DNA of 64,000 bases, from the NCBI GenBank assembly GCA_035517655.1, contig DATIYJ010000018.1:1-64000 (forward strand). Reading direction: 5' to 3'. The notes under the pieces were generated by a model. That model had not been told where the DNA came from and did no database searches. It was given only the letters and a program-made list of their open reading frames with translations. The stretch comes from Nitrospiria bacterium. Its GTDB lineage: Bacteria > Nitrospirota > Nitrospiria > JACQBZ01. A program made the position numbers and the translations under genes. Positions 1-64,000 of this stretch are shown piece by piece. Positions within the stretch are counted from its first letter, which is position 1; the number at the start of each line of letters is the position of its first letter.

Positions 1-368
1 AAGCGATAGAAACGTTGGGAAAGGGCACCGACTCTTTTTATCAGGCCCTCTCGACCGCGCTGCGGGATCAGGACCCGGCGGTGTTCCGTAAAGCCGTTTC
101 CATGATGATTTCCCATCGGGATCCAAGATCGATGGAAATGATCACGGCCCGATTAACATACACGAGCCGGTCGAAAATCGACGGGCACCTCATGACGGTC
201 CTGGCGATCATCCGAAAATCGGGGGCCAAGGAATTAATCCCCGTCCTTGCGAAACTGCGACGCCAGCTGATGCTCCGTTTCTGGCAGTGGAACCGGACTC
301 GCGCCCTCTATAAAGCCGTCAACGACACCATCCGCGAAATTCAACGGGAAAAAAGGACCGATGCCTGA
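1..368 (+). CDS. C-terminal part of a helical (HEAT-like) repeat protein, 5' end outside window
   Basis: The reading frame is open to the left edge (codons from base 3), so the TTG at 15 is probably internal and the gene starts upstream of the window. About 120 residues are visible. They are all-helical in character, with pairs of amphipathic helices such as DSFYQALSTALRDQDPAVFR and KELIPVLAKLRRQL, typical of the end of a HEAT/Armadillo-type scaffold. The stop overlaps the start of the following HD-GYP gene by 8 bases, so the two are probably translationally coupled and work in the same signalling output. No catalytic motif is visible. Assignment to HEAT repeats is by general pattern only. 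Confidence 0.55.
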   Translation, partial: AIETLGKGTDSFYQALSTALRDQDPAVFRKAVSMMISHRDPRSMEMITARLTYTSRSKIDGHLMTVLAIIRKSGAKELIPVLAKLRRQLMLRFWQWNRTRALYKAVNDTIREIQREKRTDA

Positions 369-1614
369 TCAAGATTCGCCCAAAAAACCGGATCCGACTT
401 CACCGGACGGTCCCCGCAAGACTCCGCGCTTCCAGGAAATCGTCCCTTCCAGTCCGGAAGAAAAATTTCTCAGGGCCTTGTCCAAATTTTTGTGGGACCG
501 TGCGTTGTATCCGGAGAACCACCCCCAAATTCTCGTGGATGTTTCAACGCTCCAAACCGCGCTCTCCCTCCTTTTCTCGGAGCGTCCGGAGCGCGTTTTT
601 GTTTTTATCGAAGATCAGATATTCGTCGACGACCGACTCCTGCCGAACGCCCAACGAAACACCGGCGATATCGCTAAATTCCTCCGCGAAAGACAGGTCG
701 ACGCGTTTATCCTGCGACAAGGACTGACTTGGAATGAATTCGGGCCCTTCCTGAACAGTCTTTTGACTTCAAAACAGGAATCCTCAAAACAGGAATCCTC
801 TCGAAAACCCGCCTTTCATTCTCCCCATATCGAGATCCGGGAGTTATCCTCCGTGGAAGGAACCAAACCGGTCGTTCCTTCCATCATCCAAGACCTGGGT
901 TTTTCCGTTTCCAAAACCGCCTCAAAAAAAACGCGTTTTGTGGACGAAGCCAAACTGATCCGGGATATCTATACGGATTGGAACACAACGCAGGAAGCCT
1001 TGGTGAATCTGGTGGTTAAAATCATGCACGTCCTGGAAAAGGGCCTTTTCGAAAATCATCAATCCTTCATCCCGCTGGCCGATCTTAAATCGTACGATGA
1101 ATACACCTACGTCCATGCCATCAATCTGGCGATCCTGACCATGGCCCAGGCGGAATCCATGGGATTCCCCAAGGAAGCCGTTCATGCCTTTGGCGTCGGG
1201 GCACTCCTGCACGATGTGGGAAAAACGCAGGTTCCCATCGACGTTTTAAACAAACAGGGAAAGCTGAGCCCCGAGGAATTTGAAGAAATGAAAAAGCATC
1301 CGGTTCATGGGGCCGTCGTGTTGCTTCAATATCCGGAGATCCCTCCCATCGCGGCCATCGTCGCGTATGAGCATCATCTGAAGTATGACGGAACCGGGTA
1401 TCCCTCGATGAAACAAAAAAGGACCCCGCATGTCGCCAGCCGGTTCACGTCCATTTCGGACCAGTTCGACGCCATGCGAAGCAACCGTCCTTATCGAGAT
1501 GCCCTGCCCCCGGAAAAGATCTTTGAGTTGATGCAGGAAAGTCGGGGAACGGGACTGGATCCTGATTTGCTGGATCATTTCATCGCCTTCATGAAATCCA
1601 GAAAAATCATTTGA
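361..1614 (+). CDS. HD-GYP domain protein, probable c-di-GMP phosphodiesterase
   Basis: 417 residues. The C-terminal half (about 240-410) is an HD-GYP domain, a metal-dependent phosphodiesterase family that linearises cyclic-di-GMP. The HD pair is in LLHDVGK (H284, D285), followed by EHHLKYDGTGYP with the GYP signature at 346-348, and a conserved DQFDAM segment. The N-terminal half is an uncharacterised helical domain followed by a low-complexity linker that carries an exact five-residue duplication (SKQES twice). There is no transmembrane segment, so it should be cytoplasmic. The ATG at 361 overlaps the end of the upstream helical-repeat gene, so the two form an operon. The catalytic residues look intact, so activity is expected, though substrate preference (c-di-GMP or cGAMP) cannot be read from sequence. 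Confidence 0.88.
   Translation: MPDQDSPKKPDPTSPDGPRKTPRFQEIVPSSPEEKFLRALSKFLWDRALYPENHPQILVDVSTLQTALSLLFSERPERVFVFIEDQIFVDDRLLPNAQRNTGDIAKFLRERQVDAFILRQGLTWNEFGPFLNSLLTSKQESSKQESSRKPAFHSPHIEIRELSSVEGTKPVVPSIIQDLGFSVSKTASKKTRFVDEAKLIRDIYTDWNTTQEALVNLVVKIMHVLEKGLFENHQSFIPLADLKSYDEYTYVHAINLAILTMAQAESMGFPKEAVHAFGVGALLHDVGKTQVPIDVLNKQGKLSPEEFEEMKKHPVHGAVVLLQYPEIPPIAAIVAYEHHLKYDGTGYPSMKQKRTPHVASRFTSISDQFDAMRSNRPYRDALPPEKIFELMQESRGTGLDPDLLDHFIAFMKSRKII
769..798 (+). repeat. 15-bp perfect tandem duplication inside the HD-GYP gene
   Basis: The 15-mer TCAAAACAGGAATCC occurs twice back to back, in frame, adding one SKQES unit to the linker between the N-terminal domain and the HD-GYP domain. It looks like a recent slippage event in a tolerant linker. 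Confidence 0.9.
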
Positions 1615-1929
1615 AATCCCATTTTCAGTCGAAAGCGCCGCAGTAGAGATCGGCCGCAATTCCAGGGAGCCCGCAAAGGATCATTTAATTCAAGGTTCTA
1701 GAAACCGATTCCCGACAAAAAGCGTTCACCGCGAAACGCATTAACTCTCTGATAGAATAAGAGAATTTGGATGAGGTGCCGCCAGGCGGTATTTGGCAGC
1801 CCCTAGGCGGCGGATATCTTTGTGCTATACTCAATTTAGCGTGTAGATTCAAAATCTTAAGGGTTTGATAAGCCCTTGCGAGTCTCGGTCTTCCGGTAGA
1901 ACGAACATTAATCATCCTGAGAATAGACC
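1615..1929. other. 315-bp intergenic region between the two HD-type genes
   Basis: The stretch is more AT-rich than its surroundings and has no convincing ORF; the minus-strand reading frame over it has no family resemblance. The only feature I can support is an extended -10 element near its right end (1826-1831). No convincing terminator hairpin was seen after the first HD-GYP gene. Confidence 0.5.
1823..1831 (+). promoter_or_regulatory. Possible extended -10 promoter for the GAF/HD gene
   Basis: TATACT at 1826-1831 is preceded by TGC, giving the TGn extended -10 form. No good -35 hexamer lies 17-18 bases upstream. A start here would leave a leader of about 90 bases before the ATG at 1930. 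Confidence 0.4.
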
Positions 1930-4182
1930 ATGCCTGACTATGATGTGATCCGGGACCTTCTCGTACAATTCCACTGGATTTCTCAAATGGTGGAGGCCAC
2001 TCTCCACGGCAAGCCCATCCCGCCCACCCAAGGGCAACCCACCACCCAAGTCAAGCAACTCATGGCCTCGCTCTTGGCGCTCTCGGAACAGTACAGGAGC
2101 CTTCAAGATCAGGTCGACGGCTATAGACGAAAACAGCAGGCGTTGGAGGTAACATTTAAAAACATGACGGCACAACTCGGCGTTGAAAAGATGGCCTCGT
2201 CGAACGCCGCGCTGCTGGAGGCAAACCTCAAACGAGCCGAGCGACGGATCGACGATCTTATCATAACGAATCAGGCCCTTCGAGGTCACGTTCTGGATTT
2301 GACGAAGCAGTTGATGTCCAGTCGGCAGGAATTTGCGTCCCGAGAATCCCTGGATAAAAAATTAGTCCTGCAAGAGAGTGAATCGCCCGGGCCGCCGATA
2401 CAAAGCAGCGGAACCGGCCGATCGGTCGAGGCGCCTCCGCAAAAGCAGAACGGGGCGGATGACCGAACCAAAGACGATACGCAAGCTCTGCTTTTCATCC
2501 TGAAAACGGTTCAGTTAATGGACACCCATCTCCCACCGGAGGAGGTGGTCAAGCGCGCCTGTCAGATCCCATTGGACTGTTTCGGGTTTCAGCGCAGCGC
2601 GGCCTTTCTATGGGAAGAAGCCTCCGCCAGCTTCATCCCTGTTCATTCGTTGGGAATGAAAGCTTCTCTCATCGCGGCCTTCGGGGCTTCCAGACTTCGC
2701 GGAATGGACCTGCCCGTTTTGACCGAACTCCTGTCCAAAGGCAGCACGCTGGCGATTGAGAACTGCTGGAAGACTCCCACCCATGGAAAAGTTTTCACCG
2801 CTGACGGAAGAATCGAACCGTTCGAAAGCCCTTTCACGTTCCTGCCTAAGGACTTCGTCGAACGGTTCGAGATTTATTCCCTCATGGCCGTTCCGTTTGC
2901 CAATAAGGGAAGAATTCTGGGAGTCCTGCTGGTGGATTATGGAAACAACCCCCATGAATTTTCGGAAACCGAAATCGCCGCCATGAATGGCTTGGGGTTG
3001 TTCATCGGAATCAGCCTGGACAACATTCAAAGGCAGCAGACCACCACCCAACGCCTGCTGAAACTTGAACGCCAGACCGAAACGGAATCGGTGCTCAGCG
3101 ACATCGAAGGGGCCATCGCCTCGATCGATCAGCCGGAGCAGATGATCGGGGCCGTCATCGGGATGATCCCGCGCGTCATCGCGTGCGATTGGGTCTCCGT
3201 CCTTCTCCGCGACAAACCCGCCGGAGGATTTTACGTGATGGGGAACCTGGGAGACCTCAGCGATCTGGTCTACGGAAAGGGCACCATTCCATTCGATTAC
3301 CTCAACGGCGCGGCCGAACTCCAATACGACCGCATCCTTCATCGGGCCAACCTCGAAACCGAAAGCCGGACCTCCGCCCTGGATCTCTATCTGCTCAGTC
3401 ATGGAATCCGCTCCGACGTGTATGTACCCATTCCCGTTCCGGGAGAAGTGATCGGATTACTCCATCTCTGCAGCCGTCGGGTGGCGGGTTTTGTTCAAGA
3501 AGATATCACGCTGGCCCAGGCCATCGCGAAACGGCTCGGCGACGGGCTGGAAAAGACGATGGCCCAGAGAGTGCGGGATCGCCGGAAGATCAACGGCCAA
3601 TTCAAGCAGATCGAATCGCTGATCGACAACATATCCAAGAAGGACTTCAAATTGGGCGATTATCGTGACGCGATGATCGCCTGTGGACTGGATGTATCCC
3701 GCCGACTCAACCTGGATGAAGAGCAGCAGGGATGGATCAAATATGCCATCGTTCTTCACGAGATCGGAAAGAACGTGTTACCCGAATATATCCTGAACAA
3801 GCGGGAGAAACCGACCGCCAAGGAGATGGCCATTCTTCGCGGTCATCCCACGAAAGGCGCGGAGATGATCAAAAACTTCAGGTTCAGCCAACTGATTAAG
3901 GGGCTGAAGTTCAGTAAATTTGTCGCCCCTCAGATCCGACATCTCTACGAACATTGGGATGGGACCGGTTACCCTGAAGGATTGAAAGGGGAGACGATTC
4001 CCATCGGCTCCCGCATCGTCTCCGTGGTGAACGCCTATGCCGCCATGACGACCGGTCGGCCGTACCGCCATGCCCTCAGCAAAGCGGAGGCCCTCCAGGA
4101 AATCCAAGACGGAGCGGGAACTCAATTTGATCCCCGCGTGGTGGCCGCCTTCCTCCAGTGCCAGAACCAAAATCCGGAATAA
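1930..4182 (+). CDS. GAF-GAF-HD-GYP-like response protein with HE in place of HD
   Basis: 750 residues. An N-terminal region with a coiled coil (about 40-135) is followed by two GAF-type sensor segments (about 190-370 and 385-545) and a C-terminal HD-GYP-like domain (about 575-740). The GYP half is well kept: YEHWDGTGYPEGL, with G-Y-P at 680-682, then a VNAYAAM segment. The first metal site reads LHEIGK, so the Asp of the HD pair is Glu611. Glu can ligate metals, so activity may be kept, altered or lost; the protein may instead bind c-di-GMP as a receptor. It is cytoplasmic, with no membrane segment. It stands alone with its own probable promoter, next to another HD-GYP gene, which suggests a shared c-di-GMP circuit. 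Confidence 0.85.
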   Translation: MPDYDVIRDLLVQFHWISQMVEATLHGKPIPPTQGQPTTQVKQLMASLLALSEQYRSLQDQVDGYRRKQQALEVTFKNMTAQLGVEKMASSNAALLEANLKRAERRIDDLIITNQALRGHVLDLTKQLMSSRQEFASRESLDKKLVLQESESPGPPIQSSGTGRSVEAPPQKQNGADDRTKDDTQALLFILKTVQLMDTHLPPEEVVKRACQIPLDCFGFQRSAAFLWEEASASFIPVHSLGMKASLIAAFGASRLRGMDLPVLTELLSKGSTLAIENCWKTPTHGKVFTADGRIEPFESPFTFLPKDFVERFEIYSLMAVPFANKGRILGVLLVDYGNNPHEFSETEIAAMNGLGLFIGISLDNIQRQQTTTQRLLKLERQTETESVLSDIEGAIASIDQPEQMIGAVIGMIPRVIACDWVSVLLRDKPAGGFYVMGNLGDLSDLVYGKGTIPFDYLNGAAELQYDRILHRANLETESRTSALDLYLLSHGIRSDVYVPIPVPGEVIGLLHLCSRRVAGFVQEDITLAQAIAKRLGDGLEKTMAQRVRDRRKINGQFKQIESLIDNISKKDFKLGDYRDAMIACGLDVSRRLNLDEEQQGWIKYAIVLHEIGKNVLPEYILNKREKPTAKEMAILRGHPTKGAEMIKNFRFSQLIKGLKFSKFVAPQIRHLYEHWDGTGYPEGLKGETIPIGSRIVSVVNAYAAMTTGRPYRHALSKAEALQEIQDGAGTQFDPRVVAAFLQCQNQNPE

Positions 4183-4229
4183 CGATCCGCCATTCTCTCG
4201 GTCCGGACTGACGGCACGTCACCCATCGA

Positions 4230-4259
4230 TTGACACCTTCCTTGTTCCTCCTTTACAAT
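4230..4259 (+). promoter_or_regulatory. Sigma-70 type promoter for the RCC1-like gene
   Basis: TTGACA (4230-4235), an 18-base spacer and TACAAT (4254-4259). The -35 is a perfect consensus and the -10 has one mismatch. Transcription would start near 4266, about 65 bases before the ATG at 4332. Confidence 0.7.
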
Positions 4260-4331
4260 TAGCATAGGCGGGTTTTTCGCGGTCAATGACCGTTAGCCGG
4301 CCGGACACGTCCATCCAGAGCAGCTTTCTTT

Positions 4332-5486
4332 ATGAAATTGTTGAGCGGCCCGAAAAAGACCTCGTATGCGGCGGACCGGTGCTCGCGACTCACGGTGACG
4401 ACGGCGACGGCGCTGGCCCTGATATTGACCGCCACGATCAACAGCCCCGGCCGAAGTTCAAAGGCCCGCGATGAAAACCCGCATCCGAAAGCACCCAGGT
4501 TTATCTCCCTGGCCGCGGGAAGTCATCACGTTTGCGGCATCCTCTCCAGCGGCCAGGTCACCTGCTGGGGAAGCAACATCATGGGGCAACTCGGCAACGG
4601 AGTTCAGGTCGATGCGCCCACCGAGACACCGGTCGAGGTGATCGGCATTGCGTCCGCAACCGTCGTCGCGGGCGGGGATGTCCACACCTGCGCTCGACTC
4701 CGAGACGGTACCGTCCAGTGTTGGGGAAGCAACCGTTTTGGTCAGCTCGCGAGCGACCTCCCAAGCTCAGCCGAACCCGTCCCCGTGCCCGAAATTACCC
4801 ATGCCACGTATGTCGCATCGGGTTCCTTCCACAGTTGTGCCCTGATTGTGAGCGGCCGCGTCTATTGCTGGGGATTTAACAAATCCGGACAGCTCGGCGG
4901 CACCTCGGAACCCCAGTCGGAGGTTCCGGTGGAGGTCCGCGGAGTCGATCATGCCGTCGCCCTGTCGGCGGGCGGCTCGCATAGCTGCACCGTGACGACA
5001 AACGGCGCGGTCCAGTGCTGGGGGGGCAATTTTTCCGGTGAATTGGGAATCGCCGTGAAGGACACGACGTCGCGGCCGGTTACCGTCGCCGGACTCCCGC
5101 CGGCCCGCTCGGTCGCGGCGGGTGAAAACCATACCTGCGCGGTTTTGAGGAACGGTCAAATCGCCTGCTGGGGCGGCAACGCGACCGGGCAGCTTGGAAG
5201 CGGCTCGACGACCGATTCGGCCAAACCGGTGCTCATCGACGGCATCGCGCACGCGGCGAGCGTGTCGGCGGGGCACTTTCATACCTGCGCGCTGCTGAAA
5301 GGCGGACAGGTCGTGTGTTGGGGAAGCAACACCAACGGCGAGCTCGGAACCGGTCCGAAGACCGGCTCGCTCAAGCCGCTGACCGTCACCGGAATACCCC
5401 CCGCCATGGCGGTCGCCGCCGGCGATCGGTTCACCTGCGTCATCCTCCGGAACGGAACGGTGAAGTGTTGGGGCGGCATTCAATAA
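4332..5486 (+). CDS. Exported RCC1-like (beta-propeller) repeat protein
   Basis: 384 residues with a hydrophobic N-terminal segment (about residues 20-40, rich in Ala/Leu/Thr) that looks like a signal peptide or anchor. The rest consists of seven repeats of about 48 residues, each built on the pattern G.xHTCA.L..G.V.CWG.N..GQLG, the hallmark of RCC1/alpha-tubulin suppressor repeats that fold as a seven-bladed propeller. Almost every blade carries the same two cysteines (HTC and CWG), suggesting one disulfide per blade once exported. The last repeat ends at CWGGIQ, so the propeller appears complete. RCC1-like proteins in bacteria have no single known role; here it could be a cell-surface binding or adhesion protein. 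A rhodanese gene follows after 47 bases, probably in the same transcript. No strong ribosome binding site precedes the ATG. Confidence 0.85.
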   Translation: MKLLSGPKKTSYAADRCSRLTVTTATALALILTATINSPGRSSKARDENPHPKAPRFISLAAGSHHVCGILSSGQVTCWGSNIMGQLGNGVQVDAPTETPVEVIGIASATVVAGGDVHTCARLRDGTVQCWGSNRFGQLASDLPSSAEPVPVPEITHATYVASGSFHSCALIVSGRVYCWGFNKSGQLGGTSEPQSEVPVEVRGVDHAVALSAGGSHSCTVTTNGAVQCWGGNFSGELGIAVKDTTSRPVTVAGLPPARSVAAGENHTCAVLRNGQIACWGGNATGQLGSGSTTDSAKPVLIDGIAHAASVSAGHFHTCALLKGGQVVCWGSNTNGELGTGPKTGSLKPLTVTGIPPAMAVAAGDRFTCVILRNGTVKCWGGIQ

Positions 5487-5533
5487 CGAACGCCTCATTC
5501 GGTTCGCGAAATCAAACACAAAGAGGTGATTTC

Positions 5534-5917
5534 ATGAAAAAGCTGTTACTGACGGGGTTATGGGTTCTGATCGGGACGGTCCTCACGGCTTCACCGTCCA
5601 CGGCGGCGCGCCTGAAGACGATCGGCGGTCCGGAGCTTGAGGCCATGATGGCCGACGGCAAATCCATGGTGATCGTCGACGTGAGGGAGGCGGAACTGTT
5701 TTCGGCCGGCCACATCAAAGGAGCGATCAACATCCCGTATGACGACGCCAAAACACGCGTCTTGAAGGAACTTTCCCCCAACGACCGCATCGTGTTCGTT
5801 TGCCACGGCGGGCCGATGGGCGATGAACTGGGCAAGCTCCTTGTCCGGAATGGGTATAACGATGTCTACAATCTTGCAGGCGGCATGAAGAAATGGACCG
5901 GGGTCGTGACCCAATGA
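5534..5917 (+). CDS. Periplasmic rhodanese-like sulfurtransferase
   Basis: 127 residues starting at the ATG at 5534, which has the good Shine-Dalgarno AGAGGTGA five to ten bases upstream; the longer reading frame to the left is not needed. Residues 1-24 are a typical Sec signal peptide ending in STAA. The mature protein is a single rhodanese domain: VIVDVREAELFSAGHIKGA is the CH2A motif, and the catalytic Cys lies in VFVCHGGPMGDE, followed by the NLAGGMKKW motif. The loop after the Cys (CHGGPMG) differs from the usual CxxGxR loop of thiosulfate sulfurtransferases, so the donor and acceptor are uncertain. It lies directly downstream of the RCC1-like gene and probably shares its promoter. A role in periplasmic persulfide handling is possible. 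Confidence 0.88.
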   Translation: MKKLLLTGLWVLIGTVLTASPSTAARLKTIGGPELEAMMADGKSMVIVDVREAELFSAGHIKGAINIPYDDAKTRVLKELSPNDRIVFVCHGGPMGDELGKLLVRNGYNDVYNLAGGMKKWTGVVTQ

Positions 5918-5935
5918 CGTTCAGAGCGGCGGCCG

Positions 5936-6799
5936 TTACGCGACCCCGTATTTTTTGAACCATTCCAGCAGTCGCTCCCATCCGTCCTGCGCCGCTTCTT
6001 TGCGGTAGCTGGGACGGTAGTCGGCGTGGAAACCGTGTGGCGCATCGGGGTAAACGATGATCCGGGAAGGGCTGCCGGCCGCCTGAAGGGTCTTTCGCAT
6101 TCGCTCGATCGTTTCGATCGGAATGGCCGCATCGGCCCCGCCGTACAGTCCGAGCACGGGGGCTTTCAGTTTTCCGACAAGATCGATCGGATATTGGGGC
6201 GTGAGACCGGTCGGCTGACCCACCAGCCGTCCATACCAGGCGACGCCCGCTTTTAGCCGCGAACTGTGCGCCGCGTAAAGCCAGACAATCCGCCCGCCCC
6301 AACAGAAGCCGGTGATTCCAAGCCGCCGAAGATCTCCCTTGCCGGATTCCCCGGCCCAGTCCGCAGCCGCGTCCAGATCGGCCATCACCTGCGCATCCGG
6401 CACCTTCGAAACCACCTGGGCAAGGATTTCCTGGACGTCGGGTATTTTCGAAACGTCTCCCTGCCTCGCGTACAGTTCAGGCGCCACGGCCAGATAACCC
6501 CTTTTTCCGAAGCGACGGCAAATATCCCGGATATGCTCGTGGACGCCGTAGATCTCCTGGACCACCAGCACGACCGGAAAAGGTCCGCCCTCAGCCGGCA
6601 TCGCCCGGTAGGCCGGGATCTCGCCGTCGGCGACCGGAATCTTCACCTCGCCGGCCGACAACCCCACGGCGTCGGTCGCGATTGTCTGGGTCGAGACCGG
6701 GCGCACCGCCATGGCAAAGCCGGCGGCCAGCGCCGTGACGACAAATTCCCGGCGCGTGAAGTCATTCCGGGTTAAAAAATTTGGCATGCGTTCATCCAT
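5936..6799 (-). CDS. Tat-exported dienelactone hydrolase family protein
   Basis: 287 residues from the ATG at 6799, chosen over the GTG at 6805 because GGAGGT sits six bases upstream of the ATG and directly abuts the GTG. The N-terminus carries [17 protein letters not shown], a twin-arginine type signal. The mature part is an alpha/beta hydrolase of the dienelactone hydrolase (carboxymethylenebutenolidase) family: [10 protein letters not shown] near the oxyanion region, nucleophile Cys in GFCWGG, Asp in [10 protein letters not shown] and His in PHGFHAD. Classical members hydrolyse dienelactone in chlorocatechol degradation, but Tat-exported versions are common in organisms with no such pathway and their substrates are unknown. 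It is transcribed toward the rhodanese gene, with 18 bases between the stops. Confidence 0.9.
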
Positions 6800-6892
6800 G
6801 ACCACACCTCCGGCTTTGGAAACCCTGAAAATCCTCCCTCGATGGATCGTTTAGGCTGGGCCGAACCCTTGACGCAGTCAAGGGAACTCCTC

Positions 6893-6921
6893 TTGACAGA
6901 GGGGCTGGAGAGGTTTACCAT
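6893..6921 (+). promoter_or_regulatory. Sigma-70 type promoter for the HEPN-like gene
   Basis: TTGACA (6893-6898), a 17-base spacer and TACCAT (6916-6921). Consensus -35 and spacing, -10 with two mismatches. The expected start is about 20 bases before the ATG at 6949, leaving a short leader without a visible Shine-Dalgarno sequence. Confidence 0.6.
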
Positions 6922-6948
6922 AGGGGTATTGTTCGATTAGCCATTCCC

Positions 6949-7416
6949 ATGACCATGGCCAAAAAAGTCCCTAAACAGGAATTCGTGGACCTGGGCGATC
7001 GTCGGATTCTTGCCGACGAATTGAAAAAATCCGTCGAGATCTGCCACAAGGACGGCCGGTACGTCGCCGTCCTCTGCATCATCGTGTGCGGCATCGACGC
7101 CTTCGCCGCCGGCGACAAAAGTTTCACGGCCCACAAACGGGATTACCTGAAAATCCTGGAAAAGCATTTTCCCGTCCTGTCCAAAAAACTTGGGGCTCAA
7201 AAATTCTACAATACCTACCGGCATGGCATCGTCCATCACTTCCATCCGATGAAGGGATACAACCTCAGCCAGGATTCCGACCTCAACGGCGAATACGTCG
7301 CCGAGCTGGAAATCGAGGGGAGACAGGCCGCCGGTGTTTCAATCAATATGGACCGCCTCATTTCGGATTTCATCCAACTCTGCGATTACGTTATTTCCGG
7401 CCATCCGCTCCCCTAA
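6949..7416 (+). CDS. Small conserved-looking protein of unknown function, HEPN-like motif
   Basis: 155 residues, predicted soluble. I do not recognise the family with certainty. Residues 34-65 form a hydrophobic helix pair (AVLCIIVCGIDAFAAG), and residues about 84-100 contain YNTYRHGIVHHF, which matches the RxxxxH signature (Arg, then a polar residue, then His) of HEPN domains, a fold common in RNases and antitoxin-linked proteins. A hydrophobic C-terminal helix follows. The overall all-alpha look and the position of the motif late in the protein fit a HEPN domain, but this is inference. No antitoxin gene (for example a MNT nucleotidyltransferase) lies next to it. It stands alone behind a strong promoter. 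Alternative start at the ATG at 6955. Confidence 0.6.
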   Translation: MTMAKKVPKQEFVDLGDRRILADELKKSVEICHKDGRYVAVLCIIVCGIDAFAAGDKSFTAHKRDYLKILEKHFPVLSKKLGAQKFYNTYRHGIVHHFHPMKGYNLSQDSDLNGEYVAELEIEGRQAAGVSINMDRLISDFIQLCDYVISGHPLP

Positions 7417-7444
7417 CCCTCATCGCGCGCCGTCCGCGATCCGG

Positions 7445-8794
7445 TCAACGCGTCATCCAGGAGCGCGACCGGATCGTCAGCAAAGCGTACGGAAAGATCC
7501 AGAGCAGCGTCAAGAACGAGTAGTAGGCGTAAAGCACGCCGAAGAGACAGTTCCAGGACCGCTCGCTCTGCAAATAGAACAGCATGTAAAACCCGGACAT
7601 CAATCCGATCGCGATCAGAACCCGCGGGATCGTCCACGGATCGCTGACCGACAGCACGACCATCAGCGTCAGGGCCGCATAGCTTACGGGATACCGCAGA
7701 TTGGTGACGAAGCGGTCCAGGATCGCGATCAGGCGGGGTCCAACGGGCCGGGTCCAGACGATGCGCAAAAAACGCAGATCTTCACGGATGTAGCTCCGGT
7801 CCCAACGGATATACATTTTACACAGCTTCGCATACCGATCCGGAACCACGGTGCGGACCACCGCCGTCCGCTGGTAGACGGTGTCATACCCGCACGACAG
7901 GATGAAATTCGTCAGCGCGCGATCCTCGCCGTAGGTGCATTGGGCGCCCAGGAAGGTCTGTCGCTCCCACGGGAGCAGCACCCGGCGCACCACCGCGATC
8001 CGATACGCGGTCAACGCGCCGGGGCAACAGTAAACCGTGCGGTAGGTGGACTGCGTCGCACGCAAAAAGTCGAAGGCCAAGACGTACCGAACCTGCAACA
8101 TCCGCGGAATCAACCCCTGTCGCCGATTGTAGACCTCCACTTTCCCGCCCACGGCGCCCACGTTCGAGTAGCGAAAAGGCCCGGCCAGCGCCAGGAGTGA
8201 ACCGCTGTCGATCACGCTGTCGGAATCCACGGTGACGACGATTTCCCCGCGAGCCCGCCGAAAACCCTCCGCCAATGCGGCGCGCTTGCCTTGATTCCGC
8301 TGGAACCGTATCGGCGTGACCAAGTCCGGATGTCGTTGAGCGGCGCGCTCGATATATTTCCAGGTATCGTCCCGGCTTCCGTCATCCACGACAAGAATCT
8401 CCAACCGCTCTCGCGGATAGAGCGCCGCCGCCACGGAACCGACGGTCTTCTCGACCATCGCCCCCTCGTTATAGGCCGGGATGATGACGGTCAGCGAAGG
8501 GGCTTCGGCCATGGAGGCGGATGCAAAGGGCCGGTAGCGGAACCACAGAAAGGTCCGAAAAGCCAATAACGAGGTCCCCATGATAATCCATAAGAAGCCC
8601 GGCCGCTCGATAAACCGGGCCCATTGGTTGGACACGGATTCGTGGAACAAAGGACGGAAGAGGTGGCTTGAGAGAAGGCTGTAGCTGAGTCCGGCGAGAC
8701 TCAAAAAGATGGCGCCTCTGAGGATCCAATCCCAAAGGTCCGTACGAGTTTTGACGACCCCTTTCTCACGAATTAAGATTGATTCCGAAGACAT
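7445..8794 (-). CDS. Membrane glycosyltransferase family 2, hyaluronan/chitin synthase-like
   Basis: 449 residues. Two N-terminal membrane helices (about 24-44 and 68-86) precede a GT2 catalytic domain (about 98-335), and about three C-terminal helices follow, the layout of processive synthases such as HasA, NodC and PgaC. Visible motifs are VVDDGS (UDP binding, about 135-140), DSDS (metal DxD, about 190-193), GEDR (acceptor/base region, about 289-292) and IRWDRS (the R/QxxRW region, about 329-334). It probably polymerises or adds sugars from a UDP-sugar at the inner face of the cytoplasmic membrane. It is a single gene with its own promoter (8832-8861). No export protein is adjacent, so the polymer and its fate are unknown. 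Confidence 0.88.
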   Translation of the reverse strand: MSSESILIREKGVVKTRTDLWDWILRGAIFLSLAGLSYSLLSSHLFRPLFHESVSNQWARFIERPGFLWIIMGTSLLAFRTFLWFRYRPFASASMAEAPSLTVIIPAYNEGAMVEKTVGSVAAALYPRERLEILVVDDGSRDDTWKYIERAAQRHPDLVTPIRFQRNQGKRAALAEGFRRARGEIVVTVDSDSVIDSGSLLALAGPFRYSNVGAVGGKVEVYNRRQGLIPRMLQVRYVLAFDFLRATQSTYRTVYCCPGALTAYRIAVVRRVLLPWERQTFLGAQCTYGEDRALTNFILSCGYDTVYQRTAVVRTVVPDRYAKLCKMYIRWDRSYIREDLRFLRIVWTRPVGPRLIAILDRFVTNLRYPVSYAALTLMVVLSVSDPWTIPRVLIAIGLMSGFYMLFYLQSERSWNCLFGVLYAYYSFLTLLWIFPYALLTIRSRSWMTR

Positions 8795-8831
8795 TCTGTT
8801 TACTTTCTGAGCAATGTATAAAGATTTTTTA

Positions 8832-8861
8832 AGTATAAGATAAATCGGTGACGGATCTCAA
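8832..8861 (-). promoter_or_regulatory. Sigma-70 type promoter for the GT2 synthase
   Basis: Read on the minus strand: TTGAGA (8861-8856), an 18-base spacer and TATACT (8837-8832). The leader to the ATG at 8794 is about 30 bases and AT-rich. Confidence 0.6.
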
Positions 8862-8946
8862 GAGGCGGCAAAAGGCGGACGGGAAGAATCCGATTCGGCC
8901 TTGACATTCTTGATCAAAGCACCGAGGATCATTGTACCATAGACCC

Positions 8947-8975
8947 TTGCCTTTTTTCGAGCGGTTGGGTATAGT
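8947..8975 (+). promoter_or_regulatory. Sigma-70 type promoter for the DUF4337 gene (copy A of a duplicated promoter)
   Basis: TTGCCT (8947-8952), 17-base spacer, TATAGT (8970-8975). The -35 with its T-run and the CTTGGG/GTTGGG just before the -10 recur almost exactly at 9622-9650. Confidence 0.7.
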
Positions 8976-9004
8976 GCCTCCCCTTAGGAGGCGGAACATA
9001 AGGC

Positions 9005-9601
9005 ATGGCCGAACTCGAAGTGCCGAAACTGGAAGAGCTGGAGCAATTCAAAACCCGATCCTTCGAGCGGCGGGTGGCGCTCACGACCTCGATCTTCGCC
9101 GTAATCCTGGCCATCGCCGGTCTCGGCGGAAACAACGCCACCAAGGAGATGCTCTTGGCCCAGCAACAGTCTTCGGATCAGTGGGCTTTCTACCAGGCGA
9201 AGTCGATCAAGGAACACCAGACACGGACGCATCGGCTGCAGCTCGACCTGGAGTTGGCCGAGCGCGGCGCCAAGATGCCGCCCGAGGCGCGGAAGAAAAC
9301 CGAGGCGCTCCTGGCGCAGGTCACGGACGAGGAGAAGCGCTACCAGTCCGAGAAGCAGGAGATCGAAAAAGAGGCGAAGGCCCTGGAACATGAACGCGAC
9401 GTGAACCGCACCAAGGACCCGTATTTCGATTTCGCCGAAGTGCTGCTTCAGATCGCGATCGTCATGGCCTCGATCTCGATCCTGGCCGACACGCCGGTGA
9501 TCTTTCATTTCAGCCTGGTCCTCGCCTCGTTCGGCGGCTTCCTGGCGTTGAACGGCTATTTGCTTCTCCTCCGGATCCCCTTTCTTCAAACCGGCCATTG
9601 A
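9005..9601 (+). CDS. DUF4337 family membrane protein
   Basis: 198 residues. One membrane helix near the N-terminus (about 27-43, TTSIFAVILAIAGLG), a long charged coiled coil (about 60-145, rich in Glu/Lys/Arg), then two membrane helices (about 150-190). This helix, coiled coil, two-helix layout and the GGNNATKEML stretch match DUF4337 proteins, whose function is unknown. The AGGAGG at 8986-8991 is 13 bases from the ATG, which is longer than usual. It is driven by the promoter at 8947 and followed 20 bases later by a second copy of that promoter, so it is probably transcribed separately from the metallopeptidase gene downstream. Confidence 0.82.
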   Translation: MAELEVPKLEELEQFKTRSFERRVALTTSIFAVILAIAGLGGNNATKEMLLAQQQSSDQWAFYQAKSIKEHQTRTHRLQLDLELAERGAKMPPEARKKTEALLAQVTDEEKRYQSEKQEIEKEAKALEHERDVNRTKDPYFDFAEVLLQIAIVMASISILADTPVIFHFSLVLASFGGFLALNGYLLLLRIPFLQTGH

Positions 9602-9621
9602 CCCGTGCGGAGGACACCGCC

Positions 9622-9650
9622 TTGCCTTTTTTGAAATCCTTGGGTATAGT
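9622..9650 (+). promoter_or_regulatory. Sigma-70 type promoter for the metallopeptidase gene (copy B)
   Basis: TTGCCT (9622-9627), 17-base spacer, TATAGT (9645-9650). It is nearly identical to copy A at 8947-8975, including the T-run after the -35 and TTGGG before the -10. Confidence 0.7.
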
Positions 9651-9674
9651 CCATCACAATCAGGAGGGGTGGCG

Positions 9675-10070
9675 TTGGAATATCACCCGGCACCGGATAT
9701 CGACGAGGAGATCGCGCAGATCGTCCGGTCGCTTGAGATGGACCACATCCAACCCGGGCGCGTCCGGGCGATCCGAAGCCGGGGGACCAAAAGCCGCCGG
9801 ATTCTGGCCCGCTGCCACGGTTTGCCCAAAGCCCTTCAGACCGGGTTGAGTCTCCCAGCCCATTACGTGATCGAGCTCGTCTCGGAAAACTACAACCGTC
9901 TCTCCGAAGACGAGCGGACCAAAACCCTGATCCACGAGCTCCTCCACATCCCGCGCGTCTTCGGCGGGGGTTTCCGAAACCACGACTATGTCCGAGACCG
10001 CCGGGTGAACCAACTCTACGAACAGTACCTGAGAAAAACAAGGAATCCGCCCGGCCTTCCCCCGCCTTGA
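9675..10070 (+). CDS. Small putative zinc metallopeptidase (HExxH)
   Basis: 131 residues from the TTG at 9675. The GTG at 9669 is in frame, but the strong AGGAGG at 9662-9667 is only one base from it and an ideal seven bases from the TTG. The centre of the protein holds TLIHELLHIP, a zinc-binding HExxH motif, with a possible third ligand in FRNHDYVRDR downstream. The compact size and the ARCHGLPKALQ...YVIELV segment before the motif resemble the small putative metallopeptidases found in phages, archaea and bacteria (PF18894 type). There is no signal peptide, so it is cytoplasmic. Substrate unknown. It is preceded by its own promoter. Confidence 0.75.
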   Translation: MEYHPAPDIDEEIAQIVRSLEMDHIQPGRVRAIRSRGTKSRRILARCHGLPKALQTGLSLPAHYVIELVSENYNRLSEDERTKTLIHELLHIPRVFGGGFRNHDYVRDRRVNQLYEQYLRKTRNPPGLPPP

Positions 10071-10163
10071 CCATCCTCGTCCCGGAAGCGTACCATCGAA
10101 GCTCGTCACGCCGGCCCCGCCGGGACAAGAACGCCGTCTCACCGAACAGCACAGGAGGACCCC

Positions 10164-10516
10164 ATGAGCCGCAACGCCTGTCTTTTCACCCTTGCAGCGA
10201 TCTTCTTTTCCTCTTTCTCCTTCACTCCGATAATCCGCACCGCCGCGGGGGAGGATACGATCACGGCGTCATCGGTGAGATTTTTGACAAAGTCTATATC
10301 GACGGCTCCCTGAACGGAGCGATAAATTATAAGGTCCAAACGACGACGGTTCCGTCCGGCGGCGCGGTCATCGTCGAGTTTGTAGTCGACGCGCCCGGGG
10401 CCTATCGTCTGGTGGATCACAGCATCTTTCGGGTGGCCGACCGGCAATGGAATCCGCCTTCCAACCTGCACATCTGGCCCGTGCCGGGCGGACTGATCAT
10501 GGTCTTGGAATTTTAA
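10164..10516 (+). pseudogene. Broken copper nitrite reductase (nirK-like) fragment with signal peptide and foreign tail
   Basis: An ATG at 10164 with AGGAGG five bases upstream opens a clear signal peptide (MSRNACLFTLAAIFFSSFSF), but that frame stops at 10311-10313. From about 10257 the coding signal continues in another frame as HGVIGEIFDKVYIDGS, VQTTTVPSGGAVIVEFVVD and YRLVDHSIFR. This is the C-terminal part of the second cupredoxin domain of NirK-type multicopper nitrite reductases; the His in VDHSIF corresponds to the type-2 copper ligand. The signal peptide and domain fragment are thus out of frame, and most of the enzyme (several hundred residues, including the other copper ligands) is missing. 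After the fragment, at about 10433, the frame runs into an unrelated 28-residue tail that recurs at 11528. This is a decayed, rearranged gene that cannot encode a working reductase. Confidence 0.75.
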
Positions 10517-10519
10517 CGC
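10433..10519 (+). repeat. 87-bp imperfect direct repeat, copy 1
   Basis: Nearly 90 percent identical by eye to 11528-11614. It encodes the end of a protein reading ADRQWNPPSNLHIWPVPGG and ending in a C-terminal Phe and TAA. It is fused here to the nirK fragment. With copy 2 it brackets the membrane protein gene at 10581-11360. Confidence 0.85.
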
Positions 10520-10580
10520 GGGGCCGTTCGGCTGTCTTGCTCTGATCGCCGCCGGTCTGATGGCTGAAATGGAGGAAATG

Positions 10581-11360
10581 ATGGGCCGCAATGAAGAAAA
10601 AATGAACATGGTCAAGGAAGAGATCTTCGGCAAAGTACCGGAGGTCACTCTGATCTTCTGGATCATCAAGGTCCTGGCCACGACCCTGGGCGAGACCGGC
10701 GGGGATGCCGTGTCCATGTCGATGAATCTCGGCTATATCGTGAGCACTGGAATTTTTGCGGTGATCTTCATCGCTGCGGTCATCGTCCAGGTCTCCGCGA
10801 AGCGATTTCATCCGGTCGTGTACTGGACGACCATTGTGGCAACGACAACGGTTGGAACGACCTTGGCGGACTTCGCGGATCGTTCGCTGGGCATCGGATA
10901 TGCGGGCGGAACAACCATTTTGTTCGCCCTTCTGATGGCGTCACTGTTCATTTGGTATCGCGCTCTTGGTTCGGTCGCCGTGAATACCGTAAGCACTCCG
11001 AAATCCGAAATGTTCTACTGGGTCACCATCATGTTTTCTCAGACCTTGGGCACTGCGCTTGGCGACTGGACCGCGGATGCCGACGGCCTTGGATACAATG
11101 GCGGCGCGTTGGTGTTTAGCGCAATGCTGGCCATCCTTGCAGCAGCATACTATCGAACGACCCTATCCCGCACGATGCTTTTCTGGGCGGCCTTCATCCT
11201 TACGAGACCCCTTGGAGCCGTGGTCGGCGACTTCCTGGACAAACCCGTCAGTGAGGGCGGCTTGGCGTTAAGCCGCTACGCAGCATCGGCAGGGCTTCTC
11301 GTGCTCATTGGGTTGTGCATCTTGATCTTTTCGCATAAAGCGGCTAAACATGGGCATTGA
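10581..11360 (+). CDS. Polytopic membrane protein with four internal repeats (COG4705-like)
   Basis: About 259 residues from the ATG at 10581, favoured by GGAGG five bases upstream; the ATGs at 10560 and 10602 are alternatives. The protein is four copies of a roughly 65-residue unit, each with two membrane helices and a conserved Thr-Leu-Gly/acidic motif: ATTLGETGGDAVSM, TTVGTTLADFADRSLGIGY, QTLGTALGDWTADADGLGY and RPLGAVVGDFLDKP. It matches the uncharacterised membrane-anchored proteins of COG4705, whose function is not established. The repeated acidic residues facing the membrane suggest ion or metal binding, which is inference. The gene is intact although both flanks carry gene debris and direct repeats. 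Confidence 0.8.
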   Translation: MGRNEEKMNMVKEEIFGKVPEVTLIFWIIKVLATTLGETGGDAVSMSMNLGYIVSTGIFAVIFIAAVIVQVSAKRFHPVVYWTTIVATTTVGTTLADFADRSLGIGYAGGTTILFALLMASLFIWYRALGSVAVNTVSTPKSEMFYWVTIMFSQTLGTALGDWTADADGLGYNGGALVFSAMLAILAAAYYRTTLSRTMLFWAAFILTRPLGAVVGDFLDKPVSEGGLALSRYAASAGLLVLIGLCILIFSHKAAKHGH

Positions 11361-11527
11361 GCGCCGAGGATAAAACCCATCGAGCGGTGGCTTTCAATTC
11401 CTTCCACGGGACTGCCTGCGACAGCCGTGACATCAGCGTAAAAGACCCGACACCGAATTTTAGGAATCGGGGCTTCAAGCATTAAAATCGAGCTGGCATA
11501 TCCAACGGCGGCCCGATCGGCTATTGG

Positions 11528-11614
11528 GAGGCCGACCGGCAACGGAATCCGCCTTCCAACTCGCCCATCCGGCCCGTCCCGGGCGGATTGATCATGGTCT
11601 GGGAATTTTAACGC
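11528..11614 (+). repeat. 87-bp imperfect direct repeat, copy 2
   Basis: Second copy of the tail at 10433-10519, reading GYWEADRQRNPPSNSPIRPV and ending in WEF and TAA. In this frame the fragment is open for only about 42 codons after an upstream TAA, so it is gene debris. The last C-terminal Phe is typical of outer membrane barrels but the parent gene is not identifiable. The stop of the minus-strand sulfotransferase gene lies inside this repeat. The rest of 11361-11607 shows no gene. Confidence 0.8.
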
Positions 11615-12477
11615 CGACTCGGTGCGGGATCCGGAACTGAAACGGCATTCTGGCGCTCGGCGTATTCGCGGCATTGTTGCCAGTCGTCGGCGTACCGTTG
11701 CCGGATTTTTTCCAATTGCTCTTTGGGAATCAGGTCGTCCTTCGGCAGCCAGGCGTCGGGCAGCAACACCGCGGGGTAGAGGATCGAATAGACAAGCAGC
11801 GAGCGCGACCGCTTCTGGACCCAGCGCCAGACTCTCGGCCCGGAAAATTGCTGCACCGGCGAGAACAAATAGCGGCTGACGCTTCGAAGCACCCGGAGTT
11901 GTTTGTCGGCGTAGGAGGTGTGGAAGGGACTCAGGGAAATTTGGTTCCGGTCGTAGTCCGCGCTGCAGAACCGGGCCATCTTGTCCACGAAGGCCACGGC
12001 GTCGGATTTCAGGTCCTCATAAAACAGAACCAGCGGTTTTTCGGAAAAATATTTTTCCAGAATACGCAGCTTCGGAAAAAAATAGAGATCGCTCTGCTTC
12101 CAGTAACCTTTGTCCCGTTCAAGGTCGAGGAAGGCTTCGAAGGGCAGGCCGAACCCGTTTTTGACGCGACGGCGATACTGCGAAGCAATCCAGGAATCGT
12201 GCCGGCGCAGCACGATCATCGTGCGCGCGTGCGGATAGCGGGCTGCAAAACGGCTCACCTCCCTCTCCAGCTGCCTGTCGAACTCGCGCGACACGAGGTA
12301 CTTCAGATGGTCGGATCGGTCGATGATCTCGGCATAACGGTGATAGCGCGTATTCTTCACGTAATAAATGCCGCGGAAATTGGGGAACACCTTGTGCTGA
12401 AGCCACGTCGTCGCGGTTTTGGCCAGCCCGACATGGAAGAAGATCTGTTTTTCGCGGGAAGCGATGTTTGCGTCCAC
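11608..12477 (-). CDS. Sulfotransferase (PAPS-dependent family)
   Basis: 289 residues. The 5'-phosphosulfate-binding loop is FFHVGLAKTATTWLQ near the N-terminus, and the 3'-phosphate-binding region is MIVLRRHDSWIASQYRRRVK around 87-106. Both match PAPS-dependent sulfotransferases, which transfer sulfate to sugar, lipid or protein acceptors. There is no signal peptide or membrane segment, so modification occurs in the cytoplasm before export. It is the last gene of the glycolipid-like minus-strand region, 106 bases downstream of the PIG-L/GT2 fusion, so sulfation of the product of that region is a fair inference. Its stop codon lies inside direct-repeat copy 2, so its extreme C-terminus may be altered by the rearrangement there. 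Confidence 0.85.
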   Translation of the reverse strand: MDANIASREKQIFFHVGLAKTATTWLQHKVFPNFRGIYYVKNTRYHRYAEIIDRSDHLKYLVSREFDRQLEREVSRFAARYPHARTMIVLRRHDSWIASQYRRRVKNGFGLPFEAFLDLERDKGYWKQSDLYFFPKLRILEKYFSEKPLVLFYEDLKSDAVAFVDKMARFCSADYDRNQISLSPFHTSYADKQLRVLRSVSRYLFSPVQQFSGPRVWRWVQKRSRSLLVYSILYPAVLLPDAWLPKDDLIPKEQLEKIRQRYADDWQQCREYAERQNAVSVPDPAPSRR

Positions 12478-12583
12478 TCAAAGACCTTTAATTCGTCAAC
12501 GCGGTTCGAACGGATACTGTCGACCCCGCCGTCCATCATATGGCCGAACATGAAAAAAGGCAATAGATTATCGTGGACGATCT

Positions 12584-14434
12584 CTAAAGGGCCTTCTCCG
12601 AACAGGGATCGCTTTCCGGAACGGGCCGTCGCCCGTTGAAAAGCACCCAATAAATCCGCAACGAATCCAGAACCGGCCGGAAATGGGAGGAGCGGTTGCC
12701 GTTTAGATAAACCGTCTGGATCGGAACGGTGCCGATTCTCCGATGATGTCCCAACGCCAGCAGGAGAATCTTCATCTCCGTCTCGTAGCGCCGCCCCTGA
12801 ACAGACTGCACTACCTCCCGCACAAAGTTCCGATCCAGTGCGCGCAAACCGGATTGGGTGTCCAGCGGGCTTTCGGGGTAGAGCCGGCGCAGCAGCGCAC
12901 TCGTCAGCGTGTTGCCGATGCGGCTCCGGAGAGGCATCGCCCCGAATTGGACCCGTTCCCCGATCACCAACGACGCGCCTTTTTCTTTCCACGCGCGCAC
13001 GAGACGGGGAATGTCGGCCGGACGATGTTGACCGTCGCCGTCGACCGTGACCAGCAGATCGAACGGCCATTCCGAGATTGCGAGGCGGAACGCCTCGAGA
13101 AGCGCGCCGCCCTTGCCCCGATTGACCGGAAAAGAAACCACCCGGACCCGCCCGCCGCCCTCGGCCTGAATTCGATGCAGGACTTCACCGGTTCCATCGG
13201 TTGAACCGTCATCCACCGCGATCACGTGATCGGCGTGAGCGGCGGCTTCGCGCACCACCGCTTCGCACAGCGCGGCGACGTTGTAGCAGGGGATCACGCA
13301 GCAGATCACCGGCCGGCATTGGATCGCCCCGCCACGGACGGACGGTTCGGAGACAACCCCGCCCCGCGGGCGGTGAATCGGGACCTCGCGCCATCCGGCC
13401 TCATCGAAGAACCCGGGTCGGGATTCCAGCTTGACGAACATTTTTTGAACGGGAGGAAAGAGGGAAAGCGGGAGCAGGACCTCGCCCCGCCTCCGGTTGC
13501 CGTAGAGCCGGGCGCAGGCGATCACGGCCCCGGAGACGCCGTCGCGCACGTCGGCGACCCCGGCCGGTCGTCGGGGCAGCGCGATCGAAAGCCGGAGCGC
13601 GCGGCCGGAGGGGTCGTCCCCGGCCAGGTAAAGGACCGCACGGCCCCGCAAGGTCGGACGCATCCGCATCGCCCACTTTAGGCGCAGCGTCTTGTTCTCC
13701 ACCGCCGCAAACCGCACCGGATGGGCATCGTCCCGATCGATCGGATCGGCCGCGGCCATGAATCGTTCGTGGTCCGCCGCGTAGGAGAGGAACCTCCGAC
13801 GGCTCAACAACAACTGACTCGCGTAGCGGAGAATCGCCTCGCGCTTTCTCGCCCGGACGGAAGGGGCCACCGGAAGCAAAAAGCCGCTCCGCTCGGGCGG
13901 CCGCGAACGGGGACAATGAATCAGATAGCGGATCGGCATCAACCCGGACCGATCCGGCGTCAAACGGGCCAGCGCAAAGGACGCCAGCACCGCGAACGCG
14001 CTGTGGTCCGGATGGCCGTCGAGCTCCGAAGGGATCGCCAGCTTCGTCGGACGCCAGGCTTCGATCTCCCGGGTCAGCGCGGTCACAAGATCGTTCCGGC
14101 CGCTCATCAAAAGGGGGGTTAAGCCCTGATCGGGGTATCCCAAAAAGACCGCGTTGTCCTCCGGAACGCCGAGGACGGCAAACGCCGAGCGGACCTCGGC
14201 CCGCCGACGCCGGCCCCAACGGATCCGTTCATCGGGCCCGATCCGCCAGCGGCGCTCCAGGGCCCGTTGCGGCCAGGGATTGTTCTCCCCGTCGGTCACA
14301 AAAATCACGCGGACCGGCGCGCCCGCGGCGATGGCGATCTGAAGGAGCCCGCCCGCGGCCAGGGTTTCATCGTCGGGGTGAGGCGCAAGGACCATCACCC
14401 GGTCCCGGCCGTTGAAATTTAAAACCGTCGTCAT
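12584..14434 (-). CDS. PIG-L type deacetylase fused to a GT2 polyprenyl-phosphate glycosyltransferase
   Basis: 616 residues from the ATG at 14434, which overlaps the stop of the upstream GT39 gene as ATGA and has AGAGG upstream. Residues 1-230 are a PIG-L/LmbE metal-dependent N-deacetylase: PHPDDE (H19, D21, D22) and ELDGHPDHSAF. A middle region of about 130 residues with beta-rich character follows. From about residue 375 comes a DPM1-like GT2 domain with IPCYNV, VDDGSTDGT, NRGKGGALLEAF, DGDGQHRPADIP and SGLRALDR. There are no membrane helices. GT2 enzymes of this type charge undecaprenyl or dolichyl phosphate with a sugar, and PIG-L enzymes remove N-acetyl groups from sugars; the fusion suggests the two steps act on one lipid-linked amino sugar. 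In the Arn pathway these roles fall to ArnC and ArnD. Confidence 0.85.
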   Translation of the reverse strand: MTTVLNFNGRDRVMVLAPHPDDETLAAGGLLQIAIAAGAPVRVIFVTDGENNPWPQRALERRWRIGPDERIRWGRRRRAEVRSAFAVLGVPEDNAVFLGYPDQGLTPLLMSGRNDLVTALTREIEAWRPTKLAIPSELDGHPDHSAFAVLASFALARLTPDRSGLMPIRYLIHCPRSRPPERSGFLLPVAPSVRARKREAILRYASQLLLSRRRFLSYAADHERFMAAADPIDRDDAHPVRFAAVENKTLRLKWAMRMRPTLRGRAVLYLAGDDPSGRALRLSIALPRRPAGVADVRDGVSGAVIACARLYGNRRRGEVLLPLSLFPPVQKMFVKLESRPGFFDEAGWREVPIHRPRGGVVSEPSVRGGAIQCRPVICCVIPCYNVAALCEAVVREAAAHADHVIAVDDGSTDGTGEVLHRIQAEGGGRVRVVSFPVNRGKGGALLEAFRLAISEWPFDLLVTVDGDGQHRPADIPRLVRAWKEKGASLVIGERVQFGAMPLRSRIGNTLTSALLRRLYPESPLDTQSGLRALDRNFVREVVQSVQGRRYETEMKILLLALGHHRRIGTVPIQTVYLNGNRSSHFRPVLDSLRIYWVLFNGRRPVPESDPCSEKAL

Positions 14435-16188
14435 AGCGACCTCTTTTGGACCGGGAAAGGAAGGTAGCCCCGCTCCACCGCTTGGGCCCATACCACGGCC
14501 AGCCGCCCGGTTCCGGCCGATGGCCGAAATTCGTGATGCCCCCGATCGAGGAACCTCGCGCCTTCGTAGGGACGGCCGTCCAGCCCGCCCGCCGCGGCGC
14601 CGGCGTCGCTGATCATGGAATACCGAGCCGGAATTTCGATTTCAAATGCGATGGGACCGGTTCCATCGATATGAGAGGCCAGAAGCCGCCCGGCCACGCG
14701 CAAGCGGCCCACGGGCAGATAATTTTCTTCAAGGAAAGCGCGGCCGCGGACCGGGAAGAGACCGACGTCCGCGATCGTCACGCAGGTGCGGGTGGCGATC
14801 AGCCGCTCGGGAATGTCATCGACAATAAGTCCCTGCCGGAGCCGCGCCTGGGTGACGCTCTCCAGCGCATAATAGAACGGACGGGAACGAAACACCGTCT
14901 CGCCTTTCAGGTCGAGGACGGGATCCTCGGCTCGGGTCAATCGAAGGACGTCCGTGAGCAGACCCACTTCATCGCGCGTCCCGTCCCGCCACACCGGAAC
15001 GGCCGCCAACAAAAATACCAGCTCCGCAACAGCGACCGCCGCGGGCGCCGCCGCGTCGAGCCACGGACGTGCCGGACCCGTCCTTCCCTCTTGAGCTTTC
15101 CGGAAGCCGGCGACGGCCAAGAACGACGGCGTCAGAAGGACAACAAGAAGCGGATAAAACGGGAGATGGTCCTGGGCCGAAAAGACCGGCCAGAAGGTGT
15201 GCACCGCCAAGAAGTACAACCCGGCCGCGAGAAAGACAACCGCACGCCGGGCCCCGATGGCGGGATCGGGAGCCCGGTGCGCGATCGTCCGCGCCGCCCA
15301 TCCCAGCGGCGGCAGCATGAAGACTAAGAGAAGGACTCGACCGGAATTCGCGGGCCGGGACCCCAGGCCCGAAACGAGGTTGTGGACCACCGCACCATAA
15401 AAGAATGCCGCGCCGGCGTCTTGGACGGCAAAAAACAGCGCCAACCCCAGGGGAACCAGCACGAATCCCGCCAAGGCCGCCGCGGCCAATCGGCCCGGGC
15501 CGGGGTCCCGGGTATCCCGCCGGACGTTGGGAGCGAGCGCTCTCGTTGACAAAAGCGCGACGCCGAGCGCGGCCAGCAACAGGATTGTTTTCATCGAGAC
15601 GCTCAACGCGGCGCCCAACAAAAGGCCGCCGAAAAAGCTTCGCGAGGAGGTCGGCGGCCCTTGAAGCAGAACGTCCAAGGCCAGGAGCCAGAGCGTGGCC
15701 CAAAGAACATCGGTTCGAAACTGGACCGTGTAAATAAAAAAACCGGGAAGCAGTCCGGTGAACACCGCGGCCCAGAGTCCGGTCCGGCGGCTAAAGAGCT
15801 TGAGACCGATCCGGTACGTGGCCCAAAGCGACAGAACGGCCAACGGGATCATGGCCAGTCGCATCCAGAGCAGGACATCGGGCCTCTCGCCCAAAACGCC
15901 CACGAGCGGCGCGAAGAGAAGATGAAAAAGCGGCGTGTGATTATCGAAAACGTCTCGGTATTGAAGGAGGCCCCGCGTCCAGCCCCAGGCCACGTGCAGG
16001 TGCTGGGGTTCGTCCGAGTTGAAGCGATAGCGGAAGACGTAGACGACGCGCCAGAACAACGTCATCGTAAAAAACGCCGCGATCAAGCCCCGTTCGCCTC
16101 TTGAGATCGCGGCGTTCGAATCCGCGTCCGCGATCGTTTGAGAAGCCACGGTACGATTCACCCGGACCGGGAGGAGTTGCGTTACCAT
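14431..16188 (-). CDS. GT39-family membrane glycosyltransferase (ArnT/PMT-like)
   Basis: 585 residues from the ATG at 16188, which overlaps the upstream stop (ATGGTAA); the longer frame to 16242 lies inside the upstream gene. The first loop after helix 1 reads NSDEPQHLHVAWGW and then VFDNHTPLFHLLFAPL, the acidic and NH(T/P)PL signature of GT39/ArnT-type enzymes that use polyprenyl-phosphate sugars as donors on the periplasmic face. About ten to twelve membrane helices follow, then a soluble C-terminal domain from about residue 400. It is coupled by ATGA overlap to the PIG-L/GT2 gene, which plausibly makes its lipid-linked donor. Acceptor (lipid A, protein or another lipid) unknown. Confidence 0.87.
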   Translation of the reverse strand: MVTQLLPVRVNRTVASQTIADADSNAAISRGERGLIAAFFTMTLFWRVVYVFRYRFNSDEPQHLHVAWGWTRGLLQYRDVFDNHTPLFHLLFAPLVGVLGERPDVLLWMRLAMIPLAVLSLWATYRIGLKLFSRRTGLWAAVFTGLLPGFFIYTVQFRTDVLWATLWLLALDVLLQGPPTSSRSFFGGLLLGAALSVSMKTILLLAALGVALLSTRALAPNVRRDTRDPGPGRLAAAALAGFVLVPLGLALFFAVQDAGAAFFYGAVVHNLVSGLGSRPANSGRVLLLVFMLPPLGWAARTIAHRAPDPAIGARRAVVFLAAGLYFLAVHTFWPVFSAQDHLPFYPLLVVLLTPSFLAVAGFRKAQEGRTGPARPWLDAAAPAAVAVAELVFLLAAVPVWRDGTRDEVGLLTDVLRLTRAEDPVLDLKGETVFRSRPFYYALESVTQARLRQGLIVDDIPERLIATRTCVTIADVGLFPVRGRAFLEENYLPVGRLRVAGRLLASHIDGTGPIAFEIEIPARYSMISDAGAAAGGLDGRPYEGARFLDRGHHEFRPSAGTGRLAVVWAQAVERGYLPFPVQKRSL

Positions 16189-17264
16189 TGAAGCGCCGTT
16201 CCGCCCAGAACTTCCATCGCGCCCGAAGGGGAGAGGCCCCACGCTCCCTGAAGGTTCAGCGGCAGTTTGTTAAAAAGGAGATGGGTCACCCCGCCCGTCA
16301 CCGCACCGTACAGGTGCGGGCTCCATCCACCGGCGGCGTCATATCCCACATGAAAACTCCAATCCGGCGTCGGCCGGAAGGCAAGCCCCGCCTCCCCGTC
16401 GATAAATCCCTTCACGGCGAACTGCTGATAAAGGTAGCCCGGCAGAGGAATGTTGAAGTCGTCCTCCTGAAGGGATCCGAGGGTCGTGGACCAGAACCGG
16501 GCCGAACGGGAATCCGCGCCTTCGCGCGCCGCCAACCCGAACGTGGTCGATGGCGAGACCGGGTGATACCATTCTTCCACGCCCTGGACGGTCGCGACCG
16601 TTTTCTCCGGCTCCGACGCGAATCCATTAAATTGGAGGGCGGAAAAGGAAAAAAACAGCCGGGTACCGGAGGTCGGTTCATCCCATTTCGTCCGCTGGGT
16701 TCGGTCCCGCTCCAGCTGGAGCAACTCCGTCGTTTTCCGACCCGTCTCCTTAACGTCGCCGTCCAGTTTTCCCGAAACCCATTCGACGCCCAGACGGGCA
16801 TCCGCGACCGGGCTTCTTTTCAGGATCCCCGCTCCCGTTCCCAGGCCCCGAAACCGGGTCTCGGTGAGCCGGCCGCTTTGTTCCGAGGGTTGATAGAAGA
16901 AAGGATATTCCGCGATGAAGGCGATATAAGGGCTCACCGACGCAGGCGACTCCAAGGTCAACCGGCCGCCATCCGAGTCCACCGAGGCGTTCACAAAGGT
17001 GAGTCGGGGCGTCTTCAGTATAAAATCCTTTTCCCACGAAAGAAGCCCCAAGCGCTGCGAATGCCCCGCCTTTCGGCTCTCGATCCATTCCCCGCCCAGC
17101 AGGACGGTTTGCAGATTCGAGGAGTCGTCGCGCGGGTCCGACCGGGCCGGACTATTTTCCTGAGGAAACCCGAAATAAGGATTCGGGGCCCCCTGCAGCT
17201 CTCTCGGCAGCATCATCGCCCCGCTGAGGATAAAAATTAAAATCCCGCCCTTCCTTCTCAACAA
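16182..17264 (-). CDS. Predicted outer membrane beta-barrel protein
   Basis: 360 residues. The start is a TTG at 17264 with GGGGAG upstream; the N-terminus has a positively charged stretch and a hydrophobic segment (ILIFILSGAMMLP) ending near LQGA, a signal peptide. The mature part alternates polar and aromatic residues in short strands and ends in Trp (GGTALQW), as outer membrane barrels do. No known family is recognised. It is first in an operon with the GT39 and PIG-L/GT2 genes, the last of which overlaps by seven bases, so it may export, anchor or bind the product of those enzymes. Confidence 0.6.
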   Translation of the reverse strand: MLRRKGGILIFILSGAMMLPRELQGAPNPYFGFPQENSPARSDPRDDSSNLQTVLLGGEWIESRKAGHSQRLGLLSWEKDFILKTPRLTFVNASVDSDGGRLTLESPASVSPYIAFIAEYPFFYQPSEQSGRLTETRFRGLGTGAGILKRSPVADARLGVEWVSGKLDGDVKETGRKTTELLQLERDRTQRTKWDEPTSGTRLFFSFSALQFNGFASEPEKTVATVQGVEEWYHPVSPSTTFGLAAREGADSRSARFWSTTLGSLQEDDFNIPLPGYLYQQFAVKGFIDGEAGLAFRPTPDWSFHVGYDAAGGWSPHLYGAVTGGVTHLLFNKLPLNLQGAWGLSPSGAMEVLGGTALQW

Positions 17265-17329
17265 TTTGACTCCCCGCTTTATTTCAGATAGGCTGTTTCA
17301 ACACGCGCCGCAAGGCCGTCCGATGGAAG

Positions 17330-18196
17330 ATGAAAGAGCCTCTCATTCTCGATTTTGACCGGTCCGTCCTGTCGCTCGCCGGCGTCAGCACCGTTCCTCT
17401 GAACGACTGGCAACGGGTGATTCGTTACGGCTGCTCCCTCGCCGACATCGAACGACTCGAAACCGTCTTGAACGCACAAATGGACGAGGGACCCCGGCTG
17501 GCCTTCCTGGGAAGCGGCGATTTCCATCACGTCAGTTATCTGATGATCCGGCGGCTGCATTCCATGGGACCGTTCCAGGTCGTCGTTTTCGACAACCATC
17601 CCGACAATATGCGCTTTCCCTGGGGCATTCATTGCGGATCCTGGGTGCATCATGTCTGCCGGCTGCCGTTCGTCTCCCGGGTGACCGTCGTCGGAATCAC
17701 GTCCGACGACATCCGGGGATTTCACCTGTTCGAAAACCATCTCCGCCCGCTTTACGCCGGGAAGCTTTTCTACTTCTGCTTTTCACCCGTCCCGATGCTG
17801 GCCCGCCGACTCGGCCTTTCCGGGATCAAGGATTTCCGGGACGGGCAAAACCGGCTTTCGGAACGGATCCGGACGGACATCTTGAACGTCGACTGCGATC
17901 CCGTCTATCTATCCATCGACAAAGATGTTCTCTCGCCCCGGATCGTCCGGACCAATTGGGACCAGGGGATCCTGACGGAGGAGAACCTCTTCGAGGCCGT
18001 GCGGTTTCTAAAACCTCGCCTTCTGGCCGCCGACGTCACCGGCGAAATCTCGTTCTACCGTTATCCCCAGCCCTGGAAAAGGGTTCTGAGCCGACTGGAC
18101 GGCCAGTCTCCTCCATCGCCTGCTGATCTCGATCAACACCAGCATCGCCACCGGACCCTCAATGAGAAATTAATTTCGATCCTGCGGCCGGATTAG
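17330..18196 (+). CDS. Arginase/ureohydrolase family protein
   Basis: 288 residues. The manganese-binding pattern of the arginase fold is visible: GSGDFHHVS, then VFDNHPDN (the DxHxD-type motif) and LSIDKDVLSP (the SxDxD-type motif). These give the metal ligands of arginase, agmatinase and formiminoglutamase. The spacing and the divergent N- and C-termini do not match any single well-known branch, so the substrate (a guanidino or related compound) is open. It is the only plus-strand gene in the biosynthetic region, divergent from the barrel gene and overlapping the end of the DegT fusion gene by 38 bases tail to tail. No strong ribosome binding site is seen. Confidence 0.8.
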   Translation: MKEPLILDFDRSVLSLAGVSTVPLNDWQRVIRYGCSLADIERLETVLNAQMDEGPRLAFLGSGDFHHVSYLMIRRLHSMGPFQVVVFDNHPDNMRFPWGIHCGSWVHHVCRLPFVSRVTVVGITSDDIRGFHLFENHLRPLYAGKLFYFCFSPVPMLARRLGLSGIKDFRDGQNRLSERIRTDILNVDCDPVYLSIDKDVLSPRIVRTNWDQGILTEENLFEAVRFLKPRLLAADVTGEISFYRYPQPWKRVLSRLDGQSPPSPADLDQHQHRHRTLNEKLISILRPD

Positions 18197-19790
18197 ACGT
18201 CGCGTCCGCAAGGATATTACAGATCCGCGAGAACTCGTTTTCCGAAAGCCAGGCGCTGTTCGTGATCGTCAGACAGCGCTCCGCCAAGGAGGATGCGTTG
18301 GGCATCGGCCCTGCGGACACGATCCCCCGTAGATCGGGGTAGCCGGTCAGATCGTGAATAAAGAGACGGGTCACGCCCAACCCGGAAGTCCAGAGACGGG
18401 AGAGCGCGAGATCACAGGCTTCGTTCGTCTCGAATAAAACCGTCAGGAACGGCCAGGTCCCGCCGTCCGGGGGTGAATCGTTGATGACCCTTAACGCCGG
18501 AACATTCTCCAGGCGCTTGGCCCGCCGACGGCCCCGCTCCGCGTTCTCCAACACGGCCACCGGAAACCGTTGCAAGGCCGCCGCTCCGATCCGCTTGCGC
18601 CAAGCGCCCATTCGGTGCAGGGGGATATCCCGATTAAAAGTATCACCCACCGCACGCGCGGGATCGCCCTTTTTCAGCCAGTAACGCAACGGAAACCCGT
18701 AGGTCAGCCGCAAGGCGGCCGGATGGTATCCGAGTCGATACCCGATCAGCTGGGTCAAGCGGACCCATTCAAAAAGCGGCCGAGGCGGAACGAGTCCGCG
18801 GGCGGTCTCCGCAAGCGCCCTTCGCAACGACGCGTCGCGCGACACGAGAACGCCCCCCTCGTACAACGTCAACCCCTTGCCGCGGGCCAGACTGTAAAAC
18901 CCGATCTCCCCGATCGTTCCGACGAACCGGCCCTGCCAGACGGCGCCCAGCGACTGCGCCGCGTCTTCCACGACGGCGGCGCCGACGCGTCGCGCGATCT
19001 CCAGGGTCGGAGCCAAATCCGCGGCCGCTCCCCCGAGATGGGTCGGCACAATGCAAAGGGTGTCGGAGTCACAAACGGCCGACAGGGCGTCCGGGTCAAG
19101 ATCGAACCGGTCCTTGCGCGTGTCGCAGAGCCGGATCCGGAGCCCGGCGCGCGCGACGGCCATCGGAACCAGCGGACAGGTATAGGCCGGAACGACCACC
19201 GTGCGTCGGGTGCTGAGGCGCTTGAGGGTTTCCAGCGCGATGAGTAAACAGGCGGTGCCGGAGCATTCCACCTGAACGGCCGGAACGTTCAAGAACCGGG
19301 CGAAGGCGGTCTCAAAATCAAGCCCCGCGCCGCGCATCGGAAGAAAATCGCGCCATCGCAACGGCAAGCCCGCCGTGGGCGGCAGTTCGCGCCACCGCCG
19401 CGGCTCGACCTTCTCCTTCCGCTCGCGCTCGCCCCGCGGCGTCAGCAACCCGATCCCGCACAGGATCAGAAGACTCCCGAGGGCCTGAGCCCCGGAAAGG
19501 GATTCTCCCAAAACCAGGACCGAAAACAGCAAGACCGAAACGATCTCGAGATGGGAAGCGGCGAAGGCCGGGCCGACCGGGGCATGTCGGAGCAACGTCA
19601 TCCAGGTCGCGAAGGCGCCGAGATAACCGAGGACCGCGAGATAAATCCATTTCTCGACGAGGAGGCGGCCCAGCCATCCGGCGTCGAAGCCGGCGGGAGC
19701 GGCCGCCACGGCCGCGAACTTGAACCCGATCTGGGCGGCGGTATCGAAGACCATCAAAATGATCAACCCTGTGAGAAAAAACCGGCGCAT
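18159..19790 (-). CDS. SMR/EamA-like transporter domain fused to DegT/DnrJ/EryC1 aminotransferase
   Basis: 543 residues. Residues 1-120 are four membrane helices of the small multidrug resistance/EamA type, the size of ArnE or ArnF. After a charged linker, residues about 145-530 are a DegT-family PLP sugar aminotransferase: VVVPAYTCP, VVEDAAQSLGA and GFYSLARGKGLTLYEGG, where the Lys of RGKG is the expected PLP Lys. A transporter half fused to a cytosolic aminotransferase is unusual. The start is three bases after the stop of a stand-alone SMR protein (19794-20150), so a heterodimeric flippase with the enzyme tethered to one subunit is plausible. In the Arn pathway, ArnB is a DegT enzyme and ArnE/ArnF the flippase. 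It is the last gene of the eight-gene operon. Confidence 0.87.
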   Translation of the reverse strand: MRRFFLTGLIILMVFDTAAQIGFKFAAVAAAPAGFDAGWLGRLLVEKWIYLAVLGYLGAFATWMTLLRHAPVGPAFAASHLEIVSVLLFSVLVLGESLSGAQALGSLLILCGIGLLTPRGERERKEKVEPRRWRELPPTAGLPLRWRDFLPMRGAGLDFETAFARFLNVPAVQVECSGTACLLIALETLKRLSTRRTVVVPAYTCPLVPMAVARAGLRIRLCDTRKDRFDLDPDALSAVCDSDTLCIVPTHLGGAAADLAPTLEIARRVGAAVVEDAAQSLGAVWQGRFVGTIGEIGFYSLARGKGLTLYEGGVLVSRDASLRRALAETARGLVPPRPLFEWVRLTQLIGYRLGYHPAALRLTYGFPLRYWLKKGDPARAVGDTFNRDIPLHRMGAWRKRIGAAALQRFPVAVLENAERGRRRAKRLENVPALRVINDSPPDGGTWPFLTVLFETNEACDLALSRLWTSGLGVTRLFIHDLTGYPDLRGIVSAGPMPNASSLAERCLTITNSAWLSENEFSRICNILADATSNPAAGSKLISH

Positions 19791-19793
19791 CCT

Positions 19794-20150
19794 CTAACCC
19801 CACCCGACCCAAACCACGCCCGCCGCGATCAGCAGCGAGCCTGCGATGCGGCGACCGGTCAGCCTCTCACCGAAAAGGAGCCGCCCGCCCAACAGGATCG
19901 CCAGAATATTGACGCTGCCGACCAGCACCGCCTGCGACAACGGGACGAGAGAAAGAAACGCCAGCCAGAGCATGAACTCCGCGACGAACGCGGCCAGGCC
20001 CATCCAGATCCATCGATCGCTTAACAGGACGGCCCAGCGCCTGAACCCGTTCCGTTCCTCCCCCCCCGTCGCGGCCGCTTTAAACGACAGATGTCCGGCC
20101 GTGTCGAACAGGATGTTGCCCAACCAGATCAGGGTCGCCGTCGGCGTCAT
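19794..20150 (-). CDS. SMR/EamA-like small transporter, ArnE/ArnF-like
   Basis: 118 residues, four membrane helices with the LLIAAGVVWVGWG type last helix typical of the SMR/EamA half-size fold. It overlaps the GNAT gene start-stop as ATGA and ends three bases before the DegT fusion gene whose N-terminus is a second half-size transporter domain. The two together probably make one dimeric flippase. The sequence does not show which lipid-linked substrate is moved. Confidence 0.8.
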   Translation of the reverse strand: MTPTATLIWLGNILFDTAGHLSFKAAATGGEERNGFRRWAVLLSDRWIWMGLAAFVAEFMLWLAFLSLVPLSQAVLVGSVNILAILLGGRLLFGERLTGRRIAGSLLIAAGVVWVGWG

Positions 20151-21397
20151 GACGTCCCCTCCGGAGCTCCGCGGCGGGACCGGTCGCGCCCCCGGTCGGC
20201 CCAGTTCCGATCCGTTTCAAAAAAGCGCCGCAGCCTCCTCAGACCGGCCCGGAGAAGCGGACTCCTGGGATAAACCGCGTGCTGCGTGAAGGTCAACCCC
20301 GCGCCCAGCGCCGTCTTCACCTCGGGATCGGTCCATCCCGCGATGTAGAAGCGCAGGCCGTGCCGGATCGCGTACTCCAGATTAAAAATCCAGCTGAGAA
20401 AGTAGAGGTTCCATTCCCGCGCGTCGGGATAGGCCAGCCCGATGGTTTTGTCGATCAGGTTGTTGCGATAAATGAAACAGAGGTTGAATCCGATCATCTT
20501 CCCCCGATGCCGGTAGACGAAAACGATTCCCCCGCCCGCGGGGCGGCGAAGAACCGCGTCAAAAAACGGGAGGGACAGTTGATCGAAATGAATCTCGCTC
20601 TGTCGGTAGACGTTCAAATAGAGATCGTAGAGCCGGCGGACAAACGCCTCGTCCGAAAAGACGGGATCTCCGAGGGGAATCTCCACCACCTCGATTTCGG
20701 ACCGCTTCCGCAGTTTCCGGCGGATATCTTTTCGTCTGGAGTGGGACAAGCCACGGAGGTATTCGTCGATCGAAGCGAACTCGATCGGAACAAAGGCCAG
20801 CGCCTGTCCGGCCAGAACTTGGAACCCGGCTTGCCGACATTGGTTCCGGACGTCATCCGCCCTCTTATTTTCATCCGGCGTCAAGAGCGGAGAGTTCAAC
20901 GGGAGGTCTTTCAGGATCAGGAACGAAACGTCCTGCGCTGCGGCCTGTTCCTGCCAATCCGAGATCCAGGCCCCGGAATCGTTCCGCGACGGATAAAGAA
21001 GATATTCGGACACGGTCGTTCCGACAAAAAGGGTCCGCGGTTTCAGGAAGCGGCCCAGACCCCCAAAATCCAGGATCGGTTTGACGACCCTCTTGACGTG
21101 CGGGTCCAGCGTGGTCAGAAGATCGAAGGAAGTCACGAAAGCCGGGGTCCGGCGATCGGACGACCGGATTTCCAGCGGGCTGAATCCGACCGGCGGATTC
21201 TTCAAAAACGCCTCCACGAGAGACGCCGGCTCGAGAAGGTTGAAATAGACTCCGTCCGATTCCGTTTCGCGAGCCGAACACGGCGAAGCGACGCTTTGAT
21301 CGGTCTCGAGCCCGGATGCGGGAGAGCCGGACGGCTGGGACACTGTAGGCCGAGTTTTCAAAGAGGTCTCGAAAGGTTCGGAGGGCCGCTTGGACAA
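20147..21397 (-). CDS. GNAT-fold acyltransferase (FemAB/BioF2-like)
   Basis: About 416 residues from a TTG at 21397; the first 50 residues are low-complexity, so the true start may be further in. The core (about 80-380) resembles the double-GNAT family PF13480/FemAB: LRGLSHSRRKDIRRKLRK, a C-terminal acyl-binding region around VFVYRHRGKMIGFNLCFIY, and RFYIAGWTDPEVKTALGAG near the end, a characteristic of peptidoglycan-crosslinking-like acetyltransferases found in exopolysaccharide and lipid clusters. Its donor could be an acyl-ACP made by the neighbouring ketosynthase/ACP pair; this is inference. It overlaps the SMR gene by four bases and follows the ACP gene by 27. Confidence 0.8.
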   Translation of the reverse strand: MSKRPSEPFETSLKTRPTVSQPSGSPASGLETDQSVASPCSARETESDGVYFNLLEPASLVEAFLKNPPVGFSPLEIRSSDRRTPAFVTSFDLLTTLDPHVKRVVKPILDFGGLGRFLKPRTLFVGTTVSEYLLYPSRNDSGAWISDWQEQAAAQDVSFLILKDLPLNSPLLTPDENKRADDVRNQCRQAGFQVLAGQALAFVPIEFASIDEYLRGLSHSRRKDIRRKLRKRSEIEVVEIPLGDPVFSDEAFVRRLYDLYLNVYRQSEIHFDQLSLPFFDAVLRRPAGGGIVFVYRHRGKMIGFNLCFIYRNNLIDKTIGLAYPDAREWNLYFLSWIFNLEYAIRHGLRFYIAGWTDPEVKTALGAGLTFTQHAVYPRSPLLRAGLRRLRRFFETDRNWADRGRDRSRRGAPEGTS

Positions 21398-21424
21398 CCG
21401 GACCCCGATCCGATTAAAAAACCG

Positions 21425-21676
21425 CTACGCCGGCTTCGTTTTGTTCTGGATGTAGGAAACCACGTCCTGAACCCGGACAAACGCCAACGCGTCCGCGGTG
21501 GGAATCCCGATATTGAACTCGTTTTCCAACTCAAACAGGAGTTCGAAAGTGTCCAGCGAGTCCAGCCCGAGGTCCTGGACCAGTCTCGATTCGGACAGGA
21601 TGTCCGAAGCATTCTTCTGAAATTTCTCGGCCAATCGGCCTTTGATTCGTTCTTCGATCAGATCTGTGGATTCCAT
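21425..21676 (-). CDS. Acyl carrier protein
   Basis: 83 residues from the ATG at 21676, which has GAGAGG about five bases upstream; the longer frame to 21790 lies inside the ketosynthase gene and has no ACP similarity. Typical acidic helical ACP with the phosphopantetheine attachment Ser in DLGLDSLDTFEL, and the conserved FNIGIPTADA loop. It lies just downstream of a dedicated ketosynthase and upstream of a GNAT, so it is a cluster-specific ACP rather than the housekeeping AcpP. Confidence 0.92.
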   Translation of the reverse strand: MESTDLIEERIKGRLAEKFQKNASDILSESRLVQDLGLDSLDTFELLFELENEFNIGIPTADALAFVRVQDVVSYIQNKTKPA

Positions 21677-21704
21677 AGGACCTCTCTCATTGAACAATGG
21701 ACCA

Positions 21705-22955
21705 TTACGAAATCGCCCGCATGACCAGACAGGCGTTATTGCTTCCAAAACCGAAGGAGTTGGATAAAGCGACCTGAACCGGTCTCGCACGGGCCTGGTT
21801 GGGCGTATAGTCCAGATCGCATTCCGGATCGGGCGTCTCGATGTTCACGGTCGGATGAATCCTTCCCCGCTGGAGGGTGAGCGCGCAGACGATGGCTTCG
21901 ATCGCACCGGCCGCGCCGATGGTGTGACCGATCATCGACTTGGTCGAGTTCATCGAGATGTCATGGGCGTGCCGTCCGAACACCGATTTGATCGCCCGCG
22001 TTTCGACGGCGTCGTTCAACAGCGTGGAGGTGCCGTGGGTGTTGATATAATCCACCTCCCAAGGCGAGACCTCTCCGTCTTCCAACGCCAAGCGCATGGC
22101 CCGGGCCTGCTCCGCCCCGCTCACGTCGGGGCTGACCATGTGGGAAGCTTCGCAGGCGCAGCCGTAACCGACCAGTTCCGCATACATCGAGGCTTTTCTT
22201 CTCTCCGCGGATTCCAACGTTTCCATAAGGACGACGCCTGCGCCTTCTCCCAAGACGAACCCGTCCCGGTTTTTGTCAAACGGCCGGCTGGCCCGGTCCG
22301 GGGCGTCGTTTCGAACCGAAAGGGTTCGCAAGGAACAGAAGGCGGCCAGCACCCCCGGCAGGAGGCAGGCCTCCGTTCCACCGGCCATGATCATATCGGC
22401 CCGGCCGGATCGGATGAGGTCCAGTCCCTGTCCGATGGCGTTGCCGCCCGAGGAACACGCGGTGGAGATCGTGATGTTATGGCCCTTCAGTCCGTACGAG
22501 ATGGCCATCTCGGCCGCCGCGGCATTGGATGTGGCCAATGGAACCGACAGCGGATGCACGCGGCGAGGGTTGCCGGTCTCGAACAGCGTCCGCAGCTGGA
22601 CTTCATAGATCCCCATTCCGCCCATCCCCGTTCCGATCACGACCCCCGCCCGGGTCCGATCGATTCCGGAAAAATCGATTTGTCCGTCCTCGACCGCCAT
22701 TTTTGCCGCGGCCATGGCATACCGGGTGACCGTGGCCATCTTCGGTATTTTGGAAACCGGGATGTAATCCTCCGGACGAAAATCCGGAACCTCCCCGCCG
22801 ATTTGACTGGGATAGGAGGAGACATCAAAACGTTGAATGGTCCTGATTCCGGACCTCCCTTCCATCAGGCCGGCCCAAAAGGCCTCCTTGCCCGAGCCGA
22901 TCGGAGAAACCACGCCCAATCCGGTTAAAACCACCCGCGGCACCGCCTTGCCCAT
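21705..22955 (-). CDS. Beta-ketoacyl-ACP synthase II (FabF-like)
   Basis: 416 residues. Condenses acyl-ACP with malonyl-ACP. Catalytic Cys in ISTACSSGG, His in NTHGTST and His in KSMIGHTIGA form the KAS I/II triad; GFGSNNA near the C-terminus is the conserved last motif. Length is normal for FabF. It is paired with an ACP of its own, pointing to a specialised acyl chain rather than general fatty acid synthesis, although no ketoreductase, dehydratase or loading enzyme lies in the window. Starts three bases after the alpha/beta hydrolase stop. Confidence 0.92.
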   Translation of the reverse strand: MGKAVPRVVLTGLGVVSPIGSGKEAFWAGLMEGRSGIRTIQRFDVSSYPSQIGGEVPDFRPEDYIPVSKIPKMATVTRYAMAAAKMAVEDGQIDFSGIDRTRAGVVIGTGMGGMGIYEVQLRTLFETGNPRRVHPLSVPLATSNAAAAEMAISYGLKGHNITISTACSSGGNAIGQGLDLIRSGRADMIMAGGTEACLLPGVLAAFCSLRTLSVRNDAPDRASRPFDKNRDGFVLGEGAGVVLMETLESAERRKASMYAELVGYGCACEASHMVSPDVSGAEQARAMRLALEDGEVSPWEVDYINTHGTSTLLNDAVETRAIKSVFGRHAHDISMNSTKSMIGHTIGAAGAIEAIVCALTLQRGRIHPTVNIETPDPECDLDYTPNQARARPVQVALSNSFGFGSNNACLVMRAIS

Positions 22956-22958
22956 TTT

Positions 22959-23918
22959 TTAACTCCTGAGCGCGGGCATTTCCGAGTCTTCGAACAATCC
23001 CACGCACGACTCGATGAATTTTGAAACCTCCTCCGCGACAAGATCTCTCTGCTTATCGATCGTGATGACATGGTAACAATCATCCAGGAGCACCAGTCTT
23101 TTATCGGCCGAACGAATCGTCCGATAAACCAGTTCGGCGTTCCGAGGGCCGGTAAAATCATCCTCTCGAGATTGAAGGATCAAGGTCGGCGCCGTGACCC
23201 GATGGAGGTTTCCTTTCACTTTTTCATACAGTCGATCCAGGTCCGCCAGGGTTTTTAGAAAGAAAATCGGGTATCCGACGGCCTCGGTCGAATTACTCCG
23301 TTGGGGTAATCGAGGCGTCTCGGACCGAAAACGGCGCAGGAAGGCCCGCAGCCGGTACAAAGGATGATAGGCCTCACGGATCCGGCTTTGCAGGGCCGGC
23401 TCTTTGATTCCGTACGGATACCCGTCGATATGAAAGAAAAAGTATTGTAAGAAGGCCGGAAGCCTTTTGATCCCGAACGGAAGAAGGCTCAACGTCCACG
23501 GGGAATTCCAACCGTCGTAAAAAAAGGTGGGCGAAAGAACGACGACCCCATCCAACGGAATCGCGGTCGAGGCCTCCAGCGCGAAAAGCGCTCCCGCGCT
23601 CAAGCCCCCCACGATCAAACGCTGATAATGCTCCCGGCAGAAGGCCAGTTGCATCTGAACGTGTCGCAGCCAGTCTTCTTCGTCCGACCGCAGCATATCC
23701 CGCAACCCCAAACAATGTCCCGGGAGCGTGGGCAGATAGACATCCCGGCCTTGCCGGGATAACTTCAGCGCCAGATACTTCATCTCCAGGGGGGTTCCGG
23801 TCACGCCGTGAATGAGATAAACGAGCGTCGAGGATTGAGCCGGCATGAAGAGATCGGTGCGCCGGGCTCCCGGCATGCGGGCCAGCGCCGCCTCTTTCGT
23901 TTCGAAGGGATGACTCAT
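22959..23918 (-). CDS. Alpha/beta hydrolase, monoacylglycerol lipase/thioesterase-like
   Basis: 319 residues, cytoplasmic. YLIHGVTGTPLEMK holds the oxyanion His-Gly; the nucleophile is in VGGLSAGALFA (GxSxG); the Asp is probably in SREDDFTGP and the His in CYHVITID near the C-terminus. This is the pattern of serine hydrolases such as Est30 and monoacylglycerol lipase. In an ACP/ketosynthase operon it may release or trim an acyl chain. The start overlaps the aminotransferase stop as ATGA. Confidence 0.82.
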   Translation of the reverse strand: MSHPFETKEAALARMPGARRTDLFMPAQSSTLVYLIHGVTGTPLEMKYLALKLSRQGRDVYLPTLPGHCLGLRDMLRSDEEDWLRHVQMQLAFCREHYQRLIVGGLSAGALFALEASTAIPLDGVVVLSPTFFYDGWNSPWTLSLLPFGIKRLPAFLQYFFFHIDGYPYGIKEPALQSRIREAYHPLYRLRAFLRRFRSETPRLPQRSNSTEAVGYPIFFLKTLADLDRLYEKVKGNLHRVTAPTLILQSREDDFTGPRNAELVYRTIRSADKRLVLLDDCYHVITIDKQRDLVAEEVSKFIESCVGLFEDSEMPALRS

Positions 23919-25300
23919 GGCGCCTCCGTCGCGTATTTCTTGAACAAAACGTCGAGCAGCTCGACGGCCAGATCGATTTCCTCCTTTGATATTTCAAGAC
24001 TCGGGGCCAGGGTGAACACGTTTTTATAGTACCCGCCCACGTCCAGCACCAGCCCCATCGGTCCACGCGAGGTCGGAATCCCGCCCTCGAGGCCGGCCTC
24101 AAAGATTTGGTCCACGAGCGCCTTGTTGGGCGTATACCGGTCGGCCTGGGTCACCTCGATCCGAAGGGCCAGCCCCAATCCGGAAACATTGCCGATGACG
24201 CGATGGCGGCTTTTCAATTCCTCGAGCCGCGCCAGGAAGTAGGCGCCTTTTTCCGCAACGGTCTTTTCATAGTTTTGATGCCGGATCCATTCCAGCGTGG
24301 CCAGCGCCGCCGTCGTTCCAAGGGGGTTGGACGAGAAGGTGGAATGCGTCGATCCCGGCGGAAACATCTCCGGCGAGATCAGCCGTTCCTCGGCCCAGAC
24401 GCCCGAGATCGGGTTCAATCCGTTGGTCATCGCCTTTCCGAACACGACGATGTTGGGCTTTACGCCGAAATGCTCGATGGCCCAAAACTTCCCCGTTCGG
24501 AAGAAGCCCATCTGGATCTCGTCGTCCACCATGAGGATTTTCCGGTCTTCCAAAACCTTCGACAGCCGCGGAAAATATTCCGGCGGCGGGATGACGTAGC
24601 CGCCGGTTCCCTGCACCGCTTCCACATAAAACGCCACGTACTCGGGCTCTTGGGCTTTGGAATCCCAGAAGGATTGGTATTCGGTTTCAAAGAGTTTTTC
24701 GAATTGCTGTACGCAGTAATAGTCGCAGCTCTCAAGCTTCTTCCCGTACGGGCATCGGAAGCAGTAGGGAAACGGAACGAAGTGGGCGCGATTCGAAAAA
24801 TGCCCGTAGCGACGACGGTACCGGTAGCTGGAGGTGATCTCGGAGGCCCCCAAGGTCCTCCCATGATAGCCGCCCATGAAGGCCATGAAGAGGCTCTTGC
24901 CGGTCGCGTTGCGGACCAGCTTCATCGAATCCTCGACCGCCTGGGAGCCGCCGACGTTAAACTGGACCCGCCCCTCCCGACCGAAGGCCCGACCGCACTC
25001 CCGGGCCAGCTCCGCGGCCAGCAACACTTTTTCTTCGTGCAGATACTGACAGGCCAGTTGCGGAAGCGTCTCGATCTGTTCTTTCAAGCGCTGGCTGATT
25101 TCCTTGTTCCGGTATCCGAAATTGACGGCCGAATACCACATCTGGAGGTCGAGGTAAGGGCGGGATTCGCGGTCGTACAGAAAGCTTCCTTCCGCCGCTT
25201 TAAAAAACTTGGGGGACGACGCGTAATGAACCGTGTCGCCGTAGGAGCAGTACTTGGCTTCCAGTCTTCTCAACTCCGCTTCTTCCTGACGCAATTTCAT
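23915..25300 (-). CDS. Class III PLP-dependent aminotransferase
   Basis: 461 residues. The PLP-binding features are clear: NVGGSQAVEDSMKL (glycine-rich phosphate loop), GGYHGRTLGA, the Asp of MVDDEIQMGF that pairs with PLP nitrogen, and VFGKAMTNG with the catalytic Lys. This is the acetylornithine/4-aminobutyrate aminotransferase family. An insertion with four Cys (FRCPYGKKLESCDYYC region, about 180-195) is unusual and could bind a metal. It is flanked by ATGA overlaps on both sides, so it is a core member of the operon. It could install an amino group on the acyl or sugar intermediate. Confidence 0.87.
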   Translation of the reverse strand: MKLRQEEAELRRLEAKYCSYGDTVHYASSPKFFKAAEGSFLYDRESRPYLDLQMWYSAVNFGYRNKEISQRLKEQIETLPQLACQYLHEEKVLLAAELARECGRAFGREGRVQFNVGGSQAVEDSMKLVRNATGKSLFMAFMGGYHGRTLGASEITSSYRYRRRYGHFSNRAHFVPFPYCFRCPYGKKLESCDYYCVQQFEKLFETEYQSFWDSKAQEPEYVAFYVEAVQGTGGYVIPPPEYFPRLSKVLEDRKILMVDDEIQMGFFRTGKFWAIEHFGVKPNIVVFGKAMTNGLNPISGVWAEERLISPEMFPPGSTHSTFSSNPLGTTAALATLEWIRHQNYEKTVAEKGAYFLARLEELKSRHRVIGNVSGLGLALRIEVTQADRYTPNKALVDQIFEAGLEGGIPTSRGPMGLVLDVGGYYKNVFTLAPSLEISKEEIDLAVELLDVLFKKYATEAP

Positions 25301-25974
25301 CGTTTCTCCTGAATGGCCGGCTTTAGCCTGGACGGTTCCCCAAACAACGCGCGCGCCACTTCGGTTAAGGTTTCGAAGGAATCGTGAACAATCCCCTTGG
25401 CCATGCAGTAGGCCCGAAGCCGTTTTTTGGCGAAGACCCGGTCGGCCCGGTGAACAACACAGCGATCGGAAAGACCGTCGCCGATGTAGACGGTCAGGAA
25501 CTCTTGACGCCCGTCCTGTTCAAGCAGCCGGCATTTACATACCCCGCAGCCCCCCTGACAAACGGCATCGCCGTACGGGAATGTGAGGGTAGGCCGCCCG
25601 TCCTCCTCCCAATGGAGCCGGTTTGAATAATGGGGAAGGTGGTCCAGTCCGTTGACGCGCAAAACGGCCTTCATCAGAAAATCGATCCCGTCGCTCACGA
25701 TCACCAGCGATGCGCCGTTCTTGACGCATTCCTTTTTCAGAACGTGGATCCCCGGATCGATCGGCTGACGGATTAGAAAAGAGCGGAGCGTTTCCGGGCC
25801 GGCCTGAATGAGCCGGGTTTGCTGTCGCATGCATTCCCGCGCCGAAAGGGTTCCTTCCTCCCACTTCCGCTCCCAATCCTTGTATTCGGGTCGGGCAAAC
25901 GTCTCCAGAACGGCGTCGGTTGTGTCCTGCCGCGTAATCGTCCCGTCGAAATCACAAAATATCTTGATTTTCAT
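25297..25974 (-). CDS. HAD-IB family phosphatase (MtnX-like)
   Basis: 225 residues. HAD motifs are FCDFDGTI (nucleophile Asp and acid/base Asp), VSDG (motif 2) and GDGLSD (motif 4), with an alpha-helical cap typical of the MtnX/PSP-like group. A Cys cluster (VCQGGCGVCKCR, about 139-150) is also present. First gene of the operon, 87 bases after the sigma-54 promoter. It may dephosphorylate the precursor that the overlapping aminotransferase gene product uses. Confidence 0.82.
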   Translation of the reverse strand: MKIKIFCDFDGTITRQDTTDAVLETFARPEYKDWERKWEEGTLSARECMRQQTRLIQAGPETLRSFLIRQPIDPGIHVLKKECVKNGASLVIVSDGIDFLMKAVLRVNGLDHLPHYSNRLHWEEDGRPTLTFPYGDAVCQGGCGVCKCRLLEQDGRQEFLTVYIGDGLSDRCVVHRADRVFAKKRLRAYCMAKGIVHDSFETLTEVARALFGEPSRLKPAIQEKR

Positions 25975-26060
25975 TGCTTCGGTTCCGAATCCTCCCGTAT
26001 CAATGCTGCAGGGATGGCGGCCGGTTTTTGAACGGTTGTTTGCTGAACTTAATTGGAAAG

Positions 26061-26076
26061 AGCAAAAGGCATGCCA
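26061..26076 (-). promoter_or_regulatory. Sigma-54 (-24/-12) promoter of the biosynthetic operon
   Basis: On the minus strand 26076-26061 reads TGGCATGCCTTTTGCT: GG and GC separated by exactly 10 bases, close to the consensus TGGCACG-N4-TTGCW. Transcription should start near 26051, about 75 bases before the ATG at 25974. The NtrC-type activator gene ends 112 bases upstream and its product is an obvious candidate. The 26077-26187 stretch, including a GGGAC...GTCCC inverted pair, could hold its binding sites. Confidence 0.85.
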
Positions 26077-26187
26077 GCGGCCGGATGGAGTTAACGCAGC
26101 AATTGGATCGTTTTAAATGGACTTGCGGGGCGGGATTGAGATCAGAGACGGGACTTTTTTATCTTGCCATGGGGCTTTTTGTCCCGG

Positions 26188-27555
26188 TCAAGCGTTACCG
26201 TTCTTGGATTCACGGCGCTTGCTGAACCGATACAAGGTCTTGCGATTGATCCCCAGCACCTCGGCCGCCTTGCTTTGGTTCCCGCCGGTCTGATCAAGAA
26301 TCTGCTCGACATACCGCCGTTTCATTTCTTCCAAGGTCACCATGGCATCGGAGGAAGAGGGGACGCGGGCCGGTTCTTTCGGATGCAGATCATCGGAAAT
26401 ATCGGAGGGCGTCAACACGTTATTGGTCGTGAGCGTCACCGCGCGCTCGATGACGTTTTCCAACTGGCGGATATTTCCCGGCCAATGATACTGCGTCAGG
26501 ATCTCCATGGCCTCTTTGGAAATCCCCGAGACGCTCTTCTTGGCGCGCTGACAGGCTATCTTGATGAAATGGTTTGCGAGAAGCGGAATGTCCTCCGGGT
26601 GCTCCCGCAGCGGGGGAAGATTGATCGTCACGACATGAAGCCGATAAAAGGCGTCCTCCCGGAAACGCCCGGCCTGCACCAGCGTCGCCAGGTCCTTATT
26701 GGTTGCGGCCAGGATCCGTACATCCACCCGGATCGTTTCCCCTCCGCCCACCGGGCGGACCTCATGCTTTTGCAATACGCGCAACAACTTGGCCTGAAGG
26801 GAAGGCGTGATATCCCCGATCTCGTCCAGAAAGCAGGTGCCTCCTTCCGCTTCAAGAAATAGCCCTTTTTTATTCGTCCAGGCGCCGGTGAACGCGCCCT
26901 TGGTGTGGCCGAACAGCTCGGTTTCCAGAAGGCCCTCCGGAAGCGCGGCGCAGTTGACGGCGACATACGGCTTCTCGGCCCGGCGGCTGTGGTTGTGAAT
27001 GGCCCGGGCGATCAACTCCTTTCCGGTTCCGCTCTCGCCCTGAATCAGGACGGTCGTGTCGGTGGAGGCGACCCGGGCCACCAGTTTGTAGATCTCAAGC
27101 ATCTTCGGGCTGTTGCCGATGACGGTTTCGAGCGGAAGATCCTCCGAGGCTTCGGTCGGAAGAAAGAGGTTTTCCCGAATGAGCCGCTGCTGATTCAAGG
27201 CCCGTTGAACCGTGACCTTGACATCTTCGATCTTAAACGGCTTGCTGATATAGTCGTACGCGCCGTTTTGGATGGCTTCAATCGCCGTCTCAAAGGAGCC
27301 GAAGGCCGTGATGACGATCATGATCGTCTCGGGGCTTTTCCGCCGTAACGCCCGGACCACTTCGAGTCCGCCGACATCCGGCATCTTCAGATCCGTGATC
27401 ACCATGTCAAAGGGAGCGTGTGTCCCCATCCGGATGGCTTCCGAGCCTTGCGTGGTCGTTTGGACTCGATACCCCTCCTTCGTCAGGACCTCCCGGAGAA
27501 GGTCCGCCGCGACCGCGTCGTCATCCACGACAAGGATTTGTGAAGGTGCGACCAT
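26188..27555 (-). CDS. Sigma-54-dependent response regulator (NtrC family)
   Basis: 455 residues: receiver domain (1-120; phospho-acceptor Asp in VITDLKMPD), AAA+ sigma-54 activation domain (about 145-380; GESGTGKE Walker A and the sigma-54 contact loop GAFTGA), and a C-terminal Fis-type helix-turn-helix ([18 protein letters not shown]). The start ATG is one base after the kinase stop, so the pair is co-translated. Given its position immediately upstream of the sigma-54 promoter at 26076, it probably activates the downstream lipid/sugar operon; it may also act on the second sigma-54 promoter at 63003. Confidence 0.93.
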
Positions 27556-27556
27556 C

Positions 27557-29182
27557 TTAACCTCGCTTTCTCACCGGAAGCCTCACGATAAACCGGCTTC
27601 CCTCGGCCAATCGGCTTTCCAAGGCGATCGTCCCGCCGTGGCGCTGAACCACGTCCTGACAAATCGACAAACCCAGGCCGGTTCCCTGTCCGGGCTCCTT
27701 GGAGGTGAAAAAGGGCTCGAAGACTTTTTGAAGATGATCCGACGGGATTCCCCTCCCGCTGTCCTGGACCATGACCTCGACCCATTCGGCCTCGAGCGCA
27801 TCTTCCCCGGATCGGCCCGGGGAATCCCGGGGAGGACCGATCTGCTTCGTTCGAATCACCAGGGTTCCGCCGCCGGATAATTCGTCGATCGCATTGTCGA
27901 TCAGGTTCAGAAAAACGCCCTGGATCTGGCTGTAGCTGGCCAGGAGCTTGTGCAGGTTGGGATCGAATTCCTTGACGACCGAAATCCGCTTGGCCGTCGT
28001 CTCGGGCGAAAACAGAACACAGAGATCTTCAAGGACCACGTTCAGCTCGATCCAGTCGAAATCCGTCTCGGGAAAACGCGTCGTGTTCAGCAGCCGCTGA
28101 ATGCTGTTGATCAGCCGTTCGACCTGGGACCGCATGATGGACAAGCGGCGCCGCGCGTCCTCGGTCAGCCCGCCCTCGTCCAAAAGAAGCTGAAGGTGGC
28201 CGAAGACCGAATGCAGGGGCGTTCCCAGCTCGTGCGCCACCGTTGCGGCCAGCTGCCCGATGGCCGCCAGCTCGTTGGAATGCACCAGCTGTTTCTGCAT
28301 CTGGTAGATCGATCGGTTGGCGCGAGTCAGCTCGTCGTTCCGCCTCTGAAGTTCGTCCGTGGCCGCGTCGATCTTATTCTGAAGCTCCTCGTTGAAGGTA
28401 TGAATGCGGTCGAGGAGGGCCTGATTGGCCTCGGCGCTCTGTTGAATCGTCCGGATCATCGAATTAAAGCTCGCCGTCAGCCGTCCCAGCTCGTCCGGCG
28501 CCGCAGGCGCGATGGTAACCGACAGATCTCCCTCTTTGACTCTCGACATCGCCCGCAGGAGGTTTTCGATCGGGCGATGGATCATCCGGTTCATGGAAAC
28601 CGCAAAGAGGCCGCTGATCAGTAGAACGGAGAGGAGCGTGATGACGAAGGCCTGGCTTCGTTCCTTATTATGCATCCGGTCGAACTCTTTACGAGACATC
28701 TTCATCTTAATCAAACCGATCACCTTCCCATCGAGATGAATCGGAGAGGTGATGTCTACATAATTCACTTTACCGATTCGTTCCGCCTTGGAAAGGATCT
28801 GATCGATTTTTATTTTTTCGATATCCTCCTCGGAGAGGACCGTCGGGGAATGCAGGGCCGTCGTTTTTGAAGTGACCGGGATGAGCTTCCCGTCCGGGGA
28901 AAAAGTGAACAGATCGATGCGTTCGATGTCCGAATGAATCGTCATCATGTCCAGAAGGTCGTCGTTAATTTCACGCATATCGGTCAGGCCGTGATAATCG
29001 GTCGCCACGCTCGAATCGATTTCGCGGACAACATTGACGGTCTCCTGCCGGAGGTTGTCCTCGGCGTCTTTTTCGATCATTTTCTGGGTGAAATACGTCG
29101 AGGTGAACAGGATCGCGACCACGCTGGTAATTGTCAGCAGAAGAAGTTTGGTCTTGATGCTGATTTTTTTAAATGCGGACAT
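27557..29182 (-). CDS. Membrane sensor histidine kinase
   Basis: 541 residues from the ATG at 29182 (TTG at 29191 also possible; neither has a good Shine-Dalgarno). N-terminal membrane helix, periplasmic sensor loop of about 140 residues, second helix (about 180-200), HAMP, coiled coil, HisKA with the phospho-His in TVAHELGTPLHS, and HATPase_c with NLIDNAIDEL, DSGRGIP and GTGLGLSI. The sensor loop has no recognised ligand domain. It phosphorylates the NtrC-type regulator with which it is co-transcribed. Confidence 0.92.
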   Translation of the reverse strand: MSAFKKISIKTKLLLLTITSVVAILFTSTYFTQKMIEKDAEDNLRQETVNVVREIDSSVATDYHGLTDMREINDDLLDMMTIHSDIERIDLFTFSPDGKLIPVTSKTTALHSPTVLSEEDIEKIKIDQILSKAERIGKVNYVDITSPIHLDGKVIGLIKMKMSRKEFDRMHNKERSQAFVITLLSVLLISGLFAVSMNRMIHRPIENLLRAMSRVKEGDLSVTIAPAAPDELGRLTASFNSMIRTIQQSAEANQALLDRIHTFNEELQNKIDAATDELQRRNDELTRANRSIYQMQKQLVHSNELAAIGQLAATVAHELGTPLHSVFGHLQLLLDEGGLTEDARRRLSIMRSQVERLINSIQRLLNTTRFPETDFDWIELNVVLEDLCVLFSPETTAKRISVVKEFDPNLHKLLASYSQIQGVFLNLIDNAIDELSGGGTLVIRTKQIGPPRDSPGRSGEDALEAEWVEVMVQDSGRGIPSDHLQKVFEPFFTSKEPGQGTGLGLSICQDVVQRHGGTIALESRLAEGSRFIVRLPVRKRG

Positions 29183-29237
29183 CTTTGTCAAACCGGTATA
29201 CGAACTCCGAGGCCGACGCCGAAGAACGGGAGGGAGC

Positions 29238-29267
29238 GTGAAGCCTTCAGGCAGGCTAAAACTTCAC
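29238..29267 (-). other. Hairpin in the kinase leader
   Basis: GTGAAG and CTTCAC flank an inner GCCT/AGGC pair, so the leader RNA between the promoter at 29299 and the kinase start could fold. There is no T-run after it. It may be structural or attenuating. Confidence 0.35.
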
Positions 29268-29293
29268 CAGAGAACATCGGCTGTATTTATTTT

Positions 29294-29323
29294 ATTATAT
29301 TCCATGACTGAAATGAGATGCAA
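29294..29323 (-). promoter_or_regulatory. Sigma-70 type promoter of the two-component operon
   Basis: Minus strand: TTGCAT (29323-29318), 18-base spacer, TATAAT (29299-29294). The leader to the kinase start is about 100 bases. Confidence 0.65.
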
Positions 29324-29367
29324 GGGCTCCGATGGATTGAACCCGCAATCCCGCGAGAGGCGCGTCT

Positions 29368-30357
29368 TCATCGTAATCGGCCGCCCTGCGGATCGCCCGA
29401 TCCTTTTCCCGCCACCGTCTTTCTCGCCCGATCGGTCGTGATCACGGCCACGGCGGCCACGATGATCGCGGCGGCCAACAGGATTTGGGTGGAGATCGGT
29501 TCGCCCCCCCAGATCCGGCCGAGGGTAACCGCCACGACGGGGTTGACATAGGCGTAGGTCGAGGCGCGCGCGGGCGTGGTCGCGTTCAGCAGCCAGATAT
29601 AGGCCGTGAACCCCACGAGCGAGCCGAAGACGATCAGATAGACCAGCGATAGGGCCGAGCGCGCGGAAACGGCGCTCAACTGCAGCACGGCGGCTTCGCC
29701 CGTCGCCAGCCCGGCCAGGAAGAGCAGCACGCCGCCCGTCAGCATCTCCATGGCGGTGGCGAGAAGCCCTGACTCCGGCAGCGGCGCGCGCAGGGAGTAG
29801 AGGGAGCCGGCCGCCCAGGCCACGCCTCCCAGGATCAGCACGACCGCCCCCGCCGGATCGATCCGATGGATGCCGGACAGCTTCTCCGGTCCGACCAGCA
29901 ACGCCATCCCCGCAAGCCCCAATCCCAGCCCGGTCGCCACCCACGGGCTCGGCCGGGCATGGCTCCACCAAATCCAGTCCATGAGGACCATCCAGATCGG
30001 CACGGTCGCGATCAACAACGACGCCAGCCCGGAGGGAACCCGTTGCTCCGCCCAGACCACCGCGCCGTTTCCGGCCGAGATGAGCAGGCCGCCGATCACG
30101 GTCGCGGCGGCCCAGTGAATGCGGACCGGCCGTTTCGCGCCGGTCAGCCGGGCCCAGCCGTACAACACCGCACCCGCCACCGCGAAGCGGAAGCCGGCCA
30201 TCAGGAAGGGCGGCAGCGTCTCGATCGCGAACCGAATCGCCAGAAACGTCGACCCCCAGATCAGGTAGACGGCCGCGAACGCGGCGGCGACCTTGAGATG
30301 GGACGGCCGTCCCGCCGGAGCTTTTCGATCCATCGGATTTAATCGCGTCGCGACCAT
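29368..30357 (-). CDS. EamA family exporter (YedA-like)
   Basis: About 329 residues, ten membrane helices in two EamA repeats (about 25-155 and 165-310). The first carries VYLIWGSTFLAIRFAIETLPPF and the second VFGSLVGFTAYIWLL...PARASTYAYVNPV, strong signatures of drug/metabolite exporters. Start chosen at the ATG at 30357 because a TATAAT lies just upstream and the longer reading frame begins inside the promoter; the ATG at 30333 is an alternative. Substrate unknown. Confidence 0.87.
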   Translation of the reverse strand: MVATRLNPMDRKAPAGRPSHLKVAAAFAAVYLIWGSTFLAIRFAIETLPPFLMAGFRFAVAGAVLYGWARLTGAKRPVRIHWAAATVIGGLLISAGNGAVVWAEQRVPSGLASLLIATVPIWMVLMDWIWWSHARPSPWVATGLGLGLAGMALLVGPEKLSGIHRIDPAGAVVLILGGVAWAAGSLYSLRAPLPESGLLATAMEMLTGGVLLFLAGLATGEAAVLQLSAVSARSALSLVYLIVFGSLVGFTAYIWLLNATTPARASTYAYVNPVVAVTLGRIWGGEPISTQILLAAAIIVAAVAVITTDRARKTVAGKGSGDPQGGRLR

Positions 30358-30366
30358 GAAAAGGAG

Positions 30367-30372
30367 ATTATA
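30367..30372 (-). promoter_or_regulatory. Possible -10 element for the EamA gene
   Basis: TATAAT on the minus strand with a weak -35. Transcription would start about 30360, close to the first ATG (30357), so the mRNA could be almost leaderless. Confidence 0.4.
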
Positions 30373-30416
30373 CACCAGCCCGTGACGAAGATGCACCGGC
30401 CGGAGCCGGGATTTAT

Positions 30417-30446
30417 TTGAATCGCGGATTCAAGATTCGGTATAGT
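30417..30446 (+). promoter_or_regulatory. Sigma-70 type promoter for the ACT-GlnE-like gene
   Basis: TTGAAT (30417-30422), 18-base spacer, TATAGT (30441-30446). It overlaps the frame opening at 30445, which shows the real start is the ATG at 30484. Confidence 0.65.
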
Positions 30447-30483
30447 GTACCAGGCGCCGTTTCTTCCGGCCGGACGAAAAACC

Positions 30484-32730
30484 ATGATCCGCAAGGGTTT
30501 CAAAAAATCGATGGAGTTCCCCGGGACGGACCCGGACCGACAAGCGGCCCGGGACTTCGTTTCGCGGATGGACCGGGATTATTTCTCGGTTTATTCCCCG
30601 CGGGAAATCCGGGTCCATATCCAACTGGCGCAGGGCCTGACCTCCGATCATCCGGTCCGTCTCAAGGTCGCGCCCCGGGAAAAAAATCGGTTCAACATCG
30701 TGATCGTGGCCTTCGATTACTTTTCGGAATTCTCGATCCTCTGCGGCCTTCTGGCCTCCTTCGGCCTCGACATACGGACCGCGGACGTTTACACGTTTTC
30801 GGACCGCCGGCCGTCGGCCGTACCCGCGCTTCCCGCGCACGGCCGGCGTAAAAAAATCCCGCGGGCTCGCGACTCCCGGAAAAAGATCGTGGACGTCTTC
30901 GAGGTCTCCCCCCGACCCGGGGAGACGTTTTCGGTTTCCCGATGGAAGGAGTTCGAGAGCGAGCTCCACGCGCTTGTACGGCTCCTGTGCGACGGACTTT
31001 TTCAAGAGGCCCGGGAACGTCTGAACCGGAGGCTGATCGAGCGTCTGGAAAAGGAGCGGGGGCCGCTGGCCGATTTACTCTACCCGGTCGAGGTCCGCTT
31101 CGACAACCGCGCGAACAAACACTGGACCGCGATGGATGTCCACTCCAAAGACACGCCCGCCTTCCTGTACGCCCTGTCGAACGCCTTGTCCATGCGGGAT
31201 ATTGACATTCACAAAGTCCGGGTCCAGAGCGTCCGGGCCGAAGCGCGCGACCGGTTTTACATCACGGATCGACAGGGGCGGAAAATCCGGGGCGAACGGG
31301 AGCAGAAGACCCTGAGGATGGCCCTGGTCCTGATCAAACAGTTCACTTACTTTCTGCCGCGGGCGCCGGACCCGGCCCGGGCTCTGCGCTACTTCGATCA
31401 GCTGCTGGACCGGGTCATCGAGCGGAAATCTCCCAAAGCGCTGGCCTTGTTGTTGCGGAAAAAGGAGGGTTTGATCCTTCTCGCCCGTCTTTTGGGCACC
31501 GGCGATTTTCTCTGGGAAGATTTTCTCCGTATGCAGTTCGAGAACCTGATGCCGGTTCTGGAGGACTTCAAAGCCCGCGCGCTGCGACCGGGAAAGGAGC
31601 GGCTCCGCCGGGAACTCGCCGCGCGCCTGGCTCAAGGCGCGACCGTGGAGGAAAAGAAGCGCATCCTGAACGAATATAAAGACCGCGAAATGTTTTCGAT
31701 CGACATGAAGCATCTCGTGATGCCCAAGTCGACCCTGATCGATTTCTCGCGGGCCCTCACCGACCTTGCGGAGGTGATCGTGGATCAGGCCCTCGCCGTC
31801 GGCCATGCGGCCCTGATCCGGAAACACGGCCGGCCGAGGCTTGAGACCGGCCGGGAATGTCCCTTCGCCGTTTGCGGTCTCGGCAAGTTCGGCGGACGCG
31901 AGATGGGATACGCCTCCGATATCGAGTTGCTGTTCGTCTACGGAGGGCCGGGCCGGACCGACGGGCCGGACCCAGTCGAAAACAGTCTGTACTTCGAGCG
32001 GGTGTGTCAGGAGATCCTCCGCCTGATCGAGGCCCGCCAGGAAGGAATCTTCCATATCGACCTTCGCCTCCGGCCGGACGGAAGCAAGGGTCCGCTGGCC
32101 GTCGCGCTGGAACGGTTCCGAACCTACTATCACGCCGCCGGCGAGGCCGCGCCGTTTGAACGCCAGGCCCTCATCAAACTGCGGCGGGTCGCCGGAGAGC
32201 CCTCTCTCGGACGACAACTCGAGGCCCATCGGGACGGCTTTGTGTACGGCGCCGCGCCGTGGGACCGGGACGCGGCCATCCGCCTCCGCCGCCGTCAAAT
32301 CCGGGAGCTCGTCGCGCCGGGCACGGTCAACGTCAAATACAGCCCGGGCGGAATCATCGATATCGAGTACGCGGCTCAATACCTCCAGATCGAGCACGGC
32401 CGGGACCATCCCGAGCTGCGAACGCCGAACACCCTGGAGGCGCTGGATCAACTGCGCCGCTTAAGGATCCTCGCCGGGGACGAACACGACCGCCTTCGGG
32501 AGGCCTACCTGTTCCTGAGGAATTTGATCGACGGGCTTCGCATGGTCCGGGGAAACGCGCGGGATCTCATCCTGCCCGACGTCGCCTCGGAGGAATTCAA
32601 GTTCCTCGCGCGGCGGCTGGGCTATCATGAGACCGGCTGGGAAAAGAGCGCGGGGGCCTTGGACCGGGACGTACGGCGGCATATGAAAGCCGTCGACCGG
32701 TTTTTTTCAGGCCGCTTCAACCCGTCCTGA
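30484..32730 (+). CDS. Two ACT domains fused to a GlnE-like (GS adenylyltransferase) catalytic half
   Basis: 748 residues from the ATG at 30484. Residues about 70-110 (NRFNIVIVAFDYFSEFSIL) and 220-265 (HWTAMDVHSKDTPAFLYAL, then DIDIHKVRV) are ACT domains like those at the end of GlnD. From about 320 the protein resembles one half of GlnE: FAVCGLGKFGGREMGYASD, ending IELLFVY, is the nucleotidyltransferase motif, but the second metal Asp of SDxDL is Glu; IFHIDLRLRPDGS follows. A C-terminal domain of the GlnE linker type ends the protein. GlnE adenylylates and deadenylylates glutamine synthetase. The ACT domains could bind glutamine or another amino acid. It converges on a second GlnE-like gene 31 bases away. 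Confidence 0.82.
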   Translation: MIRKGFKKSMEFPGTDPDRQAARDFVSRMDRDYFSVYSPREIRVHIQLAQGLTSDHPVRLKVAPREKNRFNIVIVAFDYFSEFSILCGLLASFGLDIRTADVYTFSDRRPSAVPALPAHGRRKKIPRARDSRKKIVDVFEVSPRPGETFSVSRWKEFESELHALVRLLCDGLFQEARERLNRRLIERLEKERGPLADLLYPVEVRFDNRANKHWTAMDVHSKDTPAFLYALSNALSMRDIDIHKVRVQSVRAEARDRFYITDRQGRKIRGEREQKTLRMALVLIKQFTYFLPRAPDPARALRYFDQLLDRVIERKSPKALALLLRKKEGLILLARLLGTGDFLWEDFLRMQFENLMPVLEDFKARALRPGKERLRRELAARLAQGATVEEKKRILNEYKDREMFSIDMKHLVMPKSTLIDFSRALTDLAEVIVDQALAVGHAALIRKHGRPRLETGRECPFAVCGLGKFGGREMGYASDIELLFVYGGPGRTDGPDPVENSLYFERVCQEILRLIEARQEGIFHIDLRLRPDGSKGPLAVALERFRTYYHAAGEAAPFERQALIKLRRVAGEPSLGRQLEAHRDGFVYGAAPWDRDAAIRLRRRQIRELVAPGTVNVKYSPGGIIDIEYAAQYLQIEHGRDHPELRTPNTLEALDQLRRLRILAGDEHDRLREAYLFLRNLIDGLRMVRGNARDLILPDVASEEFKFLARRLGYHETGWEKSAGALDRDVRRHMKAVDRFFSGRFNPS

Positions 32731-32761
32731 AACGCGGACGCCCAAACCCGATCAAAGCGCT

Positions 32762-34372
32762 TTAACGGAAGCGGGAGGATCCCGAAGCGTCAAAGACCGC
32801 TTCAAAGGTTCGATGGACCCGTCCGGCGTGATCCCGATAGTCCTTGAGAAAGCGATCGACGGCCGCGTCCGGACCCGGACCGGCGTCCCGATAACCCATC
32901 CGCAGGGCGCAGGCCCGGACGTCTTCCGACTCGACGGGAATGGCGTGGGTCTGGACGTCCGAAACCATCTGGAGTTTGTTCTCCACATCCCGCAGAAACC
33001 GATAGGCCGCCGAAAGGTCGCGATGCTCCTCCCTTGAGAGAAGCCCGTGATCCCGCAAGCGCCGCAGGGCCTTCAACGTGTTCCGTTCCCGGATCTTCGG
33101 AAATCGTTTCCCGAACGAGGCCTGCAGCGATTGAACGATGAATTCGATTTCCCGGATGCCGCCGAACCCCAATTTGACGTCCCGGCGGCTCTGTCCTCGC
33201 ACGGACATTTTCTGATCGATGCGCTCCTTGATTCGTTTGACCTCGCTCCGAGCTTTCCGGTCGAAGGGCCGGCCGTGGATAAAGGAGGCCACCCGTTTCA
33301 GAAAGTTCATCCCCAGGGAACGGGCGCCCGCCACGGGCCAGGCCTTGGTCAAGGCCAGCCGTTCCCAGGTTTCTCCGCGCGCGGCGTAATAGCGTTCGAA
33401 GGCCCTCAGGGAATGGGCAAGGCTTCCCATCTTTCCCTCGGGACGGAGCCGCAGGTCGACGCGATAGACATAGCCTTCCGGAGTGACGTCGCCCAGCGCC
33501 GACGTGATTTTTTGCGAAAGCCGTTTGAAGTACTCTTCCTTGGTAAGGGCCCCGGCCCGGGCCGAAGTCCTCCCGCGGGATATTCCCTCCCGATCCGACG
33601 CGTAGAGATACACCAGGTCGACGTCCGAACTGAAATTCAGCTCGCCGCCGCCCAGCTTCCCCATCGCCAGGACCGTGAAGGCCGTCCGGACCCGCTTCCC
33701 GGACGGACCCGCGTGCACGGGGACCCCGTGCTCGCGTCGCATCACCCGCTCCGAAATCTCGTACGCCTTCTGGATCAGGACTTCGGCCAAAACCGAGAGG
33801 GCCGCGCCGGTCTCCTCGACGGAGGTCCGTTTGAGCAGATCCCGGACGCCGATCCGAAGGATCTCCTTCCGTTTAAAGATCCGAAGGACGTCGAGCCGCT
33901 TGGGCTCGGTCTTCAGATGTTTCAGGGCGTCCGCGAGGTCCCGGGTCAACTCCCTTTTTTTCCGTTCGTGATCCAGGATGCGGGGGTCCGAAACCCAGTA
34001 CAGAAAAACCGGATCCCGGATCAGGATCTCGGCCATGAACGGGCTTCCGCCGAACACCACGGCCAGCAACTCCAGGACCCTCGGGGATTCTTTCAGATAT
34101 GAGAACAGATGGATCCTGTTGATCGACGCCTTGGCGAAGCGTTCAAAATAATTGAGGGCCTGATCCGGATCGACGGAACGGGCGAGGCAGGCCAGGAGTT
34201 CTTCGAGGATCTCGGCCAGGAGGTGGCGCGCCCGGGGATCGTCCCCCATCGCCTGCAGATTGGCGTCGGCCTTCGCCGTTTCCTTCAAACCGTACGGGCG
34301 CAGCAGCGAAGCCGCCTGCCCGGCGTCCAACCGAGGGGCCAAGAGAAGATCTTTTGGGTTCAATGAAGCCAT
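32762..34372 (-). CDS. GlnE-like glutamine synthetase adenylyltransferase half
   Basis: 536 residues, about half of the usual 940-residue GlnE. FTVLAMGKLGGGELNFSSD followed by VDLVYLY is the canonical nucleotidyltransferase site with both Asp residues, and YRVDLRLRPEGKMG the second conserved block; GFGGIREIEFIVQ and the C-terminal helical region match the N-terminal (deadenylylase) half of GlnE better than the C-terminal half. The start has GGAGTGAG immediately before. It converges with the ACT-fused half on the opposite strand, so the two together seem to be a split and rearranged GlnE with independent promoters. Confidence 0.85.
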   Translation of the reverse strand: MASLNPKDLLLAPRLDAGQAASLLRPYGLKETAKADANLQAMGDDPRARHLLAEILEELLACLARSVDPDQALNYFERFAKASINRIHLFSYLKESPRVLELLAVVFGGSPFMAEILIRDPVFLYWVSDPRILDHERKKRELTRDLADALKHLKTEPKRLDVLRIFKRKEILRIGVRDLLKRTSVEETGAALSVLAEVLIQKAYEISERVMRREHGVPVHAGPSGKRVRTAFTVLAMGKLGGGELNFSSDVDLVYLYASDREGISRGRTSARAGALTKEEYFKRLSQKITSALGDVTPEGYVYRVDLRLRPEGKMGSLAHSLRAFERYYAARGETWERLALTKAWPVAGARSLGMNFLKRVASFIHGRPFDRKARSEVKRIKERIDQKMSVRGQSRRDVKLGFGGIREIEFIVQSLQASFGKRFPKIRERNTLKALRRLRDHGLLSREEHRDLSAAYRFLRDVENKLQMVSDVQTHAIPVESEDVRACALRMGYRDAGPGPDAAVDRFLKDYRDHAGRVHRTFEAVFDASGSSRFR

Positions 34373-34398
34373 CTCACTCCGAAATAAGGACCGGCCTT

Positions 34399-34404
34399 AT
34401 TATA
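34399..34404 (-). promoter_or_regulatory. -10 element for the GlnE-like gene
   Basis: TATAAT preceded by CGG on the minus strand, with a weak -35. The leader is about 20 bases and includes the GGAG ribosome binding site. Confidence 0.5.
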
Positions 34405-34486
34405 CCGATTCTTTTGACACAGAGGAAGGCGAATGGTGATCGGCCCGGTCCGCACGTCGACGCGAGCCCCTATAATCAAGCAGCGC

Positions 34487-34516
34487 TTGATTCCGAGGCA
34501 CCGCATTGGGTACAAT
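34487..34516 (+). promoter_or_regulatory. Sigma-70 type promoter for the barrel protein gene
   Basis: TTGATT (34487-34492), 18-base spacer ending in TTGGG, TACAAT (34511-34516). Confidence 0.65.
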
Positions 34517-34557
34517 ATTATTATTAACAGATGTCTCCCCCCCAGGAGTGTCATCCC

Positions 34558-35355
34558 ATGAAACAGATTCTAAGCACGTTCGCGGTTTTCCTTCCTTTGG
34601 TCGTTTGGACGTCCCAAGCCCTTGCAGCCGCATCGGACGGCCGGGCCCTCGAGCCCTACTTCCAGATCGGGGTGGGCGCCTTTTCTCGAGATATCGTAGA
34701 GCAGGACTCCGCGATCTCGGGTTTTAAATTCAAGGGCACCGCCGACTCCACCCGGCTGATCGCCAAGCTCGGCTTAAACATCGCAGACGTCTTAAATCTC
34801 TACGTCCAGGGAGGGGGGTCCGATCTTTCGATCGACGAGTTCAACAACTACGATTCCGCCACGAAAGGCGCTTACGGAGGCGGGCTGAGGATCAATCTCT
34901 ACCAGTCGCCGGATCGGGACGCACTCAAACTGTTCGTCGAAGGCAACTATCTCCGGTCGACCACGGACGACCGCGTTCAGATCGATGTAAACTGCTCGGC
35001 CGCCACGGCCTGTGCCAGCGCTCCAAACGGATTCGTTTCGAGGTTGTCGAAGGAAACCATCGAGTGGAACGAGTACACCGTTCTGATGGGGGCGAGCGGC
35101 CGCTACTTCAACCTCGCGCCCAACGGCGGCATCCGGCTCTCAGCCGTGAACGGAAAAGACCGGCTCCGCGCGGCCCCCGATTCCAATTTCGCGGCGTCGT
35201 TCCAGGCCAGTCCGGACGTGAGGGAACAGGATAATTTCGGGATCTTTTTCGGGACGGACGTTTTCCTGGACCGGTCGGAGAAAACGGCCCTGAATTTCGA
35301 GGTTTCGTTGATCGACCAGAACTCTTTTGAGGCCGCCATCCGAAGATCATTCTGA
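34558..35355 (+). CDS. Predicted outer membrane beta-barrel protein
   Basis: 265 residues from the ATG at 34558, with AGGAG nine bases upstream. Residues 1-24 are a signal peptide (LPLVVWTSQALAA). The mature part has alternating-residue beta strands separated by turns (YFQIGVGAF, LNLYVQGGGSDL, LKLFVEGNYL) and ends AAIRRSF with a terminal Phe, the outer membrane barrel signature. Two Cys near residue 145-151 may form a loop disulfide. Family not recognised. It is followed 13 bases later by an Slp-like lipoprotein gene, so both are likely co-transcribed from the promoter at 34487. Confidence 0.72.
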   Translation: MKQILSTFAVFLPLVVWTSQALAAASDGRALEPYFQIGVGAFSRDIVEQDSAISGFKFKGTADSTRLIAKLGLNIADVLNLYVQGGGSDLSIDEFNNYDSATKGAYGGGLRINLYQSPDRDALKLFVEGNYLRSTTDDRVQIDVNCSAATACASAPNGFVSRLSKETIEWNEYTVLMGASGRYFNLAPNGGIRLSAVNGKDRLRAAPDSNFAASFQASPDVREQDNFGIFFGTDVFLDRSEKTALNFEVSLIDQNSFEAAIRRSF

Positions 35356-35368
35356 TTGGGAGACCCAG

Positions 35369-36061
35369 ATGCGATACCCGTTCATCATGACATGGCTCGC
35401 GACTTCCCTGCTGATCGGGGGTTGCGTGAATTACTACGCGATCCCGGAGTCGTTCGATAAACAGATCGACCGATCCGTCACGTTCGCCGACCTCAAGCGG
35501 GATCCCGAAGCGTACAAAGGAAAGGTCCTGGCTCTGGGGGGCGTGGTGCTTCGCGCCAAAAATTTGAAGGACGGCACGCAGATCGAGGTTCTCCAACTTC
35601 CGCTGGACAGTTCGGATCGGCCGGACTATCCCCTGGAGGCCTCGCAGGGACGTTTTATGATTTTAGATCCGGAACACCATGATCCCGCCGTTTTGAAGGA
35701 TCGTCGGATCACCGTCGTGGCCGAAATCGTCGGGAAAAAAGTCGACCTGATCGATGAGTTTGAATACACTTTCCCGTATGCGTCGGCCCGCTTTGTCTAC
35801 ATCTGGTCGGAGCGAAGAGGGTATGGTTATTCTTCTCCCTACGATTATTACTCCTACCCGTATTACTATTATTATCCGGATCCCTTCCTCTATGGCTATT
35901 CCTATGGATACCCCCCTTGGTACTTTGGCGCCCCCTTCATCGGTCCGCCGTCCGCTCCGCAACCCGGTCGCCGGTTTGACGGGCCATCGGGACAGGAGTC
36001 ACCACCCCCCGAAAGTCCGGGCGGTGGATCGAGGAGGAGTTTCGGCGACAAGAAAAACTGA
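35369..36061 (+). CDS. Slp-like outer membrane lipoprotein with Tyr/Pro-rich tail
   Basis: 230 residues from the ATG at 35369. The signal peptide ends in the lipobox LLIGGC, so Cys is lipidated. Residues about 30-145 resemble the Slp family: VTFADLKRDPEAYKGKVLAL, GGVVLRAKNLKDGTQIEVLQ and a DGRFMILDP-like block. The last third is very Tyr/Pro/Gly-rich (YDYYSYPYYYYYPDPF), followed by a Pro/Ser/Gly-rich C-terminus. Slp proteins are induced in carbon starvation and stationary phase in E. coli, but their molecular role is unclear. The Tyr-rich tail may be surface exposed or extend to the peptidoglycan. Confidence 0.82.
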   Translation: MRYPFIMTWLATSLLIGGCVNYYAIPESFDKQIDRSVTFADLKRDPEAYKGKVLALGGVVLRAKNLKDGTQIEVLQLPLDSSDRPDYPLEASQGRFMILDPEHHDPAVLKDRRITVVAEIVGKKVDLIDEFEYTFPYASARFVYIWSERRGYGYSSPYDYYSYPYYYYYPDPFLYGYSYGYPPWYFGAPFIGPPSAPQPGRRFDGPSGQESPPPESPGGGSRRSFGDKKN

Positions 36062-36158
36062 ATGCGTGTCGTTCGTCGCGCCCCCCGCCGTTTGGATTCA
36101 GAAGCGGATTGCGGTGTCGTCGCGTTTATTTCCCATCGGGCCTTGACGAGGAAGCTCC

Positions 36159-37913
36159 ATGCGGACGGCCGGTCAACAACGTAAAACTTCATCCGCCGGG
36201 AAGGAAGATCGCTTTTCGGCCTCCCTGGGCCCCCACGAAAACCCGATCCGGGAAGCTCTGCGGTCGCTTGATGAACAACGGTTCGTGGAACGGTTCTTCG
36301 CCAAGGACGACGCGCTTTGGAAACCGGAGCCGGACGCGCGGAAGACAATCGCCCATCGCCTGGGATGGCTGACCGTCGCCGACACGATGGCCGAACAAAG
36401 CGACGACTTGACGGCGTTTGCACGGTCCGTCCGCGCATCGGGCTTCTCCCACGCCGTGCTTCTCGGAATGGGCGGAAGCAGCCTCGGACCCGCTGTGCTT
36501 CGAAACACCTTCGGCGTACGGCCCGGTTATCCGGACCTGCAGGTCCTCGACAGCACGGACCCGGCCACGATCCTCCGCGTCGAGAAGGCCGTCGACCTTC
36601 CAAAAACCCTTTTTATCGCGGCGAGCAAGTCGGGAACGACGATCGAGGTCGACGCCCTCTACCGTTATTTCCACACGAAAATAAAAACGGTCAACCCCGA
36701 TCAACCCGGAAACCAATTCATCGCCATCACCGATCCCGGAACGCCGCTGGAGGTCCTCGCCCGGACCGAGCGGTTTCGAAGGACCTTTCTGAACCCGTCC
36801 GACATCGGGGGCCGTTACTCGGTGCTGTCGTACTTCGGACTGGTGCCGGGAGTTCTGACCGGTATGGATCCGGCGGCCTTTCTCGATCGGGCCGGGCGGA
36901 TGATTCAACGGTGCGGGCCGGAAATTCCCGCGGAGAAAAATCCGGGATTGAGTCTGGGAGTCATTCTGGGCGAGATGGCCAAGGCCGGACGGGACAAGGT
37001 GACCTTGATCACCCCGCCCCCCATTCAAAACTTCGGCATCTGGGTCGAGCAACTGCTCGCCGAGAGCACCGGAAAGGAGGGGAAGGGGTTGATCCCGGTC
37101 GAAGGAGAAGCGATCGGCCGGCCGGAGGTCTACGGAAACGATCGTCTGTTCGTTTACCTGGCCGTCTCCTCTTCACCCGATCGAAAACTCCGTCAATCGC
37201 TTCAGGCTTTGGAGCGGGCGGGCCATCCGGTGGTGAGGATTCTTATCCATGACCCCTTGGATCTGGCGGGTGAATTTTTCCGGTGGGAGTTTGCGACCGC
37301 GGTCGCCGGCGCGCTCCTTAAGGTCAATCCCTTCGACGAGCCGAACGTGGCCGAAAGCAAGGAAAACACCCGTAAGGTTCTCGATGCCTTTCAGAAGACC
37401 CGAACGTTTCCAAAGGAAGAGCCGTTCCTTGAAGAAGGAGGGATGCTCCTTTACGGAAACTCGGAGAGCATCGCGAACGGCTCGTTGAAGGAGGCCGTCT
37501 GGAACTTGCTGGACCGCGCGGGGCCGGGCGATTACGTCGCGCTGATGGCGTATCTCGAGGCCTCCGGCGCGAACGATTCGCGGCTGCAGACGATCCGATC
37601 GGCCATTCGGGATCGGCGCCGGGTCGCCACCACGTTGGGTTACGGGCCCCGTTTCCTGCATTCGACGGGCCAGCTCCACAAAGGGGGCCCCGGCCGCGGC
37701 CTGTTCATCCAAATCACGGCGGAAGACGATCCGGATTTGCCGATCCCCGGCGAGCCCTACACCTTCGGCATCCTGAAAAAGGCCCAGGCGCTGGGCGATT
37801 TTCATTCGCTGTCGAACCGCAGCCGGCCCGTCCTGCGGATCCATCTCGGTTCCGACGTTGAACCGGGCCTGAAAAGGCTGGCACGCGCTCTGGGAAGCAC
37901 TCGTAAACGGTAG
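36159..37913 (+). CDS. pgi: Glucose-6-phosphate isomerase
   Basis: 584 residues from the ATG at 36159, with GAGGAAG upstream. Interconverts glucose-6-phosphate and fructose-6-phosphate. SIS-domain motifs: LGMGGSSLGPAVLRNTF, the phosphate-binding AASKSGTTIEVDA, and GNSESIANGSL near the C-terminus. The C-terminal HSTGQLHKGGPGRGLF and the overall layout are those of the phosphoglucose isomerase branch that in many relatives is fused to transaldolase; here no transaldolase domain is present. First gene of the pentose phosphate operon pgi-gnd-zwf-pgl-glk-HAD. Confidence 0.92.
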   Translation: MRTAGQQRKTSSAGKEDRFSASLGPHENPIREALRSLDEQRFVERFFAKDDALWKPEPDARKTIAHRLGWLTVADTMAEQSDDLTAFARSVRASGFSHAVLLGMGGSSLGPAVLRNTFGVRPGYPDLQVLDSTDPATILRVEKAVDLPKTLFIAASKSGTTIEVDALYRYFHTKIKTVNPDQPGNQFIAITDPGTPLEVLARTERFRRTFLNPSDIGGRYSVLSYFGLVPGVLTGMDPAAFLDRAGRMIQRCGPEIPAEKNPGLSLGVILGEMAKAGRDKVTLITPPPIQNFGIWVEQLLAESTGKEGKGLIPVEGEAIGRPEVYGNDRLFVYLAVSSSPDRKLRQSLQALERAGHPVVRILIHDPLDLAGEFFRWEFATAVAGALLKVNPFDEPNVAESKENTRKVLDAFQKTRTFPKEEPFLEEGGMLLYGNSESIANGSLKEAVWNLLDRAGPGDYVALMAYLEASGANDSRLQTIRSAIRDRRRVATTLGYGPRFLHSTGQLHKGGPGRGLFIQITAEDDPDLPIPGEPYTFGILKKAQALGDFHSLSNRSRPVLRIHLGSDVEPGLKRLARALGSTRKR

Positions 37914-38011
37914 CTACCCAGCGAGCAAAGCAAGCGAGAGGGGGAGGCTCCGTCCGGCTCCGCCGGTGGAGGGGGCGACGCGAGCCCCTAAAAATAGGGA
38001 GGGGGCAAACG

Positions 38012-38917
38012 ATGCAATTGGGATTCATCGGGCTCGGCAAGATGGGCGCCAACATGACCCAACGCCTGTTGAAGGGCGGACATCAACTGACGGTGAACGA
38101 CATCGACCCGGAATCGATTCGGCGTCTGGCCGCGTCGGGCGCGCACGGGGCCGCCACGATCGAGGAACTCGCCGGCTCTCTTTCGCCGCCCCGGGCAGTC
38201 TGGATCATGGTCCCTTCCGGCGAGCCGACCGAAAAAACGATCGCGGCCCTCGTCCCCGCACTCTCGCGCGGCGACGTGGTGATCGACGGCGGGAACTCCT
38301 ACTATCGGGACTCCGTGCGGCGGGCCGCCCGGCTCAAAGAAGAAGGACTGGCGTTCGTGGACGTCGGCACCAGCGGCGGCGTCTGGGGATTGACGGAGGG
38401 CTACAGCCTCATGATCGGGGGAGAGCCGTCGACGGTCCGTCGGCTGCGGCCGGTTTTCGAAACGCTCGCGCCGGCCCCGAACAAGGGCTGGGGGCATGTC
38501 GGACCTCATGGCGCCGGACATTTTGTAAAAATGGTGCATAACGGAATCGAGTACGGACTGATGCAGGCCTACGCCGAGGGATTCGCGATCATGGCGGCCA
38601 AAAAGGACTTCGGGCTGGACCTCCACGCCGTCGCCGAGACCTGGCGCCACGGAAGCGTCGTGCGCTCCTGGCTTCTCGACCTGACGGCCGACGCGCTTTC
38701 AAAGGACCCGACCCTCGAAACGATCAAACCCTGGGTCGCGGATTCCGGGGAAGGACGCTGGACGCTCCTGGAGGCGCTCGACCTCGATGTTTCGGCCCCC
38801 GTCATCACCGAGTCCGTCCTTCGCCGGCTGCGTTCACGGGAAGACGCGCCCTTCGCCGACAAGTTGCTCGCGGCCCTGCGCCAAGCCTTCGGCGGGCACG
38901 ACCTCAGGAAGGAGTAA
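38012..38917 (+). CDS. gnd: 6-Phosphogluconate dehydrogenase, decarboxylating (short type)
   Basis: 301 residues. N-terminal Rossmann fold GFIGLGKMGANM with an Asp at VNDID (about residue 30), which favours NAD over NADP. Substrate motifs are DGGNSYYRDS, VGTSGGVWG and the catalytic Lys region GAGHFVKMVHNGIEYG. The length is that of the short, GntZ/YqeC-type enzyme rather than the 470-residue E. coli Gnd. Converts 6-phosphogluconate to ribulose-5-phosphate. It lies 98 bases after pgi, and zwf starts four bases after its stop. Confidence 0.92.
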   Translation: MQLGFIGLGKMGANMTQRLLKGGHQLTVNDIDPESIRRLAASGAHGAATIEELAGSLSPPRAVWIMVPSGEPTEKTIAALVPALSRGDVVIDGGNSYYRDSVRRAARLKEEGLAFVDVGTSGGVWGLTEGYSLMIGGEPSTVRRLRPVFETLAPAPNKGWGHVGPHGAGHFVKMVHNGIEYGLMQAYAEGFAIMAAKKDFGLDLHAVAETWRHGSVVRSWLLDLTADALSKDPTLETIKPWVADSGEGRWTLLEALDLDVSAPVITESVLRRLRSREDAPFADKLLAALRQAFGGHDLRKE

Positions 38918-38921
38918 CGCC

Positions 38922-40463
38922 ATGAGACAGGCCAAAGTCCTGAGGATTCCACCGCCGGAAAGCGCCGCCCAGGAGCCCCAAGCGAACCCCTTCGGCCTGG
39001 TGATCTTCGGGGCCTCGGGCGACCTGACCCGGCGAAAGCTGATCCCGGCGCTGTTCCGGCTGCTGCGATCCGACCTGCTGCCGAAGCACTGGTACGTCAT
39101 CGGATCGGCCCGGACCCGAATGGACGACGATGTCTTCCGAAAACATGTCCGTGAATCCATCCGCGTTGTTGAAGAAATCGAGTCGGTTCGTGCCGCGGAG
39201 GTGGACCATTTCCTCGGCCGTTTCCACTATCTGGCCGGCGATTCCCAGGCATCGGCCTACTACGTCCGCCTCGCGAAGCGGCTGAACGAACTGGACAAGG
39301 ATCATCAGACCGGCGGCAACCGGCTCTTCTATCTGGCCACGCCGCCGGACAGTTATCCGGGCATCATCCGGGAGCTGGGCGAGGCCGGGTTGAACCGGCC
39401 CGTCAAGACGGCCCGGTGGAACCGGATCGTGATCGAGAAACCCTTCGGTTCGGACCTGGCCTCGGCCCAGGCCTTGAACCGCAAGGTGGCGCAGGTCTTC
39501 AAGGAGGATCAGGTCTACCGGATCGATCACTATCTGGGAAAAGAGACGGTCCAAAACATTCTTTTCTTCCGATTCGCCAACGCGATCTTCGAACCGATCT
39601 GGGACCGCCGCTACGTCGATCACATCCAGATCACGGTGGCGGAAAGCATCGGCATCGAGCACCGGGCCGGATATTACGAACGGGCCGGGGCGCTGCGCGA
39701 CATGTTCCAGAACCACCTGCTGCAGCTCCTCTGCCTCATCGCGATGGAACCCCCCGCGAATTTCGATCCCGAAACGGTCCGCGACGAGCGGACCAAAGTC
39801 CTCAAATCGATTCGTCCGATCCCGATGGATCAGATCGACCGGTTCGCCGTCCGCGGCCAGTACGGACCGGGCCTCGTGAACGGCCGGGAGGCCGTCGGCT
39901 ACCGCGCGGAGACGGGGGTCGCGCCGGATTCGACCACCGAGACTTTTGCGGCCCTCAAGCTTTATATCGACAACTGGCGGTGGCAGGGCGTCCGTTTTTA
40001 TCTCCGCTCCGGCAAGCGGCTCGCCACGCGCAAGGCCGAGGTCGCGATCGAGTTCAAATGGGTGCCCCATCTGCTTTTCAAACCGCTCACCCCGAAAGAC
40101 ATCCAGCCCAATACGCTGGTCTTCCGCATCCAGCCGGAGGAAGGAATCCAATTGACGTTCCAGTCCAAGCATCCGGGGTCCAAGCTTTGCCTGGACAATG
40201 TCATGATGGAATTCGATTATCGGGGCAGTTTCAAAGGCCCTTCCCCCGACGCGTACGAGCACCTTTTACTCGACTGCCTGGTCGGAGACCAGATGCTCTT
40301 CGCCCGGCGGGACTGGGTGGAGCTGTCATGGGCCCTCATCACGCCCATCCTGGACACGTGGTCGAAGACGCCCCGGGTGCCGATCTATGACGCCGGAAGC
40401 ATGGGACCCCGCGAATCGGAGTCGCTCACCGAGCAGGACAAGCGCTATTGGAGACCGCTTTAG
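38922..40463 (+). CDS. zwf: Glucose-6-phosphate dehydrogenase
   Basis: 513 residues from the ATG at 38922, with AGGAAGGAG upstream; the longer reading frame to 38787 lies inside gnd. Coenzyme motif VIFGASGDLTRRKL, the conserved EKPFGSDLASA, and the active site YRIDHYLGKETVQN (Asp-His with the substrate Lys). Oxidises glucose-6-phosphate to 6-phosphogluconolactone with NADP, the first step of the oxidative pentose phosphate pathway. Next to gnd and pgl in order of the pathway products. Confidence 0.95.
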   Translation: MRQAKVLRIPPPESAAQEPQANPFGLVIFGASGDLTRRKLIPALFRLLRSDLLPKHWYVIGSARTRMDDDVFRKHVRESIRVVEEIESVRAAEVDHFLGRFHYLAGDSQASAYYVRLAKRLNELDKDHQTGGNRLFYLATPPDSYPGIIRELGEAGLNRPVKTARWNRIVIEKPFGSDLASAQALNRKVAQVFKEDQVYRIDHYLGKETVQNILFFRFANAIFEPIWDRRYVDHIQITVAESIGIEHRAGYYERAGALRDMFQNHLLQLLCLIAMEPPANFDPETVRDERTKVLKSIRPIPMDQIDRFAVRGQYGPGLVNGREAVGYRAETGVAPDSTTETFAALKLYIDNWRWQGVRFYLRSGKRLATRKAEVAIEFKWVPHLLFKPLTPKDIQPNTLVFRIQPEEGIQLTFQSKHPGSKLCLDNVMMEFDYRGSFKGPSPDAYEHLLLDCLVGDQMLFARRDWVELSWALITPILDTWSKTPRVPIYDAGSMGPRESESLTEQDKRYWRPL

Positions 40464-40466
40464 GCC

Positions 40467-41237
40467 ATGGACGGGAGCCGGCGTGAGATCGTGATCGCTC
40501 ATGACCCGGCCGACCTGCACCGGCGAGCGTCCGAGTTTGTCGCCCAAGACATCGTTGAACGGGCCGACGTCCGCGGCCGGGTCGCGGTCGCCCTCTCGGG
40601 CGGGAAGACCCCGCTCGGATTGTACGAACGGCTCGCGGCGGGAGGTTTCCGGAAAGAAATTCCCTGGCCGCGTGTGCATCTGTTCTGGGGCGACGAGCGC
40701 TGCGTGCCCCCCGATCATCCGGCGAGCAACTATCGCGCCGTCTTGGAAACGTTGATCTCCCGGATCGCCATCCCGTCCGAAAATGTCCACCGCATGCCGG
40801 CGGAGCAGGCCGATCCCGAAAAAGCGGCCGACGAGTACGAGCGGCGGCTGCGGGCGTTTTTCCTGCCGAAGGGAGGGGCGTGGCCGGCCTTCGATCTGGT
40901 TCTTTTGGGAATCGGATCGGACGGGCACACGGCGTCCCTCTTTCCGGGTTCGCCCGCGCTGGACGAGACCCGGCGGTGGGTGGCCGCCCCGTACATCGAA
41001 AAGCTCAAGGAGCACCGACTGACCCTGACGCTGCCGGTCTTGAACGAGGCGCGGCGGGTGGTCTTTCTCGCGGCCGGTGAAGACAAGGCCGAAATTCTCC
41101 GGGATCTGCTCGGCCCGGATCGCGCCGGGACGCGCCTCCCGGTTCAACGGATCAAACCCCGTCACGGCCGATTGATTTTCTTCTTGGACCGGTCGGCCGC
41201 CCGTTTCCTCGCTCCGGAAAAGAGTGCTCCGCCATGA
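40467..41237 (+). CDS. pgl: 6-Phosphogluconolactonase (DevB type)
   Basis: 256 residues. VALSGGKTPLGLYERL, the FWGDERCVPPDHPASN block and LLGIGSDGHTASLFPGSPAL are the signature motifs of 6-phosphogluconolactonases of the glucosamine-6-phosphate isomerase fold. It hydrolyses the lactone made by Zwf. Starts three bases after zwf and its stop overlaps glk as ATGA. Confidence 0.94.
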   Translation: MDGSRREIVIAHDPADLHRRASEFVAQDIVERADVRGRVAVALSGGKTPLGLYERLAAGGFRKEIPWPRVHLFWGDERCVPPDHPASNYRAVLETLISRIAIPSENVHRMPAEQADPEKAADEYERRLRAFFLPKGGAWPAFDLVLLGIGSDGHTASLFPGSPALDETRRWVAAPYIEKLKEHRLTLTLPVLNEARRVVFLAAGEDKAEILRDLLGPDRAGTRLPVQRIKPRHGRLIFFLDRSAARFLAPEKSAPP

Positions 41238-42220
41238 TCCTGGCGGGAGACATCGGGGGAACGAAAACACACCTGGCCCTCTTCCGCAGAAAGAACCGGG
41301 GGCTGGCCCAGGTCCGTGGAGAAATTTTTCAAAGCCGCGATTATGCCGGCCTGGAAGAGGCGATCCGGAAATTTCTCCCGAAGAAGAAAACCGCCATCGA
41401 CGGCGCCTGCTTCGGCGTAGCCGGGCCGGTCCTGGACGGACGCTGCGAGACCACCAACCTGCCCTGGACGATCGAGGCCGAGTCGATCGCAAAATCCTTC
41501 GGGATCCCGACCGTCCATCTGCTCAACGATCTGGAGGCGACCGCGTACGGCAGCCTCTTCCTCGCCGATGAGGATTTCCACACCCTGAACCCGGGTCGGC
41601 CTCAAGCGCGCGGCAACCGGGCCGTGATCTCGGCCGGAACCGGGCTGGGGGAGGCGGTGCTGTTCCGGGATGGGGACGGGTACCGCGCCTCGGCCTCGGA
41701 AGGCGGGCATACCGATTTCGGGCCGCGCAATCCGACCGAGATCGCGTTGCTCGAGTATTTATTGAAGCGCCATCCTCACGTGAGCTACGAACGGATCGTC
41801 TCGGGACCCGGGCTTCTGAACATCCATCAATTCATGAAAGACACGGGCCGTGCCGAAGAACCGGAGCGGCTCCGGAAAAGAATGGCCGTCGAGGACCCGG
41901 CCGCCGTGATCACCGAGGCCGCGTCGACCGGCCGGCCGGAGGTCTGCGTCAAAACCGTCGAGCTGTTCGTCTCGATCTACGGGGCCGAGGCCGGAAACCT
42001 GGCGCTGAAGGCCCTCGCGATCGGCGGAATCTTTCTCGGCGGAGGCATCGCGCCCCGCATCCTGCCGAAACTGTCGGACGGCGCCTTCATGGAGGCCTTC
42101 GTCGACAAAGGACGATATGCGTCGCTGCTCCGGTCGATCCCCGTCCGGATCATTTTAAACGAGACGGTCGGACTCCTGGGCGCGGCGCGTTATGCCCTCA
42201 GCAACCTTTTGACCAGATGA
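41234..42220 (+). CDS. glk: Glucokinase
   Basis: 328 residues, Glk family of the ASKHA fold: LAGDIGGTKTHLALF phosphate-1 loop, FGVAGPVLDGR, NDLEATAYG, ISAGTGLGEA and EGGHTDFGPR. No ROK zinc motif, so this is the E. coli Glk type. Phosphorylates glucose with ATP, feeding Zwf and Pgi. Overlaps pgl and the following HAD gene as ATGA. Confidence 0.93.
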   Translation: MILAGDIGGTKTHLALFRRKNRGLAQVRGEIFQSRDYAGLEEAIRKFLPKKKTAIDGACFGVAGPVLDGRCETTNLPWTIEAESIAKSFGIPTVHLLNDLEATAYGSLFLADEDFHTLNPGRPQARGNRAVISAGTGLGEAVLFRDGDGYRASASEGGHTDFGPRNPTEIALLEYLLKRHPHVSYERIVSGPGLLNIHQFMKDTGRAEEPERLRKRMAVEDPAAVITEAASTGRPEVCVKTVELFVSIYGAEAGNLALKALAIGGIFLGGGIAPRILPKLSDGAFMEAFVDKGRYASLLRSIPVRIILNETVGLLGAARYALSNLLTR

Positions 42221-42996
42221 AACGCCCGCAGAAAAAACAGGCCAAGAGTTTTCTGATCGACATGGACGGTGTTCTGGTTCGCGGACGCCGGCTCGTTCCG
42301 GAAGCGGATCTCTTCATCGAACGGCTGAAAGCGACCGGCCGGAAGTTTTTGATCCTGACCAACAACTCGGAGCGTACGCCGCGCGATTTGGAGCACCGGC
42401 TTCGCGAAATCGGGCTGAAGGTCACGACGGAGCATATTTACACCTCGGCCCAGGCCACGGCCCTCTTTCTCGACGATCAAAATCGAAAGGGCACGGCCTT
42501 CGTGATCGGGGAGGCGGGACTGATCGAGGCGCTGCACGACGTGGGCTACGTGATCACGGAACGGGATCCCATGTACGTGGTCGTGGGCGACACGCAGAAT
42601 TACGACCACCGGCGGATCACCCAGGCGATTCAATTGATCCAGAGCGGCGCGCGCTTCCTTGCGACCAATCCGGACGTGACCGGTCCCGCCGAGACGGGGA
42701 TCGTTCCGGCCACCGGCGCGCTGGTCGCCTTGATCGAAAAGGCGACCGACCGGCGGGCCTTCTTCGTCGGAAAACCGAACCCCCTCATGATCCGCACGGC
42801 GCTCCGCCGGCTCTCGGAGCATTCGGAAACCACGGTGATGGTCGGGGACCGGATGGACACCGACATCGTCTCCGGCATCGAGAGCGGGCTGGAAACGATT
42901 CTCGTCCTCACCGGCGTGACCCGCCGCGAGGACGTCGGCCGCTTCCCCTACCGCCCGACGCGCATCGTCGAGTCCGTGAACCGGATCGAGTTGTGA
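42217..42996 (+). CDS. HAD-IIA family phosphatase (NagD-like)
   Basis: 259 residues. HAD motifs are FLIDMDGVL (nucleophile Asp), LTNNSERT (Thr/Asn motif 2) and GKPNPLMI...VMVGDRMDTDI (motifs 3 and 4). HAD-IIA enzymes with a large C2 cap include NagD nucleotide phosphatase and phosphoglycolate or sugar phosphatases. As the last gene of the pentose phosphate operon it may clear a sugar-phosphate side product. Confidence 0.9.
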   Translation: MKRPQKKQAKSFLIDMDGVLVRGRRLVPEADLFIERLKATGRKFLILTNNSERTPRDLEHRLREIGLKVTTEHIYTSAQATALFLDDQNRKGTAFVIGEAGLIEALHDVGYVITERDPMYVVVGDTQNYDHRRITQAIQLIQSGARFLATNPDVTGPAETGIVPATGALVALIEKATDRRAFFVGKPNPLMIRTALRRLSEHSETTVMVGDRMDTDIVSGIESGLETILVLTGVTRREDVGRFPYRPTRIVESVNRIEL

Positions 42997-43057
42997 GCGC
43001 TCGACAAGGATCCTTTCTGAACCTGTCGCGGGCCGGGGCATCCAAACCGATTTTTCC

Positions 43058-43086
43058 TTGACTTCAAACGCCAAACTCGTTAAGCT
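43058..43086 (+). promoter_or_regulatory. Sigma-70 type promoter for the DUF4321 gene
   Basis: TTGACT (43058-43063), 17-base spacer, TAAGCT (43081-43086). A CCGGCC/GGCCGG inverted repeat lies in the leader downstream. Confidence 0.5.
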
Positions 43087-43182
43087 CTCCACCGTCGTTT
43101 GGACGGATAAGTCTCCCCGGCCGGTTGGGGCCGGCGCCGTGTGTGTTCGATCATCCCATCCTCTTCCTGCGAGGTGAGAACA

Positions 43183-43452
43183 ATGGCCGTCTTGACCAAA
43201 ACACCCTGGTTGTTGATCTTTTTTATCCTGCTCGGCGGGTTGCTGGGCGGGCTGCTGGGTGAAATTTTAAGGGCCATCGCGCCCCAGGGACCGCTTCAGG
43301 ACATCTTCGCCAAGATCCAGAACATCGGTCTCAATCCGCCGTTTACGATCGACCTGAAGCTGTTCACGATCACGTTCGGCTTCATGCTCCGGATCAACCT
43401 GTTCAGCATCCTGGGAATCCTGCTCGGGATCTATATCTACAAACAGGCGTAA
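43183..43452 (+). CDS. DUF4321 family small membrane protein
   Basis: 89 residues from the ATG at 43183, with GAGGTGAG upstream. Two membrane helices: an N-terminal one with a Leu/Gly zipper-like run (FILLGGLLGGLLGEIL) and a C-terminal one (NLFSILGILLGIYIY), with a short amphipathic loop containing GLNPPFTIDLKLF between them. This matches DUF4321 proteins, of unknown function. Its end is one base from the end of uvrB. Confidence 0.82.
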   Translation: MAVLTKTPWLLIFFILLGGLLGGLLGEILRAIAPQGPLQDIFAKIQNIGLNPPFTIDLKLFTITFGFMLRINLFSILGILLGIYIYKQA

Positions 43453-43453
43453 T

Positions 43454-45463
<2,010 letters not shown>

Positions 45464-45542
45464 CGTGGCCACCGCGATCATCATACCATACCTTTTTTCG
45501 GACTGCGACAGATTTTGAACTCTTAAACCCACTTTCGAGTAG

Positions 45543-45571
45543 TTGCTTTCTGCGACGATGTTTTGTAGGAT
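45543..45571 (+). promoter_or_regulatory. Sigma-70 type promoter for the GGDEF gene
   Basis: TTGCTT (45543-45548), 17-base spacer, TAGGAT (45566-45571). The leader is about 20 bases and carries GAGGTG seven bases before the ATG at 45597. Confidence 0.55.
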
Positions 45572-45596
45572 TTAGAAAGCTTTGAGGTGTTTCGTG

Positions 45597-48191
45597 ATGC
45601 TCGTCCATTTGATGCTGGCCGGCGGGAATTTGGCTGCGTGTCTCATCCTGGTCGGATGGGTCAAGGCCGTTTTTCCAGACGACCTCCTTCCCCTTTTCGA
45701 GGTCTTGGGGATTTATCTGGCCTTGGGGCCCTTCCTCTTCCTGATCCCGTTCAAGCGCCTCCATCCGAACCCTCGGACGGGCGAGGTGCTGCCGGTCTAC
45801 CTGCTGGCCCTGATCCTGCTGTCCATTACGGCCGCGTTCAGCTTGGAGTTCCACCGGCAAGTCGTCGAATTCGGGATTCCCTTGGTCATCATCGACCCGG
45901 TCTGGATCGCCTTCGTTTTCTTTGTCGGTTACCTGCCCGCCGCCCTCCTGCTCTGTTACGGTCTGACCCGCGCGGCGCTTCGGCCGAGACCATTAAAACC
46001 GATCCTTCTCAGTCCGGGCTACGGCATTCCGATCCCCGCGAAGCCGGCGCAAACGATCGCCATTCCGGCCGGCGTTGCGGCCGGGGCGCCGATGTCGAAA
46101 AAGGAGCCCGAAAATCCGTTGACATTGAACGCCTCGCAGGATATAACCGACTCGAAACCCGCAAAAGAGCGAGGGCCTTCCGTCCCGATGGAAACATCCG
46201 ATCGCGCGAAACTCAAACAGATCCAGGACCACTTCTCCGAGCTGACGAACCTTTCGCTGGCGACCTATGACGCCCAGGGCCGGCTGCTGTTCGACCCCGC
46301 CCAGGAGAATCCGATTTGTGAGGTCGTGCAGAAAACCACCCCGGGTCAGCGTCATTGCAAGTCGTACTGCGGAAAAAGCATCGGGGTCGCGCTTCAAGGG
46401 AACGAAAGCGTCTTTTTAAAGTGCGAAATGAACCTTCATGTCTTCTCCGTCCCGATCGTCTTGAACGACAAAACCAAGCTGGTCCTGCAGGGGGGAAAAA
46501 GTTTTTTCAGCCCGCAGGAATTCACCGACAGTCATCCCAAAGCCGCAACCCTGGATGTTCCGATGGACGATCTGACGCGGCTGCGCGACCGGATTCGCCT
46601 GCAGGACAATCCCCATCTGGTCAACGCCGCGCGGTTTCTCCAAGCCGCCTTCCCGTACCTACTTTCAACGATCCATGATAAAAACACCTTGAGCACCAAA
46701 TTCTCGCGGTTGATGACGCTGTTCACGCTGGCGGCCGATCTTCATAATAATCTCCCGGAACTGCCTTCCACCCTGCTGAACACGCTGGGAATCCTTTTCA
46801 ACCTGAACACCGCCTCCATTCTCCTCTGGGACCGGAACCTGCAGGTTTTCAAAACCGAGGCGATGTTCGGCCAAGGAACGGAGCCGCTCCGGAATTATCA
46901 AACCGATGCGGCGTTCGGCCCGCTTCGGATATTGATCCAACAACAACGTCCGGTCTTGATTCATGAAACGCTCGAAATTCTGAGAGCCGGTTTCCCGGCC
47001 GGGATCACCTCGGTCCATCTCTTTCCCCTGTTCACATCGAACCGGCGCGTCATGAGCCTGTTCTGCGTGTTCGACACGCCGATCGACGAGGAAGACGTCC
47101 GGATCATCTCGGCCTTCTGTCAGCACGTTTCCCTGGTTCAGGAAAATGTTCGACTGCAACGGGAGAGGCAGGATCTGGCCAAAGACGTCTCCGTTTTTCT
47201 GGAGATCGCCAAAACCGTCAGTTCCGCCATGGACTCCGAAGAAATCTTCTCGGTCATCCTGGACAAGTCCACGCAGTTCGTGCACGCGGAGCAGGGATCG
47301 ATCATGCTTTTAGACGAAGACCGCCGGGAACTGTCGATCAAGGCGATGAAGGGGTTGAACAAGAAGATCGTGGAGCTGCTGAAGATCCGTCCGGGCGAGG
47401 GCATTTCGGGCCAGGTGCTCTCGAGCGGCCACCCGCTGGTGGTGGCGGATATCGATTCGGACGATCGCGTCACGCAGGAAAGACGCCCTCGTTATAAAAC
47501 CAGGTCGTTCATCAGCATCCCCCTGAAACTGAACGGCCGGACGATCGGGGTTCTCAACGTCGCCGACAAAGTCAGCGGGGAGATCTTTTCGGAGGAAGAC
47601 CTTCAACTCTTGGTTTCGATCGGGGCCTACGCCTCGGTGGCGATCGAACGGTCCCGGTTCTACCAGAAAACCGAGGAATTGAAAAAAATTTCGATCACCG
47701 ATTCTTTGACGGGGCTTTTGAACCGCCGTTATTTCCAGGAACGCATGTCCGAGGAAATCGAACGATCCCGCCGGCATCATTTGCCCTTGTCGTTGATCAT
47801 GATCGACGTGGACGACTTCAAACGGGTGAACGACAGCCTGGGACACCTGGTGGGGGATGAGGTCTTAAAAGTAACGGCCCGATGCCTTCGAAACAGCATC
47901 CGGACGATTGATGTGGCCGCCCGGTACGGCGGCGAGGAGTTTACCGTCATCCTGCCCCAAACCACCAAAGCCGACGCCCAGACGATCGCCGAGCGGATCT
48001 GCGCCGAGGTTTACCGGTTGGAACTTCCGTTCATCAAATCCGATCAAAAAGTGGTTCTGAGCGTCAGCCTCGGATTGGCCACGTATCCGGAAGACGCCGA
48101 GACGCTGGAAGATCTGATCCGCAACGCCGACATCGCCCTCTACGCCGCAAAGTCCCAGGGGAAGAACCGGGTCATCGTGTACGGAAAATAG
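45597..48191 (+). CDS. Membrane diguanylate cyclase: PocR-GAF-GAF-GGDEF
   Basis: 864 residues from the ATG at 45597; the TTG and GTG upstream have worse spacing. Three to four N-terminal membrane helices (to about residue 130), a linker, then a PocR sensor domain (about 210-345) with its Cys pattern (ICEVV, HCKSYC, KCEMNLHVF), two GAF domains (about 380-520 and 535-685) and a C-terminal GGDEF domain (about 690-860). The active site is RYGGEEF and a product-inhibition site RTID precedes it by the usual five residues, so it should make c-di-GMP and be feedback-controlled. PocR domains sense small ligands such as propanediol in the cobalamin regulator PocR, and the four Cys could bind a metal or hydrocarbon derivative. 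It may be the c-di-GMP source for the MshEN, HD-GYP and pilus genes. Confidence 0.9.
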   Translation: MLVHLMLAGGNLAACLILVGWVKAVFPDDLLPLFEVLGIYLALGPFLFLIPFKRLHPNPRTGEVLPVYLLALILLSITAAFSLEFHRQVVEFGIPLVIIDPVWIAFVFFVGYLPAALLLCYGLTRAALRPRPLKPILLSPGYGIPIPAKPAQTIAIPAGVAAGAPMSKKEPENPLTLNASQDITDSKPAKERGPSVPMETSDRAKLKQIQDHFSELTNLSLATYDAQGRLLFDPAQENPICEVVQKTTPGQRHCKSYCGKSIGVALQGNESVFLKCEMNLHVFSVPIVLNDKTKLVLQGGKSFFSPQEFTDSHPKAATLDVPMDDLTRLRDRIRLQDNPHLVNAARFLQAAFPYLLSTIHDKNTLSTKFSRLMTLFTLAADLHNNLPELPSTLLNTLGILFNLNTASILLWDRNLQVFKTEAMFGQGTEPLRNYQTDAAFGPLRILIQQQRPVLIHETLEILRAGFPAGITSVHLFPLFTSNRRVMSLFCVFDTPIDEEDVRIISAFCQHVSLVQENVRLQRERQDLAKDVSVFLEIAKTVSSAMDSEEIFSVILDKSTQFVHAEQGSIMLLDEDRRELSIKAMKGLNKKIVELLKIRPGEGISGQVLSSGHPLVVADIDSDDRVTQERRPRYKTRSFISIPLKLNGRTIGVLNVADKVSGEIFSEEDLQLLVSIGAYASVAIERSRFYQKTEELKKISITDSLTGLLNRRYFQERMSEEIERSRRHHLPLSLIMIDVDDFKRVNDSLGHLVGDEVLKVTARCLRNSIRTIDVAARYGGEEFTVILPQTTKADAQTIAERICAEVYRLELPFIKSDQKVVLSVSLGLATYPEDAETLEDLIRNADIALYAAKSQGKNRVIVYGK

Positions 48192-48193
48192 GT

Positions 48194-49102
48194 TCAATTC
48201 CCGAAGAACCCGTCCACAAAATCGTCCACCGAAAAAGCTTCCAAATCCTCGATCCCCTCGCCGACCCCCACCAGCTTCACCGGGATTCCGAGCTCTTCGG
48301 TGATGGCGACAATCACCCCGCCTTTGGCCGTCCCGTCCAGTTTCGTGAGTACCACGCCCGTCACCCCGACGGCTTCATGAAACTGCTTGGCCTGGGACAG
48401 GGCGTTCTGTCCCGTCGTCGCGTCCAAAACCAGGAGCGTCTCGTGGGGACTTCCCGGCAGGGCCTTGTTCATGACCCGCTTCATCTTTTTGAGCTCCTCC
48501 ATGAGATTGAATTTCGTATGCATCCGGCCGGCGGTGTCCACCATCACCACGTCCGTCCCCCGCGCCTTGGCCGCCGAAAGCCCGTCGAAGATCACGGCGG
48601 ACGGATCCGATCCGCTCTGATGTTTAATCACGGGACAGCCCGCCCGCCGGCCCCAGATTTCGAGCTGCTCGATGGCCGCCGCGCGAAACGTGTCGCCCGC
48701 GACCAAGAGGACGGACCGCCCCTCTTTGCCGAACCGCAGGGCCAGCTTTCCAATCGTTGTCGTCTTCCCGACGCCGTTCACCCCGACCATCATCACCACG
48801 AACGGAACGGGACCGCTCGGATCCAGCCGGCCCTGTCTGTTTTTCAAGAGCGCCGACAACTCGGTCTTCAGCAACGCATGGATCCGGGACGGATCGGCGA
48901 GCTCATGGCGACCCCGTTGCTCCCGAAGCCCGGCCAGCAGCCGCTGAGACGTGTGGACTCCCAGATCGGCCGACAATAAAATTCCTTCCATCTGCTCAAG
49001 CAGCTCGGAATCGATCGTTTTCTTACCGTGCAGCAGACTTTCGAAGCCTTGTCGCAACCGTTTGCGGGTCTTGGACAGGGCGCCTTCTAAACGCCGCAAC
49101 AT
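48194..49102 (-). CDS. ftsY: Signal recognition particle receptor FtsY
   Basis: 302 residues, without the acidic N-terminal A domain of E. coli FtsY. N domain (about 1-90) and GTPase G domain: VGVNGVGKTTTIGKLA, GDTFRAAAIEQL, VDTAGRMHTK, LTKLDGTAKGG and the closing GVGEGIEDLE...FVDGFF. Docks SRP-ribosome complexes at the membrane. In this organism it closes the phoH-pgpH-ybeY-ftsY gene run. Confidence 0.95.
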   Translation of the reverse strand: MLRRLEGALSKTRKRLRQGFESLLHGKKTIDSELLEQMEGILLSADLGVHTSQRLLAGLREQRGRHELADPSRIHALLKTELSALLKNRQGRLDPSGPVPFVVMMVGVNGVGKTTTIGKLALRFGKEGRSVLLVAGDTFRAAAIEQLEIWGRRAGCPVIKHQSGSDPSAVIFDGLSAAKARGTDVVMVDTAGRMHTKFNLMEELKKMKRVMNKALPGSPHETLLVLDATTGQNALSQAKQFHEAVGVTGVVLTKLDGTAKGGVIVAITEELGIPVKLVGVGEGIEDLEAFSVDDFVDGFFGN

Positions 49103-49125
49103 GCCGTTCCCTTTTTCGAAGCGGA

Positions 49126-49578
49126 TTAGAACAGATGCCGGATCAACGCGCGCTCCTTGCGCGTCATCCGGCGGGCCTCTTCCGGCCTTTCATGGTCATA
49201 ACCCAGCAGATGCAGTATACCATGAATCATCAGTGAGGCCATCTCGCGACCGAAGCTGTGACCCTCGTCGCGGGCCTGGCGACGGGCGGTCGGAACCGAA
49301 ATGACAACGTCGCCCAGAAACGGAGGCGGTCCGCGGTGCGCCGCGCCCTTCGATCGCACGGATTTCGGAAGCGACAACGGGAAGGCCAGCACATCGGTCG
49401 GTCGGTCCTTGCCGCGATAGATTTTATTGAGGGATCGGATCCGGCGGTCGTCCAAGAACAACAGGCTGATTTCCGCTTCAGGCCGGCCCAGATTGCGAAG
49501 AACCTTTTCGGCCCACGTTCTGTAAGTTCCGGTCCGCAGGGGAATGCGGCGCTGCCGGTTCGCGATCCGGATCCTCAT
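49126..49578 (-). CDS. ybeY: Endoribonuclease YbeY
   Basis: 150 residues from the ATG at 49578 (GGAG nine bases upstream; ATG at 49593 also in frame). The zinc site HGILHLLGYDH (three His) and the YRGKDRPTDVLAFPL and GDVVIS blocks are diagnostic. Acts in 16S rRNA 3' processing and ribosome quality control. The start lies about 100 bases inside the end of the PgpH-type gene, an unusually long overlap. ftsY follows after 23 bases. Confidence 0.93.
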   Translation of the reverse strand: MRIRIANRQRRIPLRTGTYRTWAEKVLRNLGRPEAEISLLFLDDRRIRSLNKIYRGKDRPTDVLAFPLSLPKSVRSKGAAHRGPPPFLGDVVISVPTARRQARDEGHSFGREMASLMIHGILHLLGYDHERPEEARRMTRKERALIRHLF

Positions 49579-51820
49579 ACTCCGATTCTCCATAATTCGG
49601 CAGCCCCATACCGGGGTATTCAATCCGCTGGTGGAACTGTCCGCTCAGAACCTTGACGAAACTCTGCTGAATCGTCCGAAGGTCCCGGAGGGTCAGGTCG
49701 CTCTCGCTGAGTTGACCGTCCAGATAGATCGTCGTGACCATTTTCTCAACCAGCGCCGTGATCCGCGCCGGGATGGGATTGTCCAGCACCCGCGAGGCCG
49801 CCTCCACCCCGTCGGCCAGCATGATGATCGCCGCGATCTTGGTCTGCGGCCGCGGCCCCGGGTAACGGAAATCGTTCTCGTTGATCGGCGGTTGGTCCGG
49901 GGCGCGGTTCTTCTGGGCGCGGGTATAAAAATAGGTCATCAACCGTGTTCCGTGATGTTGCGGAATGATGTCGATGATCGCCGGGGGGAGTTTGTACTCC
50001 CGCGCCAGATCCAGCCCTTCCTTGACATGCGAAGCCACGACCAGGCTGCTGAGTTGAGGAGACAATTTATCGTGGCGATTGCCGTGACCCATCTGGTTCT
50101 CAATATAATAGTCCGGTTTCAACAGCTTCCCGATATCGTGATAGTAGCAGCAGACCCGGGCCAGCAGGGGATTCTCGCCCACCGCTTCCGTTGCGGCTTC
50201 GGCCAGGTTGCTCACCATCATGCTGTGATAATAGGTCCCGGGAGCCTGGACCGACAACCGCCGGAGCAGGGGATGATTCAGATCCAGGAGCTCCAGAAGC
50301 CGGATATCCGTGGTCACGGTGAAAAGGGATTCCAAGCCGGGGAGGAAGCCGGACACGATCAACCCGGACAGCAAACCTCCGCCCGCGCCGAACAGAAGAT
50401 CGAAGACGGTCTTGAGATTCAGTTCGGCCGCCTCGTAAAAATTAATCGCGATCACGACGATCACATTCACGACGCTGACCGCCAGACCGGCCCTCAGGAG
50501 CTGGGTCCGTCGGTGGCAGGTGATCACGCTGAACACGGCCACCACGCTTCCCACGAACGAATACAGGGCGAACAACGGTTCCTCCGGCGCCACGATTCCC
50601 ATCATCAGACTCATTACAAACGAAAAAATCAGGCCCATGTGGGTATCGAACAGCAAGGTCGTGAGCATGGCTCCGGCCGCCACCGGAATCGCATAAACTA
50701 TCGAGGCGGGATTGACCGTTGGAAACTTGTCGGCGAAAGCCGTCAGGAGAAAATAGGAAAACTTGGAAACCGCGATTGTTCCGGCCAGGAGCACCCCCAG
50801 GAGAAGCAATTTGGAAAGATCGCGAATCATGGGCGCGCGGTAACGGCGGATGTCCAGATATAAAATCGACAGGACCGCCGTGACCATGATGAGCAGTCCG
50901 ACCAGGACGCGTAGGACCAACCCTTTTTTCTGATACTTCGAAAGCTCCTCTAAAATGGGGCGATCCTCGTAGGCCACACGTTCGCCGGCCCGAAAAAGCA
51001 ACTCTCCTTTCATCACCTTGTAATAGAGCGGTTTGACCGCCGCGCCCGCCGACTGCGCGCGGAATTCGGTCGCGCTCTTGTTCAACGTCACATTGGGGAT
51101 CAATAATCGGGAGACCAGTTCACCGATGACGCTCGCCTTCAGTGGATCATCCGGAAAGGTTTGCGCCACCCCTTTCCGCGCGAGGGATTGCGCTTCTTTA
51201 AGATCCGGAATCGACAGGACATTCTTGACAAATTGTTCCTGGCGCTCACCGACCGTTCGAATCACGATTCCCCGCTCTTTCTCGCCGTTCGCAAACGTCC
51301 GGTCGGATATAATTCCACGATCCATCACCGAACGCACCGATTGGCGCACCTGACTCTCCAGATTCGCTGCGTATCCGCCGCTTCTCAGAAAGGAGAGGGT
51401 TTCGGGGCTCAGCCGAAGACCTAATTTCTGCTGGAACTCCTGATCCATCTCCGTGGCCATCCGTTTGAGCCGGGCGGGATCGGTCCTGGCCCACAGATCC
51501 CGAGCCGCCGAGAAAGCCTTGGCCGCCTTTTGGTCCAGGACCTCGATGGCTCCGAGATCCGAATCATAGACGACGGGAACGGCCGCTTCCGCTTGACGTT
51601 GAGCGAGTTGGGTGGCATCGACATTCAACAACTCCAGATTGGTCGGGGCTTTGATATCTTGGGAAACGATTTCTCCGAGGGTCAGTTCGGGCGAGAAAAA
51701 CAAAAGATACGGCGCCAGGAGATAGACAACGACCAGCACAATGACGGCTCCCAGCGCGTACCCCTGATAAACCGGGTCTTTGTAGCGAGGGATCGTCCTA
51801 TTTTCGCTGTCCTTTTCCAA
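49478..51820 (-). CDS. 7TM receptor-HD phosphohydrolase (PgpH-like, probable c-di-AMP phosphodiesterase)
   Basis: 780 residues from the TTG at 51820, which has GAGGG five bases upstream and overlaps the end of phoH by 23 bases; the ATG of the longer frame lies well inside phoH. One N-terminal membrane helix (about 20-42), a large extracytoplasmic 7TMR-HDED domain (about 45-320), seven membrane helices (about 325-510) and a cytoplasmic HD domain: YYHSMMVSNLA, CYYHDIGKLLKP and IIPQHHGTRLM. In Listeria, PgpH of this architecture hydrolyses c-di-AMP. Its position between phoH and ybeY is common in bacteria. The C-terminal 33 residues are encoded inside the start of ybeY. Confidence 0.9.
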   Translation of the reverse strand: MEKDSENRTIPRYKDPVYQGYALGAVIVLVVVYLLAPYLLFFSPELTLGEIVSQDIKAPTNLELLNVDATQLAQRQAEAAVPVVYDSDLGAIEVLDQKAAKAFSAARDLWARTDPARLKRMATEMDQEFQQKLGLRLSPETLSFLRSGGYAANLESQVRQSVRSVMDRGIISDRTFANGEKERGIVIRTVGERQEQFVKNVLSIPDLKEAQSLARKGVAQTFPDDPLKASVIGELVSRLLIPNVTLNKSATEFRAQSAGAAVKPLYYKVMKGELLFRAGERVAYEDRPILEELSKYQKKGLVLRVLVGLLIMVTAVLSILYLDIRRYRAPMIRDLSKLLLLGVLLAGTIAVSKFSYFLLTAFADKFPTVNPASIVYAIPVAAGAMLTTLLFDTHMGLIFSFVMSLMMGIVAPEEPLFALYSFVGSVVAVFSVITCHRRTQLLRAGLAVSVVNVIVVIAINFYEAAELNLKTVFDLLFGAGGGLLSGLIVSGFLPGLESLFTVTTDIRLLELLDLNHPLLRRLSVQAPGTYYHSMMVSNLAEAATEAVGENPLLARVCCYYHDIGKLLKPDYYIENQMGHGNRHDKLSPQLSSLVVASHVKEGLDLAREYKLPPAIIDIIPQHHGTRLMTYFYTRAQKNRAPDQPPINENDFRYPGPRPQTKIAAIIMLADGVEAASRVLDNPIPARITALVEKMVTTIYLDGQLSESDLTLRDLRTIQQSFVKVLSGQFHQRIEYPGMGLPNYGESEYEDPDREPAAPHSPADRNLQNVGRKGSSQSGPA

Positions 51821-52781
51821 TTTTTCCCTCGTATCGGTCGTAGGCCTTGATGATATCCTGGACCAAACGATGCCGGACGACATCGTGTTCATTAAAATAG
51901 ACAAATTGAATTCCCGGAACATCTCCCAAGATCTCCTGAATCTCGATCAGTCCGGACGTCCGTTCGGTCGGGAGGTCCACCTGGGTAATGTCGCCGGTTA
52001 CCACGGCTTTTGAATTAAATCCCAAGCGTGTCACAAACATTTTCATCTGCTCGGACGTCGCATTCTGCGCCTCATCCAGAATGACAAAGGAATCGTTCAG
52101 GGTCCTTCCCCGCATATAGGCCAGCGGCGCGATCTCGATCTCCCCCCGTTCCACATATCGGTTGGCCCGTTCGACCTCCATCATATCGTAGAGCGCGTCA
52201 TACAAAGGGCGAAGATACGGATTGATCTTGGCATACATGTCCCCCGGCAGAAATCCCAATTTTTCTCCCGCTTCAACCGCAGGCCGAGCCAGGATGATCC
52301 GGCTTACCTGGCGTTTGGTCAAGGCCGAAACAGCCATGGCCATGGCGAGATAGGTCTTGCCCGTACCCGCCGGACCGATCGCAATCACGAGATCATATTT
52401 TCCAACGGCCTCAACGTAACCGCGCTGTGTTCCGGACCGTGGGACCACCATCCGTTTCTTCGTGGTGATCGGAATCGCATCCAGAAAAAGCCCCTTGATG
52501 GACACCGCGGGGTTATTTTGAAAGGCTTGAATCGCATACTGGACGTCCTGGGGTCGGAGCGCGTATCCTTCATTCAGGATGCCGATCAGGCCGAGAAATA
52601 ATTGTTCTGCGCTCTTCACAGCATCGGATGATCCGTGGATGGTGATCTCGTCTCCGCGGGCCGTCAAACGGACATGCAGTGTTTCTTCAATCCGCTTCAG
52701 ATGGTCATCGTAATGCCCGAACAGGGTCTGGGTTTCAATTCCGGCAGGCAATCGGATGCGCGCACTGCTTGATTTTTCCAA
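51798..52781 (-). CDS. phoH: PhoH-like ATPase
   Basis: 327 residues from a TTG at 52781, with AAGGA ten bases upstream. N-terminal KH-like region (about 20-95) and the PhoH ATPase domain: IGPAGTGKTYLAMAMAV Walker A, VILDEAQNAT Walker B, GDITQVDLP and VRHRLVQDII. Thought to act with YbeY in RNA quality control. Driven by the promoter at 52905-52876, with a structured leader. Confidence 0.94.
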   Translation of the reverse strand: MEKSSSARIRLPAGIETQTLFGHYDDHLKRIEETLHVRLTARGDEITIHGSSDAVKSAEQLFLGLIGILNEGYALRPQDVQYAIQAFQNNPAVSIKGLFLDAIPITTKKRMVVPRSGTQRGYVEAVGKYDLVIAIGPAGTGKTYLAMAMAVSALTKRQVSRIILARPAVEAGEKLGFLPGDMYAKINPYLRPLYDALYDMMEVERANRYVERGEIEIAPLAYMRGRTLNDSFVILDEAQNATSEQMKMFVTRLGFNSKAVVTGDITQVDLPTERTSGLIEIQEILGDVPGIQFVYFNEHDVVRHRLVQDIIKAYDRYEGKIGKGQRK

Positions 52782-52838
52782 TGAAGCTGCTTCCTTTTTA
52801 TTGATTTTTTCGTTTCATACGCAAGCGAGCCGGGCCCG

Positions 52839-52862
52839 GGCCGCCGTGACCCCTGGGCGGCC
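52839..52862 (-). other. GC-rich hairpin in the phoH leader
   Basis: Perfect 7-bp inverted repeat GGCCGCC...GGCGGCC with a 10-base loop, between the phoH promoter and its start codon. It has no T-run, so it is not an intrinsic terminator of phoH transcription. It could be an mRNA stability or regulatory element. Confidence 0.5.
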
Positions 52863-52875
52863 AAATTCATGATTG

Positions 52876-52905
52876 ATTATACCAAGGGCGGTACTCCCAA
52901 AACAA
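52876..52905 (-). promoter_or_regulatory. Sigma-70 type promoter of the phoH-ftsY gene run
   Basis: Minus strand: TTGTTT (52905-52900), 18-base spacer, TATAAT (52881-52876), the -10 preceded by TTGG (TGG gives the extended form). Confidence 0.7.
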
Positions 52906-52918
52906 CCCTTAAGGCCCG

Positions 52919-53350
52919 TCAATCCACCTGGACATGTTCGGGCGTCCCATCCGGAACAATCGTCCAAATATCCTGGTCGGGATCCGAGTCAATATTGCCG
53001 GTGGCGGTGGCTTTATAGCTGGCGGGTTGTCCGGCAGACGGAGGGATCAGTTCAAGCGTTACAGTATAGTAACGAAGCTCGGAGCTTTGGTATCCGATTA
53101 CATTCAAGGTTCCATAACCGCCGTTAAACGCAAAATACATCGCCTCCAATCGTTTGACTTCATTGAGCGCCACGGGGGCCTCGACCTGGCGGGCGCGTTT
53201 GAGATAAGACAAATAGGTGGGAATCGCAACGCCGGCCAGGATTCCTATAATCACGCCGACGGCCATGACCTCTAAAAGCGTGAATCCTCCCTGGTTTTTT
53301 CTCCGGCCACGTGGGGCTTTCAAATGGGCGCCAACGCCTCGGCGGATCAT
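52919..53350 (-). CDS. Type IV pilin-like protein
   Basis: 143 residues with a long basic leader of about 21 residues, then the prepilin peptidase site GGFTLLEVMAVGVIIGILAG: cleavage after Gly, Phe+1 and Glu+5, and a long hydrophobic N-terminal helix. The C-terminal globular domain carries an acidic DSDPDQDIW segment that could bind calcium, as in type II secretion pseudopilins. Only one Cys-free domain is seen. It lies 14 bases downstream of a HAMP protein and behind the MshEN protein, so it may be the major pilin or a pseudopilin of a system whose assembly ATPase lies elsewhere. Confidence 0.87.
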   Translation of the reverse strand: MIRRGVGAHLKAPRGRRKNQGGFTLLEVMAVGVIIGILAGVAIPTYLSYLKRARQVEAPVALNEVKRLEAMYFAFNGGYGTLNVIGYQSSELRYYTVTLELIPPSAGQPASYKATATGNIDSDPDQDIWTIVPDGTPEHVQVD

Positions 53351-53364
53351 CTTGTCATCCTTGA

Positions 53365-53982
53365 TTACGAATCTCTGTGGGGAACGCTTTCGGGCGGTTC
53401 CGAGCTCGGCAGGGAGCGGCCGAGCGTAAACCGTTGCAGCAGCGCCTCAATGCCTTCGGCCTGCTTCTGGATTTGGTCCAGCATGGGGTCGAGCTGTTCT
53501 GGAGCGAATCGTTTGTTGCGAACCTCCCCCAGAATTTCCACCAGGAGGTGATGAACGGACTGAACCGTACGCAGCACATCTTCTTTCTGACGAACAATCT
53601 CGTTCACCCACACGGCCAGTTCTTGAAGATCATCACCCGCTCGAAAATGGACCTGCAGCCGCAGATCACCCGACGCGATCTGTTTGAGTGACTGCTCAAG
53701 GCGATAAATCGGCCCGGCAAACCGGTGCGTGACCCAGATGCTCAACAACATGAAAACAGGGACACTGACCAAGATGGCCGGCCAGAGCCGGTCACTTAAG
53801 GCGATGAACTGAGTTGCCGCGAGCGCCTGTTCCTCGAGCGACAGCCCCGACCTCAATCTCAAGGCGGGCGGGAGAAAAAGCGCAACGGCCAGAACGAACG
53901 TGTAAGCCAAGAGCAACAAACAGGTAAATAGCGCATATTTCCGCTGGATGGGATGGACGTAAAACCGTTTTCGAGCCTTCAT
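53365..53982 (-). CDS. HAMP-domain membrane signalling protein, no output domain
   Basis: 205 residues: two membrane helices (about 18-40 and 65-85) enclosing a short periplasmic loop, then a HAMP domain (IYRLEQSLKQIASGDLRLQV, about 90-130) and a C-terminal helix with coiled-coil character. It resembles the input half of a chemoreceptor or kinase without a kinase or signalling-domain end, so it may act as a partner to another protein. It lies in a short operon with the MshEN protein and the pilin-like gene. Confidence 0.77.
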   Translation of the reverse strand: MKARKRFYVHPIQRKYALFTCLLLLAYTFVLAVALFLPPALRLRSGLSLEEQALAATQFIALSDRLWPAILVSVPVFMLLSIWVTHRFAGPIYRLEQSLKQIASGDLRLQVHFRAGDDLQELAVWVNEIVRQKEDVLRTVQSVHHLLVEILGEVRNKRFAPEQLDPMLDQIQKQAEGIEALLQRFTLGRSLPSSEPPESVPHRDS

Positions 53983-54001
53983 GGCGTTGTCTCGGGGCTC
54001 C

Positions 54002-55069
54002 TTATAGCTCTTTGATTTTCTTTTTCAGAATCAAAATTTCCAAGGCCATGGCCAGTTTTTGTCCCAGCTTGCGCACATACGCAAGCGCCTGGATCGGCCG
54101 GCCCGAAACTTGATCGTCACCGTACAGGACAGCGACCACTTGGTCATTCATCGATACAGGGAGGAGCAAGATTTCTTTGGGCAGGTCACCGCCGAGCAAC
54201 TGGAACAGGTCCCGGTAGGTCGGATCATAGGGAGCCGGTCCCTGATAAAACGTCTTGGCCGTTACCACGTCTTTAAACAGGGAGGGCTGATCCAACTGGA
54301 ACTCCAGACGGCCGATCTCGGCTTCATGGTACACCGGGAAGGCCCTCCAGCCGAGCGCCTTCCCGGCTTTGACTAAGAAAAGAATTCCCCGATCCAGAAC
54401 CACGTTCAAGGCCTTCATGAATGTTCCGATCGCCTCATCCCGATTCCGAACCTCCTCCCAGTCTTCTTTGGCCTGTTGCATGGCTGATTCCAACTCCTCC
54501 GGCGTCGGCTCCTTCCTGGCGGATTTCTCATCTACGGCTCCCGATTGAGGCCGGTGGCGCTTCCGTTCATCATCCAGCACGGAAATATACCGGAGTTGCC
54601 GGCCGATCTGGTAGTGGCGTTCCAGCCCGTATCGGATACGGGCTTCGGAAGCGATGTACGGCTTGATGGCGCAGCCCGTGATAAACCGGAGTTCGTCGAT
54701 GACCTCCAGATCGGTGGGATCCAAGATGGCGACGCTCAAGACGGTCCGATCGCGTTTGATCGGGACAACATTATATTTTTGAGCCAGCTCGCGGGGAATC
54801 AGTTTAACAAGGGACGGATCGATATCATCCAGCTCAGAGGCCTGCGCGCTTGGAATCCTTAATTTTTTGCTCAGAAATTGCGTGAGTTCGTTTTCGGACA
54901 GCAAACCGAGTTCGATGAGATTGGTTCCCAGTCGCCCGCCCATCGTGACCTGCCGTTCGAGCGCCGACGAAAGTTGGGATTCCGTGATCTTTCCTGCTTT
55001 GATCAGATATTCACCTAAGCGCTCGGCCAAAGACATCCTCCGAATATCAAGTTGATCTCGTCCCGACAC
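54002..55069 (-). CDS. MshEN (GspE N-terminal) domain protein, probable c-di-GMP effector
   Basis: 355 residues. Residues about 14-80 carry two MshEN-type half motifs (LGEYLIKAGKITESQLSSAL, RLGTNLIELGLLSENEL), and residues 85-150 the second half of the GspE-N domain (LRIPSAQASELDDIDPSLV, KYNVVPI). MshEN domains bind c-di-GMP in type IV pilus and type II secretion ATPases. Here no ATPase domain follows; a GAF-like region (about 225-350) ends the protein. It therefore looks like a stand-alone c-di-GMP receptor. It lies just upstream of the HAMP and pilin-like genes. Confidence 0.8.
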   Translation of the reverse strand: MSGRDQLDIRRMSLAERLGEYLIKAGKITESQLSSALERQVTMGGRLGTNLIELGLLSENELTQFLSKKLRIPSAQASELDDIDPSLVKLIPRELAQKYNVVPIKRDRTVLSVAILDPTDLEVIDELRFITGCAIKPYIASEARIRYGLERHYQIGRQLRYISVLDDERKRHRPQSGAVDEKSARKEPTPEELESAMQQAKEDWEEVRNRDEAIGTFMKALNVVLDRGILFLVKAGKALGWRAFPVYHEAEIGRLEFQLDQPSLFKDVVTAKTFYQGPAPYDPTYRDLFQLLGGDLPKEILLLPVSMNDQVVAVLYGDDQVSGRPIQALAYVRKLGQKLAMALEILILKKKIKEL

Positions 55070-55169
55070 CTTGGACTGAAAAAGTCAATTCCGCCGCCAA
55101 ATGGATTGAACCGCCTTTCATTCCATACACACAAGAGCGAATCTCCTTAGATGATGCCGCACTCAACGT

Positions 55170-56012
55170 CTAGGAACCTGAATGAACCGTCAATTTGAAC
55201 TGTTGATAGGCCTCGGCCCCGTCACCGTCCGACACCACCACCCCGACGTCCACCGAAGGGTGTTCCGCGGAAACCCTCCATTGAACAATCCCCGTTCCGG
55301 GATCGATGGTCATCCCTTCGGGCGATTGGCTGAGACGGAACTGCAGCGGATCTCCATCGGGATCCAAGGCTTTCACGTTGTAGGTGTATATTCCCCCCTC
55401 GACCGTCATCGACGGGCTGCTTGTAATCTGGGGCGGTCGGTTGATGACGAATACGGGCTGGGAACTGGCCTCAACACCGTTGGACTTTCCGTCCGATGGG
55501 ACGACCCTCACCACGACACGATCATGTTTGTGAAGATCGCTGCCAGCCAATCGGGGACTGTTTCCTTGCGTTACGATCTGTCCGTTCACAAGCCAGGTGT
55601 AGGACAGTTGAACCGGGTCTCCATCCTGATCGAAAGCCGTCGCTCGGGCCTCCAACTCGTCTCCGAGATGGGGCTTGAGCGGAGCGATTTCAACCGAAAG
55701 GATCTTGGGGGGATAATTATTCACCTCGGGAGCCGGGAGTGCCACCTGTCGCGACGGGCCGTCTATCTTTTGAAGCGACGTCGTCGCCCGATTAGCCTCC
55801 ATCGGCGGGGAAGAAAGCGGGGCCGGATTTGGCGCTCCCCGCGTCAACACACTGATCATCCAGCCCAACGCGAACACCGCCCCGATCGAAAGCAGCGCGA
55901 CAAGAACGCGCCGCATTCTCGCGCTGACGGACTCGGCGGTACCGGAAGAGCGCCGAGTGCCGTCCCGACTCGGGGTTGATTTGGGTTCCTTATCGATCGT
56001 CACGATCTTCAC
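55170..56012 (-). CDS. Membrane-anchored Ig/cadherin-like domain protein
   Basis: 280 residues from a GTG at 56012 (GGAG eight bases upstream). One membrane helix (about 34-55, VLVALLSIGAVFALGWMIS) with the C-terminus outside. The exported part holds two beta-sandwich domains of the cadherin/He_PIG type with the repeated motif FDQDGDPVQL / LDPDGDPLQF, which is likely to bind calcium. It lies 49 bases downstream of pilY1, so it probably anchors or supports the pilus-associated adhesin. Confidence 0.75.
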   Translation of the reverse strand: MKIVTIDKEPKSTPSRDGTRRSSGTAESVSARMRRVLVALLSIGAVFALGWMISVLTRGAPNPAPLSSPPMEANRATTSLQKIDGPSRQVALPAPEVNNYPPKILSVEIAPLKPHLGDELEARATAFDQDGDPVQLSYTWLVNGQIVTQGNSPRLAGSDLHKHDRVVVRVVPSDGKSNGVEASSQPVFVINRPPQITSSPSMTVEGGIYTYNVKALDPDGDPLQFRLSQSPEGMTIDPGTGIVQWRVSAEHPSVDVGVVVSDGDGAEAYQQFKLTVHSGS

Positions 56013-56061
56013 GGGTCACGCTCCGTTCCGTCATGAAAATCCGCGGTCCGCTGATTCCTCG

Positions 56062-59000
56062 TTACATCTGCTTTTCCTGCCAGGTCATCACGCCGCTTTT
56101 GAACTTAAAGGGCGGTGTGCCGTCCACTTCACTGATGCTGCCGGTGCCCTGCTGGACGAAGCCACGCACCCCCTCTTCGGTGCCGATATGGAGTCCGGCC
56201 ATGGAGGGCACTCCCTGGCCGAGATCGGTGCTGCGATTGATCACGTTTCCTGTCGTTCCGATCACCGGCGAACTATAGGCCGAACCGGTCTCAAAATAAG
56301 TCGCATAGAGCTTGCCTTCACCTTGAAAGCCGCAAACATCGTTGGTCGGGGTAAAGGTGCTGAACAGCACGACGCCCGCGAGAATGACCGGTTTTGCAAG
56401 GACGCGTTCGCCGGCCGTCGAGAAGGTCAGCACCCAACCCCTCACAGACGGGTCTCTCGCCTTGGTCAAAAGATCGGTGAAGGTGGGTTCCGATATATTG
56501 CCGCCGTTGAATGAGATCGTCCCCGTTTGAGTTCCGTCCGTGTCCACGCTTGCATTGGAAACGTCAAGCAGTTGAGACGTTGTGACCGGTGTGCAGCCCG
56601 TATCATCCTGCCAACACACCCTATTATTAGTATTATCTTCGTCTTTGATCCCGTACATGGCCTGAAACTCCGATGCCCCGTATGCTTTGTCGTTTGCGGA
56701 TAGGAAGCGCCCGGTGCCGAAATAGACCCAGAGGTTTAGGAAGCTGTCGATCGATAGAGAAGGCGCTTCCAGAATGGGACCGGGTGCCGAATAGAGCGTG
56801 GAGAGATGCCAGTTCGCGGGGTTCGTATCATTTTTTGTAACAACGCGGTAAAGATTCCCGTTCCAGGCCGTTCCGTTTTGTATGGCACTACCGACATAGA
56901 CGGTATCCACACCGTAGTCAAGGTTTCCGTCCAGCGTGGTCACATCGCCGAGGAATTCATTGTTCACCGCGTTATCAAACTTGTTCAACAAGGTGCCGTT
57001 GCTCAGATCAAAAACATACAGATGACTGTAGATATCCGCGCTAAACAGGTTGGGGGTGCCCCTGTTTCCAATATAATTGGTGGGACCGGAGCCCATAATC
57101 ACAACCCATTTTGAACCACCGCTGCTGTTGGCCACGCGCGCCACGGCCGGAAAGGAGGTGGTGAAGCCCATATTGGAACGGGTGGCCGTCCACAAGAGCA
57201 CAGGAGGCTTCTCCGGATTGGTGATATCCAAAGCGAAGAAGGAGGATTGGAAGGCGCGGGTCGTGGTTCCCGACCCGAAATTGTCCGTGACCGAGACGGT
57301 CCCGCCTCCGAGTCGCAATCCTCCGATCAGGACCGTTCCCCATCCCCCGGGATGGTCCGCGTCCGCGCTGAAAATTTTTGCGTCTACCACCTTCGGCTTT
57401 TGGTCCACATAGTAGACATGGGTGTAATTGGGATCGGTGAGCCATCTCAAGTGAGGCAGGAGGTTGTAAGGCACATAGGCCCAAAGCTCTTCTCCGAGGA
57501 CGTGGCCGGTTCCCGGGTCAAACTTTTTTGTGGCGGGATCGTAGGTTCCGGCGTTGAAGGCATGGAGCATGCCGTCGTTGGCGCCGACATAAACCACGTC
57601 TCGTCGAGTTTGGTACTGCTGTATGAATTGCTCGTACGAGCTGTCTTTGTAGACGAGGTCATACTGCTCCATGGGTTTTCCGACCGTCACCGGAGTCGAA
57701 TAGATGATGTCGCCCAGTTTCCAGACATGAAGACTCCCGTTGACCGTGACCGACCGGTCTCGATACCCGGTGATGTTCGCGCCCCGGATGAAATTAATCA
57801 CATTCGTGGCATCGGGAGTCGCGGGATTGGGCGAGCCGAGCGTGGTGGTCGCGGTATTAAGATAGGGTCGAAGAAGCGCTGCCTGGCTGCTGTCAAAACT
57901 GATGAACTCGCTCGGGGTCACCAGCCCGTCGTTGTTCTGATCCACCCAGGTATAGATATGGCGATCCGTGTCGGCCCGCAAGGCCAGCAATTTTCCGGCC
58001 TCCCAAATCGGGAGGAGTTGATCCAGGGTGACGATTGAACTCGGCGTCGAGGAATCCGGCGTTCCGTCGCCGTTTGCATCGTCGAACCGCTGAACCACGG
58101 TCTGACCGCTGTTGGGATCGAAGACCAACTTGACGATCTTGTCCGTGGTCAGGTCCAGCGTTTGATTCTGATTGGAATCCTCCCGAAGGTTGCCCTTCGA
58201 GTCCAAGAAGAGCCCCTGGAGGTAACCCAGCCATTGGATATTATTCAATCCTTCAAATTTGCTTGGATAGAAGTAGGCCTGGTATAGGGCCCCTTCTCCT
58301 GTTTCCGTGGTTGACAGAATCGAGACCGACGTGCCGGAGGAGCTCCGTTTTAAAATATCCGTAATGGCCGCCATCAATCTATCCCTCATCGTAAAGGCAT
58401 TGGCCGATTCAAAATAGGTGTCCGGAACCCCGTCGCCGTCCGCATCCCATTCCTGGCATAGAGGATTCGGACTGGCCGTTCCACAGGTGGCATCCTTGAA
58501 CGGCTTCCCGTCGCCGTCAAGGTCGTTGAACCCACCTACCATGGCCGCATCTTTCAGAAGGTTGGACCCGGTTCCGAATGCAAAAAAGGTATAGAGGGTG
58601 ATATTTTGCATGCCGGGAAGGTCATGTCCCGCCGCGCCGATCGGCGGAATGGTCGCCTGACGGAGATCGGTCGTATGGGCCCAGTAGGCCACGTCATCCA
58701 GATAATGTCCGCCGCTTCCCGTGCAGGGATCGCTCGTCGGACCGCCGTAATAGTTTGAGCAGTTGTCATGGTGATCCCACATCGTATTGTGGAGACTTGC
58801 GGAGGTATTGCTGTGTTTGGGCGGAGCCCCGGCTCCTGCGGTGATATTGGCGGTGCAGCCGGCCGCCACGGCGCAATGAACGCTGGTCCCGTGTTGTGCC
58901 GCGGTATGCGCATAGTCCATGATGGTGCTGGGAATCGTCATGTCCTGGGTCGGCTGGCCGTCCGTGAACATGATCACGAAACTCTTGCAACAAGGTACAT

Positions 59001-60018
59001 ACTGGGCCGGGGTCAGCCAGGCCGGTGAATTAAAATAATAGGGGTCCCGACTCGTGGTCGTGTAGGAATAGTCGGATCCGGAGAAGGCCGGCGCGATTTG
59101 GGCAAAGTAGCGTGATGCCTCATAGAGGGATTCGGCCAGGGGCGTGTTGGTGGTCGGAGCGGTGCATTCAATCGCATTAATGATGGGCAGACCTGAGCTG
59201 GCGCAGGTGGCATTGCTGACGAGAGGCGTCGATCCCACATCCGCAAGCACATGCCCTCCGTCGCTTGTATTGTACTCCATCAGGCCAAACCGGGCCTTTC
59301 CCCCCACCTGCTGAATGATACCGGTCGGCTCGGTCGTCGGCACCACGGTCAAAGCAAAGGATTTGGTGGTACTGTACGAGCCACCGGAACCGCACGCGGT
59401 CCCCCCCGAGTTCGAATTCGTGATGGTTATGTAGCTTACCCCGCTGGTCGTACTCCTGTTCCAATTGCATGTTCCGGTAAACGGGCTCACCGCCGCTGCG
59501 GTATACGAAACGGCGTTGACACCTTCCGTGGTTTCCCCGATAAGATTTCCGGTTCCCAGACAATTCCCGCTCGCATCTCTCGCCGAGCACTTCCCGCCCA
59601 TCATCACAAATTTCGTGACCTCGAGTTTCTCCATCGATATAAAATTGAGAAAGTTTCCATCCCAATGTGTGCAACTTCCCAGGGTGCCGGCCTCGACCAC
59701 GAATTTCAAGGTCGAACCCGAACCGCTTGTGGTGTAGCACTTCTGCTCAAAATAGCCGCCAAACGTCATTGTCGGATCATAGGTTTCACTATTGAGATGG
59801 TAGGCCGAGTCCTGCATGCTCCCGGAGTTGTCCATTAAGAGAAGCACGTTCGGAGGCAATGCATTCCCCACGAAAGGCGGCACGGCGCTATATTCCGTCA
59901 TATTGCATGGGCTGGGTGGGGACAATATTGAAGTACACGTGGCCATCGTCTCCGTGACCCATGGACCGGACATTAAAACCGCGATCCCAAACAGGATGAG
60001 CAAGATGAGCCGTTTCAT
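56062..60018 (-). CDS. pilY1: PilY1-like type IV pilus tip adhesin
   Basis: 1318 residues from the ATG at 60018, with AAGGAG seven bases upstream. Signal peptide (residues 1-25), then an N-terminal von Willebrand A-like region with the MIDAS-like LLLMDNSGSMQ, several acidic loops (DADGDGVPD, DLDGDGKPF), and a C-terminal beta-propeller typical of PilY1 (VYVGANDGMLHAFNAGTYD, WAYVPYNLLPHLRWL). An EF-hand-like calcium site DQNNDGLVTPSEF precedes the propeller, as in Pseudomonas PilY1. Mediates adhesion and controls pilus dynamics and surface sensing. In an operon with the minor pilins. Confidence 0.93.
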   Translation of the reverse strand: MKRLILLILFGIAVLMSGPWVTETMATCTSILSPPSPCNMTEYSAVPPFVGNALPPNVLLLMDNSGSMQDSAYHLNSETYDPTMTFGGYFEQKCYTTSGSGSTLKFVVEAGTLGSCTHWDGNFLNFISMEKLEVTKFVMMGGKCSARDASGNCLGTGNLIGETTEGVNAVSYTAAAVSPFTGTCNWNRSTTSGVSYITITNSNSGGTACGSGGSYSTTKSFALTVVPTTEPTGIIQQVGGKARFGLMEYNTSDGGHVLADVGSTPLVSNATCASSGLPIINAIECTAPTTNTPLAESLYEASRYFAQIAPAFSGSDYSYTTTSRDPYYFNSPAWLTPAQYVPCCKSFVIMFTDGQPTQDMTIPSTIMDYAHTAAQHGTSVHCAVAAGCTANITAGAGAPPKHSNTSASLHNTMWDHHDNCSNYYGGPTSDPCTGSGGHYLDDVAYWAHTTDLRQATIPPIGAAGHDLPGMQNITLYTFFAFGTGSNLLKDAAMVGGFNDLDGDGKPFKDATCGTASPNPLCQEWDADGDGVPDTYFESANAFTMRDRLMAAITDILKRSSSGTSVSILSTTETGEGALYQAYFYPSKFEGLNNIQWLGYLQGLFLDSKGNLREDSNQNQTLDLTTDKIVKLVFDPNSGQTVVQRFDDANGDGTPDSSTPSSIVTLDQLLPIWEAGKLLALRADTDRHIYTWVDQNNDGLVTPSEFISFDSSQAALLRPYLNTATTTLGSPNPATPDATNVINFIRGANITGYRDRSVTVNGSLHVWKLGDIIYSTPVTVGKPMEQYDLVYKDSSYEQFIQQYQTRRDVVYVGANDGMLHAFNAGTYDPATKKFDPGTGHVLGEELWAYVPYNLLPHLRWLTDPNYTHVYYVDQKPKVVDAKIFSADADHPGGWGTVLIGGLRLGGGTVSVTDNFGSGTTTRAFQSSFFALDITNPEKPPVLLWTATRSNMGFTTSFPAVARVANSSGGSKWVVIMGSGPTNYIGNRGTPNLFSADIYSHLYVFDLSNGTLLNKFDNAVNNEFLGDVTTLDGNLDYGVDTVYVGSAIQNGTAWNGNLYRVVTKNDTNPANWHLSTLYSAPGPILEAPSLSIDSFLNLWVYFGTGRFLSANDKAYGASEFQAMYGIKDEDNTNNRVCWQDDTGCTPVTTSQLLDVSNASVDTDGTQTGTISFNGGNISEPTFTDLLTKARDPSVRGWVLTFSTAGERVLAKPVILAGVVLFSTFTPTNDVCGFQGEGKLYATYFETGSAYSSPVIGTTGNVINRSTDLGQGVPSMAGLHIGTEEGVRGFVQQGTGSISEVDGTPPFKFKSGVMTWQEKQM

Positions 60019-60056
60019 TTGATTTCTCCTTTTCCAAAGAGAGCCGTTCCCCAAAT

Positions 60057-60428
60057 TTACCGGGGAAGGGCCTCGATTAGGACCATTTCCTTGACGACCC
60101 CTTTCTCCAGACGGAAGCGAACCTTCGATGGAGAAGTGAAGCTCGTTAATGAAATGGGATCGCCATTTTTGTCCTTGAATTTACCCAACGGGTCCACCGG
60201 AAAGGTAGTCCCGTCCTTTAACAATACAATCTCGATCGGTCCAACGATTTCGTCCTGTCCTGGCTTGAAATGGACTCCATCAACCCGTAGGAGAACCGGT
60301 TGCGACCAGTCCGAAGTCTCGGCCATCGCCAGGGAGGATATTCCAAGTTGAACCGGAGTGAAACCCGCCAATACAATAATGGATAACGCAAGCCCGAAAT
60401 GAACGAATGCCTTGAATAGGGATTTCAT
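60057..60428 (-). CDS. Small secreted protein in the pilus operon, function unknown
   Basis: 123 residues with GAGGTGA before the ATG. Signal peptide (residues 1-36, ends SLAMAE). The mature 85-residue domain is beta-rich, with GPIEIVLLKDGTTFPVDPLG and a hydrophobic C-terminus; no family recognised. It lies between pilX and pilY1, so it probably helps assemble or export the pilus tip complex. Confidence 0.7.
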   Translation of the reverse strand: MKSLFKAFVHFGLALSIIVLAGFTPVQLGISSLAMAETSDWSQPVLLRVDGVHFKPGQDEIVGPIEIVLLKDGTTFPVDPLGKFKDKNGDPISLTSFTSPSKVRFRLEKGVVKEMVLIEALPR

Positions 60429-60452
60429 GAGTCACCTCGCGTTTCAATTCTT

Positions 60453-61016
60453 TTATTCCACATGATAAATGTACACATGGGAGACCTGCGACTGAACTCT
60501 TGTACCAATCTGCCCGACCGAGTCCATGGCATAGTAGATCCCGATGCCACCCGACACCGATGACGCCCCGATGCCTTCATACCCCCCTCCGAACTCGCTG
60601 GCCCCGCCGGAAAGCAACCGCTCCTGAATCCGGTCGATATCCACCCCAACCGTTACATTACCCGCCGTCAAGCTAAGATCGGGATGATTCGTCGGAGTAT
60701 CCGTGGGCCCGTCATTCGGAGGCGCTACGGTCATTCCCATAATCTCATTCAACAGGTTGGAGTCCGCCACCGGTGGAGCGGTCGAAAGAGTTCGGGTATC
60801 GATCGCCGTCTTCAGGATGGGCGCATAGGTTCGACTTCCTCCATCCGCTCCGTAGAAAACCATGTTCTGGACGTTCGCGTTGCCGGTGATCCGAAGCTCG
60901 CTCGTCGTGGTTGAAATGGCGGCGATCCCCATCACGGTCAGAACCAGCAGGATCATCATCGTGACCATGAGAATGGCCCCCTTCTGTCCGTCGTCATTCA
61001 TTTTGAATCGCCACAT
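60453..61016 (-). CDS. pilX: Minor pilin PilX
   Basis: 187 residues. The N-terminus GQKGAILMVTMMILLVLTVMG and the following ISTTTSELRITGNANVQNM are the PilX N-terminal domain; the Gly before Ala would be the cleavage site although the +5 Glu is not present. The rest of the protein is variable. Part of the type IV pilus priming complex with PilV, PilW and FimU/FimT. Confidence 0.88.
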   Translation of the reverse strand: MWRFKMNDDGQKGAILMVTMMILLVLTVMGIAAISTTTSELRITGNANVQNMVFYGADGGSRTYAPILKTAIDTRTLSTAPPVADSNLLNEIMGMTVAPPNDGPTDTPTNHPDLSLTAGNVTVGVDIDRIQERLLSGGASEFGGGYEGIGASSVSGGIGIYYAMDSVGQIGTRVQSQVSHVYIYHVE

Positions 61017-61033
61017 ATTGCCCTCTCTTTGTC

Positions 61034-62038
61034 TTACAAGGAAAGATTTCTAATATTTTCCACAAACCGGACGACCCGACGGCGATAACCGTCCAACGGA
61101 GAGGTCCAGGTATGATCTTCAAGCACCCCCGTCATTCCACCTTGATAATCGGGATCCCGGTTCGTCGTTCGAAGTAACAGAGAAACCCGAATCGCCCGAA
61201 GACCGGAGGTGTCGGCCGGCCAGGTGTCTCCCGGAGCGTTATAGACCCATTCATCGTCATTGCCGGCGCCGCCGATTTCCGTAATTTGACCATCCAGATT
61301 TTTCCCATTGATCCCATCAAACCCATACGCGATTTGAAAATCTTCCACTCCTTCGGCCAACACACTCACCACGCCTCCAACGCTCCGTTCTAAACAGGGA
61401 GGATTTTGACAGTCGGGGCTCGCGGCCCCGGTGACGTCCACCTGATAGTTGATGGTTTGAGGAGCGGCGCTGATATAACTGCCGGCCATGACCGTCATGG
61501 GCGGACAGGCTACTACCGGACAGGGCACCAGCGTTAGCTTTGGCGGTGCGGGGGAACTCGCCTGTATCACCGCCGTGACATTCGCATTCGCGATCAATAT
61601 TCCGGTTGAAAGGTCCACCAGGTTCACCAAGTAGGGTGTGGTGGCCGGGAACCCTTCCACGGAAGCCACGGGAATTGTAACGGGGACTCCGGTCGTGAAA
61701 GAATAACTTGAAACCCCGCCGTTCGGCATCGCGACCGAGGCGGCTCCGACATTGGCCGAAAAGGTGATCGCATCGGTTCCATTCACGCCCGCCTGGTTGT
61801 TTAAGGCGGCCGTTATCGGTGCCGTTCCCGTCGTCAGTCCATGGCCGATCATCCGAAGATCATACCGAAGGAAAATGAACGAGCTCCGGAGGTTCTCCTG
61901 GATCTCCACGACCTGATTCTGAGTTTGATAGCTCTGTTGCTGGCGGATCATCATGGTATAAACCCCTCCGAGCAACATCCCTGCAATGACCATGACCACC
62001 ATCAGCTCAACTAAAGTGAATCCGGTTTCGCGTCGCAT
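61034..62038 (-). CDS. pilW: Minor pilin PilW
   Basis: 334 residues from the ATG at 62038, with AGGAG eight bases upstream. Prepilin site ETGFTLVELMVVMVIAGMLL, cleaved after Gly with Phe+1 and Glu+5. A large C-terminal domain with four Cys (LVPCPVVACPP and SPDCQNPPCL) suggests disulfides. Large minor pilin of the tip complex. Confidence 0.88.
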   Translation of the reverse strand: MRRETGFTLVELMVVMVIAGMLLGGVYTMMIRQQQSYQTQNQVVEIQENLRSSFIFLRYDLRMIGHGLTTGTAPITAALNNQAGVNGTDAITFSANVGAASVAMPNGGVSSYSFTTGVPVTIPVASVEGFPATTPYLVNLVDLSTGILIANANVTAVIQASSPAPPKLTLVPCPVVACPPMTVMAGSYISAAPQTINYQVDVTGAASPDCQNPPCLERSVGGVVSVLAEGVEDFQIAYGFDGINGKNLDGQITEIGGAGNDDEWVYNAPGDTWPADTSGLRAIRVSLLLRTTNRDPDYQGGMTGVLEDHTWTSPLDGYRRRVVRFVENIRNLSL

Positions 62039-62048
62039 ATCATCGCTC

Positions 62049-62444
62049 CTATAACAGACTATTGACCACGAGCGTATGCACATTGTTTAGGTTCTTTTTT
62101 ACACCTGTCCAGGTAACGGTCACCGTCGCTAATCGTTGGCCCGTGGACCCGGCGCCGAGGTCGCAGTGCCGGCTGTACGTAATATTGGCCGGGGCGACGG
62201 AATCGTCGGGCGGACAGTTCACAACATCCGGATTGTTCCAACTTTGAAGAACCAGTTGCTCCAGCATGTCCGAAGCCAGGGCGGAAGCCTCGGTCGTGTC
62301 GTAACTCGAACGATTCCCCTGCATCGCCGAAATCTGCATCTGCGCGATTCCGAGGAGGGCAATGGCTAGAATCACCATGGCGACCAAGGCCTCGATCAAC
62401 GTAAACCCCTTTTCGTTTTTCCCTGTCCGGTCTGTAATTAACAT
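62049..62444 (-). CDS. pilV: Minor pilin PilV
   Basis: 131 residues from the ATG at 62444. Prepilin site EKGFTLIEALVAMVILAIAL (Gly, Phe+1, Glu+5). One disulfide probable between the Cys of VNCPPDD and HCDLG. Ends 10 bases before pilW and starts 11 bases after the FimT-like gene. Confidence 0.87.
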   Translation of the reverse strand: MLITDRTGKNEKGFTLIEALVAMVILAIALLGIAQMQISAMQGNRSSYDTTEASALASDMLEQLVLQSWNNPDVVNCPPDDSVAPANITYSRHCDLGAGSTGQRLATVTVTWTGVKKNLNNVHTLVVNSLL

Positions 62445-62455
62445 GGCTTTCCCTG

Positions 62456-62962
62456 CTACTGAATATGAATTCGTCCGCCGGCGCTGATGATGACGGTCTT
62501 CGTATCCGTATGAGGATCCGTCAAAACAATCGAATCCGGAGCACCGGCTGTCACGCTGTTTCCGGACGGAACCCAGCGGGCGATCAGACCATTGGGCTGC
62601 AACAACGGCATCGCGGCCGGCATCGACCAAGACACGCTTGTTTGAGCGTTCACGCTTTTAATCGTGGAAAAGCTCGTGGAACTTTGAATTAACGGCTGGT
62701 CCCCACGAACGACGTTATAGGACGTCGTCGAAAGGAACTGAACCGCATATTGCCAGTTCTCAGTCGCGGCCTGTTGACGGGCCAGGCGCAAATCCGAAAC
62801 CAGATCCCGGGCGGTTGCGTTGAGCCGATACCGTGGCAGACTATTGAAGAAAGACGCCACCCCGACCGAGGCGAGAATGGTTATGATGCTTATCGTGACC
62901 AACAATTCGGTCATCGTAATGCCTTTTTGACCCGATAACATCTTTTCTGTATTTGAACGCAT
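62456..62962 (-). CDS. GspH/FimT-like minor pilin
   Basis: 168 residues from the ATG at 62962 with AGAGG upstream. The longer reading frame begins inside the sigma-54 promoter, so it is not used. Prepilin site QKGITMTELLVTISIITILA (Gly before Ile, Glu+5 in MTELL). C-terminal GspH-type domain. First gene of the pilus minor pilin operon. Confidence 0.87.
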   Translation of the reverse strand: MRSNTEKMLSGQKGITMTELLVTISIITILASVGVASFFNSLPRYRLNATARDLVSDLRLARQQAATENWQYAVQFLSTTSYNVVRGDQPLIQSSTSFSTIKSVNAQTSVSWSMPAAMPLLQPNGLIARWVPSGNSVTAGAPDSIVLTDPHTDTKTVIISAGGRIHIQ

Positions 62963-62987
62963 AAGAACCTCTTGCCCAGAATAATTA

Positions 62988-63003
62988 TGCAACCGATATG
63001 CCA
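62988..63003 (-). promoter_or_regulatory. Sigma-54 (-24/-12) promoter of the minor pilin operon
   Basis: On the minus strand 63003-62988 reads TGGCATATCGGTTGCA, GG and GC exactly 10 bases apart, as in the promoter at 26076. The start site is about 15 bases before the ATG at 62962. In Pseudomonas and others, pilus genes are controlled by sigma-54 with PilR. The rest of 62963-63226 is AT-rich intergenic sequence with no gene. Confidence 0.8.
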
Positions 63004-63226
63004 TTATCGTATGAACGGGCGCACTAAAAAATACACCATGGAATCAACTTGTTATGCTTGACTCACATAACACAGCAATGTCGACCGATCTATTATGTCC
63101 AACTTTGTATTGCATAAGTATGTAATGGATTACACAACGGCAACCGGGGTCTCAACTCCGATTTGAAGAATCCCGGCCTTCCCGCCTGGGATTACGTTCG
63201 CTGTTCGGATTCAACGCAGAGGAGGG

Positions 63227-63934
63227 CTAGGTCCGAGAGGAAAGTTCGTTGCGAATGGCGATGAAGACCTTATCAAACATGGCCGTTGTGAGCCGTCCGG
63301 TCTGGGTATTCTGCTGGCTGGGATGGTATGACGCAAACAGTCTGGGCCATGGACCGGCTTCGGATTGTTCCAGTACATAACGCGCGCCGTGCCGAAATTG
63401 GAGGCCGCGGCGTTGAGTGATCCATCCCATCCGGATAGCCGTCTTGAGATATTCATCAAACGCAATCTTCCCGAGTACCATAACCGCTTGTAGACGGGTC
63501 AGCAGACGAAGTTCCCGGACCAGATAACTCCGACAGCGGTCCAGTTCAATGCGCGCCGGTTTATTTTGCGGCGGCGCACAATGGAGCGCGGCCGTAATGT
63601 AGGCGTCCTTTAATTTAAGCCCGTCGCCCCGATATCGGGATTCGGACTGGTTTGCAAATCCTGCGCGGTGGAGCGCACGGAAAAGAAAATCGCCCGACCG
63701 GTCGCCGGTAAAGATTCGGCCGGTCCGGTTGCCGCCATGCGCCGCCGGGGCCAAGCCGATGATCAGCAGCCGCGCGTGCGGATCCCCGAAACTCGGAACC
63801 GGCTTTCCCCAATAGACCTGGTCACGATAAGCCCGCCGTTTGACAAAGGTAATCCGTTCGCAATATTTCCGCAAACGGGGACATTGGTCGCACCCGATCA
63901 AATCGTCATGGACACGTTTTACATCATCCGGCAT
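63227..63934 (-). CDS. Family 5 uracil-DNA glycosylase (UdgB type)
   Basis: 235 residues from the ATG at 63934 (GTG at 63949 also possible). Motif 1 is GLAPAAHGGNRTGR, the hallmark of family 5 UDGs, and motif 2 is SYHPSQQNTQTGRLT. Cys residues in CDQCPRLRKYC and a Cys near ALHCAPP and DRCRSY can hold the 4Fe-4S cluster. Removes uracil or other deaminated bases from DNA. Stand-alone gene; the remaining bases to the right edge hold no feature. Confidence 0.9.
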   Translation of the reverse strand: MPDDVKRVHDDLIGCDQCPRLRKYCERITFVKRRAYRDQVYWGKPVPSFGDPHARLLIIGLAPAAHGGNRTGRIFTGDRSGDFLFRALHRAGFANQSESRYRGDGLKLKDAYITAALHCAPPQNKPARIELDRCRSYLVRELRLLTRLQAVMVLGKIAFDEYLKTAIRMGWITQRRGLQFRHGARYVLEQSEAGPWPRLFASYHPSQQNTQTGRLTTAMFDKVFIAIRNELSSRT

Positions 63935-64000
63935 GAAGTGTTCTCGCACGATTCAATTTATGGATCATTCATTGTATACAACTCCATCCAATCTGGCAAA

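Follow-up and report, generated by a model that had tools for sequence, protein, structure and literature searches.

GlnE is the textbook two-headed enzyme, with opposing activities in one chain and PII arbitrating between them. The window analysed here, a stretch of 64,000 nucleotides from the draft genome of a Nitrospiria bacterium (71 contigs, 99.3% complete), carries two genes on opposite strands that each resemble one half of GlnE, and one of them also encodes a pair of ACT domains. The question is whether a single gene has been broken in two, or whether two proteins of different descent have come to act together. Of several possible explanations we favour the second, and from sequence comparisons consider it likely that the pair is the cell's adenylyl-switch for glutamine synthetase (GS), made as two proteins of mosaic origin: P0001, an adenylylase (AT) under ACT control, and P0002, a deadenylylase (AR).

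Both reading frames are uninterrupted (Table 1), and they converge on stop codons 31 bases apart (TGA at 32728-32730 on the plus strand, TAA at 32762-32764 on the minus strand), as the first-pass annotation had described. The start that it gave, 30417, falls in a different frame from P0001, whose first start codon is a GTG at 30445, with ATG alternatives at 30484 and 30511. As conservation begins near residue 24-30, the true start should be one of these three.

Table 1. Position and composition of the two genes and their features within the window.
Feature	Position	Strand	Remarks
P0001, ACT-ACT-AT protein, 761 aa	30445..32730	+	GlnD-type C-terminal module joined to GlnE C-terminal (predicted adenylylase) half
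GlnD-like module of P0001, residues about 24-294	30514..31326	+	hhalign, NCBIfam UTase_glnD, AlphaFold model
Parts of this module			post-HD linker; ACT1, about residues 70-156; ACT2, about residues 215-275
GlnE C-half (AT) of P0001, residues about 297-755	31333..32709	+	helical part, NTase, GlnD_UR_UTase
SDIEL active-site motif of P0001	31915..31929	+	D492, E494
Gap between convergent stop codons	32731..32761	no strand	31 bases
P0002, AR protein, 536 aa	32762..34372	-	GlnE N-terminal half, predicted GS-AMP deadenylylase
SDVDL active-site motif of P0002	33614..33628	-	S249-L253

Each protein contains the domain pair of a GlnE half, PF03710 (140 and 228 bits, Pfam cut-off 24) together with PF08335 (GlnD_UR_UTase, likewise above cut-off); in P0001 these span residues 346-593 and 627-755. 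The NCBIfam models of full-length GlnE (PRK11072, PRK14108, PRK14109) give at best 194 bits for P0001 and 415 bits for P0002, under their cut-offs of 487-724, as half proteins would be expected to. For P0001, Foldseek against the PDB retrieved both E. coli GlnE domains (1v4a, N domain; 3k7d, C domain); the AlphaFold model of P0002 has a pLDDT of 90.8 and a pTM of 0.91. The GlnD-like ACT pair ascribed to the plus-strand protein is borne out: residues 24-294 correspond to the GlnD C-terminus (NCBIfam UTase_glnD, E 9e-22, model positions 615-843), as does the alignment of the class members (hhalign against GlnD C-termini, 99.75%, 236 columns). This module is modelled as ACT-like strands and helices (pLDDT mostly about 80-89, low at 122-143); in the PDB, Foldseek found nothing that matched the ACT pair significantly. 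Compared with GlnD (NTase-HD-ACT-ACT), P0001 shares the linker and both ACT domains but lacks the HD domain, has a GlnE-type instead of a GlnD-type NTase, and carries the ACT module at its N-terminus.

A tree of halves separates AR and the canonical N halves from AT and the canonical C halves with 100% support, and a second one places P0002 with the N halves and P0001 with the C halves (100/99 on either side), so that neither groups outside the GlnE family. The same division is seen in diagnostic motifs, GGIR(E/D)xEF in AR and N halves and GG(I/L/V)x(D)xE(Y/F) in AT and C halves, in agreement with the division of labour proposed on first reading. By orthology to E. coli GlnE, P0002 would take AMP off Tyr397 of GS and P0001 would put it on. 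The pair is orthologous half by half to the E. coli-type enzyme, with which it has the two catalytic halves, the NTase and GlnD_UR_UTase domains of each, and the active-site residues in common. It differs in that two genes, one on each strand, encode it as two proteins rather than one polypeptide, in the GlnD-type ACT pair on its AT half, and in a DxE in place of DxD in AT.

The remainder of the genome is consistent with GS as the target. A search with PF03710 found no full-length or other GlnE, as the proposal of a split enzyme had required; a third, weak match on another contig proved to be GlnD. That contig encodes GlnD (874 aa), PII, and a GlnA with Tyr397 in the context KDLYDLEPEE, so the substrate with its adenylylation tyrosine is present in the same genome as the pair. 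The glnA gene is thus on a different contig, and no close neighbour of the pair is nitrogen-linked, homology aside.

The arrangement is a property of the class, to which the nitrifier Nitrospira also belongs. Both halves were found on one contig in 99 genomes, and in all 99 they are adjacent and on opposite strands, 94 divergently and 5 convergently as in the window; single-contig genomes are among them. Where the pair is missing, both halves are missing together. Its loss shows no association with loss of the GS tyrosine, which is kept in all but one of the pair-less class genomes in which the site was read. In other families of the class, glnA directly adjoins the ACT-AT gene. The heads of GlnE have been separated and the AT head tied to a second sensor-type module, with the pair staying together across a class that includes key nitrifiers. 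With AR and AT on separate proteins, the assignment of effectors to activities becomes directly testable, which is hard in the fused enzyme.

As the rest of the phylum has canonical GlnE only, the ACT fusion was suspected to be class-specific, but a scan of genome contigs overturned this. The ACT-ACT-AT unit also occurs in Chloroflexota, Planctomycetota, Calditrichota, Acidobacteriota, Fibrobacterota and others, where it forms a single protein of about 1220-1300 aa with an AR half of another lineage, in either order, often beside glnA; in several phyla glnA is the direct neighbour of the ACT-AT gene. For most of these proteins identity is 33-43%. The ACT module accompanies AT in every arrangement seen (AR-ACT-AT, ACT-AT-AR, tandem, divergent, convergent). 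No description of a GlnE with ACT domains, of a split GlnE, or of GlnE in Nitrospira or Chloroflexi was found in the open-licence literature, and the ACT-AT enzymes of these many phyla are apparently an undescribed family.

GlnD is missing in 23 of 37 ACT-bearing genomes and present in 18 of 19 with canonical GlnE (Fisher p 4e-5, kinship ignored); 13 of the 23 also lack a convincing PII, and as many of the genomes are MAGs, such absences may partly be gaps. GlnA of the GlnD-less genomes retains the tyrosine in 19/19 matches that span the site. These fused relatives hint at a short-circuited nitrogen-sensing path. The ACT module of the wider family, a large part of which has neither GlnD nor PII, most likely senses glutamine. 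We tentatively suggest that a widespread ACT-bearing GlnE lineage switches GS directly by glutamine where GlnD, and often PII, is missing, bypassing the PII cascade, and that in the Nitrospira class ACT-AT displaced the canonical AT, giving a switch of two proteins from different lineages, with an ACT module that later shifted to another ligand or partner; we hold this extended scenario to be possible rather than probable.

In P0001, the linker-ACT-ACT module would control AT directly, but what it responds to is likely to differ from GlnD. In all 30 GlnDs compared, the loop between strand 1 and helix 1 has a glycine in each of the two ACT domains. In the class, the ACT1 loop has changed from DYPGE to DYF(S/A)EF in 56 of 56 members, and the ACT2 loop from DTxGF mostly to DTPAF, with the glycine lost in 50 of 56. 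The first-pass annotation had proposed amino-acid sensing within one half: the GlnD-type ACT pair is indeed there, but the loss of these glycines weakens the case for glutamine sensing by this copy, and with its ligand loops changed the class module probably reads another ligand or a protein partner. The genome of the window still encodes GlnD, as do most of the class genomes in which it was looked for, so the GlnD/PII signal would persist beside the altered module.

A serious competitor to a sensory role, to which we give somewhat less than an even chance, is that the ACT pair serves in the class for docking or oligomerisation, for example with GS or the separate AR, replacing the lost physical link between the halves. 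The loop changes, set in a module that is otherwise invariant at other positions, fit this, as does the persistence of GlnD. In plants, binding to plastid GS had been proposed for ACR11, a protein of ACT repeats that has been likened to GlnD, although acr11 mutants had normal GS activity in a later study (PMC12702975). However, ACT domains can take ligands with other loop residues, and six class members keep the ACT2 glycine.

As to origin, the trees favour a mosaic in which AR descends from canonical GlnE and AT belongs to a distinct ACT-AT lineage. In trees that include few canonical GlnEs from other phyla, the AR half clusters with N halves of canonical type, apart from the AR of fused ACT-GlnE (99/97), and all AT halves of ACT type form one clade. 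A mosaic is also in line with a Pelobacter MAG in which a canonical GlnE coexists with an ACT-AT that stands alone. The ACT-AT gene would have assumed the AT role, after which the canonical GlnE would have retained its AR half only. A simple fission, in which a fused AR-ACT-ACT-AT gene like those of Chloroflexota broke in two and one part was inverted, with no mixing of lineages, appears unlikely to us. It would have an easy path, as there are both AR-ACT-AT fusions and split pairs in tandem, and the single clade of ACT-type AT halves agrees with it, but it conflicts with the placement of the AR half. Joining the class AR with that of fused ACT-GlnE gave an AU p of 0.034, or 0.009 with tandem-split AR halves included, values that are only moderate, involve long branches and concern groups defined with the first tree already in view. 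The initial picture of one gene broken in two is thus disfavoured, and the union of the ACT module with AT extends well outside the class. The tandem pairs are those of an Entotheonella MAG (L164) and a 'Proteobacteria' MAG (L167); like the window pair, they have separate AR and ACT-AT genes and a canonical-type AR, but the genes are directly consecutive on the same strand and the AR halves form a long branch of their own. A tree of N halves only was set aside as an arbiter, being unrooted and three-way; the L257 row had been dropped from it (wrong frame, branch of 10).

It is quite improbable that the chemistry of the SDIEL half has been lost or altered, leaving an inactive AT or one with another nucleotide or target and no GS adenylylation cycle. 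In GlnE the metal site is Asp-x-Asp in both NTase domains. It is kept as SDVD in AR, and the AT half deviates from it with SDIE, an Asp to Glu change at a metal ligand where all canonical C halves have SDLD. Both motifs, SDIEL and SDVDL, are as originally read and are kept in relatives, but the former is neither odd nor a mark of decay: all 97 of 97 ACT-AT proteins have its Glu, and D492 and the third acidic residue, D539, are invariant as well. The general NTase pattern tolerates Glu here, kanamycin nucleotidyltransferase having Asp-x-Glu, and P0001 would thus use a DxE site that is the fixed form of its family. In addition, many ACT-AT genomes have no other AT domain and still keep the GS tyrosine, and glnA is a neighbour in several phyla. 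Although the genome is a draft, an assembly artefact, a pseudogene or a chance resemblance can be dismissed, given two intact frames, the recurrence of the pair in 99 genomes including single-contig ones, and invariant catalytic residues.

The two genes that the first-pass annotation had taken for a split GlnE encode a real and conserved two-protein form of this enzyme, part of a broad, apparently undescribed ACT-GlnE family whose catalysis and sensing are predicted from sequence. No published account of this family was found in the open-licence literature. Both genes resemble neighbouring genes in GC content, overall and at third positions, and, as annotated, their stop codons are 31 bases apart.

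Features of the gene pair and its surroundings (window coordinates)
Feature	Position	Strand	Remarks
AR gene (P0002)	32762-34372	-	536 aa; one GlnE unit, PF03710 228 bits, PF08335 105 bits
ACT-AT gene (P0001)	30445-32730	+	761 aa; second GlnE unit = residues 346-755
Response regulator and sensor histidine kinase	26188-29191	-	sigma-54-type (NtrC-like), 455 aa; 544 aa
Sugar-phosphate genes	36159-42220	+	glucose-6-phosphate isomerase, 6-phosphogluconate dehydrogenase-like, glucose-6-phosphate dehydrogenase, 6-phosphogluconolactonase-like, glucokinase-like
HAD-phosphatase-like and aminotransferase-like genes	23915-25974	-	225 aa; 461 aa

The annotation of both products as GlnE halves is upheld by their phylogeny. 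In a tree of 72 half domains from the class Nitrospiria, other Nitrospirota and E. coli, fused-GlnE N halves form one group with P0002 and its orthologues, and the C halves group with P0001 and its orthologues (100% support); this division recurs in a better sampled tree under a mixture model. The motifs independently agree on which half is which, since AR and N halves share GGIR(E/D)xEF, and AT and C halves, a few exceptions aside, GG(I/L/V)x(D)xE(F/Y). In E. coli GlnE, deadenylylation is performed by the N domain and adenylylation by the C domain; by orthology, P0002 is the predicted deadenylylase (AR) and P0001 the predicted adenylylase (AT). The AlphaFold model of AR is confident (pLDDT 90.8) and that of AT fair (81.3), the top PDB matches being both E. 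coli GlnE domains.

The SDIEL motif of AT does not represent decay but is a hallmark of the family: within the class and beyond it, 97/97 ACT-AT proteins carry Glu as second metal ligand, where canonical C halves carry Asp. The other two acidic residues of the metal site are Asp throughout these 97 proteins.

The region of P0001 preceding its GlnE unit has a weak ACT match in Pfam. That it is a GlnD-like ACT pair, as first proposed, is corroborated by the NCBIfam GlnD model (positions 615-843, E 9e-22) and by profile comparison with GlnD C-termini (99.75% probability, 236 columns). The match already starts upstream of ACT1, in the GlnD segment separating the HD domain from the ACT pair, and thus a complete GlnD C-terminal module is present.

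No other GlnE was found in the window's genome (99.3% complete), so that the full-length glnE which would have spoken against a split enzyme is lacking there. Another contig encodes amtB, PII, full-length GlnD (874 aa) and the single GlnA, with tyrosine at residue 397 (within KDLYDLEPEE).

Samples of class genomes were searched for AT and AR. The pair proved conserved among relatives, being neighbours on opposite strands in 99/99 genomes with both on one contig; where one half is missing the other is missing too, contig ends and broken assemblies aside. Nitrospira falls within the class, as Nitrospira sp. UBC2 (L145, CP092081.1) shares coordinates with class member G210. The order is divergent in 94 of the 99 genomes (families f2, f3, f6, f8) and convergent in five (f1, the window's family, f4, f5, f7); it is also convergent in f40. 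A purely speculative route from divergent to convergent order would be a tandem duplication whose outer copies were then lost. The AT gene adjoins glnA in f3, and at several loci amtB and PII come next after AT/glnA. In one Nitrospira MAG (G018; L050/L166) the pair seems to be decaying: AT has no NTase active-site segment (around residues 456-491) and AR is split into two frames. Both halves are absent from class members G161, G175, G243, G263, G283, G285, G287, G300 and G303, which retain the GS tyrosine and a complete or partial GlnD; in these nine genomes GS adenylylation should have been lost.

Other Nitrospirota examined have a fused GlnE of ~1050 aa without ACT, interrupted at one locus (L055, G054) by a single in-frame stop (487 + 571 aa) that may reflect either a mutation or faulty assembly. 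When 84,980 species genomes were scanned with the class alignment, the ACT-ACT-AT unit appeared in many phyla. Single AR-ACT-ACT-AT chains (~1200-1350 aa) occur in Chloroflexota, Planctomycetota, Calditrichota/KSB1, Acidobacteriota, Verrucomicrobiota and Fraserbacteria; the order ACT-ACT-AT-AR in Fibrobacterota, a Spirochaetes, an Omnitrophota, a "Deltaproteobacteria" MAG and 3/118 genomes of Pelobacter's phylum; and tandem AR/ACT-AT genes in an Entotheonella and a "Proteobacteria" MAG. The flanks of 15 of the non-class loci include glnA. In all arrangements found the ACT pair is joined to AT, which argues for regulation of AT by the ACT pair.

Among the 37 genomes that encode a fused ACT-GlnE, whichever the order, 23 lack a GlnD-length match, e.g. 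L171-L190 and L204 (Chloroflexota) or L185 and L192 (KSB1), whereas 18/19 canonical-GlnE genomes have GlnD (Fisher p 4e-5, uncorrected for kinship and MAG gaps; G358, with an ambiguous state, was left out). In 13 of these 23 a convincing PII is also missing, and tyrosine is kept in 19/19 GlnA matches spanning the adenylylation site in no-GlnD genomes. As the only GlnD-type glutamine module found there is GlnE's own ACT pair, direct glutamine sensing by this pair would be the natural reading. Both ACT-loop glycines are kept in 20/23 ACT-AT proteins, fused and stand-alone, from no-GlnD genomes.

GlnD itself is present in the window's genome and most class genomes searched. While GlnDs keep both loop glycines (30/30), in the class DYPGE of ACT1 is replaced by DYF(S/A)EF (56/56) and the ACT2 glycine is lost in 50/56. 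The class module probably does not bind glutamine in quite the manner of GlnD. Positions next to the altered loops are invariant in the class, and the module is under selection.

When the joint tree is rooted on the N/C duplication, ACT-AT halves form a single clade (100/100), whereas class AR halves join canonical N halves (99/97) and those of fused ACT-GlnE stand apart (99/97). A constraint that unites class AR with the latter is worse by 13.7 log units (AU p 0.034), and by 20.1 (p 0.009) with tandem-split AR added. We therefore lean towards a mosaic origin, with some reserve because of long branches and groups named after a first tree: an ACT-AT gene would have entered a cell with canonical GlnE, which then lost its AT half so that AR remained. 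That both can coexist is shown by a Pelobacter MAG (G333; L243 and L221), with a free-standing ACT-AT (708 aa) alongside a canonical 1063-aa GlnE.

Among the surrounding genes, the response regulator and the sensor histidine kinase lie near the AT gene, and the sugar-phosphate row, judged by sequence appearance, comes after the pair. The aminotransferase-like gene overlaps the end of the HAD-phosphatase-like gene, possibly forming a two-gene unit.
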